Assembly: GCF_014898175.1 (NCBI RefSeq)
Contig: NZ_CP062948.1
Location: 2,418,001 to 2,482,000 of the forward strand
Direction of reading: 5' to 3'
Source of the DNA: Bifidobacterium lemurum
GTDB lineage: Bacteria; Actinomycetota; Actinomycetes; Actinomycetales; Bifidobacteriaceae
Length of the DNA stretch: 64,000 bases
The notes below the pieces were generated by a model. The model saw only the letters and a program-made list of their open reading frames with translations. It had not been told where the DNA came from and did not search any database. Positions 1 to 64,000 of the stretch are shown in pieces. Positions within the stretch are counted from its first letter, which is position 1, and each line of letters starts with the position of its first letter. A program made the position numbers and the translations under genes.

Positions 1-968
1 TTGAAGTCGGTTCCGGCCCATTCGGCGTCATAGCTCACACGGTCGCGGGTCACGCCGGGAGTGTCCTCCACCACCGCGGCGCGACGGCCGAGGATGCGGT
101 TGACCAGCGAGGACTTGCCCACGTTCGGGCGGCCCACGACGGCGAGCACGCCGACCTGGCGCGGGCCTGCGGATGCGGAGTCGTCGGCGAAGCCGCGTCC
201 CTCGATCAGCGCCTCGTCTCCCTCGTCGAGCTCATAGCCGGTGAGATTGGCGGCGTACTGTTCGTATTCCTGCTCTTCGATGGCATCCTCGACGATGGTG
301 GTCAGCACATCCAAGGTCTGGGAGAAATCCATGTCGGAGTTGTCCACGGTGAGCACGCCGTCGGCGGCGGTCAGGAAGTTCGTCACCTGGGAGTCGGCCT
401 TGTCTCGGGCCGCCACGTCCTCGGCGCCCACGCCGGCGACGGCCTGTCCGGTGCGGCGGGCCTGACGCACCGCCTCGCTGGCGGTGAGCAGGATGCGCAC
501 CTCGGCGTCGGGCGCCACCACGGTGGTGATGTCACGTCCCTCGGCCACGATGCCCGCGCCTCGCGAATACGAGTCGGCCGCGGCCTCACGCGCGATGTAG
601 GCGCGTTGCGCGGCGATCAGCACATGGCGTACGGGGATGATGTTCGAGACCTTCGACACATGCGACGAGACCTCGGACGAGCGGATCGCCTGGCTGATGT
701 CCTCGCCGTCGGCGGTCACGCGCGGATCGTCCGGATCGACGCTGATGTCGAAATGGCCTTCGGTGAAGAACGCGCCCACCGCCTCGGTGACGGTCTGCTC
801 GTCAACCGTTTCGGCATCCAGATCGATGCCCTGGTTCAGGCACCACCAGGCGCAGGCGCGATACATCGCGCCCGTGTCGAGATAGGCGAAATCGAAATAC
901 TTGGCCAACGCCTTGGATGTGGACGACTTGCCCACGCCGGCGGGACCGTCGATGGCTACGCGAATCAC
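1..968 (-). CDS. cmk-der: Bifunctional cytidylate kinase / GTPase Der (5' part only)
   Basis: This is the N-terminal 322 residues of a fusion of cytidylate kinase (phosphorylates CMP/dCMP) and the ribosome-assembly GTPase Der; the rest lies beyond the left edge. The translation starts at GTG (968) with a P-loop, GPAGVGKSS, at residues 8-16. The Cmk features DTGAMYRA and GRDITTVV follow. After an acidic linker the first Der G1 motif, GRPNVGKS, appears near residues 280-287, followed by DTPGVTRD. The start overlaps the stop of the upstream pseudouridine synthase gene as GTGA, so the two are translationally coupled. A Cmk-Der fusion is usual in bifidobacteria and some other actinobacteria. The identification is seen directly from the motifs; only the C-terminal Der half is unseen. 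Confidence 0.95.
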
Positions 969-1738
969 AGGCCGACCTCCTTGGAGAGCGAACGGATTTC
1001 GGTCTGGCTGAGCACGCGGTAGGAGCCCGGCTTCAGATCGCCGAGTTTGATCGGGCCGATCTGCGTGCGGACCAGCCGCTTGACCGGGTATCCGATGGAA
1101 CCGAAGATGCGGCGCACGATGCGGTTCTTGCCCGAATGCAGCACGACCTTGACGATGGTGCTGTCGCGGTTGGAGTCGAGGATCGAGCAACGGTCGAGCT
1201 TGATCCAGCCGTCGTCGAGCTGCACGCCCGTGGTCACCAGCCTGCGGCACACCGTGCCGCTGATCTTGCCTTCGAGCGTGGCGATATAGGTTTTCTCCAC
1301 CTCGTACTTGGGGTGCATCACATGCTGGCTGAGCTCGCCGTCGTTCGTCATGAGCAGCAGGCCTTCGGACTCGTAGTCGAGGCGGCCCATATGGAAGATA
1401 CGGTCGTATTTGTCGCCCACGATGTCGCGCAGCGTGAAGCGTCCCTTGGGATCGTCCATGGCGGAGAGCACGCGCCGGGGCTTGTTCAACGCGAGCGTGA
1501 CGTGATTGGTGTTGATACGAACACGGGAACCGTCGACGCGGATCTGCTGTTTGCTTGGATCGACGCGGCTGCCCAGTTCGGTGACCAGTTCGCCATCGAC
1601 CTCGACACGGCCGTCGGTGATCATCTCCTCGCATTTGCGTCGAGAACCGAAGCCTGCCTGAGCGAGCAGCTTCTGCAGACGGATTCCATCGGTGTTGTCT
1701 TCGTGCGCCTTCTGGGCACGGGAATATGCGTGTGGCAT
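965..1738 (-). CDS. rluB: RsuA/RluB-family pseudouridine synthase
   Basis: This 257-residue enzyme converts uridine to pseudouridine in rRNA, probably 23S rRNA as for RluB, although the exact target cannot be read from sequence. It has an N-terminal S4 RNA-binding domain (about residues 19-65, [20 protein letters not shown]). The catalytic domain carries the GRLDYESEG motif, with the nucleophilic Asp at about residue 121. An in-frame start 18 codons upstream exists, but the ATG at 1738 has GGGAG six bases ahead and is preferred. It is directly upstream of cmk-der with a 4-nt overlap. In many actinobacteria this gene follows scpA-scpB, which would lie outside this window or have moved, since an aquaporin gene sits next door here. 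Confidence 0.9.
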
Positions 1739-1922
1739 CGTTCTCCCAACGTGGCCTGGCAAGGCGGTCGCCTTGCGTGGTTTCTTATGCATATGCCGGC
1801 GAACCGCCGACTCTTCCAGCGATTCCCAACCTTTCCATTCTATCGTACCGCCGGGGTACTGCTACACTGGCAGACGTTCGGCGGGTCTTCCCGCTCTACC
1901 AATAGAACAGAGGTATTCAACC

Positions 1923-2855
1923 ATGGAAGAAACGAAGCAACAGCCCTTGGCCATCCGCGTGGCCGCGGAATTGGCTGGAAGTTTCCTGTTGTGCTTTGCC
2001 ATCTACGCGTTTTCGACCTGGGGGTCGGCCGTATTCGGCATCAATGTGGTGTTCGCCGCGCTGGCCACCGGTCTGGCCTATGCGGCGGTGACGGCGATCT
2101 TCTCGAAGGTCTCCGGCGGCCAGCTCAATCCCGCGGTGACCGTCGCCGCCGTGCTCACCTCGAAAACCAAGGTGCTCGACGGCGTGCTGTATGTGATCGC
2201 CCAAGTGCTCGGCGCCATCGCCGCGGGCTTCGCGGTGGTCGCGCTGATCCCCACCAACGAGACGGTGACGATGAGCATCTGGCTGCCCGGCGCGGTCAAC
2301 GGTTTCGAGGCGGGCTCCGTCTCCTACTCCGTGCTCAGCCAGTACGACATCAGCTTCTCGGTCACGCTGGCGATCATCATCGAGGTGATCGCCGCGCTGC
2401 TGGTGGTCGCCGCCGCCATGTCCTCGCTGGGCGAGCATGGCGAATCCTCCGACCGTCATGTGTGGATGATGGGCCTGTCCTACGCGCTTGCCACCGCCAT
2501 CACCTACCCGGTGACCGGCGCCGGTCTGAACCCGGCCCGCTCCACGGGTATCGCGCTCGCCGCACAAGGCCAGGGACTGACGCAGAATCCGCTATCCCAG
2601 CTGTGGGTGTTCTGGATCTGCCCGGTGCTGGCCGCCGCGGTGGTGGCGCTGGTGATGATCGCCGCGCAGATGATCAACGACGCCATGTCCCGTCCGAAGC
2701 CCGTGGTGGCCGTCGAAGGCGACGACGTCGAAACCCTGTCGGGCGAGGCGGATTTCGTCGAGGCCGAGGACTCACATGATGAGGCTGATGCTGAAGTACG
2801 TGACGAGCAGTCCGATGCCCAGCGCGATGCCGATGAAGGAGTCGAACGCCACTGA
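1923..2855 (+). CDS. MIP/aquaporin-family channel
   Basis: This is a 310-residue inner-membrane channel of the major intrinsic protein family, moving water or small neutral solutes such as glycerol. It has six hydrophobic segments and both half-helix signatures, QLNPAVT (Asn near residue 69) and GLNPARS (Asn near residue 203). Pore selectivity is not assigned, because the aromatic/arginine filter cannot be placed reliably by eye. The ATG at 1923 begins MEETKQQPLA; upstream in-frame codons lack a binding site and are unlikely. After the last helix there is a cytoplasmic tail of about 50 acidic residues, longer than in AqpZ or GlpF. Its coding DNA overlaps the convergent DUF3017-like gene by 84 nt. 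Confidence 0.9.
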   Translation: MEETKQQPLAIRVAAELAGSFLLCFAIYAFSTWGSAVFGINVVFAALATGLAYAAVTAIFSKVSGGQLNPAVTVAAVLTSKTKVLDGVLYVIAQVLGAIAAGFAVVALIPTNETVTMSIWLPGAVNGFEAGSVSYSVLSQYDISFSVTLAIIIEVIAALLVVAAAMSSLGEHGESSDRHVWMMGLSYALATAITYPVTGAGLNPARSTGIALAAQGQGLTQNPLSQLWVFWICPVLAAAVVALVMIAAQMINDAMSRPKPVVAVEGDDVETLSGEADFVEAEDSHDEADAEVRDEQSDAQRDADEGVERH

Positions 2856-3056
2856 GCGCACTTTCCAGGGGCTGCGTTCGCGTAACGCCAAACGCAGAAC
2901 ACCGGTGACGATGGCCGTCACGGCGAGCACCGCCGTGGCGGCCATCGTGTATCCGAAGAAGGCCACGACGACGGCAAGCGCCACCATGGCGAGCACGATC
3001 CATTCGAACCAAGGCTTGCCCTCATTCGTTTCGGAAACGGTCGGATGGTTCTTCAT
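2772..3056 (-). CDS. Small membrane protein, DUF3017-like
   Basis: This 94-residue protein has a short polar N-terminus and three predicted membrane helices (WIVLAMVALAVVVAFFGYT, AVLAVTAIVTGVLRLAL and FIGIALGIGLLVTYFSI). It resembles the actinobacterial DUF3017 family, which commonly lies near purH/folD, and here it is next to purH. Function is unknown. The start at 3056 (MKNHPTVSETNEG) has TAAGGAC just upstream, and a TATAAT box lies about 60 nt further up. The last 84 nt overlap, in the opposite direction, the end of the aquaporin-family gene. An in-frame start 14 codons upstream is possible but lacks a binding site. Confidence 0.75.
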   Translation of the reverse strand: MKNHPTVSETNEGKPWFEWIVLAMVALAVVVAFFGYTMAATAVLAVTAIVTGVLRLALRERSPWKVRSVAFDSFIGIALGIGLLVTYFSISLIM

Positions 3057-3112
3057 GGCGGTCCTTACACGTGGGTTTGCGATATGCGGTCGGCTCAACG
3101 GCCGACTGTTGC

Positions 3113-3118
3113 ATTATA
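3113..3118 (-). promoter_or_regulatory. Candidate -10 box for the DUF3017-like gene
   Basis: Read on the minus strand the bases are TATAAT, a perfect consensus -10, about 57 nt upstream of the ATG at 3056. No matching -35 hexamer is seen at 16-18 nt, so this is a candidate only. Confidence 0.4.
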
Positions 3119-3165
3119 GAGGCGTCACGTCCGAAGCGGCGAATCGACGCCGGTCGCGATATGCG

Positions 3166-3206
3166 AAGGCCGGCCGGAGGGAACGGAATCTCCTCCGGCC
3201 GGCCTT
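3166..3206 (-). terminator. Hairpin downstream of purH
   Basis: Two perfectly complementary 15-nt arms (AAGGCCGGCCGGAGG and its complement) flank an 11-nt loop, 19 nt after the purH stop. The T-tract on the minus strand is short, so termination may be partial. The hairpin also sits upstream of the DUF3017-like gene's promoter region. Confidence 0.65.
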
Positions 3207-3224
3207 TGTCGTATGACTCGCCGA

Positions 3225-4841
3225 TCAGTGGAAGAAGTGACGCGTGCCGGTGAGGTACATGGTCACGCCTGCCTGCTTGGCCGCCTCGATCACTTCCTCG
3301 TCGCGGATGGACCCGCCGGGCTGCACGATCGCCTTGACGCCGGCCTTGATCAGGATTTCGGCACCGTCGGCGAAGGGGAAGAACGCGTCGGACGCGGCCA
3401 CCGCGCCGGTGGCGCGATCGGCGTTGTCCGCCAGCGTGTTGGCGCGCTCGACGGCCAGATGGCAGGAATCCACGCGGTTGACCTGGCCCATGCCGATGCC
3501 GACCGTGGCTTGGTCGTGCGCCAGCAGAATGGCGTTCGACTTGACGCAGCGGATGGCGCGCCATGCGAACACGAGATCCTTCAGGGTCTCGGCGTCCGCG
3601 GCTTCACCGGAAACGAGCTTCCAGCCGTTCGGATCGTCGCCGGGAGCGTCGATCAGGTCGGTGTCCTGCACCAGCAGTCCGCCGTCGATGGCGCGGATCT
3701 GCTCGTGTCCCTTCGGCGGCTCGGCCACCTTGAGGATACGCAGGTTCTTCTTCTTGGTCTGCAGCAGCTCAAGAGCCTCGGGCTCGTAGGCGGGGGCCAC
3801 GATCACCTCGGTGAAGATCGGACGCACGCTTTCGGCCATGTCGAGCGTGACGGTGGTGTTGCAGGCCACCACGCCGCCGTAGGCGCTCACCGGATCGCAG
3901 GCGTGGGCCTTCTTGTGGGCTTCGGCCGCGGTGGCGCCGATGGCCAGACCGCACGGATTGTTGTGCTTGACGATGGCCACGGCGATGGAGGGGGCCATAT
4001 CCCACACGGCGCGCCATGCGGCGTCGGCGTCCACGTAGTTGTTGTAGCTCATCGGCTTGCCGCCGAGCTGCTCGGCATGCGCGAAGCCGGTCTGGTTGAG
4101 CGGATCGAGATACAGCGCGGCCTGCTGGTGCGAGTTCTCGCCGTAGCGCAGCGTGTTGGCGCGATCCCACGTGCGGGTGAACTGGGCGGGGAACTTGGCC
4201 GTGTCGGCCTGTTCGTCGTCGGCCGCCACGGTGGCGGGCTTGGGCCACTGCTTGGCGGTCCACTCGTTGATGGTCGCGTCATAGGCGGCGGTGTGCGCGA
4301 AGGCCTTGGCGGCGAGCCAACGGCGCTCGTCCAACGAGAAGCCGGTGCCGTCGGCCACGCGGGAGGCGACCAGCGCGTAGTCCTGCGGGTCGGTGACGAT
4401 GGCAACGGTGGCATGGTTCTTCGCCGCACCGCGCACCATGGAGGGGCCGCCGATATCGATTTTTTCAATGATGGCGTCGGTTTCGGCGCCGGAACGCACG
4501 GTATCGGCGAAGGGATACAGATTCACGACCACCAGATCGAAGGGTTTGATGCCCAGCTGCTCGAGCTGCGCCACATGGTCGGCGTTGGTCATGTCGGCCA
4601 GGATGCCCGCGTGGATATGCGGATCGAGGGTTTTCACACGGCCGTCCAGGCTTTCGGGGAACCCTGTGACCTCACTGACTTCGGTGACGCTCACGCCCAG
4701 CGCGGCGAGCGTTTTGGCGGTCGACCCAGTGGAGACGACCTCGGTGCCGGCTTTCACGAACGCGTCGGCGAGCACCTCGATTCCTTCCTTATGGAAGACC
4801 GATACCAGTGCTCGGCGAATCGGTCGGTTCGTGTTTGTCAT
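3225..4841 (-). CDS. purH: Bifunctional AICAR formyltransferase / IMP cyclohydrolase PurH
   Basis: PurH catalyses the last two steps of de novo purine synthesis, AICAR to FAICAR and then to IMP. The protein is 538 residues, normal for the family. The N-terminal MGS-like cyclohydrolase domain begins [13 protein letters not shown] and covers about residues 1-140. The transformylase domain follows with IVKHNNPCG, which contains the catalytic Lys-His pair. The chosen ATG at 4841 is preceded by AAGGAGG, while an in-frame start 47 codons earlier lies inside perM and has no such site. The first 53 nt overlap the 3' end of perM, consistent with one sucC-sucD-perM-purH transcript. The purN gene often found before purH in actinobacteria is absent here. 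Confidence 0.97.
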
Positions 4842-6207
4842 CCTGTTCCTCCTTGGGTTGTGAATCTGAAGGTTGCAAGTCGGTTGATTGACCGGACGCG
4901 TTCGCGTCCGTGGTGCCGCTGGCGGTGCGTGCGACGGCGGCGGCGCGGGGCGGCCTGTGCGTGTCGCGGGTTTGCGAGACACGGCGTGATATCCAGCCTA
5001 TCCCGAAAAACGCGGCGGTGGCAACAAGCGCCGTCAGCCATGCGGCGAACAGTCCGATGGCGGTGGGACGTCCGACGGATTGAGTGGATTGCACCACGTC
5101 GACGCCCACATGGGCGAGCCTGTGCTCCCCCAGCGAACCGTTGGACAGGGCGAATACGGCCGCGGAGCAGACGGCCACCAGCGCGCCGGCCAGGCAGAAG
5201 GCCGCCGCCGGATACACCAGATCGAGCACCATACGCTTATCGGTTCGCTCATGCATCATCCGCATCGGTCGATACGCGAAACCACTCGGCAGAAAAACGA
5301 CCAGCAATCCAAGTATGAGGGCCGTCGCCAGAGGAATCATCATCAATGCCGTACGCAGGATGTCGTTCTCGACCGGGTTCGGAAACAGCCCGAAGATCGG
5401 GACGGCTGGAAGTCCACTGGATTGTCCGATCCACAGGGTGAAACTGCCGAGCTCGCCGATCGCGAATCCGGCGCCGAACAGCCAGGAGCACGCCCAGACG
5501 CATAGATTGGGCAGCCAGATCAGCGAGGCGATGGTGGTGAGCACGCGCGATCCGGTCTGCATGCCCGCCATATCGAACACCGCGGCCATCGCGTCATGGT
5601 TCATCCACACCCACGAGACCACGGTGCCTATGGCGCAGAGCGCGTACACGCCCAGCAATACGGCGGCCAGGATCAGGCCGCACGTCAGACAATGGCGGAC
5701 GGACGCGGAAAGATGGTCCCGGATGAGCTTGGCCACGCCGTGCCGCAGTTGAGCGTTGGCGCAGACGGCGCAGACGGCGGCGACCGCATACAGCCCCGCG
5801 CATTTGAGCAGGGATACTCCCAAACCGTCCGTCAACCCCACTTCGACGCCTTGCCTGAACATGGTGTTGATCGCCAGCCAACCCACCAATCCCGCGGCCA
5901 ACGCATGCGGGGAAGTGGCTCGCATACGCTTGATCAGCGAGACGATGAGCGCGATCAGCAGCATGGTCAGACCAAGCGGCATGATCGTCAGCGTGATGGA
6001 CGATGTGGTGAAACCGATGCCTTGGCTGAGCAGCACCACGGCCTGCGTGAGCGGCACCGTATGGGCGGAGAGGTTGTCCCCGCCCTCCTCCATCGAGACG
6101 ACCAGCAGGATCAGCGCGATGCAGCATCCCAGCGATATCGCGAAGATGGCCATGGCGAGAATGGAAAGCAGCAGTCCCCTGCCCCACTGTTTGAGGGTGT
6201 CGATCAT
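4789..6207 (-). CDS. Polytopic membrane protein, PerM/DUF6350 family
   Basis: This 472-residue integral membrane protein has about ten hydrophobic segments and ends in a polar tail of about 55 residues rich in Thr, Ser, Asp and Gln. It corresponds to the actinobacterial DUF6350/PerM family. In Mycobacterium that protein is linked to cell division and lies between sucD and purN-purH, the same order as here, so the call rests on both context and topology. The start overlaps the sucD stop as ATGA, and the end overlaps the purH start by 53 nt. There are no catalytic motifs. The role in envelope or division biology is inferred from the mycobacterial homologue. Confidence 0.75.
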
Positions 6208-7118
6208 AGCAGCGACTGTTTGGCGAGCACCTCGCGCATCAGAGCGGCGGCCTGGCCCGGGGTTTTGCCCACCGGAATGCCGACGGCCTCAAGCGCTTCC
6301 TTCTTATCCTGCGCGGTGCCTTTGCCACCGGAGACGATGGCGCCGGCGTGCCCCATCTGCTTGCCCTCCGGAGCGGTGAATCCGGCGATGTAGGCGACGA
6401 TGGGCTTGGTCATGTGCTCGCTGGCCCATTGGGCCGCGTCCTGTTCCGCATTGCCGCCGATCTCGCCGATCATCATCACGGCCTTGGTTCGCTCATCGGC
6501 TTCGAACGCCTCCAGCGCCTCCTGCAGGGTGGTGCCGACGATCGGGTCGCCGCCGGCACCCAGACATGCGGTGAATCCGATATCGCTCAGCTCCCCCATC
6601 AGCTGGTAGGTCAGCGTGCCGGACTTCGACACCAATCCCAGCGGTCCGCGCGACACGATGCCGTCTGGGATGATGCCGAGATTCACACCCGGCTCGCCCA
6701 ACGTGACCAGGCCCGGGCAGTTGGGGCCGACCAGACGCACGCCCTTGCGGCGCGCGAGGGCGACGAAGTAGGCGGAGTCCGCCACCGGGATGCCTTCGGT
6801 GATCACCACGATCAGCTCGATGCCCGCTTCGATGGCTTCGACCACCGCGCCCTTGGCGAATCGCGGGGGCACGAACACGACGCTGGCTTTGGCTCCTGTG
6901 GCCTGTTGTGCCTCCTCGCAGGTGGCGAACACGGGAACGTGCGCGTCCCGGCCGTCGCTTGCCGAGGGGAAATCGACGGTGGTGCCGGCCTTACGGGGGT
7001 TCACGCCGCCGACGATGTTGGTGCCGGCCTTGAGCATGCGCGCGGTGTGGGTCATACCCTGGTGCCCCGTCATGCCTTGGACGATCACCGGGGCCCCGTC
7101 TTCAATGAACAGCGTCAT
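6204..7118 (-). CDS. sucD: Succinate-CoA ligase (ADP/GDP-forming) alpha subunit
   Basis: The alpha subunit binds CoA and carries the phosphohistidine of succinyl-CoA synthetase, which interconverts succinyl-CoA and succinate with NTP formation. The protein is 304 residues. The N-terminal CoA-binding Rossmann region has [16 protein letters not shown]. The active His is in [13 protein letters not shown] at about residue 257. It is transcribed after sucC, with the stop of sucC and the start of sucD sharing one base (TGATG). Bifidobacteria have an incomplete TCA cycle, so the enzyme probably serves succinyl-CoA supply rather than respiration; this is inference. Confidence 0.97.
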
Positions 7119-8320
7119 CAGCGCGCCTCCTTCGACTGGACCGCCTCGGCCGCGATGCGCGCGGCCTGGCTGGCGGCCTCCTCCATGGTCTGTGCCACAT
7201 GGACGTTCGGATTGTTCGCCTTGGCGAGCGTGCTCAGCCCCTCGTCGGCCGCGTTGCCGTCGAAACGCACCACCAGCGGCTTGGAGCCGCCGCGGGCGGC
7301 CACCGCTTCGAGGATGCCTTCGGCCACCTGCTCGCAGGAGGTCAGGCCTCCGTACACGTTGATGAACACCGATTCGACTTGCGGGTCGGAAAGCACGATG
7401 TCCAAACTGGTGGCCATCACCTGCGCCGACGCGCCGCCGCCGATGTCGAGGAAGTTCGCCGGCTTGATGCCGGTGCCTTGCTCCTCTCCGGCGCCGGAGA
7501 CGGCGTCGAGCGAGCTCATCACCAGTCCCGCGCCGTTGCCGATCACGCCGACCTCACCGTCGAGATGCACGTAATGCAGTCCGTATTCGCGGGCGCGCTG
7601 CTCGAACGGGTCGGCCTGGACGGCGTCTTCGAAACGCTTCCATCCGTCGTGGCGGAAGGCCGCGTTGTCGTCCAAGGAGATTTTGGCGTCGAGCGCGCAC
7701 AGCGTCTTCGAGGATTCGTCGTCGGGGTCGCCGATCTTCGCCAAAGGATTGATCTCCACCAGCGTGGCGTCGTTCTCCTTGAAGCATCGCCACATCTTGA
7801 GCAGGATCTGCGCCGCCTGGTCGACGTCGGCATGGTAGAAGCCGATGCTCTCGGCCATACGGGTGGCGGCTTCGATGTCGAACTCATCCAGCGCGTTGAT
7901 ATGCAGGCGCTTCACCGATTCGGGATGCTCCCTGGCGATCTCCTCGACCTCGGTGCCGCCCGCGGCGGTGGCCAGCACATCGTAGTCGCGGGAGGAACGG
8001 TCCACCGAAATGGACACGTAATACTCATGCAGGATGTTCTTGGCTTCGGCCACCAGCACGCCGGACACCTTGTGTCCGTGGATGCTCATGGGCAGAATCG
8101 CCTCGGAGGCGAGAATGGCCTCGTCGAGGGTTTTGGCGAGCTTGACGCCGCCTGCCTGGCCTCGGTGGCCGATTTTGACCTGGGCTTTGATCACGCAGGG
8201 CAGGCCGACCGTCTCGACGGCTTCGGCCACCTCATGGGAATTCTGCGCGAACACGGCTTTGGGAGTCGGTATGCCCTGTTCTTCAAGCAACGTTCTGGCT
8301 TGGTATTCGTAAAGATCCAT
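7118..8320 (-). CDS. sucC: Succinate-CoA ligase beta subunit
   Basis: The beta subunit holds the ATP-grasp nucleotide site and the succinate site of succinyl-CoA synthetase. The protein is 400 residues. It begins [20 protein letters not shown], typical for SucC, has the ATP-grasp segment [20 protein letters not shown], and a C-terminal ligase domain with [10 protein letters not shown] and [10 protein letters not shown]. It is first in the sucC-sucD-perM-purH run. The region before it (8321-8361) is short, so a promoter may overlap the end of apt. Confidence 0.97.
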
Positions 8321-8361
8321 GGATGCTTCCTTGGAATGGGTGGGTATGGAACCTTTGCAGG

Positions 8362-8943
8362 TCAGGCCGGCATGGTGACCAGCACGCTGGTGGGTCGGCC
8401 GCCGAGTTTGGCGGTGCCGTTCAAGCCGTCGAGGCCCATCACGAAGCTGAATCCCACAACCTTGCCGCCGGCGCGTTCGATGAGTTCCGCGCCCGCCGCC
8501 GCGGTGCCTCCGGTGGCGATCAGATCGTCCACGATAAGCACGCGTTCGCCGGGTTTGACGGCTTCGGCTTCGATTTCGACGCTTTCGCTGCCGTATTCCA
8601 AATCATAGGATTCGCGAATGGTCTGGGGCGGCAGTTTGCCCGCTTTTCGGACGGCGATGAAGCCTTTGCCCAGATGCGCGGCCAAGGCGGGGCCGAACAG
8701 GAAACCACGGGCTTCCAGACCGGCGACGGCGTCGAAATCCTCGGCGGGCACGGGCAGTGCCGCCTCCAGCGCCTGCATCATCAAGTGCAGGCCTTTGGCA
8801 TCGGCCAGCACCGGCATGAAGTCGCGGAAGATGATGCCCTCTTTGGGAAATCCGGGAATCGAACGAATCAGTGAGACGAGATACGAGGCGTCCTCGGCCC
8901 CGATCTTGCCCAGATCAGCGATGGCGATATCGGTGTTCGGCAT
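8362..8943 (-). CDS. apt: Adenine phosphoribosyltransferase
   Basis: Apt salvages adenine with PRPP to give AMP. The protein is 193 residues. It has the family opening IPGFPKEGIIFRDFMPVLAD, the flexible-loop region GLEARGFLFG, and the PRPP-binding motif VLIVDDLIATGGT. The ATG at 8943 (MPNTDIAIADLG) is preferred, with GGAGA about 11 bases ahead; the in-frame ATG at 8961 has no binding site. It lies between yajC and sucC on the same strand. Confidence 0.95.
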   Translation of the reverse strand: MPNTDIAIADLGKIGAEDASYLVSLIRSIPGFPKEGIIFRDFMPVLADAKGLHLMMQALEAALPVPAEDFDAVAGLEARGFLFGPALAAHLGKGFIAVRKAGKLPPQTIRESYDLEYGSESVEIEAEAVKPGERVLIVDDLIATGGTAAAGAELIERAGGKVVGFSFVMGLDGLNGTAKLGGRPTSVLVTMPA

Positions 8944-9007
8944 GGCGATATGGCTCTCCATATGACGATTGGCGGGCGAAAAAACAATGCGCGGTGTGAG
9001 GCGCGGG

Positions 9008-9460
9008 TTACTTGGCGGCTTCCTGCGGCTGCTCGTCGGCAACCTCGGTGTCCACGACCTTGGCTTCGACGGTTTCGGTCGTCTCGGCCGCGTTCTCCGC
9101 CGATTCGAGCGCCTGGTCCATCGGCACCTGCGCCTCGTCGTCGTTCTGCTCGATCGGGTTGCCGTTTTCATCCACCTCATCGTCGGAGACGTAGGCGGGA
9201 CGCACGTATTCCTTGCTGATCGCGTTGAAGGAGAAACGCATCAGCGAGCCTTCGGAGTCGATGACGATCTCCTCGTACTGGACGTCCACGGAGACGACCT
9301 TGCCGATCACGCCGCCGATGGTGATGATCTCGGTGCCCGGCTGCAGGTTGGCGCGGAAGTCCTGACGCTCCGCCTGCTGCTGCTTGGCCTTGCGGGACTG
9401 CCACCACATCATGCCGATCATAGCGACCATGATGACGATGAGGAAAAGCGAACTACCCAA
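9008..9460 (-). CDS. yajC: Preprotein translocase accessory subunit YajC
   Basis: YajC associates with SecDF at the Sec translocon. The 150-residue protein has a single N-terminal membrane helix (LFLIVIMVAMIGMMWW), then a basic stretch, and then the conserved cytoplasmic domain with LQPGTEIITIGGVIGKVVSVD. The C-terminal third is acidic and low complexity (Glu, Asp, Ala, Thr), longer than in E. coli YajC (about 110 residues). It follows ruvB by 47 nt. secD and secF, its usual neighbours, are not present here. Confidence 0.92.
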   Translation of the reverse strand: MGSSLFLIVIMVAMIGMMWWQSRKAKQQQAERQDFRANLQPGTEIITIGGVIGKVVSVDVQYEEIVIDSEGSLMRFSFNAISKEYVRPAYVSDDEVDENGNPIEQNDDEAQVPMDQALESAENAAETTETVEAKVVDTEVADEQPQEAAK

Positions 9461-9507
9461 GAGAAACTCCTTGATGATGGAAAACGGACTATCTGGCCTT
9501 GAAGATT

Positions 9508-10593
9508 CTAAAAGAGCTTGCTGACATCATCCTGGGGAACCAATCCCAGATGCCTCCACGCCTTCTCGGTTGCGATGCGGCCGCGCGGCGTGCGGGCGAG
9601 GAATCCCTCGCGCACCAGATACGGCTCGCACACCGTCTCCACGGTTTCGGACTCCTCCCCCACCATGGCCGCGAGATTGTTCAATCCCACCGGTCCGCCG
9701 TTGAAATTGGTCACGATTGCCTTGAGCACGGCGATGTCCAGACGATCCAGACCCTCCGCGTCGATCTGATAGAGATCCAACGCCTCCTTGACGTCCGCGG
9801 AGCGCACCACGATGAGATCGTGCACGATGGCCCAGTCGCGCACGCGGCGCAGCAGACGGTTGGCGATACGCGGCGTGCCCCGCGAACGCATGGCCAGCTG
9901 GGCGGCCGCGCCCTCGTCGAGATTGACGCCCAACACGCCGGCCGAGCGATCGATCAGCCGCTCCAGCTCGTCGATCGGATAGAAGTCGAGATGCGCGGTG
10001 AAACCGAAACGCGCGCGCAGAGGCGAGGGCAGCATGCCTTCGCGCGTGGTGGCGCCGATCACCGTGAACCGCGGCAGGGTGAGCGGAATGGACGTGGCGC
10101 CGGGTCCCTTGCCCACCATCACATCCACGCGGAAATCCTCCATCGCGATATACAACAGTTCCTCGGCCGCGCGCGGCAGACGGTGGATTTCGTCGATGAA
10201 CAGCACCTCGCCGGTATCGAGCGAGCTCAGGATTGAAGCGAGATCACCGGCATGCTGGATGGCGGGGCCGGAGGTGACGCGGATAGGCACGCCCAACTCG
10301 TTGGCCACGATCATCGCCAATGTGGTTTTGCCCAATCCGGGAGGGCCCGCGAGCAGGATATGGTCGGGCGGAACGTCGCGTTTGCGCGCGGCATCCAAAA
10401 ACAGCTGCAGCTGCGCTTTGAGGGTCGGTTGTCCGATGAAGCCGTCGAGCGCGTGGGGGCGCAACTCCTCGTCGCTCACCGGCTCGTTGCCGATGGGCTG
10501 GGAGGAGACCATGCGCAGGGATTCCTCGTTCGCTCCGGTGTTCGACTGGCCGTATGCGGGGGTTTCGTCCAGCGGCGTCGATGCGTTGTTCAT
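9508..10593 (-). CDS. ruvB: Holliday junction branch-migration helicase RuvB
   Basis: RuvB is the AAA+ motor that drives branch migration of Holliday junctions with RuvA. The protein is 361 residues, with Walker [10 protein letters not shown] at 83-91, Walker [11 protein letters not shown], sensor 1 GATTREG, and a C-terminal winged helix that includes [10 protein letters not shown]. The first 45 residues are a variable extension. The start shares one base with the ruvA stop (TGATG), so the pair is translationally coupled. Confidence 0.98.
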
Positions 10594-11219
10594 CAGCGTC
10601 CCCTATCCATAAGAGTCAAAGCGAGCCGCAGCACGCGCGGCACATCCTCGGCTGCGAGCGGCGTGTCGATGGCGTTGTCTCGGCACGCTTCGGCCACCGC
10701 CTGTTCGGCGTCCTGCTGACGCCAGCCGAGCGACATCAGGCCTTCGACCACCTGATGCGTGCCGGCGTCCTCTTCGGCTGTCTGGGCGTTCGCGGACGCG
10801 GCGGCTCCCTCGACCTGGCTCAAATCGATTGATCCCTTGAGCTCGAGGATGATCTTCTGCGCGCCCTTCTTGCCCAAACCGGGCGCTTTGGCGAGGGCCG
10901 TGGCGTCGTTGTCCGCGATCGCGCGGGCCAGCTGGCCGGGCGTGAGCGTGGAAAGCAGCGACTGGGCGACCTTGGGGCCGATGCCGGAGACCTTGATCAG
11001 CTGCAGGAAGGTTTTCTTCGCGGCGGCGTCGAGGAAACCGTGCAGGGTGATGGCGTCCTGCGACACATTGAGATAGGTGTGGACGCGCACCTCCTGGCCC
11101 ATGTGGATGCGGCCCAGATCGGCGGCAGGCATACGCACCTCGTATCCCACTCCCCCGACGTCGATCAGCGCGGAATCGGCATCCACGGATTCCACCCGCC
11201 CGGTCAGCATTCCAATCAT
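10593..11219 (-). CDS. ruvA: Holliday junction-binding protein RuvA
   Basis: RuvA forms the tetramer that holds the four-way junction and loads RuvB. The protein is 208 residues and starts [19 protein letters not shown] (OB fold). It then has the paired helix-hairpin-helix region with [15 protein letters not shown] and [18 protein letters not shown], and the flexible C-terminal RuvB-binding domain. The ATG at 11219 is preceded by GGAGGA; a longer in-frame reading upstream has no binding site and runs into repeat DNA. Confidence 0.97.
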
Positions 11220-11406
11220 ATGCGTCCTCCAAAGTCGAACAACTGTTCGAAGTGTATCATATGGGGGCGGATGGAGAATGTGTGACCGGGTTATTCGGGT
11301 GTGGGTTTTGTTATATGGATGGCTCCGCCGGGTGAAAGCCCACTGGGCTTTCACTGTTTCCGGCTCGCGTGACCGGCTTATGCAATTCCGAAGGAATTGC
11401 GGCCGG
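11220..11406. repeat. Hairpin-rich spacer between ruvC and ruvA
   Basis: This 187-nt gap separates ruvC from ruvA. It contains a perfect 10-bp hairpin (GTGAAAGCCC at 11332-11341 with GGGCTTTCAC at 11345-11354). A second composite hairpin, 11369-11410, has GTGACCGG and GCAATTCC arms paired with GGAATTGC and CCGGTCAC, and runs into the end of ruvC. A related GTGACCGG sequence occurs again near 11282. No coding capacity is evident. Confidence 0.6.
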
Positions 11407-11991
11407 TCACATTCCACGGTCTGCGTTGATGCGGCGGCGGGAGGACTTTTGCGCGGCTTCGGCCCATTGGCGTTGCGCGGGAGTCAGATGCTGTTCGCGT
11501 TCGCCGCCCTGCAACGCGCCGGAGGGGCGCAGCGCATGGCAGATCGCCAACGCCAACGCGTCGGCCGCATCGGCCGGAGTCGGCATCTTCGACAGGTTGA
11601 GGATGCGTGTGACCATGCGCTCCACCTGGATCTTCTCCGCCTGGCCGTTGCCGGTGATCGCCAGCTTCGCCTCGGTGGGCGTATGCAGGGCCACAGGAAT
11701 GCCGCGTTGCGCCGCGGCCAGCATCGCCATGCCGGCCGCCTGCGCGGTGCCGAGCACGGTGTTGCGGTTCGACTGGGCGAACACGCGCTCGATGGACACC
11801 GCGTCGGGCGCGAATCGCTCCATCTTCTCCGCCAGCCCGTTGTACACCGCCAACAATCGCAGATCCTGCGAGATATCCGGCGAGGAACGCACGACGTCGA
11901 CGTGGATAAACGAAAGCCGGCGGTGCGCGCCGGCTTCGATCACGCCGACCCCGCAGCGTGTGAGCCCGGGGTCGACGCCAAGGATGATCAC
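11407..11991 (-). CDS. ruvC: Crossover junction endodeoxyribonuclease RuvC
   Basis: RuvC resolves Holliday junctions by symmetrical nicking. The protein is 194 residues and opens [16 protein letters not shown], in which the first catalytic Asp is residue 7. It has the SIERVFAQ motif with the second acidic residue and [13 protein letters not shown] with the last two. The start is GTG at 11991, five bases after the yebC stop, with GAGGAG over the end of yebC. The C-terminus runs into a hairpin. Confidence 0.97.
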
Positions 11992-11996
11992 GAGGA

Positions 11997-12752
11997 TTAC
12001 TCCTCGTCGAGCTGGGCCATCACCTCGTCGGAGGCGGTCCAGTTGGAGTAGATATTCTGCACGTCGTCAAGGTCGTCCAGATTGTCGATGAGCTTGGAGA
12101 CCTTGCGGGCGTCCTCGAGGCTGAGCTCCACCTCGTTCTTCGGGGCCATGACCAGATCGGCGGAGTCGTACTCGTAGCCGGCGTCCAGCAGGGCCTGACG
12201 CACCGTGTGCATATCGGAGGGGTCGGTGGTGACGACGAACATCTCGCCCTCGTCGGCCACATCCTCTGCACCGGCCTCGGCGGCCTTCTCGAACAGGTCG
12301 TCGAAGTCCACACCCTCGGACGGGATGGCGATCTGGCCCTTGCGCTCGAAGTTGAAGCTCACGGAACCGGTGGTGGCCAGCGAGCCGTTGCCCTTGGTCA
12401 GGGTGGAGCGCACGTCGGCGGCCGCGCGGTTGCGGTTGTCGGTCAGGCATTCGATGATCAGGCCCACGCCGGCGGGAGCGTAGCCCTCGTAGACGATGTC
12501 CTCATAGTTGGCGCCGCCGGCTTCCTCACCGGAGCCGCGCTTGACGGCGCGCTTGATGTTGTCGGCCGGCATGGAGGCCTTCTTCGCCTTGTAGATGGCG
12601 TCGGCAAGGCTCGGGTTGCCGTCCGGATCGCCGCCGCCCATACGGGCCGCGATCTCGATGTTCTTGATGAGCTTGGCGAAGAGCTTGCCGCGCTTGGCGT
12701 CGATGGCGGCCTTCTTGTGCTTGGTGGTCGCCCACTTGGAATGCCCTGACAT
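11997..12752 (-). CDS. yebC: YebC/PmpR-family protein (DUF28)
   Basis: The protein is 251 residues with the invariant opening [22 protein letters not shown] and the motif [14 protein letters not shown]. Members have been described as transcriptional regulators (PmpR) or as factors that relieve ribosome stalling; the sequence does not decide between them. It sits directly upstream of ruvC, a very common arrangement. GGAGC precedes the ATG. Confidence 0.95.
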
Positions 12753-12828
12753 ATTGCTCCGTTCAGGCTAGACGATAAGACAAACGAATTGATTTTAAAG
12801 CGGTTCGCCGACAAACGCCGGCGTTTCC

Positions 12829-13428
12829 TCAGATAGTGGAAGACGCGGGCAGGTCGAACCGCGGCGCGAGATCCGCGAAGGCCGCCGCGTAGGCGGTCCG
12901 CTGGTCGGAGAGCAGAATCGGCATGGTGCGGGTCTGTGCGACGATCGGCATGAAGTTGGCGTCGCCGTTCCACCGCGGCACCACATGCTGGTGCAGGTGC
13001 GCGGCCACGCCCGCGCCGGCCACCTCGCCTTGGTTGATGCCGATGTTGTATCCGTCGGGATGCGAGACGGTCTCCATCACCTTCATGGACAGCGTGGTCG
13101 CCTTCTCGAACTCGAAGAGCTCGGCGTCGTCCAAATCGGTGAGAAGCCCCACATGACGGTACGGGCAGATCATAAGATGACCCACGTTATATGGGTAGAG
13201 GTTCATGATGGCGAACACGTGCGTGCCGCGCCACGCGATCAGGCCGTCCTCGTCGGACTTGGCAGGTCCCGCGCAGAACGGGCACTCCTTGGCTTTCGGC
13301 TTGGCGGGGCGGTCGGAGGAATCACGCAGCACATAGGTCATGCGCTGCGGCGTCCACAGCCGTTCCACCGTGTCCTCCTGCGGAGGGAACCCCGCCGGAT
13401 CATCGACACGCACGTGTTCGTCGGTCAT
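12829..13428 (-). CDS. HIT-family nucleotide hydrolase/phosphorylase
   Basis: This 199-residue histidine-triad protein carries HLHQHVVPRW (histidines 144, 146 and 148), the catalytic triad of nucleotidyl hydrolases and transferases. A short Cys-containing segment (ECPFCAG, near 48-54) resembles a zinc site seen in actinobacterial members annotated as Ap4A phosphorylases. The substrate is not fixed by sequence. AAGGAGCGAAT precedes the ATG. It lies between thrS and yebC on the same strand, but a 237-nt palindromic element separates it from thrS. Confidence 0.88.
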   Translation of the reverse strand: MTDEHVRVDDPAGFPPQEDTVERLWTPQRMTYVLRDSSDRPAKPKAKECPFCAGPAKSDEDGLIAWRGTHVFAIMNLYPYNVGHLMICPYRHVGLLTDLDDAELFEFEKATTLSMKVMETVSHPDGYNIGINQGEVAGAGVAAHLHQHVVPRWNGDANFMPIVAQTRTMPILLSDQRTAYAAAFADLAPRFDLPASSTI

Positions 13429-13460
13429 ATTCGCTCCTTCGTGCTGTGTGCTTATACGAA

Positions 13461-13658
13461 TTATTCCGTCATCCCGAGCTCAGCTTCGTTCACCCGTCAT
13501 CCCGAGCGGAACGAAGTGGAGTCGAGGGATCTCTTCTCATGATCACGCGAGGAGATCCCTCGACTTCGTCCTTCGGCCTCCGCTCGGGATGACGGGTGAG
13601 ACGAAACCCCGCTCGGGATGACGGGCGAAACGAAGTCCCGCTCGGAATGACGGAATAA
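13461..13658. repeat. Nested palindromic dispersed element (copy 1)
   Basis: The outer arms TTATTCCGTCATCCCGAGC (13461-13479) and its near-complement (13640-13658, one mismatch) enclose further copies of CGTCATCCCGAGC. They also enclose an inner stem formed by GAGTCGAGGGATCTC and GAGATCCCTCGACTTC. The same core words (TCGAAGGATCTC, CTCAGGATGACG) recur at 49963-50064. It resembles a REP or MITE-like element and has no coding sequence. Confidence 0.75.
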
Positions 13659-13665
13659 TGGGTGT

Positions 13666-15699
13666 TTATTCCGCTGTGGCGGCGGTGAAATCGTCGGCGG
13701 AGTTGACCTGCACGCGCTTGGCGATCGCCTTGAGGATCTTGGCGCGGGCCTCGTCCACCGGCACGCCGTTGAGCTGGCTGCCATCGCGGAAGCGGAAGCT
13801 CACCGCGTTGTTGGCCATGTCCTCGTCGCCCACGATGAGGATGAACGGCACCTTGGACTTGGATGCGTTGCGGATCTTCTTGCCGAAGCGGTCGGCGGAG
13901 TAATCCACCTCGCAGCGCACCATCTCGTCCTCGAGGGACTTGACGAAACCGGCCAGATGCGGTGCGACCTCGTCCGTCACCGGCACGCCGAGCACCTGCA
14001 CGGGGGCGAGCCACGCCGGGAACGCGCCCGCATAGTGTTCGAGCAGCACGGCGAAGAAACGTTCGATGGAACCGAACAGGGCGCGGTGGATCATCACCGG
14101 ACGCTGGTGCGTGCCGTCGGCCGCGATGTATTCGAGGTCGAAGCGCTCCGGCAGGTTGAAGTCGAGCTGGATGGTCGAGACCTGCCAGGTGCGGCCGATC
14201 GCGTCGCGGGCCTGCACGGAGATCTTCGGACCGTAGAACGCGGCGCCGCCCGGATCGGCCACGAGGTCGAGATGGGACGCCTCGGCCACTTCGCGCAACG
14301 TGTTGGTGGCCTCCTCCCAGATCTCGTCGGAGCCGACGTACTTGTGCTCGTCCTTGGTGCTCAGCTCCAGATAGAAGTCGGTCAGGCCGAAGTCCTTGAG
14401 CAGGTTCAGCACGAAGGTGAGCAGGTTGGCCAGCTCGTCCTTCATCTGCTCGCGGGTGCAGTAGATGTGGGAATCGTCCTGCGTCAGGCCGCGCACGCGG
14501 GTCAGGCCGTGCACCTCGCCCGACTTCTCGTAGCGGTACACGGTGCCGAACTCGAACAGGCGCAGCGGCAGTTCACGGTAGGAACGCTGGCGCGCCTTGA
14601 AGATCAGGTTGTGCATCGGGCAGTTCATCGGCTTCAGGTAGTAGTCCGCGCCCGGCTTGGTGATGTTGCCTTCCGCGTCGCGCTCCTCGTCGAGGTGCAT
14701 GGCCGGATACATGCCGTCCTTGTACCAGTGCAGGTGGCCGGAGGTCTCGTACAGGCCACCCTTGGTGATGTGCGGGGTCTGCACGAAGCTGTAGTGGTGC
14801 TTGCGGTGCATCTCGCGCGAATAGTCCTCCATGGCGTTGATGATCGCGGCGCCCTTGGGGTGGAACACGGCCAGGCCGGGACCGATGTCGTCCGGGAAGG
14901 AGAACAGGTCCATGGACGCGCCGAGCTTTCGGTGGTCGCGCTTGGCGGCCTCCTCGAGACGGGTCTGATAGGCCTTCAGATCATCCTTGGTGAAGAACGC
15001 CACGCCGTAGATGCGCTGCAGCATCGGGTTCTTCTCGCTGCCGCGCCAGTAGGCCGCGGCGGAACGCTCGATTTTGAACGCCTTGATGAAACGGGTGTTC
15101 GGCAGGTGGGGGCCGCGGCACAGGTCCTTCCACACCACATTGCCGTCGCGGTCCACGTTGTCGTAGAAGCTCAGCTCCTTCTCATCGATTTCGGTGGCGG
15201 CCTCGGGGTCGAGATGCGCCTGCTTGTCGTTGATGAGCTCGATCTTGTACGGCTGGTCGGCCTCCTCGGCCAAAGCCTCTTCCTTAGTCACCACGCGGCG
15301 GCGGAACGACTGGGAGGACTTGATGATGCGCTGCATGCGCTTCTCGATGTCCTTGAGATCCTCCGGAGTGAAGGGCGTATCCACGTCGAAGTCGTAGTAG
15401 AAGCCGTTCTCGATAACCGGTCCGACGCCCAGCTTGGCGTTCGGGTAGATCTCCTGCACGGCCTGCGCCATGACGTGCGTGGCCGAGTGGCGCATGATGT
15501 TCAGGCCGTCTTCGGAGTCGAGGGCCACCGATTCGACCGTGTCGCCGTCGCTCAGCGGAGTGTAGAGGTCGCGCAGTTCGCCGTTGAGACGCACGGCGAT
15601 GATGTTCTTGTCGTCCGCGAACAGCTCGGTGCCGGTGGTGGTTGCCTCCACCTCCTTCGCTTCGCCGTTGACCGTAATGGAGATGGGGCTTGCAGCCAT
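13666..15699 (-). CDS. thrS: Threonine-tRNA ligase
   Basis: ThrRS charges tRNA-Thr. The protein is 677 residues. In order it has a TGS domain (1-62), an editing domain with HSATH (His 71 and 75), the class II catalytic core with MNCPMHN (zinc Cys) and [21 protein letters not shown], and a C-terminal anticodon-binding domain from about 570. The 3' end borders the palindromic element at 13461-13658. I see no T-box or other obvious leader structure in the upstream gap. Confidence 0.98.
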
Positions 15700-15865
15700 G
15701 ATAATGTCCTATCTTTCGGGGTCCGCGTTACTAAAACAGACCTGGACTGGTTATATGCAACAGAGGCAAGGATAAAGTCGTGCGGAGACAATCCTGCGCA
15801 TAACGCCATCTATCGATACTCCCTCTTGACTTCCTTCTCTTAGGACGCTAAAAGGTAAGCTGCTA

Positions 15866-16699
15866 TCACCCCATGCTGCGCAGGAAATCCTCGGTTTCCT
15901 TCACGAGTTGCTCGGCCTGCGGCGCGCCGATGGAGGCGTCGCGTTCGGCTTCGGCGTTGAGGTCGTATTCACGCTCCAGATGACGCACGTAATCGGCGAG
16001 ATGGTCGTTGCAGCGAAGCAGCATGGAGGCCTGCGCCTCCCATCGTCTGGTTTTCTCCGCCAAGCCGCTCTCGTCGAATTCGATGCCGGTGAGGCATGAG
16101 AGTCCACGCATCAGTTCCAAAGTGCCCTGCGCGCATTCCTCGCTGCCGAGATACTGCGGAAGGGACACCCACATCGAGGTCGTGGCGAAGCCCGCTTCGT
16201 CGGCCATCGCGTCCAATACCGTCGGAATGCCGATCGGACCGTTGTATTGCCGGTCGTCCTCGCAGGCGCGGCTTCCGCTGCTGATGCTTATCGGCAACGG
16301 ACGCGTATGCGGACAGTCGGCGAACATGGCGCCCAAAGTGACCACATGGTCGACGTCCAGCTCCTCGGCGATATGCAGGCTCTGCCGACAGTATTCCCTC
16401 CAACGGTAGTTGGGTTCCGGTGCGATCTGCGCGATGATGCGTTGCCTGCGCGAAAGCGCGATCTCATAGAACGTCGTCTGAGGCCAGATGATGCGGGCGC
16501 GGCCGGTGACATGGCACATCATGGGACGCGACACCTGGTAATCGTAGAACCCGTCGCAGCTGATATGGCGAATCTCGCGCGACTCATAGTGTTTGACCAG
16601 ATGGCGGATCACATTGGTGGCCGCCTGGCACGCGTCGTTCCAGCCATCGAACGCGGCCACCATCACCAGGCCGGACCGCTGCTTCGTATCTTCTGTCAT
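15866..16699 (-). CDS. PAC2-family protein
   Basis: This 277-residue protein resembles the PAC2 (proteasome assembly chaperone 2-like) family common in actinobacteria. It starts with the AAFDGWNDACQAATNVI region and has the GAMFADCPHTRP and PIGIPTVLDAMADEAGF segments of that family. The molecular role in bacteria is not established. The C-terminal 50 residues are charged and probably helical. It is next to thrS, and its 5' end borders the tRNA cluster promoter region. No strong ribosome binding site precedes the ATG. Confidence 0.8.
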   Translation of the reverse strand: MTEDTKQRSGLVMVAAFDGWNDACQAATNVIRHLVKHYESREIRHISCDGFYDYQVSRPMMCHVTGRARIIWPQTTFYEIALSRRQRIIAQIAPEPNYRWREYCRQSLHIAEELDVDHVVTLGAMFADCPHTRPLPISISSGSRACEDDRQYNGPIGIPTVLDAMADEAGFATTSMWVSLPQYLGSEECAQGTLELMRGLSCLTGIEFDESGLAEKTRRWEAQASMLLRCNDHLADYVRHLEREYDLNAEAERDASIGAPQAEQLVKETEDFLRSMG

Positions 16700-16808
16700 G
16701 TTTTCTACAGTAGCGGTTTTTCCGCTTGCGCATCCGCTTCAGCCGTAAGCGAGGAATGGCGGAACGATGCGGAAAACCCACTGTATCGGCTGCGCGACAC
16801 GCCCTGTT

Positions 16809-16836
16809 TTGCAAATTACGCCGATGTGGTTATAGT
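16809..16836 (+). promoter_or_regulatory. Promoter of the tRNA cluster
   Basis: TTGCAA (16809-16814) and TATAGT (16831-16836) are separated by 16 nt, about 42 nt upstream of the first tRNA-Gly. They are close to the sigma-70-type consensus and correctly oriented. Confidence 0.6.
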
Positions 16837-16878
16837 AGTGACTCGTGCTTCGGCGGGTACAAACCGCTGGGAACACAT

Positions 16879-16951
16879 GCGGACATAGCTTAGTTGGTAA
16901 AGCGCAACCTTGCCAAGGTTGAGACCGCGGGTTCGAGTCCCGTTGTCCGCT
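16879..16951 (+). tRNA. tRNA-Gly (anticodon GCC)
   Basis: This is a 73-nt cloverleaf. The acceptor arms GCGGACA and TGTCCGC pair fully, the anticodon loop TTGCCAA sits between CAACC and GGTTG, and the T-loop is GTTCGAGTC. CCA is not encoded. An identical gene lies at 17319-17391. Confidence 0.97.
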
Positions 16952-16980
16952 CTAGGTCCGAAGAGTTGACGAACCTATAT

Positions 16981-17051
16981 GGTGGGTTAGCCAAGCGGTT
17001 AGGCAGCGGCCTGCAAAGCCGTATAGACGAGTTCGACTCTCGTACCCACCT
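16981..17051 (+). tRNA. tRNA-Cys (anticodon GCA)
   Basis: This is a 71-nt cloverleaf. The acceptor GGTGGGT pairs with ACCCACC, the anticodon loop CTGCAAA gives GCA, and the T-arm loop is GTTCGACTC. CCA is not encoded. Confidence 0.96.
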
Positions 17052-17091
17052 CTCAGGTGACTGGGCAACCAGTCGACTGAGACGCAGACCC

Positions 17092-17163
17092 GGGCGGTTG
17101 GCGCAGTGGTAGCGCACTTCCCTGACACGGAAGGGGTCACAAGTTCGAATCTTGTATCGCCCA
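17092..17163 (+). tRNA. tRNA-Val (anticodon GAC)
   Basis: The acceptor GGGCGGT pairs with ATCGCCC (one G-T pair), the anticodon stem is CTTCC/GGAAG with loop CTGACAC, and the T-loop is GTTCGAAT. The length is 72 nt. Confidence 0.96.
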
Positions 17164-17212
17164 CTCAGGTCGGAGCAATCCGGCCGGTGATAACTGAATA
17201 CCGTATTATTAC

Positions 17213-17285
17213 GGGCGATTGGCGCAGCGGCTAGCGCACTTCGTTCACACCGAAGGGGTCGTAGGTTCGATTCCTACATCGCCCA
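17213..17285 (+). tRNA. tRNA-Val (anticodon CAC)
   Basis: The acceptor GGGCGAT pairs with ATCGCCC, the anticodon stem is CTTCG/CGAAG with loop TTCACAC, and the T-loop is GTTCGATT. The length is 73 nt. It decodes GUG and is related in sequence to the neighbouring Val-GAC gene. Confidence 0.96.
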
Positions 17286-17318
17286 CCGGAATCCCGCTTC
17301 TCACGGCGGGAATCCTTC

Positions 17319-17391
17319 GCGGACATAGCTTAGTTGGTAAAGCGCAACCTTGCCAAGGTTGAGACCGCGGGTTCGAGTCCCGTTGTCCGCT
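17319..17391 (+). tRNA. tRNA-Gly (anticodon GCC), second copy
   Basis: It is identical over its whole 73 nt to the gene at 16879-16951. A hairpin with a T-tract follows immediately, ending the tRNA transcript. Confidence 0.97.
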
Positions 17392-17398
17392 CCATGAG

Positions 17399-17424
17399 GC
17401 CTCGCCGAACGGCGAGGTTTTTTC
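17399..17424 (+). terminator. Intrinsic terminator of the tRNA operon
   Basis: CCTCGCC and GGCGAGG arms enclose a four-base loop, followed by TTTTTTC. It is a strong rho-independent terminator. Confidence 0.85.
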
Positions 17425-17470
17425 GTATATCTATCATTTCCGCCATGTTGGTCAGGATACAAGAGATCCA

Positions 17471-17752
17471 ACGGGCGGCTGCACGCACGTTCGGGCGGTT
17501 TCGTCAAGCTTCGGGCGGTTTTATCAGGTCTCGGGCGGTAGCCGTTTGTGGTGTAGTCATCCCGCGTACGATGAGCATAATCATCAAATCGTTGGAAAAT
17601 AGCCGTTTCTACGAATCCAGCATTCTCATTCCAGCCGTATCGGCTTTAATTCAGCAGGAGAACAAACCGCCCGTAGACCGATGAAACCGCCCAAGTGATA
17701 AGGTAACCGCCCGAATGGGTTGCTGACCGCCCGGACGATAAGGTAACCGCCC
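17471..17752. repeat. Two convergent 20-bp-periodic arrays of CGGGCGGTT
   Basis: The gap 17425-17806 holds no convincing gene. On the plus strand a 9-mer CGGGCGGTT (with variants ending CT and TA) begins at 17472, 17492, 17512 and 17532, exactly 20 bp apart. On the minus strand the same unit occurs five times, with ACCGCCC cores at 17666, 17686, 17706, 17726 and 17746, again exactly 20 bp apart. The 11 bases between units are not conserved. The arrays point toward each other across about 125 bp of lower-GC DNA. The region lies between the 3' ends of the tRNA operon and the minus-strand ABC permease gene. The layout resembles clustered protein-binding iterons; the binding protein is unknown. 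Confidence 0.85.
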
Positions 17753-17806
17753 GTATTGGTGGCCAACAGGGACGCGAGAAAGATGGTTGAAGCGAATTCA
17801 TGACCG

Positions 17807-18868
17807 CTAGCGGGTTTTGAAGTGGGTGAACAGGTCTCGTTCCCGGATGGTCAGCGCGGCGGCCATGGTTCCGGCCCATGCGCCGAAGAGCACCCATAGG
17901 CCTTCCTTGAGTTCGATCATGAACACGTCGGGAGCGCTTGTCATGCCCTGCAGGCGGATCATGACGTACAGCGCGGCGTATGCGCTGGCCCAGCCGATCA
18001 GGACGGGAACCAGATGCTCCACCACCATCTGCAGCACCACGGCCGATTTGCCCGCACCGGCATGCATATTGCCCGATAATTCCAGCTTCCTTCTTCGGCA
18101 GAACGCGGCGGCGGCCAACGCCATCAGCACGCCGGCCGCGGGCACGGCGAATCTGGTCAGACGGGACGAGAACATCCCATACGCATCCATCGTGTCCCCC
18201 AAGGTGTAGTTCACCTGACCGGTCTGGGAATGCGACGGGTCCATGCTGTAGAACACGCTCAGACGCAGCGTGTCGGTCATATCCGAGGACGGCCACACCG
18301 ACGCCCAACATTCGTCGAAGGCACCATACGACGCCACCGGCATCAGCACCGCATAGCCGATGCGGGAGTCGCGCCCGTCCTCGGCCCAGTCGTACACGCC
18401 GGCCACCCGAATCTCACCCTGCGTCGTCTCCAACACCGCGCCCTGCGACACCGCTAGCTTCTCGGCCACCGCTCGCGGCAGCCACACCCCCTGATGGTCG
18501 TCGTTGCCGGCGTCCACCACGTCGAGCAGACCGTCCGTGACCTCATAGATGACGAACCGATTGTCGGGCAGCACGTTCAGGGTCATCTCCCCGGCCTGAC
18601 GCAACGCGCCGGACGCCTCGATGCCGTCTTGCGACGTCAGCTGCGCGCAGGCCCTCCCATCGACGCCATCCTCGTTCTTGATAAGCGTGACGTTCCCTTT
18701 GGCCTCCCGGTATTCGATCGCCTGACTCTCCACGTCGAGTATCTGCCAGACATCCAATCCCGCGCAGCACAACACCAGAAGAAACGACAGCAACACCAGC
18801 GGCACGGCACCGGCCATGCCGGAGGTCATATCCCTCCACGCCTCGCGTATGATCTCTCTCAGCCTCAT
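17807..18868 (-). CDS. ABC transporter permease, FtsX/MacB-like (cassette 1)
   Basis: This 353-residue membrane protein has one N-terminal helix (about residues 20-40), a large extracytoplasmic domain (about 45-240) and three C-terminal helices. That is the layout of MacB/LolE/FtsX-type permeases that move substrates from the outer membrane leaflet rather than across the membrane. It is a clear paralogue of the permease at 21726-22817: both begin MRLR-I-I-E, and both share EVTGGLLD/VIDL-like and AGVFDW/AGVYDW segments before a DGRD motif. It is last of four same-strand genes, four bases after the ATPase gene. The substrate is unknown; lipoprotein release, drug or peptide export, and stress sensing are all possible. 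Confidence 0.8.
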   Translation of the reverse strand: MRLREIIREAWRDMTSGMAGAVPLVLLSFLLVLCCAGLDVWQILDVESQAIEYREAKGNVTLIKNEDGVDGRACAQLTSQDGIEASGALRQAGEMTLNVLPDNRFVIYEVTDGLLDVVDAGNDDHQGVWLPRAVAEKLAVSQGAVLETTQGEIRVAGVYDWAEDGRDSRIGYAVLMPVASYGAFDECWASVWPSSDMTDTLRLSVFYSMDPSHSQTGQVNYTLGDTMDAYGMFSSRLTRFAVPAAGVLMALAAAAFCRRRKLELSGNMHAGAGKSAVVLQMVVEHLVPVLIGWASAYAALYVMIRLQGMTSAPDVFMIELKEGLWVLFGAWAGTMAAALTIRERDLFTHFKTR

Positions 18869-18871
18869 CGC

Positions 18872-19507
18872 TCACTCCGATCTGGCGTACAGGTCAAGGT
18901 CGATGACGCGGTCGCATGCTTCGCGGGTGCGCGGGTCGTGTGTGGCGATGATGACCGCGGCTCCGGAGCGCGCGAGCTGCGACAACGTGGAGTTGACCAA
19001 ATCAGCCGTACGCGTGTCCAACTGCGCGGTCGGCTCGTCCACCAGCAACACGTTTGGCTGCGCGTTGATGGCTCGCACCAGCATCAGCCGCTGCGCCTCA
19101 CCACCCGACAATTCCTGGAACAGACGGTTCTCCAGCGCCGACAGGCCGAAGGAATCCAATATGCTTCTGGCCTGCTCCTCGGCATATGAGCGCGTGTGTC
19201 CGGCCGCGAGCAGCGGATAGGCCGCGATGTCGAGCACCGTGCGCCACGCCGCCCCATACGGGTTCTGGAACACCCAGGAGATCCGGCACGGCTCTCCCCT
19301 GCGCACCACGCCCTCCGTCGGATTCTCCCAACCGGCGATAATCGACAGCATCGTCGATTTGCCGCAGCCCGACCGTCCGCACAACGCCAGTATCTCGCCG
19401 TCGCGCACAGCGAACGACACATGCCGCCACAGGAACGGCGAGCCCGCGAACCGGTGCCCCAGATCGTCGACCTCGACTCCGCGGGTCGCCTCGCCACCGC
19501 CCGCCAT
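18872..19507 (-). CDS. ABC transporter ATP-binding protein (cassette 1)
   Basis: This is a 211-residue ATPase of the MacB/LolD type. It has Walker A GRSGCGKST (44-52), a Q-loop in WVFQNPYG, signature LSGGEAQR, Walker B VLLVDEP followed by TAQLDTRTAD, and the H-loop ATHD. It pairs with the permease at 17807-18868. Its start shares its last base with the stop of the adaptor gene. Paralogue: 22814-23458. Confidence 0.92.
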   Translation of the reverse strand: MAGGGEATRGVEVDDLGHRFAGSPFLWRHVSFAVRDGEILALCGRSGCGKSTMLSIIAGWENPTEGVVRRGEPCRISWVFQNPYGAAWRTVLDIAAYPLLAAGHTRSYAEEQARSILDSFGLSALENRLFQELSGGEAQRLMLVRAINAQPNVLLVDEPTAQLDTRTADLVNSTLSQLARSGAAVIIATHDPRTREACDRVIDLDLYARSE

Positions 19508-20658
19508 CAGGTTTCCTCCCCGGCGGCGTCGCCCTTGTCATCCGTCTCCCCCACCGTCGCGGGACAGGTGATGTCGGAGCTCCCGTCGGAAACATCCACC
19601 GACCGCAGTCCGGACGCATCGGAACCGTCCAATAGTCCGACCATCGCATATCCGTTCTGCGAACCGTACAGCCGGACGGGTACCGCCTCGCCGTCATGCC
19701 TGACGCAACCGACCCCGTCGAGAATCGAGAACACCGAACCTGCGGGCACCTTCAACGCCGTTATCGGCTCTTTGAGTCGTATGGTCGCATCCAGACCCGA
19801 ACGCTGCCCTTCGTCCGTCATCAGCCATACGGCGAACTGCGAAGTCCCCTCGACCTTGTCGAGGAACGCCTCGTCCACAATCCGACCGTCCTCAGGCAGA
19901 GCGGTCTCCTCCCCCGCGATCGTGATGACACGCTCCCCCTGCGCCAGCGTGTCCGGCAAGGTGACGTCGATGGATTGGATGGACGATGCCATCACGCCGA
20001 TCTCCTGCGGCGCGGCCTGGCCCCGGACCAGCATGCAATCCTCCAACACCACGGACTGCCGCGGCAACCACAGCACGCCCTGCAACGACACCACACCGGT
20101 CTGTTCCAGCCCGTGGGCCTCCTGCAACGCGGCCACCGCCCACCACAGCGAGGAATCGAACACGTCGTGCGACGCGCCGTCCACCTGCGCGGCATAGCCC
20201 AGACGGACCAATTCGTCACGCAGCGCGCCGACGTCCCCGCCGGACATGCCGGCCTGCAGATCGCGGTACAAGGGCACCTCGGTGTACAAGGCGACCACCG
20301 GCGTTCCATCGACCGCGAACGGGGACGACCCCGATTCGATCGTCGATCCATCGCCCACGGAAAGCGACGTCACCGTGCCGCCGCCCTGCCAGGCAAGACT
20401 CTGTCCCTGATTCACTTGGGGAACGGCCACGACCGTCCGCTCGTCATCGAACGACTCCTCCACAACGGGCACGCTCCCCGAATCAGACGGCGCGCGAAGC
20501 GCGTCCGGCACGGGAGACGGAACCAGCGCATAACCGACCGCCAGTCCGACGACCAGACACGCCACGCATAACAACGCCAGAAACGCCGGGCGATTCCGAA
20601 CCCGGAGCCGCGAATCCCCACCGAACTTTGCGGACCGTCCTTCTTTCTTCCCCACCAT
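19507..20658 (-). CDS. Membrane-anchored adaptor with peptidoglycan-binding domain (cassette 1)
   Basis: This 383-residue protein has a basic N-terminus and one membrane helix (about 25-46). Its extracytoplasmic part contains a peptidoglycan-binding-like fold: PLYRDLQAGMSGGDVGALRD through LRDELVRLGY, about 118-180. It is followed by beta-rich segments like HlyD/MacA membrane-fusion adaptors. Actinobacteria often encode such proteins beside MacB-type transporters, where they are thought to link the permease to the wall. It sits between the lipoprotein gene and the ATPase gene. The acidic C-terminal tail (GETDDKGDAAGEET) is variable. Paralogue: 23469-24563, with the same PLYRDL motif and the same N-box-like VPAG(S/A)VF-I-DG(V/I)GCV segment. 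Confidence 0.75.
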   Translation of the reverse strand: MVGKKEGRSAKFGGDSRLRVRNRPAFLALLCVACLVVGLAVGYALVPSPVPDALRAPSDSGSVPVVEESFDDERTVVAVPQVNQGQSLAWQGGGTVTSLSVGDGSTIESGSSPFAVDGTPVVALYTEVPLYRDLQAGMSGGDVGALRDELVRLGYAAQVDGASHDVFDSSLWWAVAALQEAHGLEQTGVVSLQGVLWLPRQSVVLEDCMLVRGQAAPQEIGVMASSIQSIDVTLPDTLAQGERVITIAGEETALPEDGRIVDEAFLDKVEGTSQFAVWLMTDEGQRSGLDATIRLKEPITALKVPAGSVFSILDGVGCVRHDGEAVPVRLYGSQNGYAMVGLLDGSDASGLRSVDVSDGSSDITCPATVGETDDKGDAAGEET

Positions 20659-20667
20659 GAATTCCCC

Positions 20668-21420
20668 CTATTCGTCGGAGTCGGAGCCGAAATCGCCGCC
20701 GAGACTCAATCCGCCCAACGAAATGCAGAACAGCGTCTGCTCGTCATCCGAATCCACGGGGAAGCCGAACGCCGCCGACGGATTTCCTCCCGATCCCGAG
20801 GAACGTGACGATGACAGACGGTCCAAACCGCTGTTGAACTGGGCCGCGGTATAGGAATCATCCACGATTCCGGCCTCGCGCAGGCACTGCACCGCCACGA
20901 TTCCTCTGTCCTTGTATCGATCAGGATTGTCCTGCTGGTCGCGGTATTCCGCCTCGATGACGGAAGTGGTGCCCTGCGAGCATGTCATCACCGCGTCGAA
21001 ATACCCGTCATCGGTCTGCGACTCGTCGGACAACGAATACAACCCGTTGGGCAGCTTGTCGAACACCAGATGGTCGTATCCGCTGGTCTCCATGCACCGC
21101 ACGTACAACGCCTGGGCCTGCTCGTAATCATCCTGCGAGATCCGGCCGGTTTCGACCGCCCGCTGCAACACCCCGCGTTCGAAATCGCTCAAATCCCCCG
21201 ATTCAAGCTCAGCTTTCCAATCATCGACCAGCGGACCATACCGCTCCGCCGAAGCCACCTCCTCCTCGAATGTCTGCTCCCCTGCCGGACTGGCGGTACC
21301 ATCGCCGCCACCGCAGCCGGACAACGCCGCGACCATCCACAGACTCGCCAGTAGGGCGGCGCTTCCTTTGAACGCAGTGCGATACGCGCTGCGTTGCGTA
21401 TGTGCGATGATGCCGTGCAT
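20668..21420 (-). CDS. Cys-containing lipoprotein (cassette 1)
   Basis: This 250-residue secreted lipoprotein has a signal peptide ending in the lipobox LSGC (Cys 36). The mature part is mostly helical and polar and has cysteines in the contexts VRCMETSGYDH, VMTCSQG and AVQCLREAG. The paralogue at 24560-25312 is also 250 residues and has matching cysteines (QTCVVDKGYDR, DGSCRDTY, AVDCLRRGG), so these are probably structural disulphides or a ligand site. The family has no function known to me. The ATG at 21420 has AGGAG six bases ahead. It is first in the four-gene cassette, after a promoter region that carries the TGTCCCC palindrome. Confidence 0.75.
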   Translation of the reverse strand: MHGIIAHTQRSAYRTAFKGSAALLASLWMVAALSGCGGGDGTASPAGEQTFEEEVASAERYGPLVDDWKAELESGDLSDFERGVLQRAVETGRISQDDYEQAQALYVRCMETSGYDHLVFDKLPNGLYSLSDESQTDDGYFDAVMTCSQGTTSVIEAEYRDQQDNPDRYKDRGIVAVQCLREAGIVDDSYTAAQFNSGLDRLSSSRSSGSGGNPSAAFGFPVDSDDEQTLFCISLGGLSLGGDFGSDSDE

Positions 21421-21725
21421 ATTCGCTCCTCTCTTCATGGAGTCAATCCCATCTTTCATCTCATTTTGACTCTTGGACTTGCCGTAGTCTCTCTTCGAGA
21501 TAGCTCGTAGCGGCAGAATAAATACACCGGTATCAGTGCCGCGGCGCACTCTCCCTGACAACACTGGCCTTCGACTGTTGAATCGAAAACCTTTTCTATC
21601 ATCCTAATTTAGCAAGGCATCCGATATTTTTGTCCCCCATTTAGGGGACAGCGCGTGATGGTTCCGTTATTGGCCAATACGACGGACTGCTTCCATACCT
21701 CATCGGAGACACTTGTAGGTGTAAT
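21421..21725 (-). promoter_or_regulatory. Upstream regulatory region of cassette 1
   Basis: This 305-nt gap has no supported gene. It aligns by eye with the region upstream of cassette 2 (25313-25600): both contain TTCGAGATAG, AGCACCAGTGCCG-like and GCAAGGC words in the same order, plus the operator palindrome and a distal TCCGTTATTGG(C/T)CAATAC sequence. The shared order shows the promoter was duplicated together with the genes. Confidence 0.7.
21631..21650. promoter_or_regulatory. Operator palindrome upstream of cassette 1
   Basis: TGTCCCC and GGGGACA form a perfect 7-bp inverted repeat around six bases (CATTTA). The same palindrome recurs upstream of cassette 2 at 25537-25556. It is a likely binding site for the response regulator encoded at 26887-27549, by proximity and duplication. 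Confidence 0.65.
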
Positions 21726-22817
21726 TCACCGGTGTTTGAAGAGGCGGAAGAGTTGGGATTCGCGGATGGTCAGGCCGGTGGCGAATACGGCGGCGACCGT
21801 GCCGGCGAGCAACGCCAGCGGCATGCGTATGGATCCCATCAGCACCGTGGCGGTGTCGGCGGGTACGGCGCGCGCGCAGTAGGCGGTGAGTAGCGCGCAT
21901 GAGCATATGTTGCCCGCCCCGCACCAGATCAGGGTTTCGGTGAGCATGCCGAGCAGTTGCGCGCCTTTGAATTGCCCCGAATGCAAAGCGCCGGCGTATT
22001 CGAGCCGTCGGCGTCTCACGGCCACGACGCCGATCAGCATGCCGACCGCCAATGCGAGGTAGGGCATGATCCGGGTTATGCGCGTTAGGTAGGTCGCTTG
22101 AGCGTCGTAATGCGTGTCGAAGCCTTTGTTGAGCCGGGTCACGCCGGGCTGCGACCGCGTGCCGTCGGACGCGGTGGCGGAGCCGGCCGTGGTGTACAGC
22201 AGCGTGTCCAGTCCGTCGCTTGTCGGCCATTGTTTGGCCCAGCATTCCTGATAGTCGCCGTCGGACGCGGAGGTGGGGATGACGAGCGCGTAGGCGAAAC
22301 GGGTGTCGCGTCCGTCGTTGGGCCAGTCGAACACTCCCGCGATGGAGATATCCCCTTGGTCGGTTTGGATCCGGCTGCCGACCGTCAGCCCGAAGTCCTG
22401 CGCCACTTCCCGGGACACCCACGCGCCGGACGTGTCGGATCGCATGCCGGTGGTTCCCGAGGCGAGCAGGTCGATGACGCCGCCGGTCACCTCGTAGGAG
22501 CCCAGGGTTTTGCCAGGCGTGGCGAGAAACTCGACTTCGGATCCATCGCGCATCGCGCCGGATATCGACGGCCCTCCCCCGGCCTCGGACAGCCGTTCGC
22601 AGGCCACGCCGTCGACAACACCGCCGACGATGGTGGCGACGTCCGCGTTGGCGCGGATGCGGGTTACGGCCTCGTTCTCCAACGCGACCACGGACACGGC
22701 TTCCGCCCCGCCCAGCAGAGCCCCCGCCAATGCCACCGCGAGCATGAGCGCGAACGCGCGTGAGGCGCCGCACGAGATGTTACGCAGGCTTTCCGAGATG
22801 ATGGAACGCAATCTCAT
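21726..22817 (-). CDS. ABC transporter permease, FtsX/MacB-like (cassette 2)
   Basis: This 363-residue permease has the same one-plus-three helix layout as its paralogue at 17807-18868, with a large extracytoplasmic domain between about residues 45 and 250. The family segment VAGDGS-like turns, SIAGVFDWPNDGRDTRF and TIRESQLFRLF at the end match TIRERDLFTHF in cassette 1. The start overlaps the ATPase stop by four bases. The stop lies about 75 nt before the operator of cassette 1, so read-through into cassette 1 is possible. Confidence 0.8.
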   Translation of the reverse strand: MRLRSIISESLRNISCGASRAFALMLAVALAGALLGGAEAVSVVALENEAVTRIRANADVATIVGGVVDGVACERLSEAGGGPSISGAMRDGSEVEFLATPGKTLGSYEVTGGVIDLLASGTTGMRSDTSGAWVSREVAQDFGLTVGSRIQTDQGDISIAGVFDWPNDGRDTRFAYALVIPTSASDGDYQECWAKQWPTSDGLDTLLYTTAGSATASDGTRSQPGVTRLNKGFDTHYDAQATYLTRITRIMPYLALAVGMLIGVVAVRRRRLEYAGALHSGQFKGAQLLGMLTETLIWCGAGNICSCALLTAYCARAVPADTATVLMGSIRMPLALLAGTVAAVFATGLTIRESQLFRLFKHR

Positions 22818-23458
22818 AGCCGCTCGCCCCCTCCGTCGGCGTCCGCCGGCGCGTAGTCGGCCAAGTCGATCACCCGGTCGCAGGCGTCGCGCGTGTCCGG
22901 GTCATGCGTGGCGATCACGACGATCATGCCCTGTCCGGCGAGCCGTCCCAACACGTGGCTGACCGAATGCGCGGTGCGCGTGTCCAACTGCGCGGTCGGC
23001 TCGTCCACCAACAGCAGGTCCGGCCGTGAGCACACCGCACGGGCCAGCATCAGCCGTTGCGCCTCGCCGCCCGACAGGTCGGAGAACCGGCGGCCGGCCG
23101 CGTACCCCAAGTCGAACAGGCCCATCGTCTCCAACGCCCGCGGCTCGGCCTCGCGGCGCGTCAGGCCCTTGGCCAGCAGCGGGAACACGACATGGTCCAA
23201 CGCGCTGCGCTCGGCCACCCCGTACGGGTTCTGGAACACCCAGCCGACGCGTTCGATGTTCTCCCGCTCCACATGGCCCGCATACGGTTTCTCCCATCCC
23301 GCCAGAATCGACAGCAGTGTGCTTTTGCCCGAACCGCTCGGCCCGCACACGGCGACCGTCTCGCCGGGCACGAAAGCGGCATCCAACCGTTCGAACAGCA
23401 CGTCGGTGCCCAGGAACCGGTGCGCCAAACCGACGGCGCGCACGCAAGCCTCAGCCAT
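22814..23458 (-). CDS. ABC transporter ATP-binding protein (cassette 2)
   Basis: This 214-residue MacB/LolD-type ATPase has Walker A GPSGSGKST (39-47), Q-loop WVFQNPYG, signature LSGGEAQR, Walker B LLLVDEP with TAQLDTRTAH, and H-loop ATHD. It is close to the cassette 1 ATPase over its whole length. It lies 10 nt after the adaptor gene and overlaps the permease gene by 4 nt (ATGA). Confidence 0.92.
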   Translation of the reverse strand: MAEACVRAVGLAHRFLGTDVLFERLDAAFVPGETVAVCGPSGSGKSTLLSILAGWEKPYAGHVERENIERVGWVFQNPYGVAERSALDHVVFPLLAKGLTRREAEPRALETMGLFDLGYAAGRRFSDLSGGEAQRLMLARAVCSRPDLLLVDEPTAQLDTRTAHSVSHVLGRLAGQGMIVVIATHDPDTRDACDRVIDLADYAPADADGGGERL

Positions 23459-23468
23459 GCCCGTCTCC

Positions 23469-24563
23469 CTACCCGCAGGTCAGGCCGTCGAGCCGGCTGC
23501 CCAACAGCACGCTGGAGATGTCGCCGGGAGCCATATCCTCAGGAACGACCAGGCTCACACCCAACTCGCCGCCGATGATCGACACCCTCACCGGCTCTCC
23601 TTCGGAATCGCCGTCGGCGGGGGCGACGCATCCGATTCCGTCCGCGATGCCGAACACCGCGCCCGCCGGCACGCGCAACACCTCGACCGGCTCGGCCAAC
23701 GACAGCGTGCCATCAAGACCGACCGCCAACTGATCCCCGTCCAACGACGCGATTTCGGGAACGGCCGCGACCTGCGAGAGGAATCCCGCGTCCGTGATCT
23801 CGGTCGCCCCGGCCGGCAGCGTCACGCTCACGCCGGCCACGGTGAGCGCGCGGTCCCGCTCGGACGCCTGGCCGCCTTTGATCGAAAGCCGGGTCATCGC
23901 GCCCGGCACCACGCCCACGGCGGTTCCGGCCGTGACCTGCGCGCCCTGGACCGCCGTCCACGACCCCACCGCCACGGATTCCTGCGGGATCCACAACGTG
24001 TCCGCCAAAGACAGGGACCCATCCGACTCGTTGCCGTTGTCGACCATCAACTGCCGCCACCCGTCGGACGTGGCCCAGGAGAACACGTCGGACTCCGGCG
24101 CGCTGTTGTATCCCAAACGGTTCAGCTCGTTGTTCAACGCCAGCACATCCTGCCCGCGGTCGCCGGTCCTCAGATCGCGGTACAGGGGCGTGGCCGTGGC
24201 CAACGCCACCACGGAACGCTCGCCCACCCGCATCACGCCACGGCCGGACGAAAGCCCCTGCGCCGACCAGTCCGCCGTCACCAGGCCCGACGTGTTCGAC
24301 AACAGGTCGCGCGCCTGCGACATCGACGGCACCAACGTCACCTGCTGACCGCCCGCATACTCCTGCACACTCGCGGGAGCGCTCGTCGTCTCGGCGGGCG
24401 CATCCAACAACGCGGGCGCCCGATCCGGCAACCACAACGCGCACGCGCCCACCGACACACACGCCGCAATCACCACCGTGACCAACATCCACGTCCACGA
24501 ACCAACCCGACGACCCGCCACGGGATGATCCGCGGAACCAGCCCCACGATTCCGCCGGCTCAC
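23469..24563 (-). CDS. Membrane-anchored adaptor with peptidoglycan-binding-like domain (cassette 2)
   Basis: This 364-residue protein has one N-terminal helix (about 22-45). The peptidoglycan-binding-like region, PLYRDLRTGDRGQDVLALNN through NELNRLGY, is at about 135-195. Beta-rich adaptor segments follow, with the VPAGAVFGIADGIGCV signature shared with cassette 1. It ends in a short Cys-containing terminus (DGLTCG), where cassette 1 has DITCPATV. The start overlaps the lipoprotein stop as ATGA. It probably bridges the permease to the cell wall or to the lipoprotein; this is inference. Confidence 0.75.
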   Translation of the reverse strand: MSRRNRGAGSADHPVAGRRVGSWTWMLVTVVIAACVSVGACALWLPDRAPALLDAPAETTSAPASVQEYAGGQQVTLVPSMSQARDLLSNTSGLVTADWSAQGLSSGRGVMRVGERSVVALATATPLYRDLRTGDRGQDVLALNNELNRLGYNSAPESDVFSWATSDGWRQLMVDNGNESDGSLSLADTLWIPQESVAVGSWTAVQGAQVTAGTAVGVVPGAMTRLSIKGGQASERDRALTVAGVSVTLPAGATEITDAGFLSQVAAVPEIASLDGDQLAVGLDGTLSLAEPVEVLRVPAGAVFGIADGIGCVAPADGDSEGEPVRVSIIGGELGVSLVVPEDMAPGDISSVLLGSRLDGLTCG

Positions 24564-25312
24564 GACGCGCCTCCAATGGCCGACGGATCGATGAACATGT
24601 ACCCGTTGGCGGCCATACAGGCCATCACCTCCGGATCATCCATGTCGATGCCGGTATCGAGCTCTTCCCCATCGCTTTTATGCGCCGCTTTATCCTGATC
24701 CTCGCGATAATCCTCAACCGTGTACGATTTCGGTGCCAGACCGCCACGCCGCAGACAATCCACGGCACCCTCGTCATGATCGGCATACAGGTTCGGATTG
24801 CCGACCTGGGCCATATATATCTCATTCACCGCTCTCACATAGGTATCCCGGCACGAACCATCATCTCTACCCATTTTCTCGAGGTATGCCTGATCAGTGG
24901 ATTGCTCTTCTGTCAAAGTACTCCCAATCGTATGATGGATGCCGTTGGTGTAGGTCGCCAATTCCGGCCGGTCGTACCCCTTGTCGACCACGCAGGTCTG
25001 ATACCGCTGCCACGCCGCCTCGTAATCCGACACGGACACCTCACCGCTCTCAGCCGCCCGCTGCAAGATGTCCCGCTGCTCCGCGCCCATCGAACCATCA
25101 TCCTCCTCCAACAACTGCGCCGCATACGCACGCAACGACGACGCCAACCTCGCACCACCGGAATCGCCACCGCCATCCGCCCCATCAGACGACCCCGCGC
25201 AACCACACAACCCCACCGACAACACCACAGCGCACACCACCGCGGCCATACGACGCAGCACACTGTGGATATCAAGCCAGCAACTCACCAGATTTCGCCT
25301 TGACCTGTACAT
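24560..25312 (-). CDS. Cys-containing lipoprotein (cassette 2)
   Basis: This 250-residue lipoprotein has lipobox LCGC (Cys 38), a Gly/Asp/Ser linker, and a helical polar domain with conserved cysteines (QTCVVDKGYDR, DGSCRDTY, AVDCLRRGG and VMACMAANGY). It is homologous to 20668-21420. The ATG at 25312 is chosen because AAGAGG lies seven bases ahead; two other in-frame starts up to 48 nt upstream are possible. It is the first gene of cassette 2, reading toward the adaptor, ATPase and permease genes. Confidence 0.75.
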   Translation of the reverse strand: MYRSRRNLVSCWLDIHSVLRRMAAVVCAVVLSVGLCGCAGSSDGADGGGDSGGARLASSLRAYAAQLLEEDDGSMGAEQRDILQRAAESGEVSVSDYEAAWQRYQTCVVDKGYDRPELATYTNGIHHTIGSTLTEEQSTDQAYLEKMGRDDGSCRDTYVRAVNEIYMAQVGNPNLYADHDEGAVDCLRRGGLAPKSYTVEDYREDQDKAAHKSDGEELDTGIDMDDPEVMACMAANGYMFIDPSAIGGAS

Positions 25313-25696
25313 AATCATCCTCTTACGCGTTTGGATGCGTGCCGGCTTCTTCGCCAGCAAGCGTCATGAGACTCCTACTCTTGGCCATGATACATCTCCT
25401 CTTCGAGATAGTTTGTACGGCGGAACAATGCACCAGCACCAGTGCCGTAGCGTATCATTCCTGATGTCGCCGGCGTTCAACTGTGGAGTTGAAAGCCTCA
25501 CTCATTGTCCAAATTCGGCAAGGCCGCCGCCATCTTTGTCCCCTGTTTAGGGGACGGCATTAATGATTCCGTTATTGGTCAATACTGTGGGCACCTAAGA
25601 AAGTGGGCCTTCAGAGGAGAAACCCGTTTATGCGTAAAGTAATTTCCTCTGCCCTACATTTCTTTGGTGGCTTTGCGGTCGTTAACCATCGGGCAT
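25313..25696 (-). promoter_or_regulatory. Upstream regulatory region of cassette 2
   Basis: This 384-nt gap lies between the kinase stop and the cassette 2 lipoprotein. It contains the palindrome at 25537-25556 and the sequence words shared with 21421-21725. A plus-strand ATG at 25630 has an AGAGGAG site but opens a frame that runs antisense into the kinase, so no gene is called. Confidence 0.65.
25537..25556. promoter_or_regulatory. Operator palindrome upstream of cassette 2
   Basis: TGTCCCC and GGGGACG flank TGTTTA, with six of seven bases paired. It matches the site at 21631-21650 in spacing and sequence, and lies about 225 nt upstream of the lipoprotein start. Confidence 0.65.
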
Positions 25697-26890
25697 CTAT
25701 GCCAGAGGCATTCTGCAGAACACGTGCCACTGCCCGTCGTCCCGATTCGTTCGCATCTCACCTCCGAAGGATTCGATCCGAGCGCGGTGCAGCCTCAGAC
25801 CACTGCCCGACGCCGGAGGGGAAACCCATCGAGACGGCCCTCGCGGGCAATCGTTGCTTTGCGTGATGGTCACCGCCTCAGGCCGGAGGCCGATGCGCAT
25901 GCGGTACGTCGTGCCGGACGGTTCGCAATGCCGCTCAATGTTGATGTACAACTCCCGCAACAATGCGATGATCTCATCCGCACGCTCGTCAAGGACGGCC
26001 GCACACACTCCTCTGATCTGTGTATCGCCGGTGTATCCCAACTCCTTGAGCCGTTTGTCGCATGCCGCAGTGACGGATTCGATGGCGTCAGCCAATGGCA
26101 GGGAAAGCCCGTCATCAACGGATGAGGATTCGCGGTTCATCGCGTCGATTGCGCGGTGTAGCTCATGCAGGGCGTCGGATGCCTCTCGCTCCACTTCCCG
26201 CCATCCCATCCGATCGTATTCGTCGGGGTGTTCCCGTCTGACCTTTTCGGCCGCCACGAGAATATGCGTCAGTCTTCCCGAAACCGCATCGTGGAAGTAT
26301 GAAGCCGTAGCGATATCACGACGAGTCCGGGCAAGCAGCCGTTCCGTCTCGTCGCGTTTCCGTTTGTCGTCGGACCGTCGGACCGCCACCCCGACCAAAT
26401 ACGTGGCGAACAATCCGATGGCGAAGTTCACAATCCCATCGGGCACGCTGAATCCCATAGCGTCGGGGAACCGAATCGTCGCAACGGTCACGGTTGCGAC
26501 AACGGACGCGATCGCGACCACGCCCTCCCAATACCGCGCGTTCCGCCCCAACGCCACAATCGCCAGCAGCAGTCCCCATGTGCTGTTTGGGCCGGACGAG
26601 TCGAGCCCCGCGCCGAGATTGCCGACGGACACCAGAACCACGACCGCCCAAGCCGCTTTGAATCCACAACACGGCAAAAGCGCCACGGCAAGGCAATACC
26701 CCAGCGAACACAACATACCGAACCAAGTGCGGGGAGGATTGATCACCCAATCGGCGATCGCCAAGCACAGCACTGCCATCGCCAGACAGACGATGACCCA
26801 ATCCGCGGTCGAACCCGGACCGCGGTCTCTCCAACGTCGCATATCAGGCAAAAGCCGCCTCGGGATATTCCCCATATGGCCCTCCGTCAT
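25697..26890 (-). CDS. NarL-type sensor histidine kinase
   Basis: This 397-residue membrane kinase is the probable sensor of the ABC cassettes. Five or six N-terminal helices (about 25-175) lack a large external domain, which suggests sensing within the membrane or via a partner. A coiled segment leads to the phospho-acceptor region ASYFHDAVSGRLTHIL (His near 200). The ATPase domain has the N-box ELYINIERH and a degenerate G-box, SGSGLRLHRARIESFGGE. The ATG at 26890 overlaps the regulator stop as ATGA. The H-box is unusual in having Tyr-Phe before His instead of the common Glu-Leu. Confidence 0.85.
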   Translation of the reverse strand: MTEGHMGNIPRRLLPDMRRWRDRGPGSTADWVIVCLAMAVLCLAIADWVINPPRTWFGMLCSLGYCLAVALLPCCGFKAAWAVVVLVSVGNLGAGLDSSGPNSTWGLLLAIVALGRNARYWEGVVAIASVVATVTVATIRFPDAMGFSVPDGIVNFAIGLFATYLVGVAVRRSDDKRKRDETERLLARTRRDIATASYFHDAVSGRLTHILVAAEKVRREHPDEYDRMGWREVEREASDALHELHRAIDAMNRESSSVDDGLSLPLADAIESVTAACDKRLKELGYTGDTQIRGVCAAVLDERADEIIALLRELYINIERHCEPSGTTYRMRIGLRPEAVTITQSNDCPRGPSRWVSPPASGSGLRLHRARIESFGGEMRTNRDDGQWHVFCRMPLA

Positions 26891-27549
26891 GAACGCTGCC
26901 ACCAATACTCCACAAGATCCGCCCGAGACGACAATCCCAAACGGTTCTGCGCCCTATCGAGATAGGTTTTGACCGACCCCGCCGAAATGCCGAGATTCCG
27001 CGCGATAACGGCGGGCTTGTTCGCCTGGGCGTACTGTTCGACGATCTCCCGCTCACGCGCGGAAAGATCAACGACGGTCGGCTCCATGTCCCCCGCCAAC
27101 CGAAGATGCGCCCGTCGCGCGGAATCGAACGAGACGGACTCGGATGCGTCCAAACGAACGCTCATCGCCTGGTGATGGAGGATATCGCCGATCGCGGCGC
27201 CCATGCCATCGAAATCGTTTTTTCCCACGATGCCCTGAGCTCCCGCCTCGGCGGCACGGCGCGCGTAGTACGCCAGCGAAAACGCCGTGACGGCCAATAT
27301 CGGAAGACTCCCGTCGCGCGACCGGATCGCACGACAGGCCATCAGACCCGACATATCACCCATCCTCATATCCATAAGCAGAATATCGGCATCGTTCATC
27401 GGATCCAAAGCACGCCGAACCGCCCCATGCCCCGTCGTCTCCGACCAGGCGAGCGTGACCCGCGGCAGCCTCCGCCTCAGCACCGCCATAAGCCCCATCA
27501 GCGCGCAGCCGTCATCGTCCGCCACCGCCACCCGAATTCGCTCAACCAT
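26887..27549 (-). CDS. LuxR/NarL-family response regulator
   Basis: This 220-residue regulator has an N-terminal receiver domain with acidic pocket ADDDG (11-13), phospho-Asp in LLMDMRMGD (about residue 60), Thr in AVTAF and Lys in GIVGKND. The C-terminal LuxR-type DNA-binding domain has LSAREREIVEQYAQANKPAV and NLGISAGSVKTYLDRAQNRLG. The ATG at 27549 is preferred to one 20 codons upstream because the family starts just before the first beta strand. It is co-transcribed with the kinase and is the obvious candidate to bind the TGTCCCC palindromes. Confidence 0.9.
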   Translation of the reverse strand: MVERIRVAVADDDGCALMGLMAVLRRRLPRVTLAWSETTGHGAVRRALDPMNDADILLMDMRMGDMSGLMACRAIRSRDGSLPILAVTAFSLAYYARRAAEAGAQGIVGKNDFDGMGAAIGDILHHQAMSVRLDASESVSFDSARRAHLRLAGDMEPTVVDLSAREREIVEQYAQANKPAVIARNLGISAGSVKTYLDRAQNRLGLSSRADLVEYWWQRS

Positions 27550-27706
27550 ACCCGCAAGTATAGGGCCAACACCACTGGCCTGTCCGGACCTGTCCGGCGA
27601 CGCCGTCACTTCTCGCGACCGGTCGCCGTCCGATGGAAGAGCAAGCCTATTCCTATTCCGATATGCCCAGGAATGGCGTTGGATATGTTCTGCGTGGTTC
27701 GCGCGT

Positions 27707-29188
27707 TTAACGGTGGTACAGGGCGTGGCGCTCGTATTTGGGCTCGCAGCACACGTTGATGCCCAGCTTGCGGTAGATCTGCTCGTCGATGGCCGAAATG
27801 ATCACCGAGAAGAACGCGTCGCAGCCGCGCAGCCGCTCAAGCGCGGCGAGGGTGCGCGCCGCGTCCTCGCTTGTCGCGCTGGTGATCGACAGCGCGATCA
27901 GGGTCTCGTCGGAGTGCAGTCGCGGATTCTTGCTGCCCAGCTGGCGGGTCTTCAAACGGCTGATAGGCTCGATGGCGTCGTTCGAGATGACCTCGAGCTC
28001 CATATCCACGCCGGCGACCGCCTTCAGGGCGTTCATGAGCAGCGAGCTCGCGGCACCCAGGCGTGTGGACGTCTTGCCCGTCACCACGGTGCCGTCGGGC
28101 AGGATCATGGCGCCCGCCGGAGCGCCCGTGGTCTCCTCCTTGAGCAGGGCTGCGGAGCGGGCCGGCGAGAAATCCTTGTCCACGCCCGCTTTCTTCATGA
28201 TCAGCTTGAGCTTGTCGACCTGCTCGCCGCCCACACCCGTGCGCTTCAGGTTCACGGCGGTCTGGAAGTAGCGGCGCACGATCTCCATTTTGGCGGCCTC
28301 GCGGCAGGCGTCGTCGTCCACGATGGCGTATCCGGCCATGTTCACGCCCATGTCGGTGGGACTCTGGTAGGGGCTCTCCCCTTGGATCCTCTCCATCATG
28401 GCGCGCAGCACCGGGAACGCCTCGACGTCGCGGTTGTAGTTCACCGTGGTCTTGCCGTACGCCTCCAAATGGAAGGGGTCGATGATGTTCGCGTCGCTGA
28501 GATCCACCGTGGCGGCCTCGTACGCGATGTTGACCGGATGGTTCAGCGGCAGGTTCCAGATGGGGAAGGTCTCGAATTTGGCGTAGCCGGCGGTCCTGCC
28601 GCGCTGGTGCTCATGGTAGAGCTGCGACAGGCAGGTCGCGAGCTTGCCCGAACCGGGGCCGGGGGCCGTCACCACCACAAGCGGCCGCGTCGTGGCGATG
28701 TAGTCGTTCCTGCCATAGCCTTCGTCGGACACGATCAGGTCGATATCATGCGGATATCCCTTGATGGGATAGTGCGTGTAGCAGGTGATGCCCAACTCCT
28801 CCAGGCGGCGGCGGAACACATCGGCCGCGCTCTGTCCGGCGTACTGGGTGAGCACCACGGATCCCACATAGAATCCGTAGCCGCGGAAGATGTCCGTCAG
28901 GCGCAGCACATCCTCGTCGTAGGTGATGCCCAGGTCGCCGCGCACCTTGCTTTTCTCGATGTCGTTCGCGTTGATGGCGATGACGATCTCCACGTCGTCG
29001 GTCATGCTCTCCAGCATGCGGAACTTCGAGTCGGGGGCGAAGCCGGGCAGCACGCGGCTCGCATGGTAGTCGTCGAAGAGCTTGCCGCCGAACTCGAGGT
29101 AGAGCTTGCCGCCGAACTGTTCGATCCGCTCGCGGATGTGCTTGGCCTGCAGCTCGATGTACTTATCGTTATCGAATCCCTGGCGCAT
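27707..29188 (-). CDS. DUF1846-family protein
   Basis: This 493-residue cytoplasmic protein is of the DUF1846 family, widespread in Gram-positive bacteria and without an assigned reaction. It starts MRQGFDNDKYIELQAKHI and has the family segments GGKLFDDYHASRVLPGF, YPIKGYPHDIDLIVSDEGYG, and a P-loop-like TAPGPGSGKLATCLSQLYH. The ATG at 29188 has GGGGAG upstream. It stands alone between the response regulator and uppP. Confidence 0.85.
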   Translation of the reverse strand: MRQGFDNDKYIELQAKHIRERIEQFGGKLYLEFGGKLFDDYHASRVLPGFAPDSKFRMLESMTDDVEIVIAINANDIEKSKVRGDLGITYDEDVLRLTDIFRGYGFYVGSVVLTQYAGQSAADVFRRRLEELGITCYTHYPIKGYPHDIDLIVSDEGYGRNDYIATTRPLVVVTAPGPGSGKLATCLSQLYHEHQRGRTAGYAKFETFPIWNLPLNHPVNIAYEAATVDLSDANIIDPFHLEAYGKTTVNYNRDVEAFPVLRAMMERIQGESPYQSPTDMGVNMAGYAIVDDDACREAAKMEIVRRYFQTAVNLKRTGVGGEQVDKLKLIMKKAGVDKDFSPARSAALLKEETTGAPAGAMILPDGTVVTGKTSTRLGAASSLLMNALKAVAGVDMELEVISNDAIEPISRLKTRQLGSKNPRLHSDETLIALSITSATSEDAARTLAALERLRGCDAFFSVIISAIDEQIYRKLGINVCCEPKYERHALYHR

Positions 29189-29293
29189 ATGCGGACTCCC
29201 CTTTCGCTCGCGGACGGATGTGTGCGTGAATCGGCTCAGAGTATACCGAAACCTATCGCCGTGTCCATGCCCGACGCGCCTCCACTTCAAGAA

Positions 29294-29339
29294 AACGCCG
29301 CGTTCCCGCCGAAACGAATCGGTGAGGGAACGCGGCGTT
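29294..29339 (-). terminator. Intrinsic terminator after uppP
   Basis: Perfect 14-bp arms (AACGCCGCGTTCCC and complement) are followed on the minus strand by TTTTC, 26 nt after the uppP stop. Confidence 0.8.
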
Positions 29340-29365
29340 CGCGTATAAGGCGCCGGCGGAATCCG

Positions 29366-30247
29366 CTACGCCACGGAGGGGTCGATGGCGGGCAGCACGC
29401 CTGTGATGAGCAGCAGCGCCACGACCACGGCCAGACCGATGCGGTAGATGGCGAAGGCCTTGTAGGAGAAGGTGCTCACGAACTTCAGGAAGCCGATGAT
29501 CACGATATACCCCACGATGAAGGCGACGATGGCGGCGGCGATGGTCGGGCCCCAGCCCGGGAACATGCCGGCCTCGCCCGCGGCGACGTCCTTGACGGCG
29601 CTGACGGTTTCAAGGATGCCCGCGCCGAACACGGCGGGAATGGCCATCAGGAAGCTCACGCGCACCGCGGCCTCACGGGTGTATCCCAGCGCGCGGCCGA
29701 AGGTGATGGTGCCGCCGGAACGCGAGACGCCCGGAATCAGGGCGAGCATCTGGCCCACGCCGAACAGCAGCGCGTCCTTCATGGTCATCTGGTTCATGGT
29801 TTTGATCTGCTTGGAACGCGCGTCGAACACCCACAGCAGCACGCCGAACACGGCGAGCACGGTCACCGTGATCCACAGGTTGCGCAGCGAGGTCTCGATC
29901 ATATCCTTGAACAGCAGGCCGGCCACCAGAATCGGCAGCGTGCCCACGATGATGAACCAGCCCATCTGCGTGTCGCGGTCCTTCGCGCCCAGACGGCTTT
30001 TCCAATCCTTGCCGTCCTTGCCGAACAGGCTGCCGAACCAATGGGTGAGAATACGGATGATGTCATGCCGGAAATACAGGATCACCGCCAGCTCGGTGCC
30101 CAACTGGATGATGGCGGTGAACGCGGCGCCCGGATCCGAGCCGATCATCAGATCGCCGATGATGCGGATATGCGCGCTCGACGAGACCGGCAGGTATTCG
30201 GTCAACGCCTGCACCAGTCCCAGAATAATCGCCTGAAAGAAATTCAT
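29366..30247 (-). CDS. uppP: Undecaprenyl-diphosphatase UppP/BacA
   Basis: UppP dephosphorylates undecaprenyl pyrophosphate to recycle the lipid carrier for peptidoglycan, and its overexpression gives bacitracin tolerance. The protein is 293 residues with several helices and both family signatures, LTEYLPVSSSAHIRI near the N-terminus and PGVSRSGGTITFGRALG in the middle. GAGGGG precedes the ATG. It is divergent from the fructosamine-kinase-like gene and ends at an intrinsic terminator, so it is probably monocistronic. Confidence 0.96.
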   Translation of the reverse strand: MNFFQAIILGLVQALTEYLPVSSSAHIRIIGDLMIGSDPGAAFTAIIQLGTELAVILYFRHDIIRILTHWFGSLFGKDGKDWKSRLGAKDRDTQMGWFIIVGTLPILVAGLLFKDMIETSLRNLWITVTVLAVFGVLLWVFDARSKQIKTMNQMTMKDALLFGVGQMLALIPGVSRSGGTITFGRALGYTREAAVRVSFLMAIPAVFGAGILETVSAVKDVAAGEAGMFPGWGPTIAAAIVAFIVGYIVIIGFLKFVSTFSYKAFAIYRIGLAVVVALLLITGVLPAIDPSVA

Positions 30248-30387
30248 AGCCCCTCTTCAAGTGCTCGATGATGTTCTTGCCGACCCCAGCCTACTCAAGG
30301 GGGTCTAAGAATGGAATCACCGGACTTCTTGTCTTGCACAATGCCCACAATAAAAGCGGTTTTTACGGATGGAAGCAAGGAGCGTTT

Positions 30388-31176
30388 ATGGTGAAATATC
30401 GCAAAAGCAGGGCGTTTTCCCCGGCGGGGTTCTTCGAATGCGAAGGCAAGGGTCTGCAATGGCTGGGCGCGGCCCATGCGCGAGGAGGGCCCCGTGTGGC
30501 CGAGGTCTACGGTTGGGGCGACGGACATCTCGACATCGAACGCATCGCGGCGACCTCTCCCACCGCGCAGGCAGCCACCGCGTTCGGCGCGGCGCTCGCC
30601 CGCATGCATGACGCCGGCGCCGAGTATTTCGGCTCCGCGCCCGAAGGGTACGACGGCGTGTGCTATTTCGGCCCGTTGCAGGATCCCGTGCCGATGGACA
30701 CCGGCGAATGGGCCGATCCGATCAGTTATCTGGCCGAAGGACGACTGCTGCCCATGGTCGAGATAGGCATCCGCCGCGGCACGCTCGACCGCGGAGACCT
30801 GGAACTCACCCAGCGTGTGGTCGACGCGCTGCCGGACATCATGGGGCGCGCCGCCGACGACAAACCGGCCCGCATCCACGGCGACCTGTGGAGCGGCAAC
30901 GTGATGTGGACCGCCGATACCGGCGAGACCGAGGCCGTGCTCATCGACCCTGCCGCGCACGGCGGCCACCGCGAGGAGGACCTCGCCATGCTGCATCTGT
31001 TCGGCATGAGCTATCTGACGCAGATCATCGAAGGCTACCAGTCCGTGCATCCGCTCAAAGCCGGCTATCAGGAGCGCACCACCCTGTGGCAGCTCTACCC
31101 CATCGCCGGCCACTGCGTGTTCTTCGGCGGCGGCTACGTGAGCGAATACCGCGCCATGTGCCGCTCCCTGCTATAA
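30388..31176 (+). CDS. Fructosamine kinase family protein
   Basis: This 262-residue kinase-fold protein of the fructosamine-3-kinase family phosphorylates ketoamines formed by glycation, or related small molecules. The catalytic loop HGDLWSGNVMW is followed by the metal-binding LIDPAAHGGHREEDLAML. The N-terminal glycine-rich part is short: KYRKSRAFSPAGFFECEGKG and then GLQWLGAA. The ATG at 30388 is chosen because AAGGAG lies eight bases upstream, although the reading frame is open 40 codons further. The substrate cannot be told from sequence. Confidence 0.85.
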   Translation: MVKYRKSRAFSPAGFFECEGKGLQWLGAAHARGGPRVAEVYGWGDGHLDIERIAATSPTAQAATAFGAALARMHDAGAEYFGSAPEGYDGVCYFGPLQDPVPMDTGEWADPISYLAEGRLLPMVEIGIRRGTLDRGDLELTQRVVDALPDIMGRAADDKPARIHGDLWSGNVMWTADTGETEAVLIDPAAHGGHREEDLAMLHLFGMSYLTQIIEGYQSVHPLKAGYQERTTLWQLYPIAGHCVFFGGGYVSEYRAMCRSLL

Positions 31177-31214
31177 CGCGGCACGGCGCTCGGTCGTCCT
31201 TAAAATAGAGGAAA

Positions 31215-31323
31215 GCGAGTTTGGTGTGTCGGGTTCTCGCGACGAGCCCGATTTCGCACACCAAACTCGCGAATCAATCGTTTTAACTGAGCGAGGCTCA
31301 GAACCCCGGCACACCAAACTCGC
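31215..31323. repeat. Palindromic element with GCGAGTTTGGTGTG ends
   Basis: GCGAGTTTGGTGTG at 31215-31228 has perfect inverted copies at 31257-31270 and 31310-31323. The outer pair extends through CGGG and TTC, giving terminal inverted repeats of about 22 bp around a 109-bp element. Small inner hairpins (for example CTGAGC/GCTCAG near 31288) occur. It lies between two convergent genes; no coding sequence is seen. Confidence 0.7.
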
Positions 31324-31404
31324 AATAAGGTCCGTTACGGGTCTATCGGCGGACCTTGAGATCATCAATGGGAAGTACGTTTGATGTGTGCAGGGTGGGT
31401 GGAA

Positions 31405-32550
31405 TCAGCTTAGGGCGTCCTTGAGCTTGGAGAAGAAGCCCTTCTTGGATCCCGTGACGGAGGGACGCGAGGATTGCGCCACATGCGCGGCATCGGCGTC
31501 GTGGCTGGCGGCGAACTGCTCCATCAGCGCGCGTTCCGAATCGGACAGCTTGGTGGGCACCTGCACGGCCACATGCGCCACGAGATCGCCGCGCTCATCC
31601 GACTGACGCATGCGCGTCACACCCAGGCCCTTGATCGTGACCGTATCCTCGGGCTGGCATCCGGCGGGCACGGAGATGGTCTGCTGCCCGTCGAAGGTGT
31701 CGATGGTGAGGTCATGGCCGAGCACCGCCCAGCTCATCGGCACCTGGATCCAGCAGTGCAGGTCGTCGCCGTCTCTCGTGAACTGCTTGTCGGCGCGGAT
31801 GCGCACATCGACGTACAGGTCGCCGGCCGCGCCGCCGCCCTCACCCACTTCGCCCTGATTGGCCAGGCGCAGACGGGAGTTGTCGTTGATGCCCGCGGGC
31901 ACCGTCACGCCGACGTTGCGCGTGGTGCGCACGCGGCCGTGGCCCATGCAGCTCGGGCAGGGATTGTTGATCACGGTGCCGTGGCCCTCGCAGCGCTCGC
32001 AGGGGGCGGAGGTCATCATCTGGCCGAGCATGGTGCGCACGACCTTCTGTCGGAAGCCCTGGCCGTTGCAGTCGGGGCAGGTGGTCGGCTGCGCGCCGTT
32101 GCTCGTGCCCGCGCCGGAGCATTCCTGGCACAGGGAGAAGGTGTTGATCCTCACATGCGCGGTGCCGCCGAACACGGCCGTCTTCAGGTCGATGCTGGCG
32201 CTCGCCAGCGCGTCGCGGCCGGGCTGGGTGCGCGGAACGGGGCCGGACGCGCCTCCTCCGAACGCCCCGCCGAAGAACTGGCCGAAGATGTCGCCCATAT
32301 CCCCCATGTTGGAGAATCCGCCGAACCCGCCGGCGTTGGGGTTGTTCGGGTCGACGCCCTGGTCGTACATGCGCCGCTTGTCGGGGTCGGACAGCACCTC
32401 GTAGGCGTTGTTCACCTCTTTGAACTTGTCCTCGAATTCGGGACCGGCGATGTCGGGATGGTATTTGCGGCTGAGCTTGCGATATGCCTTTTTGATCTCG
32501 TCGTCGCTCGCGGCGCGGTCCACGCCCAGCGTCTCGTAGTAATCTGCCAC
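31405..32550 (-). CDS. dnaJ: Co-chaperone DnaJ (DnaJ2 type)
   Basis: DnaJ stimulates DnaK ATPase and delivers unfolded clients. The protein is 381 residues. It has an N-terminal J domain with HPD at 31-33, and a Gly/Phe-rich region ([20 protein letters not shown]). Four zinc-finger repeats follow ([24 protein letters not shown] and CPSCMGHG), then the C-terminal substrate domains. The start is GTG at 32550. It is 68 nt after hrcA in the hrcA-dnaJ2 pair typical of actinobacteria, so it is probably under HrcA/CIRCE control. Confidence 0.97.
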
Positions 32551-32618
32551 AGATCGTGTCCTTCTGTTTGTTCTGTTGTGCCGTAAAGTACCGCGGGATA
32601 TTGTGCCACAAGGCGGGG

Positions 32619-33818
32619 TCAGTCGCCATCCCCCTCATGGGCGAGCGATGCCGTCAGATAGCGCGCGACCGCTTGGACGGCCGCTATGGTGGCGGCGTAG
32701 TCCATGTGGGTCGGCCCGATGGAACCCACGAACGCCACCGGTTCCGCGTCGTTCTGTCCGCTATCGTCCGTCTGGTCGGACTGCTCGTCGTATGCCGCGT
32801 GCCGGTCGATCATATCGCCGCCATGTTTCGACGTCCTCGAGGGATTCGAATCATGTGAATCGGGGGAACCCCAGCCGGGGATGTCGAGTTCTCCCCCCTC
32901 GCCGGTTCGCGTTTTGGTCTGTCCGTATCCGCTGGCGACCACCGAGGCGTGCATCAGCCCGGGCGTGTGCGTTTCCGAGCCGATCGCCACGCCGACGCCG
33001 TCATGCCGAGGCATCGCGCTCATCAGCCGCATCAGCATCACCTGCTCCTCCAGCGCGTCGAACAAGGGCGCCAGGTCGGCGATGGCGGCATGTTGATGCG
33101 CCAGGCGGGATGTGCCGGACATATACAGTTCGTTGGTGCGTTCGCTGTCGGCCATGTTCTCGAAGGCGACGGCCAGCGATTCGGCAAGCGGGGCGAGCTC
33201 TTTCCATTGCGGCGCGGCGGCCATGGCGCGAACCTTGCGGGCCGCCGACGTCAGAGGCAATGACGCGGCTTCGGCGTTCACCGCATTGGTGAACCGCGCG
33301 GCGCCGTCCTGTTCGGGCATGGGATTTGCCACGATCGTATGCTGCGCCACGCGCCCGGTGTCGGTGATGACGACCGCCAGCAGGATGTTCGTCGCCACCG
33401 GCACAAGCTCGACATGACGCAGGGTGGATTTCGCCAGGGACGGGGCCGCGACGACGGCGACCTGCCCGGTGATTTCGGACAGGAGGCGTGCGGCGCGCTG
33501 CAGGGTGTCCTGCAGGCTGACCGAGCCGGAGAGGAAGCTGTCGATGCCGCGTCGCTGCGCGGCGGACAGCGGCACCACCGTGGCCAGACGGTCCACGAAA
33601 TAACGGTATCCCTTCTCCGTGGGCACACGTCCGGCGGAGGTATGCGGCTGGATCAGATAGCCCTCATCCTCGAGCGCGGCCATGTCGTTGCGGACGGTGG
33701 CCGAGCTGACGCCCAGATCGTGCTGCTTGGTCAGCGCGGACGAGCCGACGGGCTCCTGGAACCGGATGTAATCCTCGACCACGGCGCGCAACACCACCAT
33801 GCGTCGTGATTGCGTCAT
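32619..33818 (-). CDS. hrcA: Heat-inducible transcription repressor HrcA
   Basis: HrcA represses heat-shock genes by binding CIRCE. The 399-residue protein has an N-terminal winged helix with [20 protein letters not shown], then [20 protein letters not shown], and a regulatory domain ending [20 protein letters not shown]. Between about residues 295 and 360 is a polar insertion rich in Ser, Asp, Gly and His that most HrcA proteins (about 340 residues) lack. The ATG at 33818 has AAGGAGG ahead. A near-perfect CIRCE lies 52 nt upstream, so it should be autoregulated. Confidence 0.96.
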
Positions 33819-33869
33819 GCGCGCCTCCTTCGTACCGTCGATCCCGCTCCTGGTCTTTCGACCATTGTA

Positions 33870-33896
33870 TTGGCACTCGGAGTGTATGAGTGCTAA
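33870..33896. promoter_or_regulatory. CIRCE operator
   Basis: TTGGCACTC, nine bases, then GAGTGCTAA matches the CIRCE consensus (TTAGCACTC-N9-GAGTGCTAA) at 17 of 18 arm positions. It is upstream of hrcA-dnaJ on one side and 200 nt upstream of tkt on the other. Confidence 0.93.
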
Positions 33897-34095
33897 GTAC
33901 GCTTGTGGATTAATGCGTGGGCGATCAAGCCAAACGAATGTGAGCGCTAACGAAACAGAAGCTACCAAAACACGCTCAAAATACAACACGGTGTCTGCTC
34001 GAATGGGTAGCATGATAGAGCAATGTGAGGGCGAGTGTGGCCCGGCACAAGCCGGTGGCAGACCGCCCGAATTATTGGAAGGAAAGTTGACACCT

Positions 34096-36195
34096 ATGAC
34101 TGAATTCAAGGAGACCGAACTGGACAAGCGCGCCATCACGATGGCCAAGGTCCTCTCGGCCGATGCAGTCGAGAAGGCGGGCCACGGCCACCCCGGCTCC
34201 CCCGTCTCGCTGGCTCCCATCGCCTACACCCTCTACCAGCACTTCATCAAGCATGATCCGACCGATCCCAACTGGGAAGGCCGCGATCGCTTCATCCTTT
34301 CCGGCGGCCACGCCTCCCTCACGCAGTACGTCCAGCTGTACCTGTCCGGCTACGGCCTGACTCTGGACGACCTCAAGAACTTCCGCGGCGGCGCCGAGAC
34401 CCGCACCCCGGGCCACCCCGAGTACGGCCTGACCCCGGGCATCGAGATGACCACCGGCCCGCTGGGCCAGGGCGTCGCCTCCGCCATCGGTTTCGCCTAC
34501 GGCCAGCGCTTCGAGCGCGGCCTGCTCGATCCGGAGGCTCCGGAGGGCACCTCCCCGTTCGACCACAACATCTGGGTCATCTGCGGTGAAGGCGACATCG
34601 AAGAGGGCATCTCCGGCGAAGCCGCCTCCCTCGCCGCCAACCAGCAGCTCGGCAACGTGACCGTGATCTTCGACGCCAACCGCATCCAGATCGAAGGCGA
34701 CACCAACCTGGTGCTCGCCGAGGATGTGCTCAAGCGCTACGAGGCCTACGGCTGGTATACCGACGAGTTCAGCTTCATCCAGCCCGACGGCTCCTACGTG
34801 GAGGACGTCGACGGTCTGGCCGCCGTGATCGAGAAGGCCCAGCAGGCCGCCCCGAACCAGCCGAAGCTGATCAAGATCGACACCCTGATCGCCTGGCCGG
34901 CCCCGGGCAAGACCAACGACCCCTCCGCCCACGGCTCCAAGCTCGGCGCCGAGGCCGTCGCCGGCATGAAGAAGCTCCTCGGCTACGATCCCGAAGAGAA
35001 CTTCCATGTCGACGAGGAGGCCCTCGCCCACGCCCGTAAGGTCGCCGACCGCGGCCAGGAAGCCCACAAGGCCTGGGACGAGCAGTACAACGCCTGGCGT
35101 GAGGCCAACCCGGACAAGGCCGCCCTGTACGACCGCATCAAGGCCGGCGAGCTGCCCGAAGGCTTCGACAAGGCCATCGACGAGGCCGTCGCCTCCTTCG
35201 AGGTCGGCAAGGGCGTCGCCACCCGTGGCGCCTCCGGCACCGTGCTCAACGCGATCGCTGCCGTCATGCCGGAACTCTGGGGCGGCTCCGCCGACCTCGG
35301 CGGTTCCAACAAGACCGACCTCAAGGGCGCGGCCACCTTCGCCCCCGAGGAGTGCGCCACCAAGCAGTGGCCGGTGTGCAACAAGTACGGCCGTCAGCTG
35401 CACTTCGGCGTGCGCGAGTTCGCCATGGGCGCCATCACCAACGGCATCCTGCTCGGCTCCCACACCCGTCCGTTCGGCGGCACCTTCTTCATGTTCTCCG
35501 ACTACGAGCGTCCGGCCGTGCGTCTTGCCGCCCTGATGGAGATCCCGAACCTGTACGTGTGGTCCCACGACTCCGTCGCCGTCGGCGAGGACGGTCCGAC
35601 CCACCAGCCGATCGAGCACCTGGCCTCCTTCCGCGCCATCCCGCAGCTCGAGGTCGTGCGTCCGGCCGACGCCATCGAAACCGCCGAAGCGTACCGCGCC
35701 TTCTTCGAGAAGGACAACACGCTGCCGGCCGCGATGATCCTGACCCGCCAGGGCGTTCCGGTGCTCGCCGAAACCGCCGCCAAGGCCAAGGAAGGCGTCA
35801 AGAAGGGCGGCTACGTGCTGGTCGACACCGAGGGCACCCCGGATGTGATCATCATGGCCACCGGCTCCGAGGTCCAGTGGGCCGTCGCCGCCGCCAAGAC
35901 CCTGGCCGATGAGGGCGTCAAGGCCCGCGTCGTCTCCATGCCGTCCGTCGAATGGTTCGAGGAGCAGAGCGACGAGTACAAGGAGTCCGTGCTCCCCGCC
36001 GCCGTCAAGGCCCGCGTCTCCGTCGAGGCCGGTCTGGCGATGCCGTGGTACAAGTACCTCGGCTCCTACGGCAAGCCCGTCTCCATCGAGCAGTTCGGTC
36101 TGCAGGGCGATGGCGCGCAGAACATGATCGACCTCGGCATCACCGCCGAGCATGTCGTGGAAGCCGCCAAGGCCTCCATCGCCGCCGCCAAGTGA
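34096..36195 (+). CDS. tkt: Transketolase
   Basis: Transketolase moves two-carbon units between sugar phosphates with thiamine diphosphate; in bifidobacteria it works with transaldolase to feed the fructose-6-phosphate phosphoketolase shunt. The protein is 699 residues. It has the N-terminal [18 protein letters not shown] region, the ThDP motif [20 protein letters not shown] ending near an Asn, the [10 protein letters not shown] segment, and the catalytic Glu-containing [10 protein letters not shown]. Codon use is strongly biased to C-ending codons, as for a highly expressed gene. The ATG at 34096 ([12 protein letters not shown]) is chosen; the 277-nt gap upstream contains the CIRCE site and the tkt leader. 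Confidence 0.98.
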
Positions 36196-36202
36196 CCTCA
36201 TC

Positions 36203-36230
36203 GAGGGCGTCATCGCAAGGTGACGCCCTC
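36203..36230 (+). terminator. Hairpin between tkt and tal
   Basis: GAGGGCGTCA and TGACGCCCTC (10 bp, 8-nt loop) follow the tkt stop by 7 nt. No T-tract is present, so it may attenuate rather than stop transcription into tal. Confidence 0.55.
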
Positions 36231-36283
36231 CCCCGTGTCCACACATCAGTTTTATTCCATAACGGAATAGTTAAGGAGAAATA

Positions 36284-37387
36284 ATGACCGCAGCAACTCA
36301 GCGCACGTCCGATTCCGGCGTTTCGATCTGGCTGGACGACCTGTCCCGCACCCGCATCGAGTCCGGCAACCTGCAGGAGCTCATCGCCGAGAAGAACGTC
36401 GTCGGCGTGACCACCAACCCCTCCATCTTCCAGAAGGCCCTGAGCCAGGTCGGCCCGTACGACGCGCAGCTCAAGGAACTGGGCAAGGTCGACGTCGAGA
36501 CCGCCATCCGCGAGCTCACCACCACCGATGTGCGCAACGCCACCGACATCTTCCGCGAGATCGCCGAGGCCACCGACTTCGTCGACGGCCGCGTCTCCAT
36601 CGAGGTCGATCCCCGTCTGGCCCACGAGACCGAGGCCACTGAGGTCCAGGCCGTGGAGCTGTGGGAGAAGGTCAACCGCCCGAACGCGATGATCAAGATC
36701 CCCGCCACCCTCGAAGGCCTGCCGGCCATCACCTCCACTCTGGCCAAGGGCATCTCCGTGAACGTCACCCTGATTTTCTCGCTCGAGCGTTACGAGCAGG
36801 TCATCGACGCCTACATCGAGGGCATCAAGCAGGCCGACGCCAACGGCCATGACCTCAAGCACATCGGCTCCGTAGCCTCCTTCTTCGTGTCCCGCGTGGA
36901 TTCCGCCATCGACGCCAAGCTCGAGGAGATCGGCACCGATGAGGCCAAGGCCCTCGAAGGCAAGGCCGCCATCGCCAACGCCCGTCTCGCCTACGAGCTG
37001 TTCGAGAAGAAGTTCGCCGAGTCCGCCGATTGGGCCGCCCTCGAAGCCAAGGGCGCCAAGAAGCAGCGTCCGCTGTGGGCCTCCACCGGCACCAAGAACC
37101 CGGCCTACTCCGACTGCCTGTACGTGGACGAGCTGGTCGGCCCGTTCATCGTGAACACCATGCCGGAGAAGACCCTGGACGCCCTGGCCGATCACGGCAA
37201 CGGCGCTCCGACCATCGCCGGCACCTACGAGGAGAGCCACGCCATCATGGACAAGCTCGCCGAGCTGGGCATCGATTTCAAGGCCGTCACCGACAAGCTT
37301 GAGGCCGACGGCGTCGCCGCCTTCATCAAGTCCTGGGATTCGGTGCTCGCCGACGTCCAGGCCGGCATCGACCGCGTCAACGGCTGA
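36284..37387 (+). CDS. tal: Transaldolase
   Basis: Transaldolase transfers a dihydroxyacetone unit between sugar phosphates. The protein is 367 residues, the longer actinobacterial type. The Schiff-base Lys lies in [12 protein letters not shown] (about residue 138), and the family segments [12 protein letters not shown] and [10 protein letters not shown] are present. AAGGAG precedes the ATG. Codon bias is as strong as in tkt. A strong terminator follows, closing the tkt-tal unit of the bifid shunt. Confidence 0.98.
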
Positions 37388-37414
37388 GACCGCCTGCTAG
37401 TCTCACGCTAGGAT

Positions 37415-37462
37415 AAGACGAGAATGGCCCCGCACCTCACGGTGCGGGGCCATTCTCGTCTT
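37415..37462 (+). terminator. Strong terminator after tal
   Basis: A perfect 22-bp stem (AAGACGAGAATGG...CACC) has a four-base TCAC loop, 28 nt after the tal stop. It reads well on either strand and could also limit transcription coming from the other side. Confidence 0.85.
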
Positions 37463-37464
37463 CG

Positions 37465-37558
37465 AATTACAACGCTTTAACCATCTGCGGATGTTATCGG
37501 CCCGAAAACCGCATAATGGCGTTGTTTGATCGGCTTGGGTGGTTAAAGCGTTGTAATT
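37465..37558. repeat. Palindromic dispersed element, family A copy 1
   Basis: Perfect 18-bp arms (AATTACAACGCTTTAACC at 37465-37482 and complement at 37541-37558) enclose a core with GCATAATGGCGTT. Copies 2 and 3 of the family are at 37574-37659 and 46001-46086. Confidence 0.75.
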
Positions 37559-37573
37559 AACAGTGTGTCAAGT

Positions 37574-37659
37574 ACAACGATTTAACCACTTTCGGGCCTG
37601 ACCTCTCCAAAAAACGCATAATGGCGTCACCTGATTGGTTCGGGTGGTTAAATCGTTGT
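37574..37659. repeat. Palindromic dispersed element, family A copy 2
   Basis: The arms ACAACGATTTAACCAC (37574-37589) and complement (37644-37659) enclose AACGCATAATGGCGTC. It is a tandem but diverged copy of the element at 37465-37558. Confidence 0.75.
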
Positions 37660-37668
37660 CAATCGGAC

Positions 37669-39243
37669 TCATACCTGCCGGTAGTAGCTGAGGAAGTCGC
37701 CGATCTCCCCTATCGTCTCGCGCAGCATGCCCATGCGCGGCAGATAGACCACACGGAAGTGGTCGGGGCTCTTCCAATTGAACGCCCTTCCATGGCTGAT
37801 GAGAATATGCTTGTCGTGCAGCAGGTCCAGCGCGAACTGCTCGTCGGAGTGGATGTTGAACTTCTTCACGTCGAGCTTGGGGAAGATATAGAAGGCCGCC
37901 TTCGGTTTGACCGCCGTGACGCCGGGAATCTCGTTGAGCATGTCGTACACCAGATCGCGCTGGTCGTGCACGCGGCCTCCCGGCACCACATAGTCCTTGA
38001 CGCTCTGGTGGCCGCCCAAGGCGGTCTGCACGATGGACTGCGCCGGCACGTTCGAGCACATGCGCATGTTGGCCAGCATGGTCAGTCCCTCGATATAGTC
38101 CTTGGCGATGCGTTTGTTGCCCGACAAAATCATCCATCCCACACGCCATCCGGCGATCATATGCGATTTCGACAGGCCGGAGAAGGTCACGCAGAACAGA
38201 TCGGGGGCGAGCGACGCCGTGGAGATGTGCTCCAGTCCGTCCATGACGAGACGGTCGTAGATCTCGTCGGAGAAGATGATGAGCTGGTGCTCACGCGCCA
38301 ACTGCACGATCTGCTCGAGGATCTCCTTGGGGTAGAGCGCGCCGGTCGGATTGTTCGGATTGATGATGACGATCGCCTTGGTGAGGTCGGTGATCTTGGA
38401 ACGCATGTCCTCGATGTCGGGGAACCATTCGGATTCCTCGTCGCAGGTGTAATGCACGGCGGTGCCGCCGGCGAGGTTCACGCACGCCGTCCACAGCGGA
38501 TAGTCGGGAGACGGCACGAGCACCTCGTCGCCGTCGTCGAGCAGGGCGGACAGCGACAGGTTGATCAGCTCGCTCACGCCGTTGCCGGTGTAGATGTCTT
38601 CGATGGAGACGTTGGGAATATGCTTGAGCTGCGCGTACTGCATGATGGCCTTGCGCGCGGAGAACAGGCCTTTGGCCGGCGAATAGCCTTCGGTTTCGAT
38701 CAGCTGCTGCGCCATGTCGTACACCACCTCGTCCGGGGTGCGGAAACCGAATGGCGCGGGATTGCCGATGTTCAATTTGAGGATATGCGTGCCCGCGGCC
38801 TCCATGCGCATCGCCTCGTCGGCGACCGGTCCTCGCACGTCGTACAGCACGTTGTCGAGCTTGTGGGATTTGCCGAAGGTACGCATGGGAGCCGCTCCTT
38901 GCAGTGAGAGGGATGGATTGGATCGGGTTGTTTGGTTGGTGTTCGTTGGGTTCGACGATATTGTTGATGTGGCCGGGCCCGTCTGGTCCTCGTCCGGATC
39001 CGACTGCGCGGATACCCAGTCCGCATCCGCTCCACGCAGCCAGTCCGCGCCGACCTCAAGCGTGTCGGCGAGAAAGTTCAACGTCTCCTCGCGCGGCATG
39101 GTCTTCCCCGCGACGTACTGGCTGACGTGGCTTTTGCCGAGGCTGAGCCCCGAGGATTGCGCGGCCCGTACGATATCGACCTGTTTGAAGCCGCGTCGCT
39201 CCATGGCCTCGCGCAAACGTTCCGCGAATATTGAACTCGACAT
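37669..39243 (-). CDS. HTH-fused class I/II aminotransferase (AlaA-like)
   Basis: This 524-residue protein has an XRE-type helix-turn-helix (about residues 5-70; LSLGKSHVSQYVAGKTMPRE). A Ser/Thr/Asn-rich linker (75-115) joins it to a complete fold-type I aminotransferase. The PLP Lys is in GLSKSHMIAGWRVGW (about 359), with INPNNPTGALYP and SDEIYDRL. The catalytic half resembles alanine/glutamate-pyruvate transaminases (AlaA); the exact substrate is inferred. The ATG at 39243 has GGAGG upstream. An internal ATG at 38886 has its own AAGGAG eight to nine bases ahead and would give a free 405-residue enzyme. A perfect palindrome lies upstream at 39261-39277. Confidence 0.88.
   Translation of the reverse strand: MSSSIFAERLREAMERRGFKQVDIVRAAQSSGLSLGKSHVSQYVAGKTMPREETLNFLADTLEVGADWLRGADADWVSAQSDPDEDQTGPATSTISSNPTNTNQTTRSNPSLSLQGAAPMRTFGKSHKLDNVLYDVRGPVADEAMRMEAAGTHILKLNIGNPAPFGFRTPDEVVYDMAQQLIETEGYSPAKGLFSARKAIMQYAQLKHIPNVSIEDIYTGNGVSELINLSLSALLDDGDEVLVPSPDYPLWTACVNLAGGTAVHYTCDEESEWFPDIEDMRSKITDLTKAIVIINPNNPTGALYPKEILEQIVQLAREHQLIIFSDEIYDRLVMDGLEHISTASLAPDLFCVTFSGLSKSHMIAGWRVGWMILSGNKRIAKDYIEGLTMLANMRMCSNVPAQSIVQTALGGHQSVKDYVVPGGRVHDQRDLVYDMLNEIPGVTAVKPKAAFYIFPKLDVKKFNIHSDEQFALDLLHDKHILISHGRAFNWKSPDHFRVVYLPRMGMLRETIGEIGDFLSYYRQV
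38886..38900 (-). promoter_or_regulatory. Internal ribosome binding site and start within the fusion gene
   Basis: On the minus strand AAGGAG (38900-38895) is followed at normal spacing by ATG at 38886, in frame, just after the linker. The product would be the aminotransferase alone, starting MRTFGKSHKLDNVLYD, which is the usual family N-terminus. Confidence 0.6.
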
Positions 39244-39260
39244 CGCACCTCCGCCCAAAA

Positions 39261-39277
39261 GTTCAATTTAATTGAAC
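39261..39277. promoter_or_regulatory. Operator-like palindrome upstream of the HTH-aminotransferase gene
   Basis: GTTCAATTTAATTGAAC is a perfect 17-bp palindrome 18 nt before the start codon, with a further GGTTCAAA half-site at 39281. It is a probable autoregulatory site for the fused HTH domain. Confidence 0.6.
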
Positions 39278-39296
39278 ACTGGTTCAAAGTGTAGCA

Positions 39297-40133
39297 CTAG
39301 TTCAGTATATGATGTTCAATCCACTGTGAGACGCCGTCCTCATCGTTCGCCGGACAGATCTCGTCGGCCACCTGCAACACCTTCGGATTGGCGTTCGCCA
39401 CGGCCACTCCCCTGCCAGACGCGCGCAGCATCTCGATGTCGATCAGATCGTCGCCGAAACTCGCGGTGGCCTCCAGCGGCACGTCCATCCGTTCGCATAG
39501 CAGGCGTAGCGCGTGCTCCTTGTTGGCCAGTGGATTCATCAGCATCCACATCGTCCCTTCGGAGATGCTCACGTCGAAATCCGGAGGGATCAGCCGCCTT
39601 AAGGTGGTCCATTGCTCGGGTTCTGGAAAGATGATGAGCTTGTCGGCCACGCCGTCGGGCACGTCGGTGAAGTCGGTGAGCCGCCAGGTCTGCGTCTTCC
39701 AATACACGCTCACGTCGAAATTCGTGTATCGCACGTCATCCATGACGATGCCGAGTTTGAGGTCGCCGCCCAGTTCGTCAAGCAGGAACCGGCACACCTC
39801 GCAGGCGCGGCGTGAGGAGAAGCCGATTTTCAGCAGATGCCCGTCATCGGGAATCCGCCCGCTGGTGAGTAGATCATAGTCGGATTCGCCGGGACGAAAG
39901 TCGATCAGCGCGCCGTTGAGATAGATGTAGGCGTCCACCGGAAGCTTCCGCGCGAACTCGTATCCGGTGCTCACCGGGCGGGCCGTGGCGATGGCGAAGG
40001 TGTATCCCGCATCGTGGGCGCGGTTGATCACGTCCACCGTGCGTTGGGTGATGAACCGCTCCTCGAAGGTGGGTGCGGTGTGCAGCAGGGTGCCGTCCAG
40101 ATCGGCGACCAATAGACGGGTGGTTTCGCTCAT
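39297..40133 (-). CDS. HAD-superfamily hydrolase, Cof type
   Basis: This 278-residue phosphatase is of the Cof/YidA subgroup. It has motif I DLDGTLLHT near the N-terminus, a cap domain in the middle, and motif IV GDDLIDIEML near 230. Such enzymes dephosphorylate sugar phosphates or nucleotides; the specific substrate is not predictable. AAGGAGATACGAG precedes the ATG at 40133. It stands alone between the HTH-aminotransferase gene and secG. Confidence 0.88.
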   Translation of the reverse strand: MSETTRLLVADLDGTLLHTAPTFEERFITQRTVDVINRAHDAGYTFAIATARPVSTGYEFARKLPVDAYIYLNGALIDFRPGESDYDLLTSGRIPDDGHLLKIGFSSRRACEVCRFLLDELGGDLKLGIVMDDVRYTNFDVSVYWKTQTWRLTDFTDVPDGVADKLIIFPEPEQWTTLRRLIPPDFDVSISEGTMWMLMNPLANKEHALRLLCERMDVPLEATASFGDDLIDIEMLRASGRGVAVANANPKVLQVADEICPANDEDGVSQWIEHHILN

Positions 40134-40223
40134 CTCGTATCTCCTTGTGTGGGCCGCGCATGCGCCTCGATACCGTGTATGGACTCGCGGTTCCGTGATC
40201 GGTTGGATTCGTCCGTTCAAAAG

Positions 40224-40260
40224 CAATCGCCCCATGACCGTGTCGATCATGGGGCGATTG
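40224..40260 (-). terminator. Terminator after secG
   Basis: A 14-bp stem (CAATCGCCCCATGA with its complement) is followed on the minus strand by CTTTTG, 13 nt after the secG stop. Confidence 0.75.
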
Positions 40261-40273
40261 GCTCTACGATATC

Positions 40274-40522
40274 TCAGACGAGATCGAACTTCGTCATCAG
40301 ACCGAGGGCGATGATGATCGCGACCCACAGCAGTGCGATGATCACGGTCCAACGGTTCAGATTCTTCTCGGCCACGCCGGAGGTTCCGGCGTTCTGGGTC
40401 AGGCCGCCGCCGAACATATCGGACAGGCCGCCGCCCTTGCCTCGGTGCATGAGGATGAGCAGGGTCAGCAGGCAGCTGAGTATGACGACGATGATCTCCA
40501 GGGCGAGCTTAAGAGCGGTCAC
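40274..40522 (-). CDS. secG: Preprotein translocase subunit SecG
   Basis: SecG is the small SecYEG partner that improves protein export. The protein is 82 residues with two helices, ALEIIVVILSCLLTLLILM and WTVIIALLWVAIIIALGLM, separated by the family loop MHRGKGGGLSDMFGGG. The start is GTG at 40522 with GGAGG ahead. It is the last gene of the whiA-pgk-tpiA-secG run and ends at a terminator. Confidence 0.95.
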   Translation of the reverse strand: MTALKLALEIIVVILSCLLTLLILMHRGKGGGLSDMFGGGLTQNAGTSGVAEKNLNRWTVIIALLWVAIIIALGLMTKFDLV

Positions 40523-40619
40523 GGGTTACCTCCGATTCGAATGACACTGCTGGCCAGTATAGTCCAAGGCTTTGAGAATTGCCGGATTATCTATAAGAAA
40601 TACCGTTTTGGCTATAAAA

Positions 40620-41414
40620 CTACCGCGCCGATTTGGCCGTCAGACGGGCGATCTTCGCCAGTTCGTCCACGTCGAGCGAGGCGCCTCCGATCAGGAACCC
40701 GTCCACATCGGCCTCGCCGATGAGCTGGGCGGCGTTGCCGGAGGTGACCGATCCGCCGTAGAGGATGCGCACGGCGTTGCCGACCTTCGCGCCGAACGAG
40801 CCGGTCAGGTCGTCGCGGATGGCCTTGGCCGCCTCCTGCGCGGATTGCGGAGTCGCCACCATGCCGGTGCCGATCGCCCAGACCGGCTCGTAGGCGATGA
40901 TGAGCTTGGCCGCCTCCTCGTCGCTCAGATCGCGGGTCACGTCGCGCACCTGGCTTACGGCGAAGTCGAGTTCGATGCCTTGGCGGCGTTCCTCGTAGCT
41001 TTCCCCGACGCACAGGATCGGAATCATATCCGCGGCGAGCACGGCCCTGACCTGGTCGACGATGTTCGCATCGTCCTCTGGATGGTATTTGCGGCGTTCG
41101 GAATGCCCGACGATCACATAGGAGCATCCCAGACGCGTGAGCATGTCGGCGGAGACATCGCCGGTGAACGCGCCCTGCGTGGTCACCGAAACGGATTGCG
41201 CGCCGTAGGTGATATTGAGTTTTTCGGATTCGACCAGCACCTGCACGCTGCGCAGGGCGGTGAAGGCGGGGAACAGCGCCACCTCGCAGCGCTTGTATTC
41301 GAACCGGGCGTCACGCAGCAGCCACGCGAGCTTCTGCACGAAATACGTGGCTTCGAGATGGTCGAAATTCATTTTCCAATTGCCGGCCACCAGTGGGATG
41401 CGCGTGGACGCCAT
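40620..41414 (-). CDS. tpiA: Triosephosphate isomerase
   Basis: TpiA interconverts glyceraldehyde-3-phosphate and dihydroxyacetone phosphate. The protein is 264 residues. It has NWKMN near the N-terminus, the catalytic His in YVIVGHSERR, the catalytic Glu in AYEPVWAIGTG, and the phosphate loop ILYGGSV. The ATG at 41414 has AAGGAGG upstream. A terminator-like hairpin separates it from pgk, so it may have its own promoter. Confidence 0.98.
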   Translation of the reverse strand: MASTRIPLVAGNWKMNFDHLEATYFVQKLAWLLRDARFEYKRCEVALFPAFTALRSVQVLVESEKLNITYGAQSVSVTTQGAFTGDVSADMLTRLGCSYVIVGHSERRKYHPEDDANIVDQVRAVLAADMIPILCVGESYEERRQGIELDFAVSQVRDVTRDLSDEEAAKLIIAYEPVWAIGTGMVATPQSAQEAAKAIRDDLTGSFGAKVGNAVRILYGGSVTSGNAAQLIGEADVDGFLIGGASLDVDELAKIARLTAKSAR

Positions 41415-41456
41415 GGGTTCCTCCTTAAGATGCGGACGTTTGTCGCACAAGTGAAA

Positions 41457-41513
41457 ATGTCATCCGCGAACGGCATGGAACAAAATCCGTTCCACGCCGT
41501 TCGCGGATGACAT
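41457..41513 (-). terminator. Long terminator hairpin between pgk and tpiA
   Basis: Arms of 25 nt with one mismatch (41457-41481 and 41489-41513) have a seven-base loop and are followed on the minus strand by TTTTC. It lies 12 nt after the pgk stop. Confidence 0.8.
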
Positions 41514-41524
41514 CATCGAATCGT

Positions 41525-42730
41525 TCAGGCGAGCACCGTCAGACCGGGCAGTTCCTTGCCCTCGAGGAACTCGAGGGAGGCGCCGCCACCGGTGGAGATG
41601 TGCGAGAAGCCATCCTCCGGGAAGCCGAGGTTGCGCACGGCGGAGGCGGAATCGCCGCCACCGACGATGGTGAACGCGCCGGCGGCGGTCGCGTCGACCA
41701 GGCCCTGGGCCACGGCGCGGGTGCCGTCGGCGAACTCGGCGATCTCGAACACGCCCATCGGTCCGTTCCACACGACGGTCTTGGAGTCGACGATCTTGTC
41801 GTGGAACAGCTTCTGGGAGTCGGGGCCGATGTCAAGACCCATCTTGTCGGCCGGGATGGCGTCGGCGGCCACGACCTCGGGGGCGACCGGGGTGTCGCCG
41901 GCCGGGAAGCCGGGGTTGACGACGATGTCGGTCGGGAGCACCAGCTCGACGCCGTTGGCCTCGGCGGTGGCGATATAGCCCTTGACCTTGTCGATCTGGT
42001 CCTCTTCGAGCAGGGAGGTGCCGACCTCGAGGCCCTTGGCCTTGAGGAAGGTGAACACCATGCCGCCGCCGATGACCAGACGGTCGGCCTTGTCGAGCAG
42101 GTTCTCGATCACGCCGAGCTTGTCGGAGACCTTGGAGCCGCCGAGCACCACGGTGAGCGGACGCTCCGGGTTCACGGTGGCCTTGGACAGGGCGGTGACC
42201 TCCTTCTCGACCAGCAGGCCGGCGGCGGCCGGCAGATCGGCGGCCACGTCAAAGTTGGAACCCTGGGCGCGGTGGACCACGCCGAAGCCGTCGGAGACGA
42301 AGGCGTCGCCGAGGGCGGCGATCTTCTTGGCGTAGGCGGAACGCTCGGCGGCGTCCTTGCTGGTCTCCTCGGGGTTGTAGCGCACGTTCTGCAGCAGCAC
42401 CACGTCGCCGTCGTTCATCGCGGCGACCTTGGCCTGGGCGTCCTCGCCATAGGTGTCGGCGGCCAGCGGAACCTCGACGCCGAGCAGCTCGCCGAGGCGG
42501 GCGGCCACGGGGGCCAGGCTCAACTCGGGAACGGCCTGTCCCTTCGGACGGCCGAGGTGGGCCATCAGGATGACCTTCGCACCCTCGTCGCGCAGCGCCG
42601 TGATGGTGGGCAGGGCGGCCTTGATGCGGCCGTCGTCGGTGATGGTGGTGCCGTCCAGCGGGACGTTGAAATCCGCACGCACCAGCACGCGCTTGCCCTT
42701 GAGGTCTCCAAGATCCTTGAGTGTCTTCAT
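41525..42730 (-). CDS. pgk: Phosphoglycerate kinase
   Basis: Pgk makes ATP from 1,3-bisphosphoglycerate. The protein is 401 residues and opens with the family signature [15 protein letters not shown]. It has the HLGRPKG segment, NVRYNPEE, and the C-terminal nucleotide-binding GGGDSASAV and [16 protein letters not shown]. The ATG at 42730 is preceded by AAGGAAAGG. The gap (glyceraldehyde-3-phosphate dehydrogenase) gene that often precedes pgk is not here; whiA is directly upstream. Confidence 0.98.
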
Positions 42731-42855
42731 GAATATCCTTTCCTTGACCGCGATACGCGGGAAAGTGGCCGTTTTTGCCACTTCACAGCATACAACACCT
42801 TCTGCCTTTTCACCGTGCGCGCTGGCGGGCATGTTCGCTTCCCGGGCAACGAAAA

Positions 42856-42879
42856 ACCCGGTCGGGAAGCCGACCGGGT
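42856..42879 (-). terminator. Intrinsic terminator after whiA
   Basis: A perfect 10-bp GC-rich stem (ACCCGGTCGG with complement, loop GAAG) is followed on the minus strand by TTTTTCG, 23 nt after whiA. pgk therefore probably has its own promoter in 42731-42855. Confidence 0.85.
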
Positions 42880-42902
42880 CCACGGATGGAACGGATGGGC
42901 GC

Positions 42903-43850
42903 TCAGCCCTTCAACGCACGCGCCTTCTCGGTTTTCTCCGCAAGCTGCAGCAGGCGGCGGATACGACCGGCGATGGCGTCCTTGGTGATCTGAGGATCGG
43001 CGAGCTTGCCGAGCTCCTCAAGGCTCTTGTCCACATGCTCGATGCGCAGCTGGCCGGCCTGACGCAGATTGTCGGGAATGTTGTCGCCGAGCACCTCGAA
43101 GGCGTGCTGCACCTTCTCGCTGGCTTCGGCCGCGGCCTTGGCGCTGCGGCGCATATTCGCGTCGTCGAAGTTGGCGAGCCTGTTGGCCTTGCCGCGCGCC
43201 TCGCCGTCGGAACGCTTGCCGGTCCACTCGCGGGCCGAACGCGGGGCGCCCATCAGCTTGAGCATGCGTTCGATGGCGTCGGGATCCTTCAGCGTGACGC
43301 GTTCGGAGCTGCGCAGCTGGCGGTGCTTGGCCGAGATGCCGAGGCGGCGGGCGGCGCCGCACAGGGCCATGGCGGCCTCCTCGGTCGGACAGACGATCTC
43401 CATATAGCTGGCCTTGCCCGGGTCGGACAGCGAGCCGCGGGTCAGGAAGGCGCCGCGCCAGGCCGCCTTGATCTGGGCGATGCTGCCGTTGACGATATCG
43501 GCGGGCAGACCGTGAACGGGCTGCTTGCGGCGGTCCAGCAGGCCGGTCTGCAACGCCAGAGCGGCCACGCCGCGGGTGACGAGCACCACGTACTGCTCGA
43601 TGACGCCGTTGGGGGTCTGTCGGGTGATGTGGTTGACGTCCGCCTCATGGCCGTACACCGCCCTGATGGTGTCGCGCAGCCATTGCGCGGCGTCAGGGGA
43701 GGTGAAGGACGCTTGGATCACGTAGGTGTTCTGCACCGGGCGGAGGCCGCCGCCGAAGCGGATCATGGCCGCAGCCTGCGCTTTGATGGCTGCCGGCGAA
43801 TCGCCCTCCAGAGCGGTCAATTCGCTTTTCACGTCATCCAGAAGTGCCAA
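42903..43850 (-). CDS. whiA: WhiA-family DNA-binding regulator
   Basis: WhiA is required for sporulation septation in Streptomyces and affects division and chromosome segregation in other Gram-positives. The protein is 315 residues. It has an N-terminal LAGLIDADG-like fold ([19 protein letters not shown]) and a C-terminal helix-turn-helix ([19 protein letters not shown] with [18 protein letters not shown]). The start is taken as TTG at 43850 ([11 protein letters not shown]), eight bases after AGGAGG. A GTG three codons earlier overlaps the binding site and is unlikely. It is separated from rapZ by 174 nt. Confidence 0.94.
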
Positions 43851-44024
43851 GGGGCACACCTCCTATGTTCCCGTTATTCCCAATGATCCGATGCGGTCCC
43901 ATTGGGTTTGCCGACGAAGTCACCGGCTTTCTGTGATACCTAACCTAGTGGACAACTTACCGCCTCATATGGCCTTTTTGGAAACATTCTGTTCGCGATA
44001 TGGTCATTGGGCCGGCGTGCGCCG

Positions 44025-44948
44025 TCACGTATGATGCTTTGCCGACTCCCGCGCGGAAACCGTGACCGACAGGCCGCGCGCACGCAGCCTTCGCGCCAGC
44101 TCCTCGCTTATCGCGACCGAACGGTGCTGGCCGCCCGTGCAGCCGATGGCGATGGTGACGAAATGCTTGTCCTCCTGGGCATAGCCCTCCAACGCCGTGG
44201 CGATGGCCTGTTCGTAGGCGTCGAGGAAGGCCGTGGCCCCCGGGCTGGACAGCACGTAGTCGCTGACGGGCTTGTCCATGCCGGTCAGCTCGCGCAGGTT
44301 CGGCACCCAGAACGGGTTCGGCAGAAAACGCACGTCCGCCACGAAATCGGCGTCGGTGGGGGTTCCGTATTTGAATCCGAAACTGAAGATGTGCACGCTC
44401 ACCGTGGACGGTCCCGAACCGAGCATCGCCTCATAGAGTTTGGTGGACAATTGGTGGATGCTCAACAGCGAGGTGTCGATCATCATGTCGGCGCGTTCCT
44501 TGAGGTTGGCGAGCAGCTCGCGTTCCTCCCTGATGCCGTCGATCAGGCGGTTGCCCTGCTGGAGCGGATGCGGCCGGCGCACCGACTCGTAGCGTTTGAT
44601 CAGCACCTCGTCGCTGGCGTCGAGGAAAAGGATGCGGGTTTTGACCCCAAGATCGTCCAGATGGCTGAACACTTCGGCCAAATCGTCGAAATAGGCGCGC
44701 GAACGCACGTCGATCACCGCGGCGAGTTTGTGCACGCCGCCGTCGTGCGTGCCCGAAGTGGTCATCATATCGACCAGCGGAATCAACAGTTTGGGCGGCA
44801 TATTGTCGACCACATACCAGCCCATGTCCTCGATGCTGTCCGCGGCGTGCGAACGGCCGGCGCCGCTCATGCCGGTGATGAGCAGCACCTCGAACTCGTT
44901 GGCGGGCTCCGGTGCGGAGTCTTGCGCGGAAACGTTCCGAATCGTCAT
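44025..44948 (-). CDS. rapZ: RNase adaptor / nucleotide-binding protein RapZ (YvcJ)
   Basis: This is a 307-residue P-loop protein of the RapZ/YvcJ family. In E. coli it controls glmZ RNA turnover, while in Gram-positives the role is less clear. The P-loop is GMSGAGRS (26-33), with Arg where many homologues have Lys. The C-terminal domain has FKYGTPTDADFVADVRFLPNP and IGCTGGQHRSVAISE. The start overlaps the aroE stop as ATGA. The yvcK gene usually found between rapZ and whiA is missing. Confidence 0.95.
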   Translation of the reverse strand: MTIRNVSAQDSAPEPANEFEVLLITGMSGAGRSHAADSIEDMGWYVVDNMPPKLLIPLVDMMTTSGTHDGGVHKLAAVIDVRSRAYFDDLAEVFSHLDDLGVKTRILFLDASDEVLIKRYESVRRPHPLQQGNRLIDGIREERELLANLKERADMMIDTSLLSIHQLSTKLYEAMLGSGPSTVSVHIFSFGFKYGTPTDADFVADVRFLPNPFWVPNLRELTGMDKPVSDYVLSSPGATAFLDAYEQAIATALEGYAQEDKHFVTIAIGCTGGQHRSVAISEELARRLRARGLSVTVSARESAKHHT

Positions 44949-45907
44949 AATGCCTCCTCAAGAGCCTGTCTCATGGCGATCTCCAACTGGTCGTCGTCCG
45001 TGGTGACGTCCTGCAGACGTTCGTCGGCGTCGCTGGGCGGGTCCCCGTCCCAGATGCCGGTCATCAGCAGCACTTGGATCAGCGCCTGATACAGCAGCAT
45101 CTCCTCGCCGCCGATGGCGGCTCCCCCACGTTCCCGCCAGGCGGTCATGAGTTTGGTCGGCCGCGGGTCGTAGACCACGTCGAGCAGCCGTGCGCCGGTC
45201 CGCAACGTGGCGTGCGATTCGAGAAGCAGTCCGGCCAGCGGATCGGCGGCAAGGCCGGGAATGGTGTTGATGGCGACATCCGCCTGGACCAGCGCATGCG
45301 CCACCGCCTCGGTGTCGGCCATGGCGATGGCGCGCAGGGCGTTGCCATGGCGGAGGAATTTCTCGGCCAACGGACGCAGCGACGGGTTTTTGTCCGGATT
45401 GCGGGCGATGACGGTGATACGGCCGATTTCGGGCATCATCGTGCATGCGGCCACCGCGGAGGACGCGGTGTTGCCGTTGCCGATCACCACCGCATGGCCC
45501 TGTCCGGCGTCCGCGTCGACGATGCCGTGCATGAGCGAGGCGTGGTCGAAGGCGAGTTGGATGCCGACCACGTCGGTGTTGTACAACTTGATCGTCGGCG
45601 AATCCGGTCGTGTCCCGCTCCAGTCGAACACCGCGGTGTTGGCCACGCCGAGTTCGCGCGCCCACAGATTGGAAGGCGTGCCGTAGGGTTGAATGGTCTG
45701 CTTCAGCGGCATCGTCAGGCTCAGTCCATGCCATGACGGGTCGAGCCTGGCGAGGAAGGCGTCGAGATCGTCCTCCCCCACCTCGTGTTTGGTGTATTCC
45801 CAATCGTCGAATCCGAGCGCGCGGTAGGCGGCGTTGTGCAGCACCGGCGAAAGCGAATGGGCGATCGGCTTGCCCAGCACGGCGCAACGGTGGTTGGTCG
45901 TCGTCAT
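44945..45907 (-). CDS. aroE: Shikimate dehydrogenase (NADP+)
   Basis: AroE reduces 3-dehydroshikimate to shikimate in aromatic amino acid synthesis. The protein is 320 residues. It has the substrate loop PIAHSLSPVLHNAAY, LTMPLKQ with the catalytic Lys, and the nucleotide-binding GHAVVIGNGNTASS. In this last motif GNGNTA takes the place of the common GAGGAA, which may affect cofactor binding. AroE proteins of bifidobacteria with this motif are usually annotated as shikimate dehydrogenase. GGAGGGG precedes the ATG at 45907. It is 4 nt overlapped with rapZ. Confidence 0.87.
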   Translation of the reverse strand: MTTTNHRCAVLGKPIAHSLSPVLHNAAYRALGFDDWEYTKHEVGEDDLDAFLARLDPSWHGLSLTMPLKQTIQPYGTPSNLWARELGVANTAVFDWSGTRPDSPTIKLYNTDVVGIQLAFDHASLMHGIVDADAGQGHAVVIGNGNTASSAVAACTMMPEIGRITVIARNPDKNPSLRPLAEKFLRHGNALRAIAMADTEAVAHALVQADVAINTIPGLAADPLAGLLLESHATLRTGARLLDVVYDPRPTKLMTAWRERGGAAIGGEEMLLYQALIQVLLMTGIWDGDPPSDADERLQDVTTDDDQLEIAMRQALEEAL

Positions 45908-46000
45908 AACCCCTCCTGTCATCACTCCCCCTATGCTACCGCCACCCGGTCGACGCTGCGGAGACCACGTTGCGAACAACGATGCATTAGCCGGAACCGT

Positions 46001-46086
46001 ACGACGATTGAACCATCGGCTTCAACGCGATGACGCCATCGCGCGGTTTCCTCGACGCCAGTCATGCCGGGCGGTTGAATCGTCGT
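46001..46086. repeat. Palindromic dispersed element, family A copy 3
   Basis: The arms ACGACGATTGAACC (46001-46014) and GGTTGAATCGTCGT (46073-46086) match with one mismatch. The core GACGCCATCGCGCGG is the inverse of the ATGGCG core of the copies at 37.5 kb. It fills most of the gap between uvrC and aroE. Confidence 0.65.
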
Positions 46087-46090
46087 TTGT

Positions 46091-48466
46091 TCACCGGGCG
46101 TGAAGCGCGTCGTAGATGGTCCGCGCCTTCTTCAATCCGATGCCCGGCACTTCGGTGAGCTGTTCGACGCTCGCCTCGCGCATGGCCCGCACGGAGCCGA
46201 AGTGTTTGAGCAGGTTCTTCTGGTGGGTTTCGCCGATGCCGGGGATTTCGTCGAGCGCGCTGCGAAGCGCTCCCTTGCGTCGGGTCTGACGGTGGTAGGT
46301 GATGGCGAAACGATGCGATTCGTCGCGCACGCGCTGCAACAGATACATGCCCTGCGACTGGCGTTTGAGAATGATCGGATACTCGTCGTCCGGCACCCAC
46401 ACCTCTTCAAGCCGCTTGGCCAGACCGCATAGCGCCACATCCGTGACGCCGCAGTCCTCCAAGGCCTTGGCCGCGGCCCGCACCTGCGGATAGCCGCCGT
46501 CGACGACCACCAGATTCGGCTTGTAGGCGAATCGGTGGCGTTCCGTGTTCTGCTGGACCACGGCCGTTTCGCTTTCGTCAGCCGCCTTGGCCCGGCGCTC
46601 CGCTTCCATGCTTTCGCCGGAGTCTCCTGCGATGTTGCCGTGGCGGAACCGTCGGGTCAGCGTCTCATACAGGGCGCTCAGATCGTCCACCGCGCCTTGG
46701 CCGTCCTTGCCGCGGATCGCGAAACGGCGGTATTCAGACTTCTTCGGCATCGCATCCTCGAACACCACCATCGAGGCGACCTGGAACGCGCCCCCCACCG
46801 TGTTGGAGATGTCGTAGCATTCGATGCGCAGCGGGGCTTCGTCCAATCCCAACGCCTTGGCCACATCGTTCATGGCCTGCGTGCGCGCGCCCATATCGGA
46901 TATGCGGCTCATCTTGCTGCGCTGCAACGCCTGCTTGGCGTTCTCCGCCGCGCGGTCCATCAGCGCGCGCTTGTCGCCGCGCTCGGCGACCCGAATCGTC
47001 ACCGCGCCCCCGCGCAATCCCGACAGCCACTGTTCGAGTTCCTCGCGACGGGCGGGCTCCACGGGCACGATCACCTCACGCGGCACGGGCGCGATCGGCG
47101 CCAGCAGGTCGTCCCGGCCCGTCTGCTCCTGGCGGGCGTTACGTGTTTTGGTGGCCTGAGCGCGGGCCTGCGCGTCCACGGCGGTAAGCCGTTGCGTGGA
47201 ACCGAACGCATCGCGGCTGGTGGCGATAAGCGTGGACGAGGCGGAATCGGCCGCCTGTTCCACGGACTCCTCCGCCCCCGCATCCACATCCGCGTCTCCC
47301 ACGCCGTCGGCGGATGACGGAAGGTCGTGATCGGCGTAGGTGGTGCCGGTGGCCTCCGCGTACACCTGCATGATGAGATCGGCCATCAGCTCGGAGTCGG
47401 CGATATCCTCCACGCGTTCCACACTCCAGTTGCGTTCGCCGCGGATCGTGCCGGACCGCACGAAAAACGCGTGCACCGACGCCTCCAGCTCGTCGGAATC
47501 CATGCCGAACACGTCGGCGTCCACCTGGCTGTCGAGCACCACCGCGTTCTGCTCCACCACGGTGGCGAGCATCTGGATCTCGTCGCGCAGTCGGGCGGCC
47601 CTTTCGAACTCCAGTTCGGCGCTCGCCTCCTTCATCTCGCGCGTCAGCTGCGCGATATACGATTTGCCGAGCCGTCCGGTCATCACGCCGACCAGACGTT
47701 CGCATTGGCGGCGATGCTCCCGCGGATCGATCCCGCCCACGCACGGCGCCGAGCATTTGCCGATCGAGGCGAGCAGACACGGCCGGCCGGTCAGCTGCGC
47801 CTTATGGAACACATTCGTCGAACAGGTGCGCACCGGAAAAGTCTTCAACAGCCTGTCCAACCCATGCCGCAGATCCCACACCTTCGCATACGGTCCGAAA
47901 TAGCGGGTGTCGCGGCGTTTGCGGCTGCGCGTCACCCACACGCGGGGAATCTCCTCGCCCACGCTGACCGCCAGATACGGGTAGGTCTTGTCGTCGCGGA
48001 ACTGCACGTTGAACCGCGGATCGAACTCCTTGATCCACGTGTACTCCAAGGTGAGCGACTCCAATTCGGTGCCGACCACCGTCCATTCGAGACTTCGGGC
48101 GGTGAGCACCATGGTCTGCGTGCGCGGATGCAGCAGATACAAAGGCTGGAAGTAGTTCGACAGACGATTGCGCAGGTTCTTCGCCTTGCCCACGTAGATC
48201 ACACGGCCCTCGCCGTCGCGCCATTTGTAGACGCCCGGCTTGGCGGGAATATCGGAGGTTTTCGGCCGGAACAGGTCGCGGCTGTCCCCCAATAGCGGCG
48301 CGCCGTTCGCGTTCACCCCGGCGGAGGGATCGTCGTCCGCCCGGACGTGGCCGGCGGCGTTCCGGAGGCCTGCCTCCGCGTTGCCGGCCGATATATCGTC
48401 ATGCAACGCCTCGGCCGTCTTCCTCCACGTTTCAGGGCCATGTCGTTCGATCATTGCGGATTCCAT
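46091..48466 (-). CDS. uvrC: Excinuclease ABC subunit C
   Basis: UvrC makes both incisions in nucleotide excision repair. The protein is 791 residues from ATG 48466 (787 from ATG 48454; binding sites are weak for both). It has a 70-residue N-terminal extension, then the GIY-YIG domain with KPGVYKWRDGEGRVIYVGKA. A UVR domain follows (ELEFERAARLRDEI), then an insertion rich in Ala, Asp and Gln near 390-450, a C-terminal RNase H-like endonuclease with IECYDISNTVGG and VVDGGYPQ, and paired helix-hairpin-helix motifs (DEIPGIGETHQ, EVPGIGLKKA). E. coli UvrC is about 610 residues; the extra length is in the N-terminus and the insertion. Confidence 0.95.
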   Translation of the reverse strand: MESAMIERHGPETWRKTAEALHDDISAGNAEAGLRNAAGHVRADDDPSAGVNANGAPLLGDSRDLFRPKTSDIPAKPGVYKWRDGEGRVIYVGKAKNLRNRLSNYFQPLYLLHPRTQTMVLTARSLEWTVVGTELESLTLEYTWIKEFDPRFNVQFRDDKTYPYLAVSVGEEIPRVWVTRSRKRRDTRYFGPYAKVWDLRHGLDRLLKTFPVRTCSTNVFHKAQLTGRPCLLASIGKCSAPCVGGIDPREHRRQCERLVGVMTGRLGKSYIAQLTREMKEASAELEFERAARLRDEIQMLATVVEQNAVVLDSQVDADVFGMDSDELEASVHAFFVRSGTIRGERNWSVERVEDIADSELMADLIMQVYAEATGTTYADHDLPSSADGVGDADVDAGAEESVEQAADSASSTLIATSRDAFGSTQRLTAVDAQARAQATKTRNARQEQTGRDDLLAPIAPVPREVIVPVEPARREELEQWLSGLRGGAVTIRVAERGDKRALMDRAAENAKQALQRSKMSRISDMGARTQAMNDVAKALGLDEAPLRIECYDISNTVGGAFQVASMVVFEDAMPKKSEYRRFAIRGKDGQGAVDDLSALYETLTRRFRHGNIAGDSGESMEAERRAKAADESETAVVQQNTERHRFAYKPNLVVVDGGYPQVRAAAKALEDCGVTDVALCGLAKRLEEVWVPDDEYPIILKRQSQGMYLLQRVRDESHRFAITYHRQTRRKGALRSALDEIPGIGETHQKNLLKHFGSVRAMREASVEQLTEVPGIGLKKARTIYDALHAR

Positions 48467-48607
48467 GAAGCCTATGCTAGCGTCTGCCGTGCGTTCCGCC
48501 TGCGGATGACGGGCCCTGTCGCGGCGGATCACGCCTCGGTGAGCCCTTCGTGGTGCTAGAGTATGCATGTTCCACATCTTGATGTCGCAAACGCAAAGGA
48601 GCCGTAC

Positions 48608-49885
48608 ATGAGCGCGATCGATACCACATGCGTGCAGGGAGGCTATCAGCCGGGCAACGGAGAATCCCGCACTCCCCCGATCATCCAGGCCACGACGTTC
48701 AAATACACGTCCAGCGAACAGATGAGCCGCCTGTTCGACCTGTCCGAATCCGGCTATTTCTACACGCGCCTGCAGAACCCCACCAACGACACCGTCGCCG
48801 CGAAGATCTGCGAGCTCGAAGGCGGCGCTGCCGCGATGCTCACCAGCTCCGGCCAGGCCGCGAACTTCTTCGCCCTGTTCAACATCTGCAACAACGGCGA
48901 CCATATCGTCGCCTCCTCCGCGATCTACGGCGGCACCTTCAACCTCATCAACGTGACCATGCGCAAAATGGGCATCGACTGCACCTTCGTCAGCCCCGAC
49001 TGCACGCCTGAGGAGCTTGAGGCCGCGTTCCGTCCGAACACCAAGGCCGTGTTCGGCGAATCCATCGCCAACCCCGCGCTGATCGTGCTCGACTTCGAGA
49101 AGTTCGCCGACGCCGCCCACAAGCACGGCGTGCCGTTCATCGTCGACAACACCTTCCCCACGCCGATCAACTGCCGCCCGTTCGAATTCGGCGTCGACAT
49201 CGTCACCCACGCCACCACCAAGTACATGGACGGCCACGGCTCCTGCGTCGGCGGCGCGATCGTCGACTCCGGCAACTTCGACTGGATGGCCCACGCCGAC
49301 AAGTTCCCAGGGCTCACCACGCCCGACGACTCCTATCACGGCGTGACCTACGCGAAGGACTTCGGCCCCGCCGCCTACATCACCAAAGCCACCGCGCAGC
49401 TCATGCGCGACTTCGGCTCCACCCCCGCGCCCGTCAACTCGTGGATCATGGGCATGCATCTGGAATCGCTCGCCCTGCGTATGGCCCGCCACTGCGAGAA
49501 CGCGCAGAAGGTCGCGGAATTCCTCGCAGCCGACCCGCGCGTCAGCTGGGTGAACTTCCCCGGCCTGCCCGGCGACAAGTACCATGCGCTGGCCGAGAAG
49601 TACATGCCGAACGGCACCTGCGGCGTCATCTCCTTCGGTGTGCCCGGCGGCCGCGAGAAGGTCTCCGCCTTCCTTGACGGACTGAAGATGGTGTCGATCG
49701 CCACGCATGTGGCCGACGCGCGCAGCTGCACCCTCTACCCGGCCGGCACCACGCATCGCCAGCTGAGCGAGGAACAGCTCGAGGAGGCCGGCGTCGGCAT
49801 CGACCTCGTGCGTCTGAGCTGCGGCATCGAAAACGCCGACGACATCATCGCCGACCTCGACCAGGCGCTCGCCGCCATCCAGTAG
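48608..49885 (+). CDS. metY: O-acetylhomoserine sulfhydrylase (PLP-dependent)
   Basis: MetY joins O-acetylhomoserine with sulfide (or methanethiol) to make homocysteine (or methionine). The protein is 425 residues of the Cys/Met metabolism PLP family, with the PLP Lys in THATTKYMDGHG (residue 205). SSGQAANFFALFNI, NCRPFEFGVDI and the C-terminal SIATHVADARSCTLYPAGTTH fit the sulfhydrylase subfamily better than cystathionine gamma-synthase. AAAGGAG precedes the ATG at 48608. It is divergent from uvrC across a 141-nt gap. Confidence 0.92.
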   Translation: MSAIDTTCVQGGYQPGNGESRTPPIIQATTFKYTSSEQMSRLFDLSESGYFYTRLQNPTNDTVAAKICELEGGAAAMLTSSGQAANFFALFNICNNGDHIVASSAIYGGTFNLINVTMRKMGIDCTFVSPDCTPEELEAAFRPNTKAVFGESIANPALIVLDFEKFADAAHKHGVPFIVDNTFPTPINCRPFEFGVDIVTHATTKYMDGHGSCVGGAIVDSGNFDWMAHADKFPGLTTPDDSYHGVTYAKDFGPAAYITKATAQLMRDFGSTPAPVNSWIMGMHLESLALRMARHCENAQKVAEFLAADPRVSWVNFPGLPGDKYHALAEKYMPNGTCGVISFGVPGGREKVSAFLDGLKMVSIATHVADARSCTLYPAGTTHRQLSEEQLEEAGVGIDLVRLSCGIENADDIIADLDQALAAIQ

Positions 49886-49962
49886 CGGACTCCCCGCGCC
49901 GCCACCCCAAGCGGAGCGCGGCGTATGGCATCCGTTATCCCGGCAAAGCGGCGTATGACACC

Positions 49963-50064
49963 CGTCCTCCTGAGCGGAGGCCGCTAGGCCGGAGTCGAAG
50001 GATCTCACGTCTGCGACAATGCAGCGAGATCCTTCGACTCCGCTTCGCTCCGCTCAGGATGACG
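49963..50064. repeat. Nested palindromic dispersed element (copy 2)
   Basis: CGTCCTCCTGAGCGGAGG and GGAGTCGAAGGATCTC pair with GAGATCCTTCGACTCCG and CTCCGCTCAGGATGACG. It shares its core words with 13461-13658. It lies between the convergent metY and uvrA genes. Confidence 0.75.
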
Positions 50065-50090
50065 TAAAAATAAAACCTTACGTCAACGAA

Positions 50091-50121
50091 AATGGCCTCG
50101 CCTAACTTAGGCGGGGCCATT
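50091..50121 (-). terminator. Terminator after uvrA
   Basis: A 15-bp stem with one mismatch (AATGGCCTCGCCTAA and partner, one-base loop) is followed on the minus strand by TTTTCG, 21 nt from the uvrA stop. Confidence 0.75.
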
Positions 50122-50141
50122 GCGTTATGCTTGTGAGTCCG

Positions 50142-53100
50142 TCAGCCGAGCATGGGCTTGAGGAAACGGCCCGTCCAGGAGTCGGCGCAGTCGGCCACCT
50201 GTTCGGGCGTGCCTTCGGTGACGATGGTGCCGCCGCCGTCGCCGCCCTCGGGGCCGAGGTCGATCAGCCAATCGGCGGTTTTGATCACGTCGAGGTTGTG
50301 TTCGATCACAATCACCGTATTGCCCTTGTCGGTCAGTCCGTCCAGCACCTTCAAAAGCTTCCTCACATCCTCGAAATGCAGGCCGGTGGTCGGCTCGTCG
50401 AGGATGTACACGGTTTTGCCGTCGGAGCGCTTCTGCAGTTCGGTGGCGAGCTTGACGCGCTGCGATTCACCACCCGAAAGCGTGGGCGCGGGCTGTCCGA
50501 GACGGATGTAGCCGAGGCCGACGTCCACCAAAGTGTCCAGATAGCGCGCGATCGACGGATACGCCTTGAAGAATCCCGCCGCCTCCTCGATGGGCATGTC
50601 GAGGATGTCGGAGACGGTTTTGCCGTTGTATTTGACCTCCAAGGTCTCGCGGTTGTAACGTTTGCCGTGGCAGGTCTCGCATTCCACATATACGTCCGGC
50701 AGGAAGTTCATTTCGATTTTCAGGGTGCCGTCGCCATGGCAGGCCTCGCACCGTCCGCCTTTGACGTTGAAACTGAAACGGCCCGGCCCGTAGCCGCGCA
50801 CCTGCGCCTCGGGCGTTTTGGCGAACAGCGTGCGGATCTTGTCCCACACGCCCGTGTAGGTGGCGGGGTTGGAACGCGGCGTGCGGCCGATCGGATTCTG
50901 ATCGACGTGAATCACCTTGCGCACCTGGTCGACGCCTTCGACGCGCGTGTGCTTGCCCGGCACGATGCGCGCGCCGTTGAGCTTGTCCGCCAGCACCGGG
51001 TAGAGGATCGAATTCACCAGCGTGGACTTGCCCGAACCGGAGACGCCGGTGACCACGGTCATCACGCCGAGCGGGAAGCTCACGGTGAGGTTCTTCAGAT
51101 TGTTCTCCCGCGCCCCCACCACTTTCAGCGTTTTGGTTTTGCGCACCTTGCGGCGGTGTTCGGGCACGGCGATCTCACGGCGGCCGGCGATGTAGTCGCC
51201 GGTGATCGAACGCGTCGCGTCGGTCAGATGCGCGGCCGGACCGGAGTAGATGACCTCGCCGCCGTGCTCGCCCGCGCCGGGGCCGATATCCACCAGCCAG
51301 TCGGCCTCCTTGATGGTCTCCTCGTCGTGCTCGACGACGATCAGCGTGTTGCCGAGGTCGCGCAGATGGTGCAGTGTTTCGATCAGACGTTCGTTGTCGC
51401 GCTGGTGCAGGCCGATGGACGGCTCGTCGAGCACGTACATCACGCCGACCAGGCCGGAGCCGATCTGCGTGGCCAGTCGGATGCGCTGCGCCTCGCCTCC
51501 CGACAGCGTGGCGGCCGCGCGCGACAGGGTCAGATAGTCGAGGCCCACGTCGTTGAGGAAGCCCAACCGCGCTTTGATCTCCTTCAGAACCTCCCCAGCG
51601 ATCTGCGCGGCGGCGCCTTCGAGCCTGAGCCCGTTCACCCATTCCAGCTCGCGCACCACGGGCATGTCGCACACGTCGAAAATCGACTTGTCGTTCACCG
51701 TGACGGCCAGCACTTCGGGCTTCAGCCTCCGGCCTTGGCATTCCTGGCACGGAACCTCGCGCATATACGACTCGTAGTACTGCTTCATCGCGTCGGAGTC
51801 GGTTTCGTCGTGCCGGCGCATCAGCGTGCGCACCACGCCCTCGAAGCCTGTGGAATACTCACGCAGACGCCCCCACCGGTTGCGGTAGGAGACCTTCACC
51901 TTGAAGTCGCGTCCGTAGAGCACCGCTTGCCGCGCCTCCTCGGGCAGGTCCTTCCAGGGCGTGCGCATCGAGAAGCCCATCTCGTCGGCGAGGCCTTCGA
52001 GCACGTGGCTGTAGTACTGCGAGGTGGTTTTCGTGCTCGACCACGGCTCGATCACGCCGTCGGCCAAGGATTTCTCCGGATCGGCGATGATGAGCTCCGG
52101 GTCGATCTCCAGCTTGAATCCCAGACCGGTGCATACCGGGCATGCGCCGTAGGGCGCGTTGAAGGAGAAGGTGCGCGGCTCGATCTCGTCGAGTTCCAGC
52201 TGGTGCCCGTTGGGGCAGCTGCGGTGTTCGGAGAACGGCTGGCGGCGTTCGGACGAATCCTCCGCCTCGTCCACGAAATCGGCCACGACCACGCCGTTTG
52301 CCAAGCGCAGCGCCGTCTCGATCGAATCGGTCAGACGCTGGCGGATGCCGTCCTTGACGACCAGTCGGTCGATTACCACTTCGATGGTGTGCTTCTTCTG
52401 CTTGGCGAGCTTGATCTCGTCGGACAGCTGGCGCATCTCGCCGTCGATGAGCGCGCGGGCGTAGCCGTCGGATCGCAGCACCTCAAGCAGCTCCACGAAC
52501 TCGCCCTTGCGGCCCTTCGCCACCGGCGCGAGGATCTGGAACCGCGTGCGCTCCGGTTTGGCGAGCAGGGCGTCGACGATCTGCTGCGGGGTCTGCGCGG
52601 TGACGAGTCCGCCGCATTCGGGGCAATGCGGCACGCCCGTGCGCGCGAACAGCAGACGCAGATAGTCGTACACCTCGGTGATGGTGCCGACGGTCGAACG
52701 CGGATTGCGATTCGTGGTCTTCTGGTCGATGGAGACGGCCGGCGACAGACCTTCGATGAAATCCACATCCGGCTTGTCCATCTGCCCAAGGAACTGGCGG
52801 GCGTACGCGGACAACGATTCGACATAGCGGCGCTGGCCCTCGGCGAACAGGGTGTCGAACGCGAGCGAGGACTTGCCCGAGCCGGACAGGCCGGTGAACA
52901 CGACCATACGGTTGCGCGGCACCGCAAGGTCCACGTTCTTGAGATTGTGCTCGCGGGCGCCTTGGATCACGACCTTGAGATCGTTGGGAATATGCGAGAT
53001 ATCGGCGACCAGCGAGCGCCCGTCGTTCGTTTCGGTCAGGGGCGCTTTGGCGAGTTCCTTGGCGAGGAAGGAGTCGCTGTCGAGCACGCGCTCCGCCGTC

Positions 53101-53174
53101 GCCGTCGAATCCGTGTTGCTGATGGTTCGGGTATCGCCGCTCGCACCCGCGTGCGTTGTCGTCTGAGCTGCCAC
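50142..53174 (-). CDS. uvrA: Excinuclease ABC subunit A
   Basis: UvrA is the damage-recognition ATPase of nucleotide excision repair. The protein is 1010 residues. It carries a polar N-terminal extension of about 65 residues before [13 protein letters not shown]. The first Walker [10 protein letters not shown], is at 95-103, and the second, GVSGSGKST, is near residue 700. ABC signatures TLSGGEAQR and TLSGGESQR are present, with zinc-binding CPECGG and CEACHGDGT plus CETCHG. uvrC lies nearby but on the other side of metY. A terminator follows. Confidence 0.98.
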
Positions 53175-53270
53175 GTCATCCTCCGCTCGTCAAATAACCG
53201 ACTTACAGGATACCGCACACCGTCCCATCAATCGAACACCTGTTCGAGCGTGTTGCCGTATATTCGGGCA

Positions 53271-54887
53271 TCACCAAGACTGCGCATACACCTCGTAGGA
53301 CGCGTAACGCGGAGGGTCGTGGATGGGGATGGAGAACGGCGTGCTGCCGCCATTCTCCGGCATGTCGACGTATGTGCTTTTGCCGTAGATGATGGTGCCG
53401 TCGTCGTCACGTAGGACGACGGTGACGTTGGCCATGGTGAACGCGGTGTCGACCGTTCCTTCGATCTGCGCCTTGACTTCGCCCGCGAACGTGACCCCGC
53501 CGTCGTACGCCACGGCGTTCACTCCCGTAGGCGTCAATGTGATGCTGCCTTGCGATTCGCTTATCTGATAGTCATCGGGGGCGATTGTCGCGAAATCGAC
53601 GGTGTCGGGCGCCACGCCGTCGCCGGCCTGCCCGCTTATATGCAGGGTCTGGCCTGGTGAGATGACGTTGAGGGTCGCGGTGTCGGAGAAGATCACCAAT
53701 CCTTTGTCGTCGCGGCCAGTGACGGACACCGATGGGTACAGGATCTGTAATGTGTCGCTGGTGTTGGTGATGCCGAAGGCGTAGATGGTGTAACCGTTCT
53801 CGGCGGACCAGCCCGATTCGACGATTTTCAGAGGGTTTTCCGCATTGGCGGTTTGCGATTCTCCATTGTCGGATGCTTCGCCGCCATCCGTGGTCGCGGA
53901 ATCGGAGTGTTGCGGTGTCGCGTCGGAGCCATTGCCGCCATCGAAACGTTCTGCGGCATAGAAGGAGAATGCGACGGCGGCGACGATGACGATCACGGAT
54001 GCGATGAATACCGGCGCAACGGATGCCGCGAATATTCGCGGGATGCTCCAGCGAGGTTTGCGCTTGTCGTGTTGTTGTGTCGCGCTGTGCCGGGAATTGC
54101 TGACTTTCGTATGCGCTTCCGCGCGAGGATTCCGCAGTCCGAGTGCTTCCAGGCGCAGATCCTCGGCGCTTTGCTGTCGCGCGCTCGGCTCGAAGGCGCA
54201 TGATTTCAGGATGATGGCGCGGAGATGGGGCGGCACGATCGATTCGTCGGCGAGCGTTTTTTCGTATGCGGCATCGTCGGGATAAACGCCCGTGAGCAGG
54301 TATCCGAACATACGTCCGATGGAATACACGTCGGAACGGGCGTCCGTCTGCGCGAACCCGTATTGCTCCGGGGATGCGAAGCCCCAAGTGCCCAACGTGG
54401 TGGTGTCATGAGTCGCCTGTTCCGTTTTCATGCGGGCGATGCCTAGGTCGATGAGATGCGCGCCGTCGGCGGCGAGGATGATGTTCGACGGCGAGATGTC
54501 GCGATGCACGATGCCGTGCTTATGCAGCTCCTGTACGGCTTCGCATACTTGTTCGATGACGCGGACGGCTTGTTCAATGGGCATGCGTCCCCGTTCGTTG
54601 ACGACCTGATCAAGGGTTGGCCCCTCGACGTAGTCGTAGACCACCACGAAGCAGTCGGGCAGCTCATATGTGGCTTGGACTTGCGGCAGCCGCGCGCTCC
54701 GACAATCCGCGAGCGCCGACCATACGCGGCGTCGGGCAAGCTGCGTTGGAATCTTCTTACGGACGAAGGGGCCGGCCCCTGCGATGCTGACCAGTTCGGT
54801 GACGCCGGCCGCGCCTCGCGCGAGCACACGTTCGACATGATAGGAGTCGTCGATGCTCATCGCATGCATGGTCTGCTTGTCGTCCAT
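53271..54887 (-). CDS. Membrane serine/threonine protein kinase with FxLYD-like domain
   Basis: This 538-residue protein has a kinase domain at about 15-270, with catalytic loop HRDISPSNIIL (Asp 130) and metal-binding DLG (147-149) instead of the common DFG. The activation segment is GTWGFASPEQYG, and SDVYSIGRMFGYLLTG follows. A membrane helix at about 282-310 leads to an acidic linker. The external domain, about 340-538, contains an FxLYD-like fold (AFGITNTSDTLQILYPSVSV and PGQTLHISG). The substrate is unknown; the external part may sense envelope state. It lies 171 nt downstream of an HTH gene on the same strand, a pairing also seen in Firmicutes. Confidence 0.87.
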   Translation of the reverse strand: MDDKQTMHAMSIDDSYHVERVLARGAAGVTELVSIAGAGPFVRKKIPTQLARRRVWSALADCRSARLPQVQATYELPDCFVVVYDYVEGPTLDQVVNERGRMPIEQAVRVIEQVCEAVQELHKHGIVHRDISPSNIILAADGAHLIDLGIARMKTEQATHDTTTLGTWGFASPEQYGFAQTDARSDVYSIGRMFGYLLTGVYPDDAAYEKTLADESIVPPHLRAIILKSCAFEPSARQQSAEDLRLEALGLRNPRAEAHTKVSNSRHSATQQHDKRKPRWSIPRIFAASVAPVFIASVIVIVAAVAFSFYAAERFDGGNGSDATPQHSDSATTDGGEASDNGESQTANAENPLKIVESGWSAENGYTIYAFGITNTSDTLQILYPSVSVTGRDDKGLVIFSDTATLNVISPGQTLHISGQAGDGVAPDTVDFATIAPDDYQISESQGSITLTPTGVNAVAYDGGVTFAGEVKAQIEGTVDTAFTMANVTVVLRDDDGTIIYGKSTYVDMPENGGSTPFSIPIHDPPRYASYEVYAQSW

Positions 54888-55058
54888 GCCTCTCCCCCTG
54901 CTCGTCGTCGTTGCGCGTGATGTTTCGTTCGGATGTGTTCAGCTTATGCCATGGTATGTGCAGTCATGACTGACGCTGATATGGCGCGCGGCGTCGAACC
55001 GTATCGTCTGTCTGTCGCCGTTGCGTATTCGACCGCGTGCATGGCGCACTCCCGGCGG

Positions 55059-55580
55059 TTATGCCAGCAGTGGCTTCTCTCCCATGCGTCGCAGTTCGTC
55101 GTCGGCTGCCGTTCGATCGAAGCCTTGGTGCACGCACCAGATGAGAATGGCGTCTCGCCGTTGCTTGCACCATAACTCCGATACTCCCGCAAGCCGTAGC
55201 AGACGTTGCGTTTGACGCAGCGAACAGTTGAGGCCGAATGACAGCATGATCGCATTGTCTCGACCGGGCCTGCTTTTCCCCGAGAAGATGTCGTAGACGA
55301 CGGTGGGGTTGAGTCCCGAGTCTCGTACGACGTCGGCTCGTTTGAGACCGCGTTCATCCATGATCTCATACAGGTAGTCGGTGAGTTTGCGGTCCGTGAC
55401 GTGTTCTTCCTCGAGGTAGGTCTCGACGTTGGAGCTGGCGAGGAGCCGATCCAGCAGCTCTTCGGTCAGATGTTCCTTCTCTTCTTCAGGCATGGCCGCC
55501 AAGGCTACCAGATGCGACTGCTGGCACGGTTCAGTTACCAACTGAATATTCGCGAATGTGCTCACACCACAATTATCCAT
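55059..55580 (-). CDS. HTH protein linked to the serine/threonine kinase
   Basis: This 173-residue protein (144 if the ATG at 55493 is used) has a central Cro/C1-type helix-turn-helix, LKRADVVRDSGLNPTVVYDI, then FSGKSRPGRDNAIMLSFGL. The C-terminal CSLRQTQRLLRLAGV and RRDAILIWCVHQGFDRTA complete a family found beside kinase genes in clostridia and bifidobacteria. Function is inferred as regulation or as a kinase substrate. GGTGGGG precedes ATG 55580. It is divergent from the lipoprotein gene at 55625, only 44 nt away, so both promoters overlap. Confidence 0.75.
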   Translation of the reverse strand: MDNCGVSTFANIQLVTEPCQQSHLVALAAMPEEEKEHLTEELLDRLLASSNVETYLEEEHVTDRKLTDYLYEIMDERGLKRADVVRDSGLNPTVVYDIFSGKSRPGRDNAIMLSFGLNCSLRQTQRLLRLAGVSELWCKQRRDAILIWCVHQGFDRTAADDELRRMGEKPLLA

Positions 55581-55624
55581 AACCCCACCCGCGAAGCAAT
55601 TCGCTTAGAAGAAAGAAGAATCGG

Positions 55625-56053
55625 ATGATCAGCACAACACGAACCAAAATCACGGCGCTACTGGTGGCTTCGGCGTTGACGTTGACGCTTGGCGCGTGCG
55701 GAAATTCGTCGTCGCAGATTACACAGGGCGGCTCTGACCAGTCATCGCAATCGACGGATGCGGACGCTCAGCCCCAGACGGATGTTCAGGAGAATCAGTC
55801 AGGCGATTTCAAAACCGTGATGGATGACTATGAACGATTCGTGGACGAGTATGTGGCGTTCATGCAACGGTACAACGAATCCGATGACCCCACATCGTTG
55901 CTTGCCGAATACGGCGATATGATGCAGCGTCTGAACGACTATGGCCAGAATCTCTCCGAATTCGACGGCGACTCGTTGGACGCCGACGATCTTACTTACT
56001 ACACCGAGGTCATGAACCGTTGCAATGAGAAGCTCGCCTCCATCACGCAATGA
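55625..56053 (+). CDS. Small lipoprotein with helical C-terminal module
   Basis: This 142-residue lipoprotein has lipobox LGAC (Cys 25), a Ser/Gln/Asp-rich linker, and an 80-residue acidic helical module (FKTVMDDYERFVDEYVAFMQ onward, ending YYTEVMNRCNEKLASI). The same module closes the 503-residue protein at 56327-57838, with about two thirds of positions alike by eye. Function is unknown. It is divergent from the HTH gene and upstream of the tiny membrane peptide at 56220. Confidence 0.8.
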   Translation: MISTTRTKITALLVASALTLTLGACGNSSSQITQGGSDQSSQSTDADAQPQTDVQENQSGDFKTVMDDYERFVDEYVAFMQRYNESDDPTSLLAEYGDMMQRLNDYGQNLSEFDGDSLDADDLTYYTEVMNRCNEKLASITQ

Positions 56054-56219
56054 TACTTGGACTGGCTTTGATCCAGTCGATGTCAAATAGTGTTGGGTCG
56101 TCGTGTCGCGACGACCCAACATCCATATTATGTACATAACGCCAATTTGCATACATTTTCACATCGACATACACTAAACATCAGCATTACGCCGAAAGGG
56201 CTTTGAGGAGGGCAACCGT

Positions 56220-56330
56220 ATGAACGAGCGCCGTCGGTTCGCCATCACGATTGGCTTGGCCGTCGCCATAGTCAGCCTTATTGTCTCCACTTTGGTGATG
56301 CTTGCCACTGAGAGAAAGGGACACCGATGA
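56220..56330 (+). CDS. 36-residue single-helix membrane peptide
   Basis: This small ORF reads MNERRRFAITIGLAVAIVSL followed by a hydrophobic stretch and a basic tail (ATERKGHR). GAGGAGGGC lies at good spacing before the ATG. Its stop overlaps the next start as ATGA, which argues that it is translated and coupled to the 503-residue protein. No homology is claimed. Confidence 0.6.
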   Translation: MNERRRFAITIGLAVAIVSLIVSTLVMLATERKGHR

Positions 56331-57838
56331 CTTCACCTTCGGATTGGACACCGCAGTCCAACCATCCCAACGGAAACGACGACGATGTCAAGCAGCCGAT
56401 GGACGAGCAGCCCATCGCGGAAACGGCCACCACGCCGTTGCCATCAGTCGCTGAATCCAATAGCCTTTCCGATGACATGCAGGATACTGCGGCGGAACGT
56501 GATTACGCGGTGGATCCACAGCACTTATACCAGGCTATTCGCACGCAATTAACCACAGGCGCCACATTTGCGTTGGACAGCGAAAACACGCAAACCGGCG
56601 TGTTCACGTTCCATTCGTTTGATGGATTCCAATTCATCGCCTCGATTCATCCTCACAAAACAACCGGAACGTCGGTTCGCCTGCAATCGACCGATGGTTC
56701 TGGAAGTAACCGATTCGATGAGTTCTTTGCCTCCATTGATGCCGCATTGGGCGTAGCATCAGCAAAGAAACAAAAGGGAGAAGATTCGTCTCCTAACACA
56801 GCGGATATCGTGGGTACCATTTTCGCGTTCATCGCCCCGAAGGACGAGCAAGGGAAAAAGACATCCAAACTGGCGATTACCGCAATTGTATTTAGCGCCT
56901 TGTTCGTCCTTGCCGGATTCTCTGGATTTGAGAATCTCGGAGCACTGCTGTCCATGACTTTTCTTTCAGCTGTTTTTTGTGCGGCAGCTCTTTATGCGAC
57001 TCGTCCCACAGGCACAGTTGGAGGAAGGCTTCTTGCTTCGATTGCTGTCCTTTTAACTATCCTCGGATTAATAATTGGTGGTGTCGGTGTTGGCATTGAC
57101 GCAGTGAGGAACGCATCGGAGAAAACAGACACTGGAGATGTTTCCACCCAACAAACCGAGCCAGAACCTACTCAATGCGAAACGATCATATGGCCGACTG
57201 CGGGAATCGGATCAAAGTTGCCGGCACCGGAGTCGTTGTCGGGAACAATCAATGTCGACAGCTCTGACAGTTTCGACGTGAGTATCTGCGATGTGAGCAA
57301 AGATCAATTCAACGCCTATGTTGAGTCGGTCAAAACCGCTGGCTTCACGGTGGACTATTACAAGTCGGACGATAATTTCTCTGCAGAGAATGCTGAAGGT
57401 GATTCACTGAGCATTTATTACGGATATAACGATGAAGATGATGTCATGAACATCGATATCTACAACTTTGATTCTGATGATTCCGACACATCTGGCGATG
57501 AGCAGTCTTCGACCACGGAACCGTCGCAAAATACAGAGAATAATACGGAAGATCAGACACCTGCAGAGCAGCAGCCTTCAGGCAATGCGGATTTTCGCTC
57601 AACCATGGATAGTTACGAAAAGTTCGTGGACGAGTATGTAGCGTTCATACAGAAGTATAAGGAATCTGGCGATTCCGTTTCGATGCTTGCGGATTACGGG
57701 AGTATGATGCAACGTCTCAACGAGTACAACCAGCAGCTTGCCAGTTTTGACCAGAACTCGTTCAGTGTTGATGATCTTGCCTACTACACCGAGGTCATGA
57801 ATCGCTGTAACCAGAAGATTGCTTCTGTCGCACAGTGA
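56327..57838 (+). CDS. Membrane protein with DUF6591-like and shared helical modules
   Basis: This 503-residue protein has four regions. A polar, acidic N-terminus comes first (1-55). A globular part follows (about 60-175; YQAIRTQLTTGATFALDSEN). Two or three membrane helices lie at about 180-265 (LAITAIVFSALFVLAGFSGF, LGALLSMTFLSAVFCAAALY, and SIAVLLTILGLIIGGVGVGI). The outside part has WPTAGIGSKLPAPE through YYGYNDEDDVMNIDIYNF, like DUF6591, then a Ser/Thr/Glu linker, and the same 80-residue helical module as in the lipoprotein at 55625 (FRSTMDSYEKFVDEYVAFIQ). Base composition is more A+T-rich than the core. Function is unknown. Confidence 0.7.
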   Translation: MTSPSDWTPQSNHPNGNDDDVKQPMDEQPIAETATTPLPSVAESNSLSDDMQDTAAERDYAVDPQHLYQAIRTQLTTGATFALDSENTQTGVFTFHSFDGFQFIASIHPHKTTGTSVRLQSTDGSGSNRFDEFFASIDAALGVASAKKQKGEDSSPNTADIVGTIFAFIAPKDEQGKKTSKLAITAIVFSALFVLAGFSGFENLGALLSMTFLSAVFCAAALYATRPTGTVGGRLLASIAVLLTILGLIIGGVGVGIDAVRNASEKTDTGDVSTQQTEPEPTQCETIIWPTAGIGSKLPAPESLSGTINVDSSDSFDVSICDVSKDQFNAYVESVKTAGFTVDYYKSDDNFSAENAEGDSLSIYYGYNDEDDVMNIDIYNFDSDDSDTSGDEQSSTTEPSQNTENNTEDQTPAEQQPSGNADFRSTMDSYEKFVDEYVAFIQKYKESGDSVSMLADYGSMMQRLNEYNQQLASFDQNSFSVDDLAYYTEVMNRCNQKIASVAQ

Positions 57839-57921
57839 TGTCTCACTTAATCCAGGCAGGATATCCACGACATTGCATTGTGGATATCCTGCTTACCTTA
57901 TGAAGGGATGGAACGATAACG

Positions 57922-58530
57922 ATGCCCGATTACCATCTTCGCAATGGCGAGTCAATAATCCTGAGAACAGAAGAAGTTTCCATCGTCAACGACAGCAGCG
58001 GACAATCCACGATTGAACTTATGCTCACCAATCAGGCCATTATCCATATTTGGCGCATACAACGGATTTTTTCTAAAGAGCCGGCACGTGTTGATCGTTA
58101 TCCGCTTACGGACATTGTCGTCGTCAGCGGACAGGTGCAGGCGCGGATGTTGAAGAAACGCGATGAACCATGCCTTTGCGTGTTTCTGAATCACGAGAAC
58201 CTGACCTTCCGTTTTCAGGATGCTGATGAAGCTTCGAAGAAGAAGCACATCGCGGAATGGATGGATGCGATTAGCATGCAGGCGATCGGACAGCCATCAC
58301 AGGAAGCGGAACAGGTTAGGAAATCGATTCCAGGGCTGGCCTTGGTCGCAGACAAAATCAAAGGCACACTTGGGATTTTCGCGCAGACGTTTGCTGGGGA
58401 AAGTGTTGCGAAAACGGAATCCACAGCTGATGCGACAACAACAAGATGCGTTGGCTGCAGAGCCCCTTTAACCGGCTTCAAAGGACAGCGAACTCATTGC
58501 CAATACTGCGACACCGATCAAGTGCTGTGA
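57922..58530 (+). CDS. PH-like domain protein with C-terminal zinc ribbon
   Basis: This 202-residue soluble protein has an N-terminal beta-rich region (about 1-110) that looks PH/GRAM-like. A helical stretch follows, and then a compact Cys4 ribbon at the end: CVGCRAPL and HCQYCDTDQVL (CxxC ... CxxC). Neither part gives a reaction. The next gene encodes an SPFH protein, and proteins with zinc ribbons often accompany such membrane-scaffold genes. A weak GAAGGG site precedes the ATG. Confidence 0.6.
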   Translation: MPDYHLRNGESIILRTEEVSIVNDSSGQSTIELMLTNQAIIHIWRIQRIFSKEPARVDRYPLTDIVVVSGQVQARMLKKRDEPCLCVFLNHENLTFRFQDADEASKKKHIAEWMDAISMQAIGQPSQEAEQVRKSIPGLALVADKIKGTLGIFAQTFAGESVAKTESTADATTTRCVGCRAPLTGFKGQRTHCQYCDTDQVL

Positions 58531-58568
58531 AGTCGGAATAAACCGTAATATTTCAAGGAGTAGGAACC

Positions 58569-59744
58569 ATGGGAATTCTCGTTGCATTGGGCGGAGCCAT
58601 TGGAGGCACTTTTGCTGACCAGTGGAAGGACATCATCACGGCTGGTCCTTTCAACGAGCGTACCGTGGTATCCCCCGGAATTCAGAAAAGCACCGACAAC
58701 GGACGCGGCACGAACTACAAAGGTTCGGAGGGGGTGATCTCCAATGGTTCGAAGATCTTTGTTCCGGAGAACACCGCCGCATTCATCTTCGACCAGTCCG
58801 GCATCGAGAACATCATCACCACGCCCGGCGGCTACGAATACCATGACGGACAGGAATCGGTATTCAGCGGAGACGGCATCGGATCGGCGATCTTCAAGCA
58901 GATCGGCGATCGTATCGGCTACGGCGGCATCACCGACGATTACAAGCAAATCGCCTTCGTGAACCTGCGTGAGATCAGGGACATCAAGTTCGGAACGCGC
59001 GGGCCGCTGATGTACAACGATCTTTACTACGGCACCGATTTGGAAATCTACTCCTATGGCTCGTTCACCATCAAAGTGACCGATGCCTTACGTTTCGTGC
59101 GTAATTTCGTTCCGGCGAACGTCATGTCGTATACGTTTGACGATCCCAAGGTGCGCTCGCAGATCACCAGTGAATTCCTCCAGTCGTTCATCGTCGCCGT
59201 CAATTCGCTATCAAAAGAGCACCGCATCTCTGAGCTGCCTGCTCAGGCAAATAGCCTGGCGCGTCGAATTGCTGAAGATTCGGCCAATGCCGGCACTTGG
59301 CATGACCGCTTCGGATTCGACATCGTCAAGGTTGCCATCGAGAACATCGAGTTTTCCCCCGAATCCCGCGAATTGGTCAAACGCTATTCTCAGAACAAGA
59401 TGGATTTGCGCGCCTACGAGGATGTCTCCCAGCATGCGGCGAACGTCGCGGCGCAGCAGAAGGTCGCCCAAGGTATTCAAGACAATGGTTTGGGCGACGT
59501 CGGAGGCATGCTGTTCGGTGCGAATCTGGCGCAGAATCTCAATCCCCTCACCGCCTCACCGCAGGCTCCCCTACCGGATGTCTCCGCGGCTGCTTCCGCT
59601 GTTCCGCCGGCTTCGCCCGCAACGCCGTCCATGTCGTTGAACGAGCAGATGGAAGCGCTGAAAAAACTGAAGGAGCTTGTGGATGCAGGCATCCTCACCC
59701 AAGAAGAGTTCGACGTCAAAAAGAAGGAAATCCTTGGCCTGTGA
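58569..59744 (+). CDS. SPFH-domain protein with SHOCT tail (YdjI-like)
   Basis: This 391-residue protein is of the SPFH/Band 7 superfamily in the virion-core/YdjI subgroup, which organises membrane patches. It has a hydrophobic start, the SPFH core (about 35-290; NGSKIFVPENTAAFIFDQSG and FTIKVTDALRFVRNFVP), a Pro/Ala linker (330-355), and a C-terminal SHOCT motif (LNEQMEALKKLKELVDAGIL, then TQEEFDVKKKEILGL). AAGGAGTAGGAACC precedes the ATG. In Bacillus related proteins work with phage-shock-type membrane stress factors; here that is only suggested. Confidence 0.85.
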   Translation: MGILVALGGAIGGTFADQWKDIITAGPFNERTVVSPGIQKSTDNGRGTNYKGSEGVISNGSKIFVPENTAAFIFDQSGIENIITTPGGYEYHDGQESVFSGDGIGSAIFKQIGDRIGYGGITDDYKQIAFVNLREIRDIKFGTRGPLMYNDLYYGTDLEIYSYGSFTIKVTDALRFVRNFVPANVMSYTFDDPKVRSQITSEFLQSFIVAVNSLSKEHRISELPAQANSLARRIAEDSANAGTWHDRFGFDIVKVAIENIEFSPESRELVKRYSQNKMDLRAYEDVSQHAANVAAQQKVAQGIQDNGLGDVGGMLFGANLAQNLNPLTASPQAPLPDVSAAASAVPPASPATPSMSLNEQMEALKKLKELVDAGILTQEEFDVKKKEILGL

Positions 59745-59746
59745 CC

Positions 59747-60244
59747 TTAGCGCGCGGATGAACCTTTATCCGGGAACATCAGGTAGGTGATAAGACCCGC
59801 CGCCGTGCCGCTTGCCAACGCTCCGGTGATGATGGCGAGTGCCTGCATGGCGATGCTGATGGGACGTTTGGCCAGCGCGTTTTCCTTCAGAGGATTGAGC
59901 GGCTGCCTGTCCTTGTTGATTTGGCCGTCATCTGAATGTTTGTCTGCCGTGTCGTCGCTGTCGAAATCACGCTCGAAAGGTTCGTCGACCAACGTGGTGA
60001 TGACTTTGGCCAGATCTTGGTCCTCGCGTTTGACGATTTCGGCGTTGAATACGGTGCGAAGCGCAAGATACTGGACTTTGGTCATCGGACTTTTGCCGGT
60101 TTCGAGATTGGATATCGTCTGCCGCGCTACGCCGATCTCATCGGCAAGCTCCTGCGTGGTCCAGCCTGCGACCTTACGGATGATGGCGAGGTTCTCTTGG
60201 AACTTGTCGATCCATTGTTGCTCGATCTCAGCAGTCGCCATCAT
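59747..60244 (-). CDS. XRE-family regulator with C-terminal membrane helix
   Basis: This 165-residue protein has an N-terminal Cro/C1-type HTH (about 15-70; IRKVAGWTTQELADEIGVAR and QTISNLETGKSPMTKVQYLAL), an acidic linker, and a hydrophobic helix at about 132-155 (IAMQALAIITGALASGTAAG). It is probably a membrane-tethered transcription regulator. Two adjacent ATGs (60244 and 60241) are possible starts after GGAGG. It is convergent with the SPFH gene, ending two bases after it. Confidence 0.82.
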   Translation of the reverse strand: MMATAEIEQQWIDKFQENLAIIRKVAGWTTQELADEIGVARQTISNLETGKSPMTKVQYLALRTVFNAEIVKREDQDLAKVITTLVDEPFERDFDSDDTADKHSDDGQINKDRQPLNPLKENALAKRPISIAMQALAIITGALASGTAAGLITYLMFPDKGSSAR

Positions 60245-60362
60245 GCACCTCCATTCGCATTCACACCATACTACGTAATGGTCGGCTAAGTAAAAACGGG
60301 TCGTAGGATTCAACCCTACGACCCTAAGTGGTATACCGAGCCGGAGCGCGCGGATAGTCGTG

Positions 60363-60872
60363 TCAGACGGCCTGCATCTTCTTGGCCTGACGATGAGCGG
60401 CAAACATCCAAATCGCGCCAACGATCGTGACGATGATGCCTGCGAACAGTGCGTAGTACCCAATGCCCCAGCCGTAATTGTCCGAAGGAACAACGCCGCG
60501 ATTAGAGAAATCGAAACTCTGCGCGAGGAACACAAGTAATGCCAGTATGGCGAACACGATTGTCGCAATAGGTTTCTTAAGAACGGCGAAGAGCAGCGCC
60601 AGCAAGGAGAACACTGCGATTGCCGTAGTGATGCCCAAGGTGATATAGGCCTGAAGTTCATTGATGTATTCACCGGCATGTGCCATATAAACCTGAGCGA
60701 ATTTGGCCATGGAAGGATTGACGAGGTCCTCGCCGATCAGCTCCGACATGGCGCTGAGACTCTCGGCGTCCTTGGCGGCGCCGTACGGCAACAGCACGGA
60801 TGCCGCCATCACGACGGATCCAACGATGCTGACAATCCAAGGAATGATGATGCGTTGATCTGAGCCCTTCAT
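60363..60872 (-). CDS. Four-helix membrane protein
   Basis: This 169-residue integral membrane protein has four predicted helices (about 10-30, 75-95, 100-120 and 135-160) and a polar loop between the first and second (SLSAMSELIGEDLVNPSMAK). I do not recognise a family. It lies between the XRE gene (118 nt away, same strand) and the interrupted surface-protein gene, which is divergent. Confidence 0.65.
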   Translation of the reverse strand: MKGSDQRIIIPWIVSIVGSVVMAASVLLPYGAAKDAESLSAMSELIGEDLVNPSMAKFAQVYMAHAGEYINELQAYITLGITTAIAVFSLLALLFAVLKKPIATIVFAILALLVFLAQSFDFSNRGVVPSDNYGWGIGYYALFAGIIVTIVGAIWMFAAHRQAKKMQAV

Positions 60873-61730
60873 TATCTACTTCTTTCCAATAACTGAAGAC
60901 AGGATATCTTCATGGGATACCAGTGGATTTTATTGTTCGGAAGAGCACGGGCATTCAGTTGGAAACTGAAACTTTTAGGCAATGGATGGACAGAGACGGA
61001 ACTCAATGACCTGCCATTTCCGGCGAGTTAAACGTCGAGATGGTATTGGATTGCTATGATGCTTCTATAGAGACAGACGAAGCGAGAAGGAACTCGTTAT
61101 GAATTCATTGAAGAAGATCTGCTGTGCCTTGATGGCGGCGATGCTTGCGGTTTTTTCATTTTCTGCCTTTGCGTCGGACGATACTTCATACACCTTAGGA
61201 GAAGATTCGCTCGTCAATACTGGTAAGGACAACGGGTATTCCAAAGAAAACGCCATCGATAAGGATGATCCGCACTGGGGGTGGACCCTAGGAAGATTCT
61301 ATGTGAAAGGCTATACTCGTCAGGCTACGGCTGATGGCAAACCGTTGTTCCTTAAAAATACTGGAGACAAGGTGTCGCTCTGGTTCTCATTGTCTCAAGA
61401 CATTGACCGTCTCAATGGAGATGACAAGTTGTCCATTGCTCAAGACAAAGACGGTTGGGACCAGAAAATGGGGATTTCCCAGCAAGACTTTGCACGTGGC
61501 GCTCTGATCGTCAAACAGACAGATTATCAGAACAACACGAAAACGAACATATACACGGATTTCCTGTCTGCTTCATCTACCGATACTGCGGATACCAAGG
61601 TGGAGGTTTTTGAAGAGGGCGATTACGAAGTCGTTTTGGACTACAAAATCAAGCGTACCAGACTCAATGTTTTCGGATGGAAGCCTTTGCCTGCATATTC
61701 GGATTATCGAATCTCCTTCGCTTTTTCGGT

Positions 61731-61756
61731 CTTGAATTTTCAGAGCAAGTGCAACG
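61731..61756 (+). repeat. Left terminal inverted repeat of the IS30 element
   Basis: A 26-bp repeat that is the exact reverse complement of 62820-62845. Confidence 0.9.
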
Positions 61757-61831
61757 GGTGTGAATGATATGGGCCCATGGGTTCCCGATAGCATGGTGTT
61801 TGCTTACGACAACCAGACATCGGGAGGGCCC

Positions 61832-62836
61832 ATGGGCCGGTACACTCATCTTACCTTGGCCGAACGCGAGGAGATCATGCTGCTCAGGCACGAGGGCAGG
61901 AGCTATGGCGAGATCGCCCTGGCCACGGGCAGGGACAAATCGACCATCAGCCGCGAGATAGACCGCAACTCGTTCAAGGTCGGCACGGGCCGCTGCTACC
62001 GCGCCTCGACGGCCCAACGCCGTTACGAGGAACGCCGGCTCGCCTGCGCGCGTCCGCGTCGCCTCGACGACGGGGAACTGGCCGGGCTGGTCGTGCGGCT
62101 GATCGCGCGGGAGCGTTGGTCCCCCGAGCAGATCGCGGGCAGGATTGGTCTGGAACGGCCCGATCTGGCCGTCTCCGCGTCGACGATCTACCGGGCGATC
62201 AACGGCCGCGAGCTCGACCCGCCCGATCTGGCCCGCACCCGCCGCGGGATCAAGGGCCGGCTGCGCCGCAAGGGCAAACGCCGGCACCGCAAGGACGGGC
62301 CCGAGGAACGCCGGGGCAAGATCCCCGACGCAAGGCCCATATCGGAGCGGCCCGCCGAGGTCGAGGAGCGTTCCAGGCTGGGCGACTGGGAAGGCGACAC
62401 CGTCGTGGGTAAAGGCGCGGGAGCGTGCCTGGTCACGCTCGTGGACCGCAAAAGCGGTCTGCTTGCCGGCGGACGCGCCGCCACGCACACCAAACGCGAC
62501 GTCGCCCGCGTGGAGAGCCGGATGCTCCGCGAGCATCCCGAGACGCGCACCATCACCCTGGACCGGGGCATGGAGTTCGCCGATTTCAAGAAGGTCGAGC
62601 AATCCACCGGCGCGGTCTGCTACTTCGCGCTGCCGCACCACCCCTGGCAGCGCGGCAGCAACGAGAACACCAACGGCCTAGTCCGCGAGTACTTCCCCAA
62701 AGGCACCGACTTCGCCACCATCGACGACGACCAGGTCCAGGCCGTGTACGACGCTATCAACCACAGACCACGCAAACGCCACGGCTACAGGACACCCTGG
62801 GAAATCCACCACTCAACAACGTTGCACTTGCTCTGA
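61832..62836 (+). CDS. IS30-family transposase
   Basis: This 334-residue DDE transposase starts MGRYTHLTLAEREEIMLLRH with the N-terminal IS30 helix-turn-helix (IALATGRDKSTISREIDRNS). The catalytic triad is in GDWEGDTVVG (first Asp), TLDRGMEFAD (second Asp) and NENTNGLVREYFPKG (Glu), all intact. GGGAGGGCCC precedes the ATG at 61832; the frame is open 24 codons further, toward the left repeat. It is probably active or recently active. Confidence 0.95.
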   Translation: MGRYTHLTLAEREEIMLLRHEGRSYGEIALATGRDKSTISREIDRNSFKVGTGRCYRASTAQRRYEERRLACARPRRLDDGELAGLVVRLIARERWSPEQIAGRIGLERPDLAVSASTIYRAINGRELDPPDLARTRRGIKGRLRRKGKRRHRKDGPEERRGKIPDARPISERPAEVEERSRLGDWEGDTVVGKGAGACLVTLVDRKSGLLAGGRAATHTKRDVARVESRMLREHPETRTITLDRGMEFADFKKVEQSTGAVCYFALPHHPWQRGSNENTNGLVREYFPKGTDFATIDDDQVQAVYDAINHRPRKRHGYRTPWEIHHSTTLHLL

Positions 62837-62845
62837 AAATTCAAG
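62820..62845 (-). repeat. Right terminal inverted repeat of the IS30 element
   Basis: It pairs exactly with 61731-61756, and the transposase stop codon (62834-62836) is inside it. Confidence 0.9.
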
Positions 62846-63522
62846 GTGAGAAACGGCAATAGTATGGTGTTTCCCCGAGATTCGGAAACCGGTAGTGAGT
62901 TGAGTAACACATCTTTTACGGAAAACGGGTTCACGCTTGACCTTGCGCAATCGCATTATCTCGATATCGATGTACGAAAATCCGTGTTTAACGCTGAGAC
63001 AAATGTATTGACCGAAGACACTCGTTTCAATAAACCAGCCGCTGACGGACAGACCTACACCGATGAAGGCGTATACACCATTACCGTCACCAACCGATAC
63101 ACCGATGAGAAAACAAAGAAAGTCATCTATGTCGGGACCAATGACGTGCTCAAAGCGTATGCGGCCACAGGTCTGCCGATAAAAGATATTGAGAGTCAGC
63201 TTGCGGATGGTGCCACAATCGCTCGTGATGGGTCGCTTCTTCGTCCTGGGGAAACCGATACGACTCAGCGGTCAGAATCAGGTAATGACCAGAACACGAA
63301 CGATGAAGCATCGACGGACAGCGACAAAGATATTACGGTAGACAGGAAAGATTCATCACAAGCGAAACATATTGGAATCCCTGTAATCCTAGCAGTGTTC
63401 TTTTGTATTCTTGCAATCGGCGTAATCATATTTTTGCTGGTTCGTAAGAAACGCAAAACTTTCACGAGCAATTCTTCCAACATGGAAAATCCTAATGCCC
63501 CTTCGATTGATATGGAGCAGTG

Positions 63523-64000
63523 ATGAGAAAACGAATTATTGCTGCTGTATTGTGCAGTGTGCTTATGCTCGCCGGATGCGGATCTGCTGATACGGCTTCT
63601 GAAGAGAAATCCTCTATTGAACCAAATATTGAGCAAGAGGTTCAGTCATTAAATTTTTCTGGTTTGGGTGATGTAAAGCTTCTTCAATACGTTGAAGATT
63701 CTGTTGGTGCCACAATCGATAATGAGTTGGACGATGATTATCGGATTGAATCTGTGAGCGCCAGCTATGTATCCAAAGAATATCTTGAAGAGCTGGAATA
63801 CAACTCTAAAGAGAACGTCTATTTCGGATATACGTTGTCTGAGCTTGACGAACAATTCCAAGGTGAACGCTATGTATTCACCCTCGACGATGACGGTAAA
63901 ACCAAGGTTGAAGCTTTTCAGGCCTATGATGATACGTTCAATAAGGCTGTCCAAAATATTGCCATTGGCACTGGAGTTATTTTTGTCGCAGCTACGGTAT
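63523..64000 (+). CDS. Lipoprotein (3' end beyond the window)
   Basis: The ATG at 63523 shares its first base with the stop of the interrupted surface-protein gene (TGATG), so the two form an operon. The signal peptide ends in the lipobox LAGC (Cys 19). The mature part is acidic and helical (VKLLQYVEDSVGATIDNELD, VYFGYTLSELDEQFQGERYV) and reaches a hydrophobic segment (IAIGTGVIFVAATV) at the right edge. The frame is open through position 64000. No family is recognised. Confidence 0.75.
   Translation, partial: MRKRIIAAVLCSVLMLAGCGSADTASEEKSSIEPNIEQEVQSLNFSGLGDVKLLQYVEDSVGATIDNELDDDYRIESVSASYVSKEYLEELEYNSKENVYFGYTLSELDEQFQGERYVFTLDDDGKTKVEAFQAYDDTFNKAVQNIAIGTGVIFVAATV

Follow-up and report, generated by a model that had tools for sequence, protein, structure and literature searches.

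Facing arrays of phased words around a palindromic core in Bifidobacterium, and their link to a family of nuclease-like genes

In a 64,000-nucleotide stretch of a Bifidobacterium chromosome (hereafter the window), two arrays of a short word face each other in a gap between two transcription ends, those of a tRNA-Gly gene (17394) and of a minus-strand open reading frame (17807-18868), as the original prediction had placed them. What are such arrays, do they occur elsewhere, and which protein might use them? From sequence comparison within the genus we document the architecture of these sites, their recurrence and helical phasing, their presence or absence in close species, and a link between one gene family and the words.

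Architecture of the window site and its sister sites

The left array consists of four plus-strand words, CGGGCGGY (17472-17479, 17492-17499, 17512-17519 and 17532-17539; span 17472..17539), and the right array of five minus-strand words that read RCCGCCCR on the plus strand (starts 17666, 17686, 17706, 17726 and 17746; span 17666..17753). All steps are 20 bp, in agreement with the predicted exact period of four plus- and five minus-strand units, and the arrays point toward each other across 126 bp (about 125 bp had been given). The plus units read CGGGCGG(C/T) and the minus units ACCGCCC(G/A), with two imperfect units, the first plus unit with a final C and the second minus unit with a final A. 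Allowing up to two mismatches, the window has seven two-unit matches against 0.26 expected, and none of 100 dinucleotide shuffles reaches seven. As separate observations, the 5' end of the tRNA-Val (GAC) gene (17091-17100) reads CGGGCGGTTG, i.e. the array word, in a single copy that is probably coincidental, and the minus strand carries two similar consecutive three-gene sets (17807-20658 and 21726-24563; permease-like, ABC-ATPase-like and secreted/anchored protein), which, as read from their translations only, are probably a tandem duplication.

While the arrays had been described correctly, a degenerate palindromic core between them, CATCAAATCGTTGGAAAATAGCCGTTTCTACG (17582..17613, dyad 17597/17598), and six sister sites had been overlooked. 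The genome of the window (G000; one contig, 2,965,103 bases) carries seven facing-array sites, at approximately 0.266, 1.397, 1.540, 1.788, 2.007, 2.248 and 2.4355 Mb. All seven share one orientation, plus-strand words on the left and minus-strand words on the right, and each pair is centred on a palindrome of about 30 bp with the half-site CAARAAYGKYGGAA. Exact two-unit matches across this genome number 37, and the reversed pattern gives none. The core matrix was run against the window and 384 kb of stretches from G000 and its sister species G052, shuffled sequence giving no match. With this matrix the other six G000 sites score at least 22.4; the window core scores 15.3 and was assigned by its place between the arrays and by its sister sites, not by its score, because that score is at background level (among matches of at least 14 it is the sole one in the window, and three more, 15.0, 16.2 and 17.2, occur in the other 384 kb). 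Concerning the assembly, matches at 11959 and 15996 of the G000 contig C1 (about 1-26600 and the contig end) reappear at 2950414 and 2954451, each with an offset of 2938455; the ends may overlap by about 26.6 kb, the assembly perhaps being uncircularised.

A shared core, different words and helical phasing

The core consensus (up to three mismatches) is present in 92 of 112 genus genomes, with zero matches for the reversed control, while this pattern search returned no match in the other 20. Outside the family it was found in one of 138 sampled genomes of the order, and in other genera of the family in one of five genomes. Cores also exist without arrays, and these adjoin tRNA genes and occupy some promoters. 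For example, cores without obvious arrays lie 5' of genes for an FTR1 iron permease (L201, L217, L241), apparently cysS (L229, L235, L277) and rmlC-like genes (L263, L276) in several species. We also note elements at tRNA-Ser that carry an integrase and have the core, together with ACACTTTTACAC-type repeats, close to each end (L309:9275, 14665 in G117; L316:8971, 15251 in G024).

The window's word has a narrow distribution. At least one exact two-unit match occurs in nine of the 112 genomes, and true arrays are confined to G000 and G052, of which G052 has at least four sites carrying this word; the isolated matches in the seven remaining genomes (eight in total, one or two each) are at chance level, because the reversed control too gives singles in seven genomes. 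The next relative tested, G124 (ThrS 96%), has a wholly different word and zero exact two-unit matches. Reading the flanks of the cores in other species revealed arrays of different words: GGGAYGCAAYYGCA in G107 and G021, GGGAGTTTA in G035 and G103, GTGGGACAACA in G104, ACCGTGGCA in G036, TCACGCGACG and ATGATGTAGGGA in G005, ATGATGCGGTAA, GTTGTGTGGCA and GTCTCCAAA in G114, and ACACCTACGGA in G124. For the G107 word, 17 of 18 exact matches fall within six clusters, and with one mismatch there are 19 and 22 matches per strand (about ten of them isolated) against 1 and 0 in the control. The array geometry is constant within each family, either direct repeats stepping by 19-20 bp or inverted pairs every 51 bp or so. 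The arrays are not confined to one strain without conserved spacing, the finding that would have refuted the original prediction; the word is present in two species and the architecture recurs throughout the genus. The titles and opening parts of abstracts returned by literature searches hold no description of these sites, and the class is apparently undescribed so far.

The distances between core and arrays follow the helical repeat. Among the 22 arms of the G000/G052 family, 17 have the innermost word's outer end 64 or 65 bp from the dyad, and the deviating arms measure 75 bp (two), 53 bp, 43 bp and 84 bp (one each, the last with a mutated inner word); at the window site the right arm measures 75 bp and the left arm 65 bp. 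Four of the deviating distances differ from 64 bp by 1.05, 1.05, 1.05 and 2.0 turns of 10.5 bp. The 96 steps inside these arms include 71 of 20 bp and 12 of 21 bp. In G107 and G021 the inner edges lie mostly at 27, 37-38 or 48 bp; one arm of this type (L353, +45) falls off the helical grid, and at L352 and L356 one inner word went unrecognised. Such phasing would be needed if a protein on the core and another on the array were to touch along a single face of the DNA.

Three sites are orthologous between G000 and G052, and their identities are 0.90, 1.0 and 0.93 for the core, 0.77, 0.87 and 0.90 for the words (inflated, because the alignment tends to anchor on words), 0.54, 0.57 and 0.73 for the spacers, and 0.44 (L072, poor alignment), 0.81 and 0.95 for the flanks. 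The spacers therefore change faster than well-aligned flanks, and the words and core do not. Selection on words and core is seen relative to the spacers only, because at the last of the three sites (L068) words (0.90) and core (0.93) are kept no better than the flanks (0.95). Moreover, spacer sequences of one site reappear inverted in its opposite arm, a pattern that recombination between the arms, or template switching between them, would produce. The suggestion that constant spacing with variable spacers reflects cooperative binding is thus well supported at the level of sequence, since words and core outlast the spacers and the inner distances shift mostly by helical turns, and there is a strong case that the sites would serve as a protein-binding platform.

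The presence of sites also differs between close species. G052 lacks a counterpart for four of the seven G000 sites, the window site among these, and G000 carries different genes at the place of one G052 site. The sites share with MITE/DDE transposons these presence/absence differences together with a dispersed multi-copy state. The 1.788-Mb site (L071) is flanked by a duplication of approximately 58 bp that is single in G052, the G103 site (L238) by a 12-bp repeat that is single in G035 (weak, by itself at about the 97th percentile of the null), and L070 by at most 7 bp; the target duplications thus differ in length, and few junctions are clear. Only the sites with a flanking duplication, i.e. 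the 1.788-Mb and G103 sites, hint at the direction of change.

A nuclease-like gene family beside and between sites

Genes of one family adjoin the sites or lie between them. Their products combine an N-terminal AbiEi-like part with an EDxHD (I-Bth0305I/Vsr-like) nuclease fold. In the B. cebidarum-type family this fold comes with its conserved motif, the residues of which are near-invariant among 91 homologues. We read five close site pairs for enclosed genes (G107, G021, G020, G026 and G124). Four of these enclose a gene of the family, and there the two sites are direct repeats (G107, 200 bp, 81.5%; G021, at least 137 bp, 85%; G020, 142 bp, 96.5%; G026, 247 bp, 83%); in G107 and G020 the outermost words lie no more than about 10 bp from the repeat boundaries. 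No family gene lies between the close pairs of G124 (1.7 kb) and G103 (2.6 kb). The G026 pair (L312:7383-8917) additionally encloses what, from the translation, seems to be a hipBA-type pair (412 aa, and 97 aa with an HTH).

A profile built from the four proteins gave 51 matches in 14 hand-picked genomes, and 30 of the 51 were fetched and scanned for cores. A core scoring at least 17 lies within 1.5 kb of 10 of the 13 best matches (E ≤2.5e-90) versus none of the 17 weaker matches. When the three seed loci are removed, the counts are 7/10 versus 0/17 (P = 1.4e-4), and at a score of at least 20 they are 5/10 versus 0/17 (P = 0.003), where both the score cut and the split at E of about 1e-90 were chosen post hoc with the data already seen. 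The G000 and G052 genes beside L069 and L076 were tallied apart from these 13 and 17. The G000 member adjoins the 1.397-Mb site, the most regular of that genome, and the G052 member adjoins its counterpart, both at a distance of about 0.6-0.7 kb; each is the weakest profile match of its genome (in G000, of four matches; E 4.6e-27). The G000 protein is divergent (its best four matches among the proteins compared are 30-33% identical), has SG at the DG position of the family and matches DUF559 weakly (E 0.034).

The words also connect gene-bearing and dispersed sites. In G104, G114 (two genes, two words), G036 and G005 the gene-side sites use words that are dispersed in the same genome; the comparison covered these four genomes, and at L432 (G005) the words are present but not arrayed around the core. 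Site-gene-site arrangements and solo sites with a shared word both occur; no strain pair was found that differs at one place by a solo site versus site-gene-site. The reciprocal-best proteins G114.C29 and G036.C9 have GTCTCCA in common at matching positions, and word likeness seems to track protein likeness, G104 going with G107 (GGGA..CAAC) and G036.C33 with G114.C4 (GTGGCA), a reading that draws on short words. Against such tracking, the G020 protein is closest (44%) to a G000 gene without a nearby core. The protein comparison left out G020.C58 and G005.C24 (no usable open frame), and the pairing of protein and word is good but post hoc.

Reading of the sites and alternatives

The best reading of the window site is a cognate target, without the gene, of a nuclease-like and possibly homing element; that it is a solo copy (one lacking the gene) of a probably mobile module restricted to Bifidobacterium we hold to be an evenly balanced proposition. 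The gene-bearing form would be a nuclease-fold gene beside, or flanked by two direct copies of, the core with its phased arrays. The protein, or a complex containing it, would bind the words cooperatively on one DNA face and thus be positioned over the core. The core could then be cut or nicked, and repair off another copy would place gene and arrays in solo sites (homing), while recombination between flanking copies would delete the gene and leave solo sites such as that of the window. Repeated break and repair would also change spacers and unit number rapidly. Mobility through cleavage is what we infer here, and cleavage is the weakest step, because it would have to be tolerated by a chromosome that carries seven targets; the protein may instead have been domesticated for binding, or may be a regulator for which sites act as decoys.

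Close known systems are the EDxHD homing endonuclease I-Bth0305I and the Vsr nuclease fold, and the AbiEi antitoxin (6y8q) is also among the closest. The review PMC3943268 places EDxHD enzymes mainly in phages. In contrast to I-Bth0305I, the present gene is chromosomal and adjoins multi-copy arrays or is enclosed by them, and its product carries an AbiEi-like part at the N terminus. Like REPIN/MITE-type repeats, the sites are short, intergenic, multi-copy and variably present between close species, but they have target duplications of unequal length, a conserved middle with changing words, phased arrays and no transposase identified. It is conceivable, and we propose it tentatively, that they represent a new class of chromosomal selfish element, in which the nuclease gene's own target (phased words around a genus-shared palindrome) forms direct terminal repeats, solo targets exist in many copies, and protein and word co-diversify by lineage around a fixed core. 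If so, role-less "DUF559" genes of a major gut genus would gain a DNA target readable from sequence, many natural protein-word pairs would be available for learning how the protein reads DNA, bacteria would offer an example of binding arrays that change fast and concertedly around a fixed core, and bifidobacterial genome change would have a possible cut-and-repair driver.

An unlikely alternative is a structural site that serves the host. A phased nucleoprotein complex between transcription units would then halt transcription or replication forks, or would tether the chromosome, and the fast-changing protein would be a domesticated one. The persistence of words and core relative to spacers at orthologous sites would fit, and the orthologous sites L068/L221 and L072/L074 have no adjoining family match among the 51 profile matches. 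Sites are also enriched in convergent gaps: with both neighbours resolved (n = 38), 15 are convergent, 20 tandem and 3 divergent, against 14, 78 and 29 background gaps of at least 200 bp (convergent versus rest, P = 3e-4). This count, based on gene calls from codon statistics only, leaves out 42 of the 80 sites examined (40 with unresolved neighbours and two inside predicted genes). A structural role also sits poorly with the absence of four of the seven G000 sites from the sister species and with the entirely different word of G124 despite a 96% identical ThrS.

We regard it as rather improbable that the sites are operators through which an AbiEi-type regulator controls its own gene, the dispersed copies acting as decoys or forming a small regulon and the nuclease domain having a secondary role, as divergent promoter gaps rarely hold sites (3/38), the gene is flanked on both sides in G107, G021, G020 and G026, and the near-invariance of the nuclease motif speaks against such a secondary role.

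Pfam scanning of flanking reading frames (163 identified, 141 scanned) gave varied ordinary genes among the 25 of 97 families listed, with Phage_int_SAM_3 in two of the 141 and no replication initiator; the iteron, partition-site and nucleoid-anchor readings of the original prediction gain no positive support from these listed families. Its further suggestion, a target of an integrated element, comes nearest to our findings, although the proximity to tRNA genes that it invoked is inessential, with three of the seven G000 sites within 0.4 kb of a tRNA gene (ARAGORN). An integrase gene is linked to a site in G117, in G024 and probably at L320. That the sites are attachment-like sites of a tyrosine recombinase, the palindrome being the crossover core and the words integrase arm sites, is nevertheless very improbable: the core has a 4-6-bp middle, lies with repeats near the integrase genes of the G117/G024 tRNA-Ser elements and is near an apparent integrase start at L202/L320, but the integrase family is as rare among the listed flanking families as given above, the G117 repeats on both sides share one reading direction, and no integrase was observed to track a word. 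In B. longum, mobile cassettes of three contiguous integrases carry a palindrome and an inverted repeat containing repeated words (PMC2430713); these cassettes resemble our sites in having a palindrome plus repeated words but differ in sequence, and integrase trios are absent from the same listed families of the 141 frames.

Finally, two other repeat systems were noted. G052 has a second dispersed repeat of about 110 bp (L077:5498, L295:3015, L347:999 and L302:14191) with AGTTTGGTGTG words at its ends and a half-core-like stretch inside; fuller cores flanked by this word occur at L222 and L223. Loci of AAA_14/DUF4143 ATPases (L338, L339, L341, L342, L346 and L350) often have at least three copies of a 10-bp direct repeat in steps of 23-46 bp; these repeats differ from locus to locus and are possibly a second protein-specific array system.
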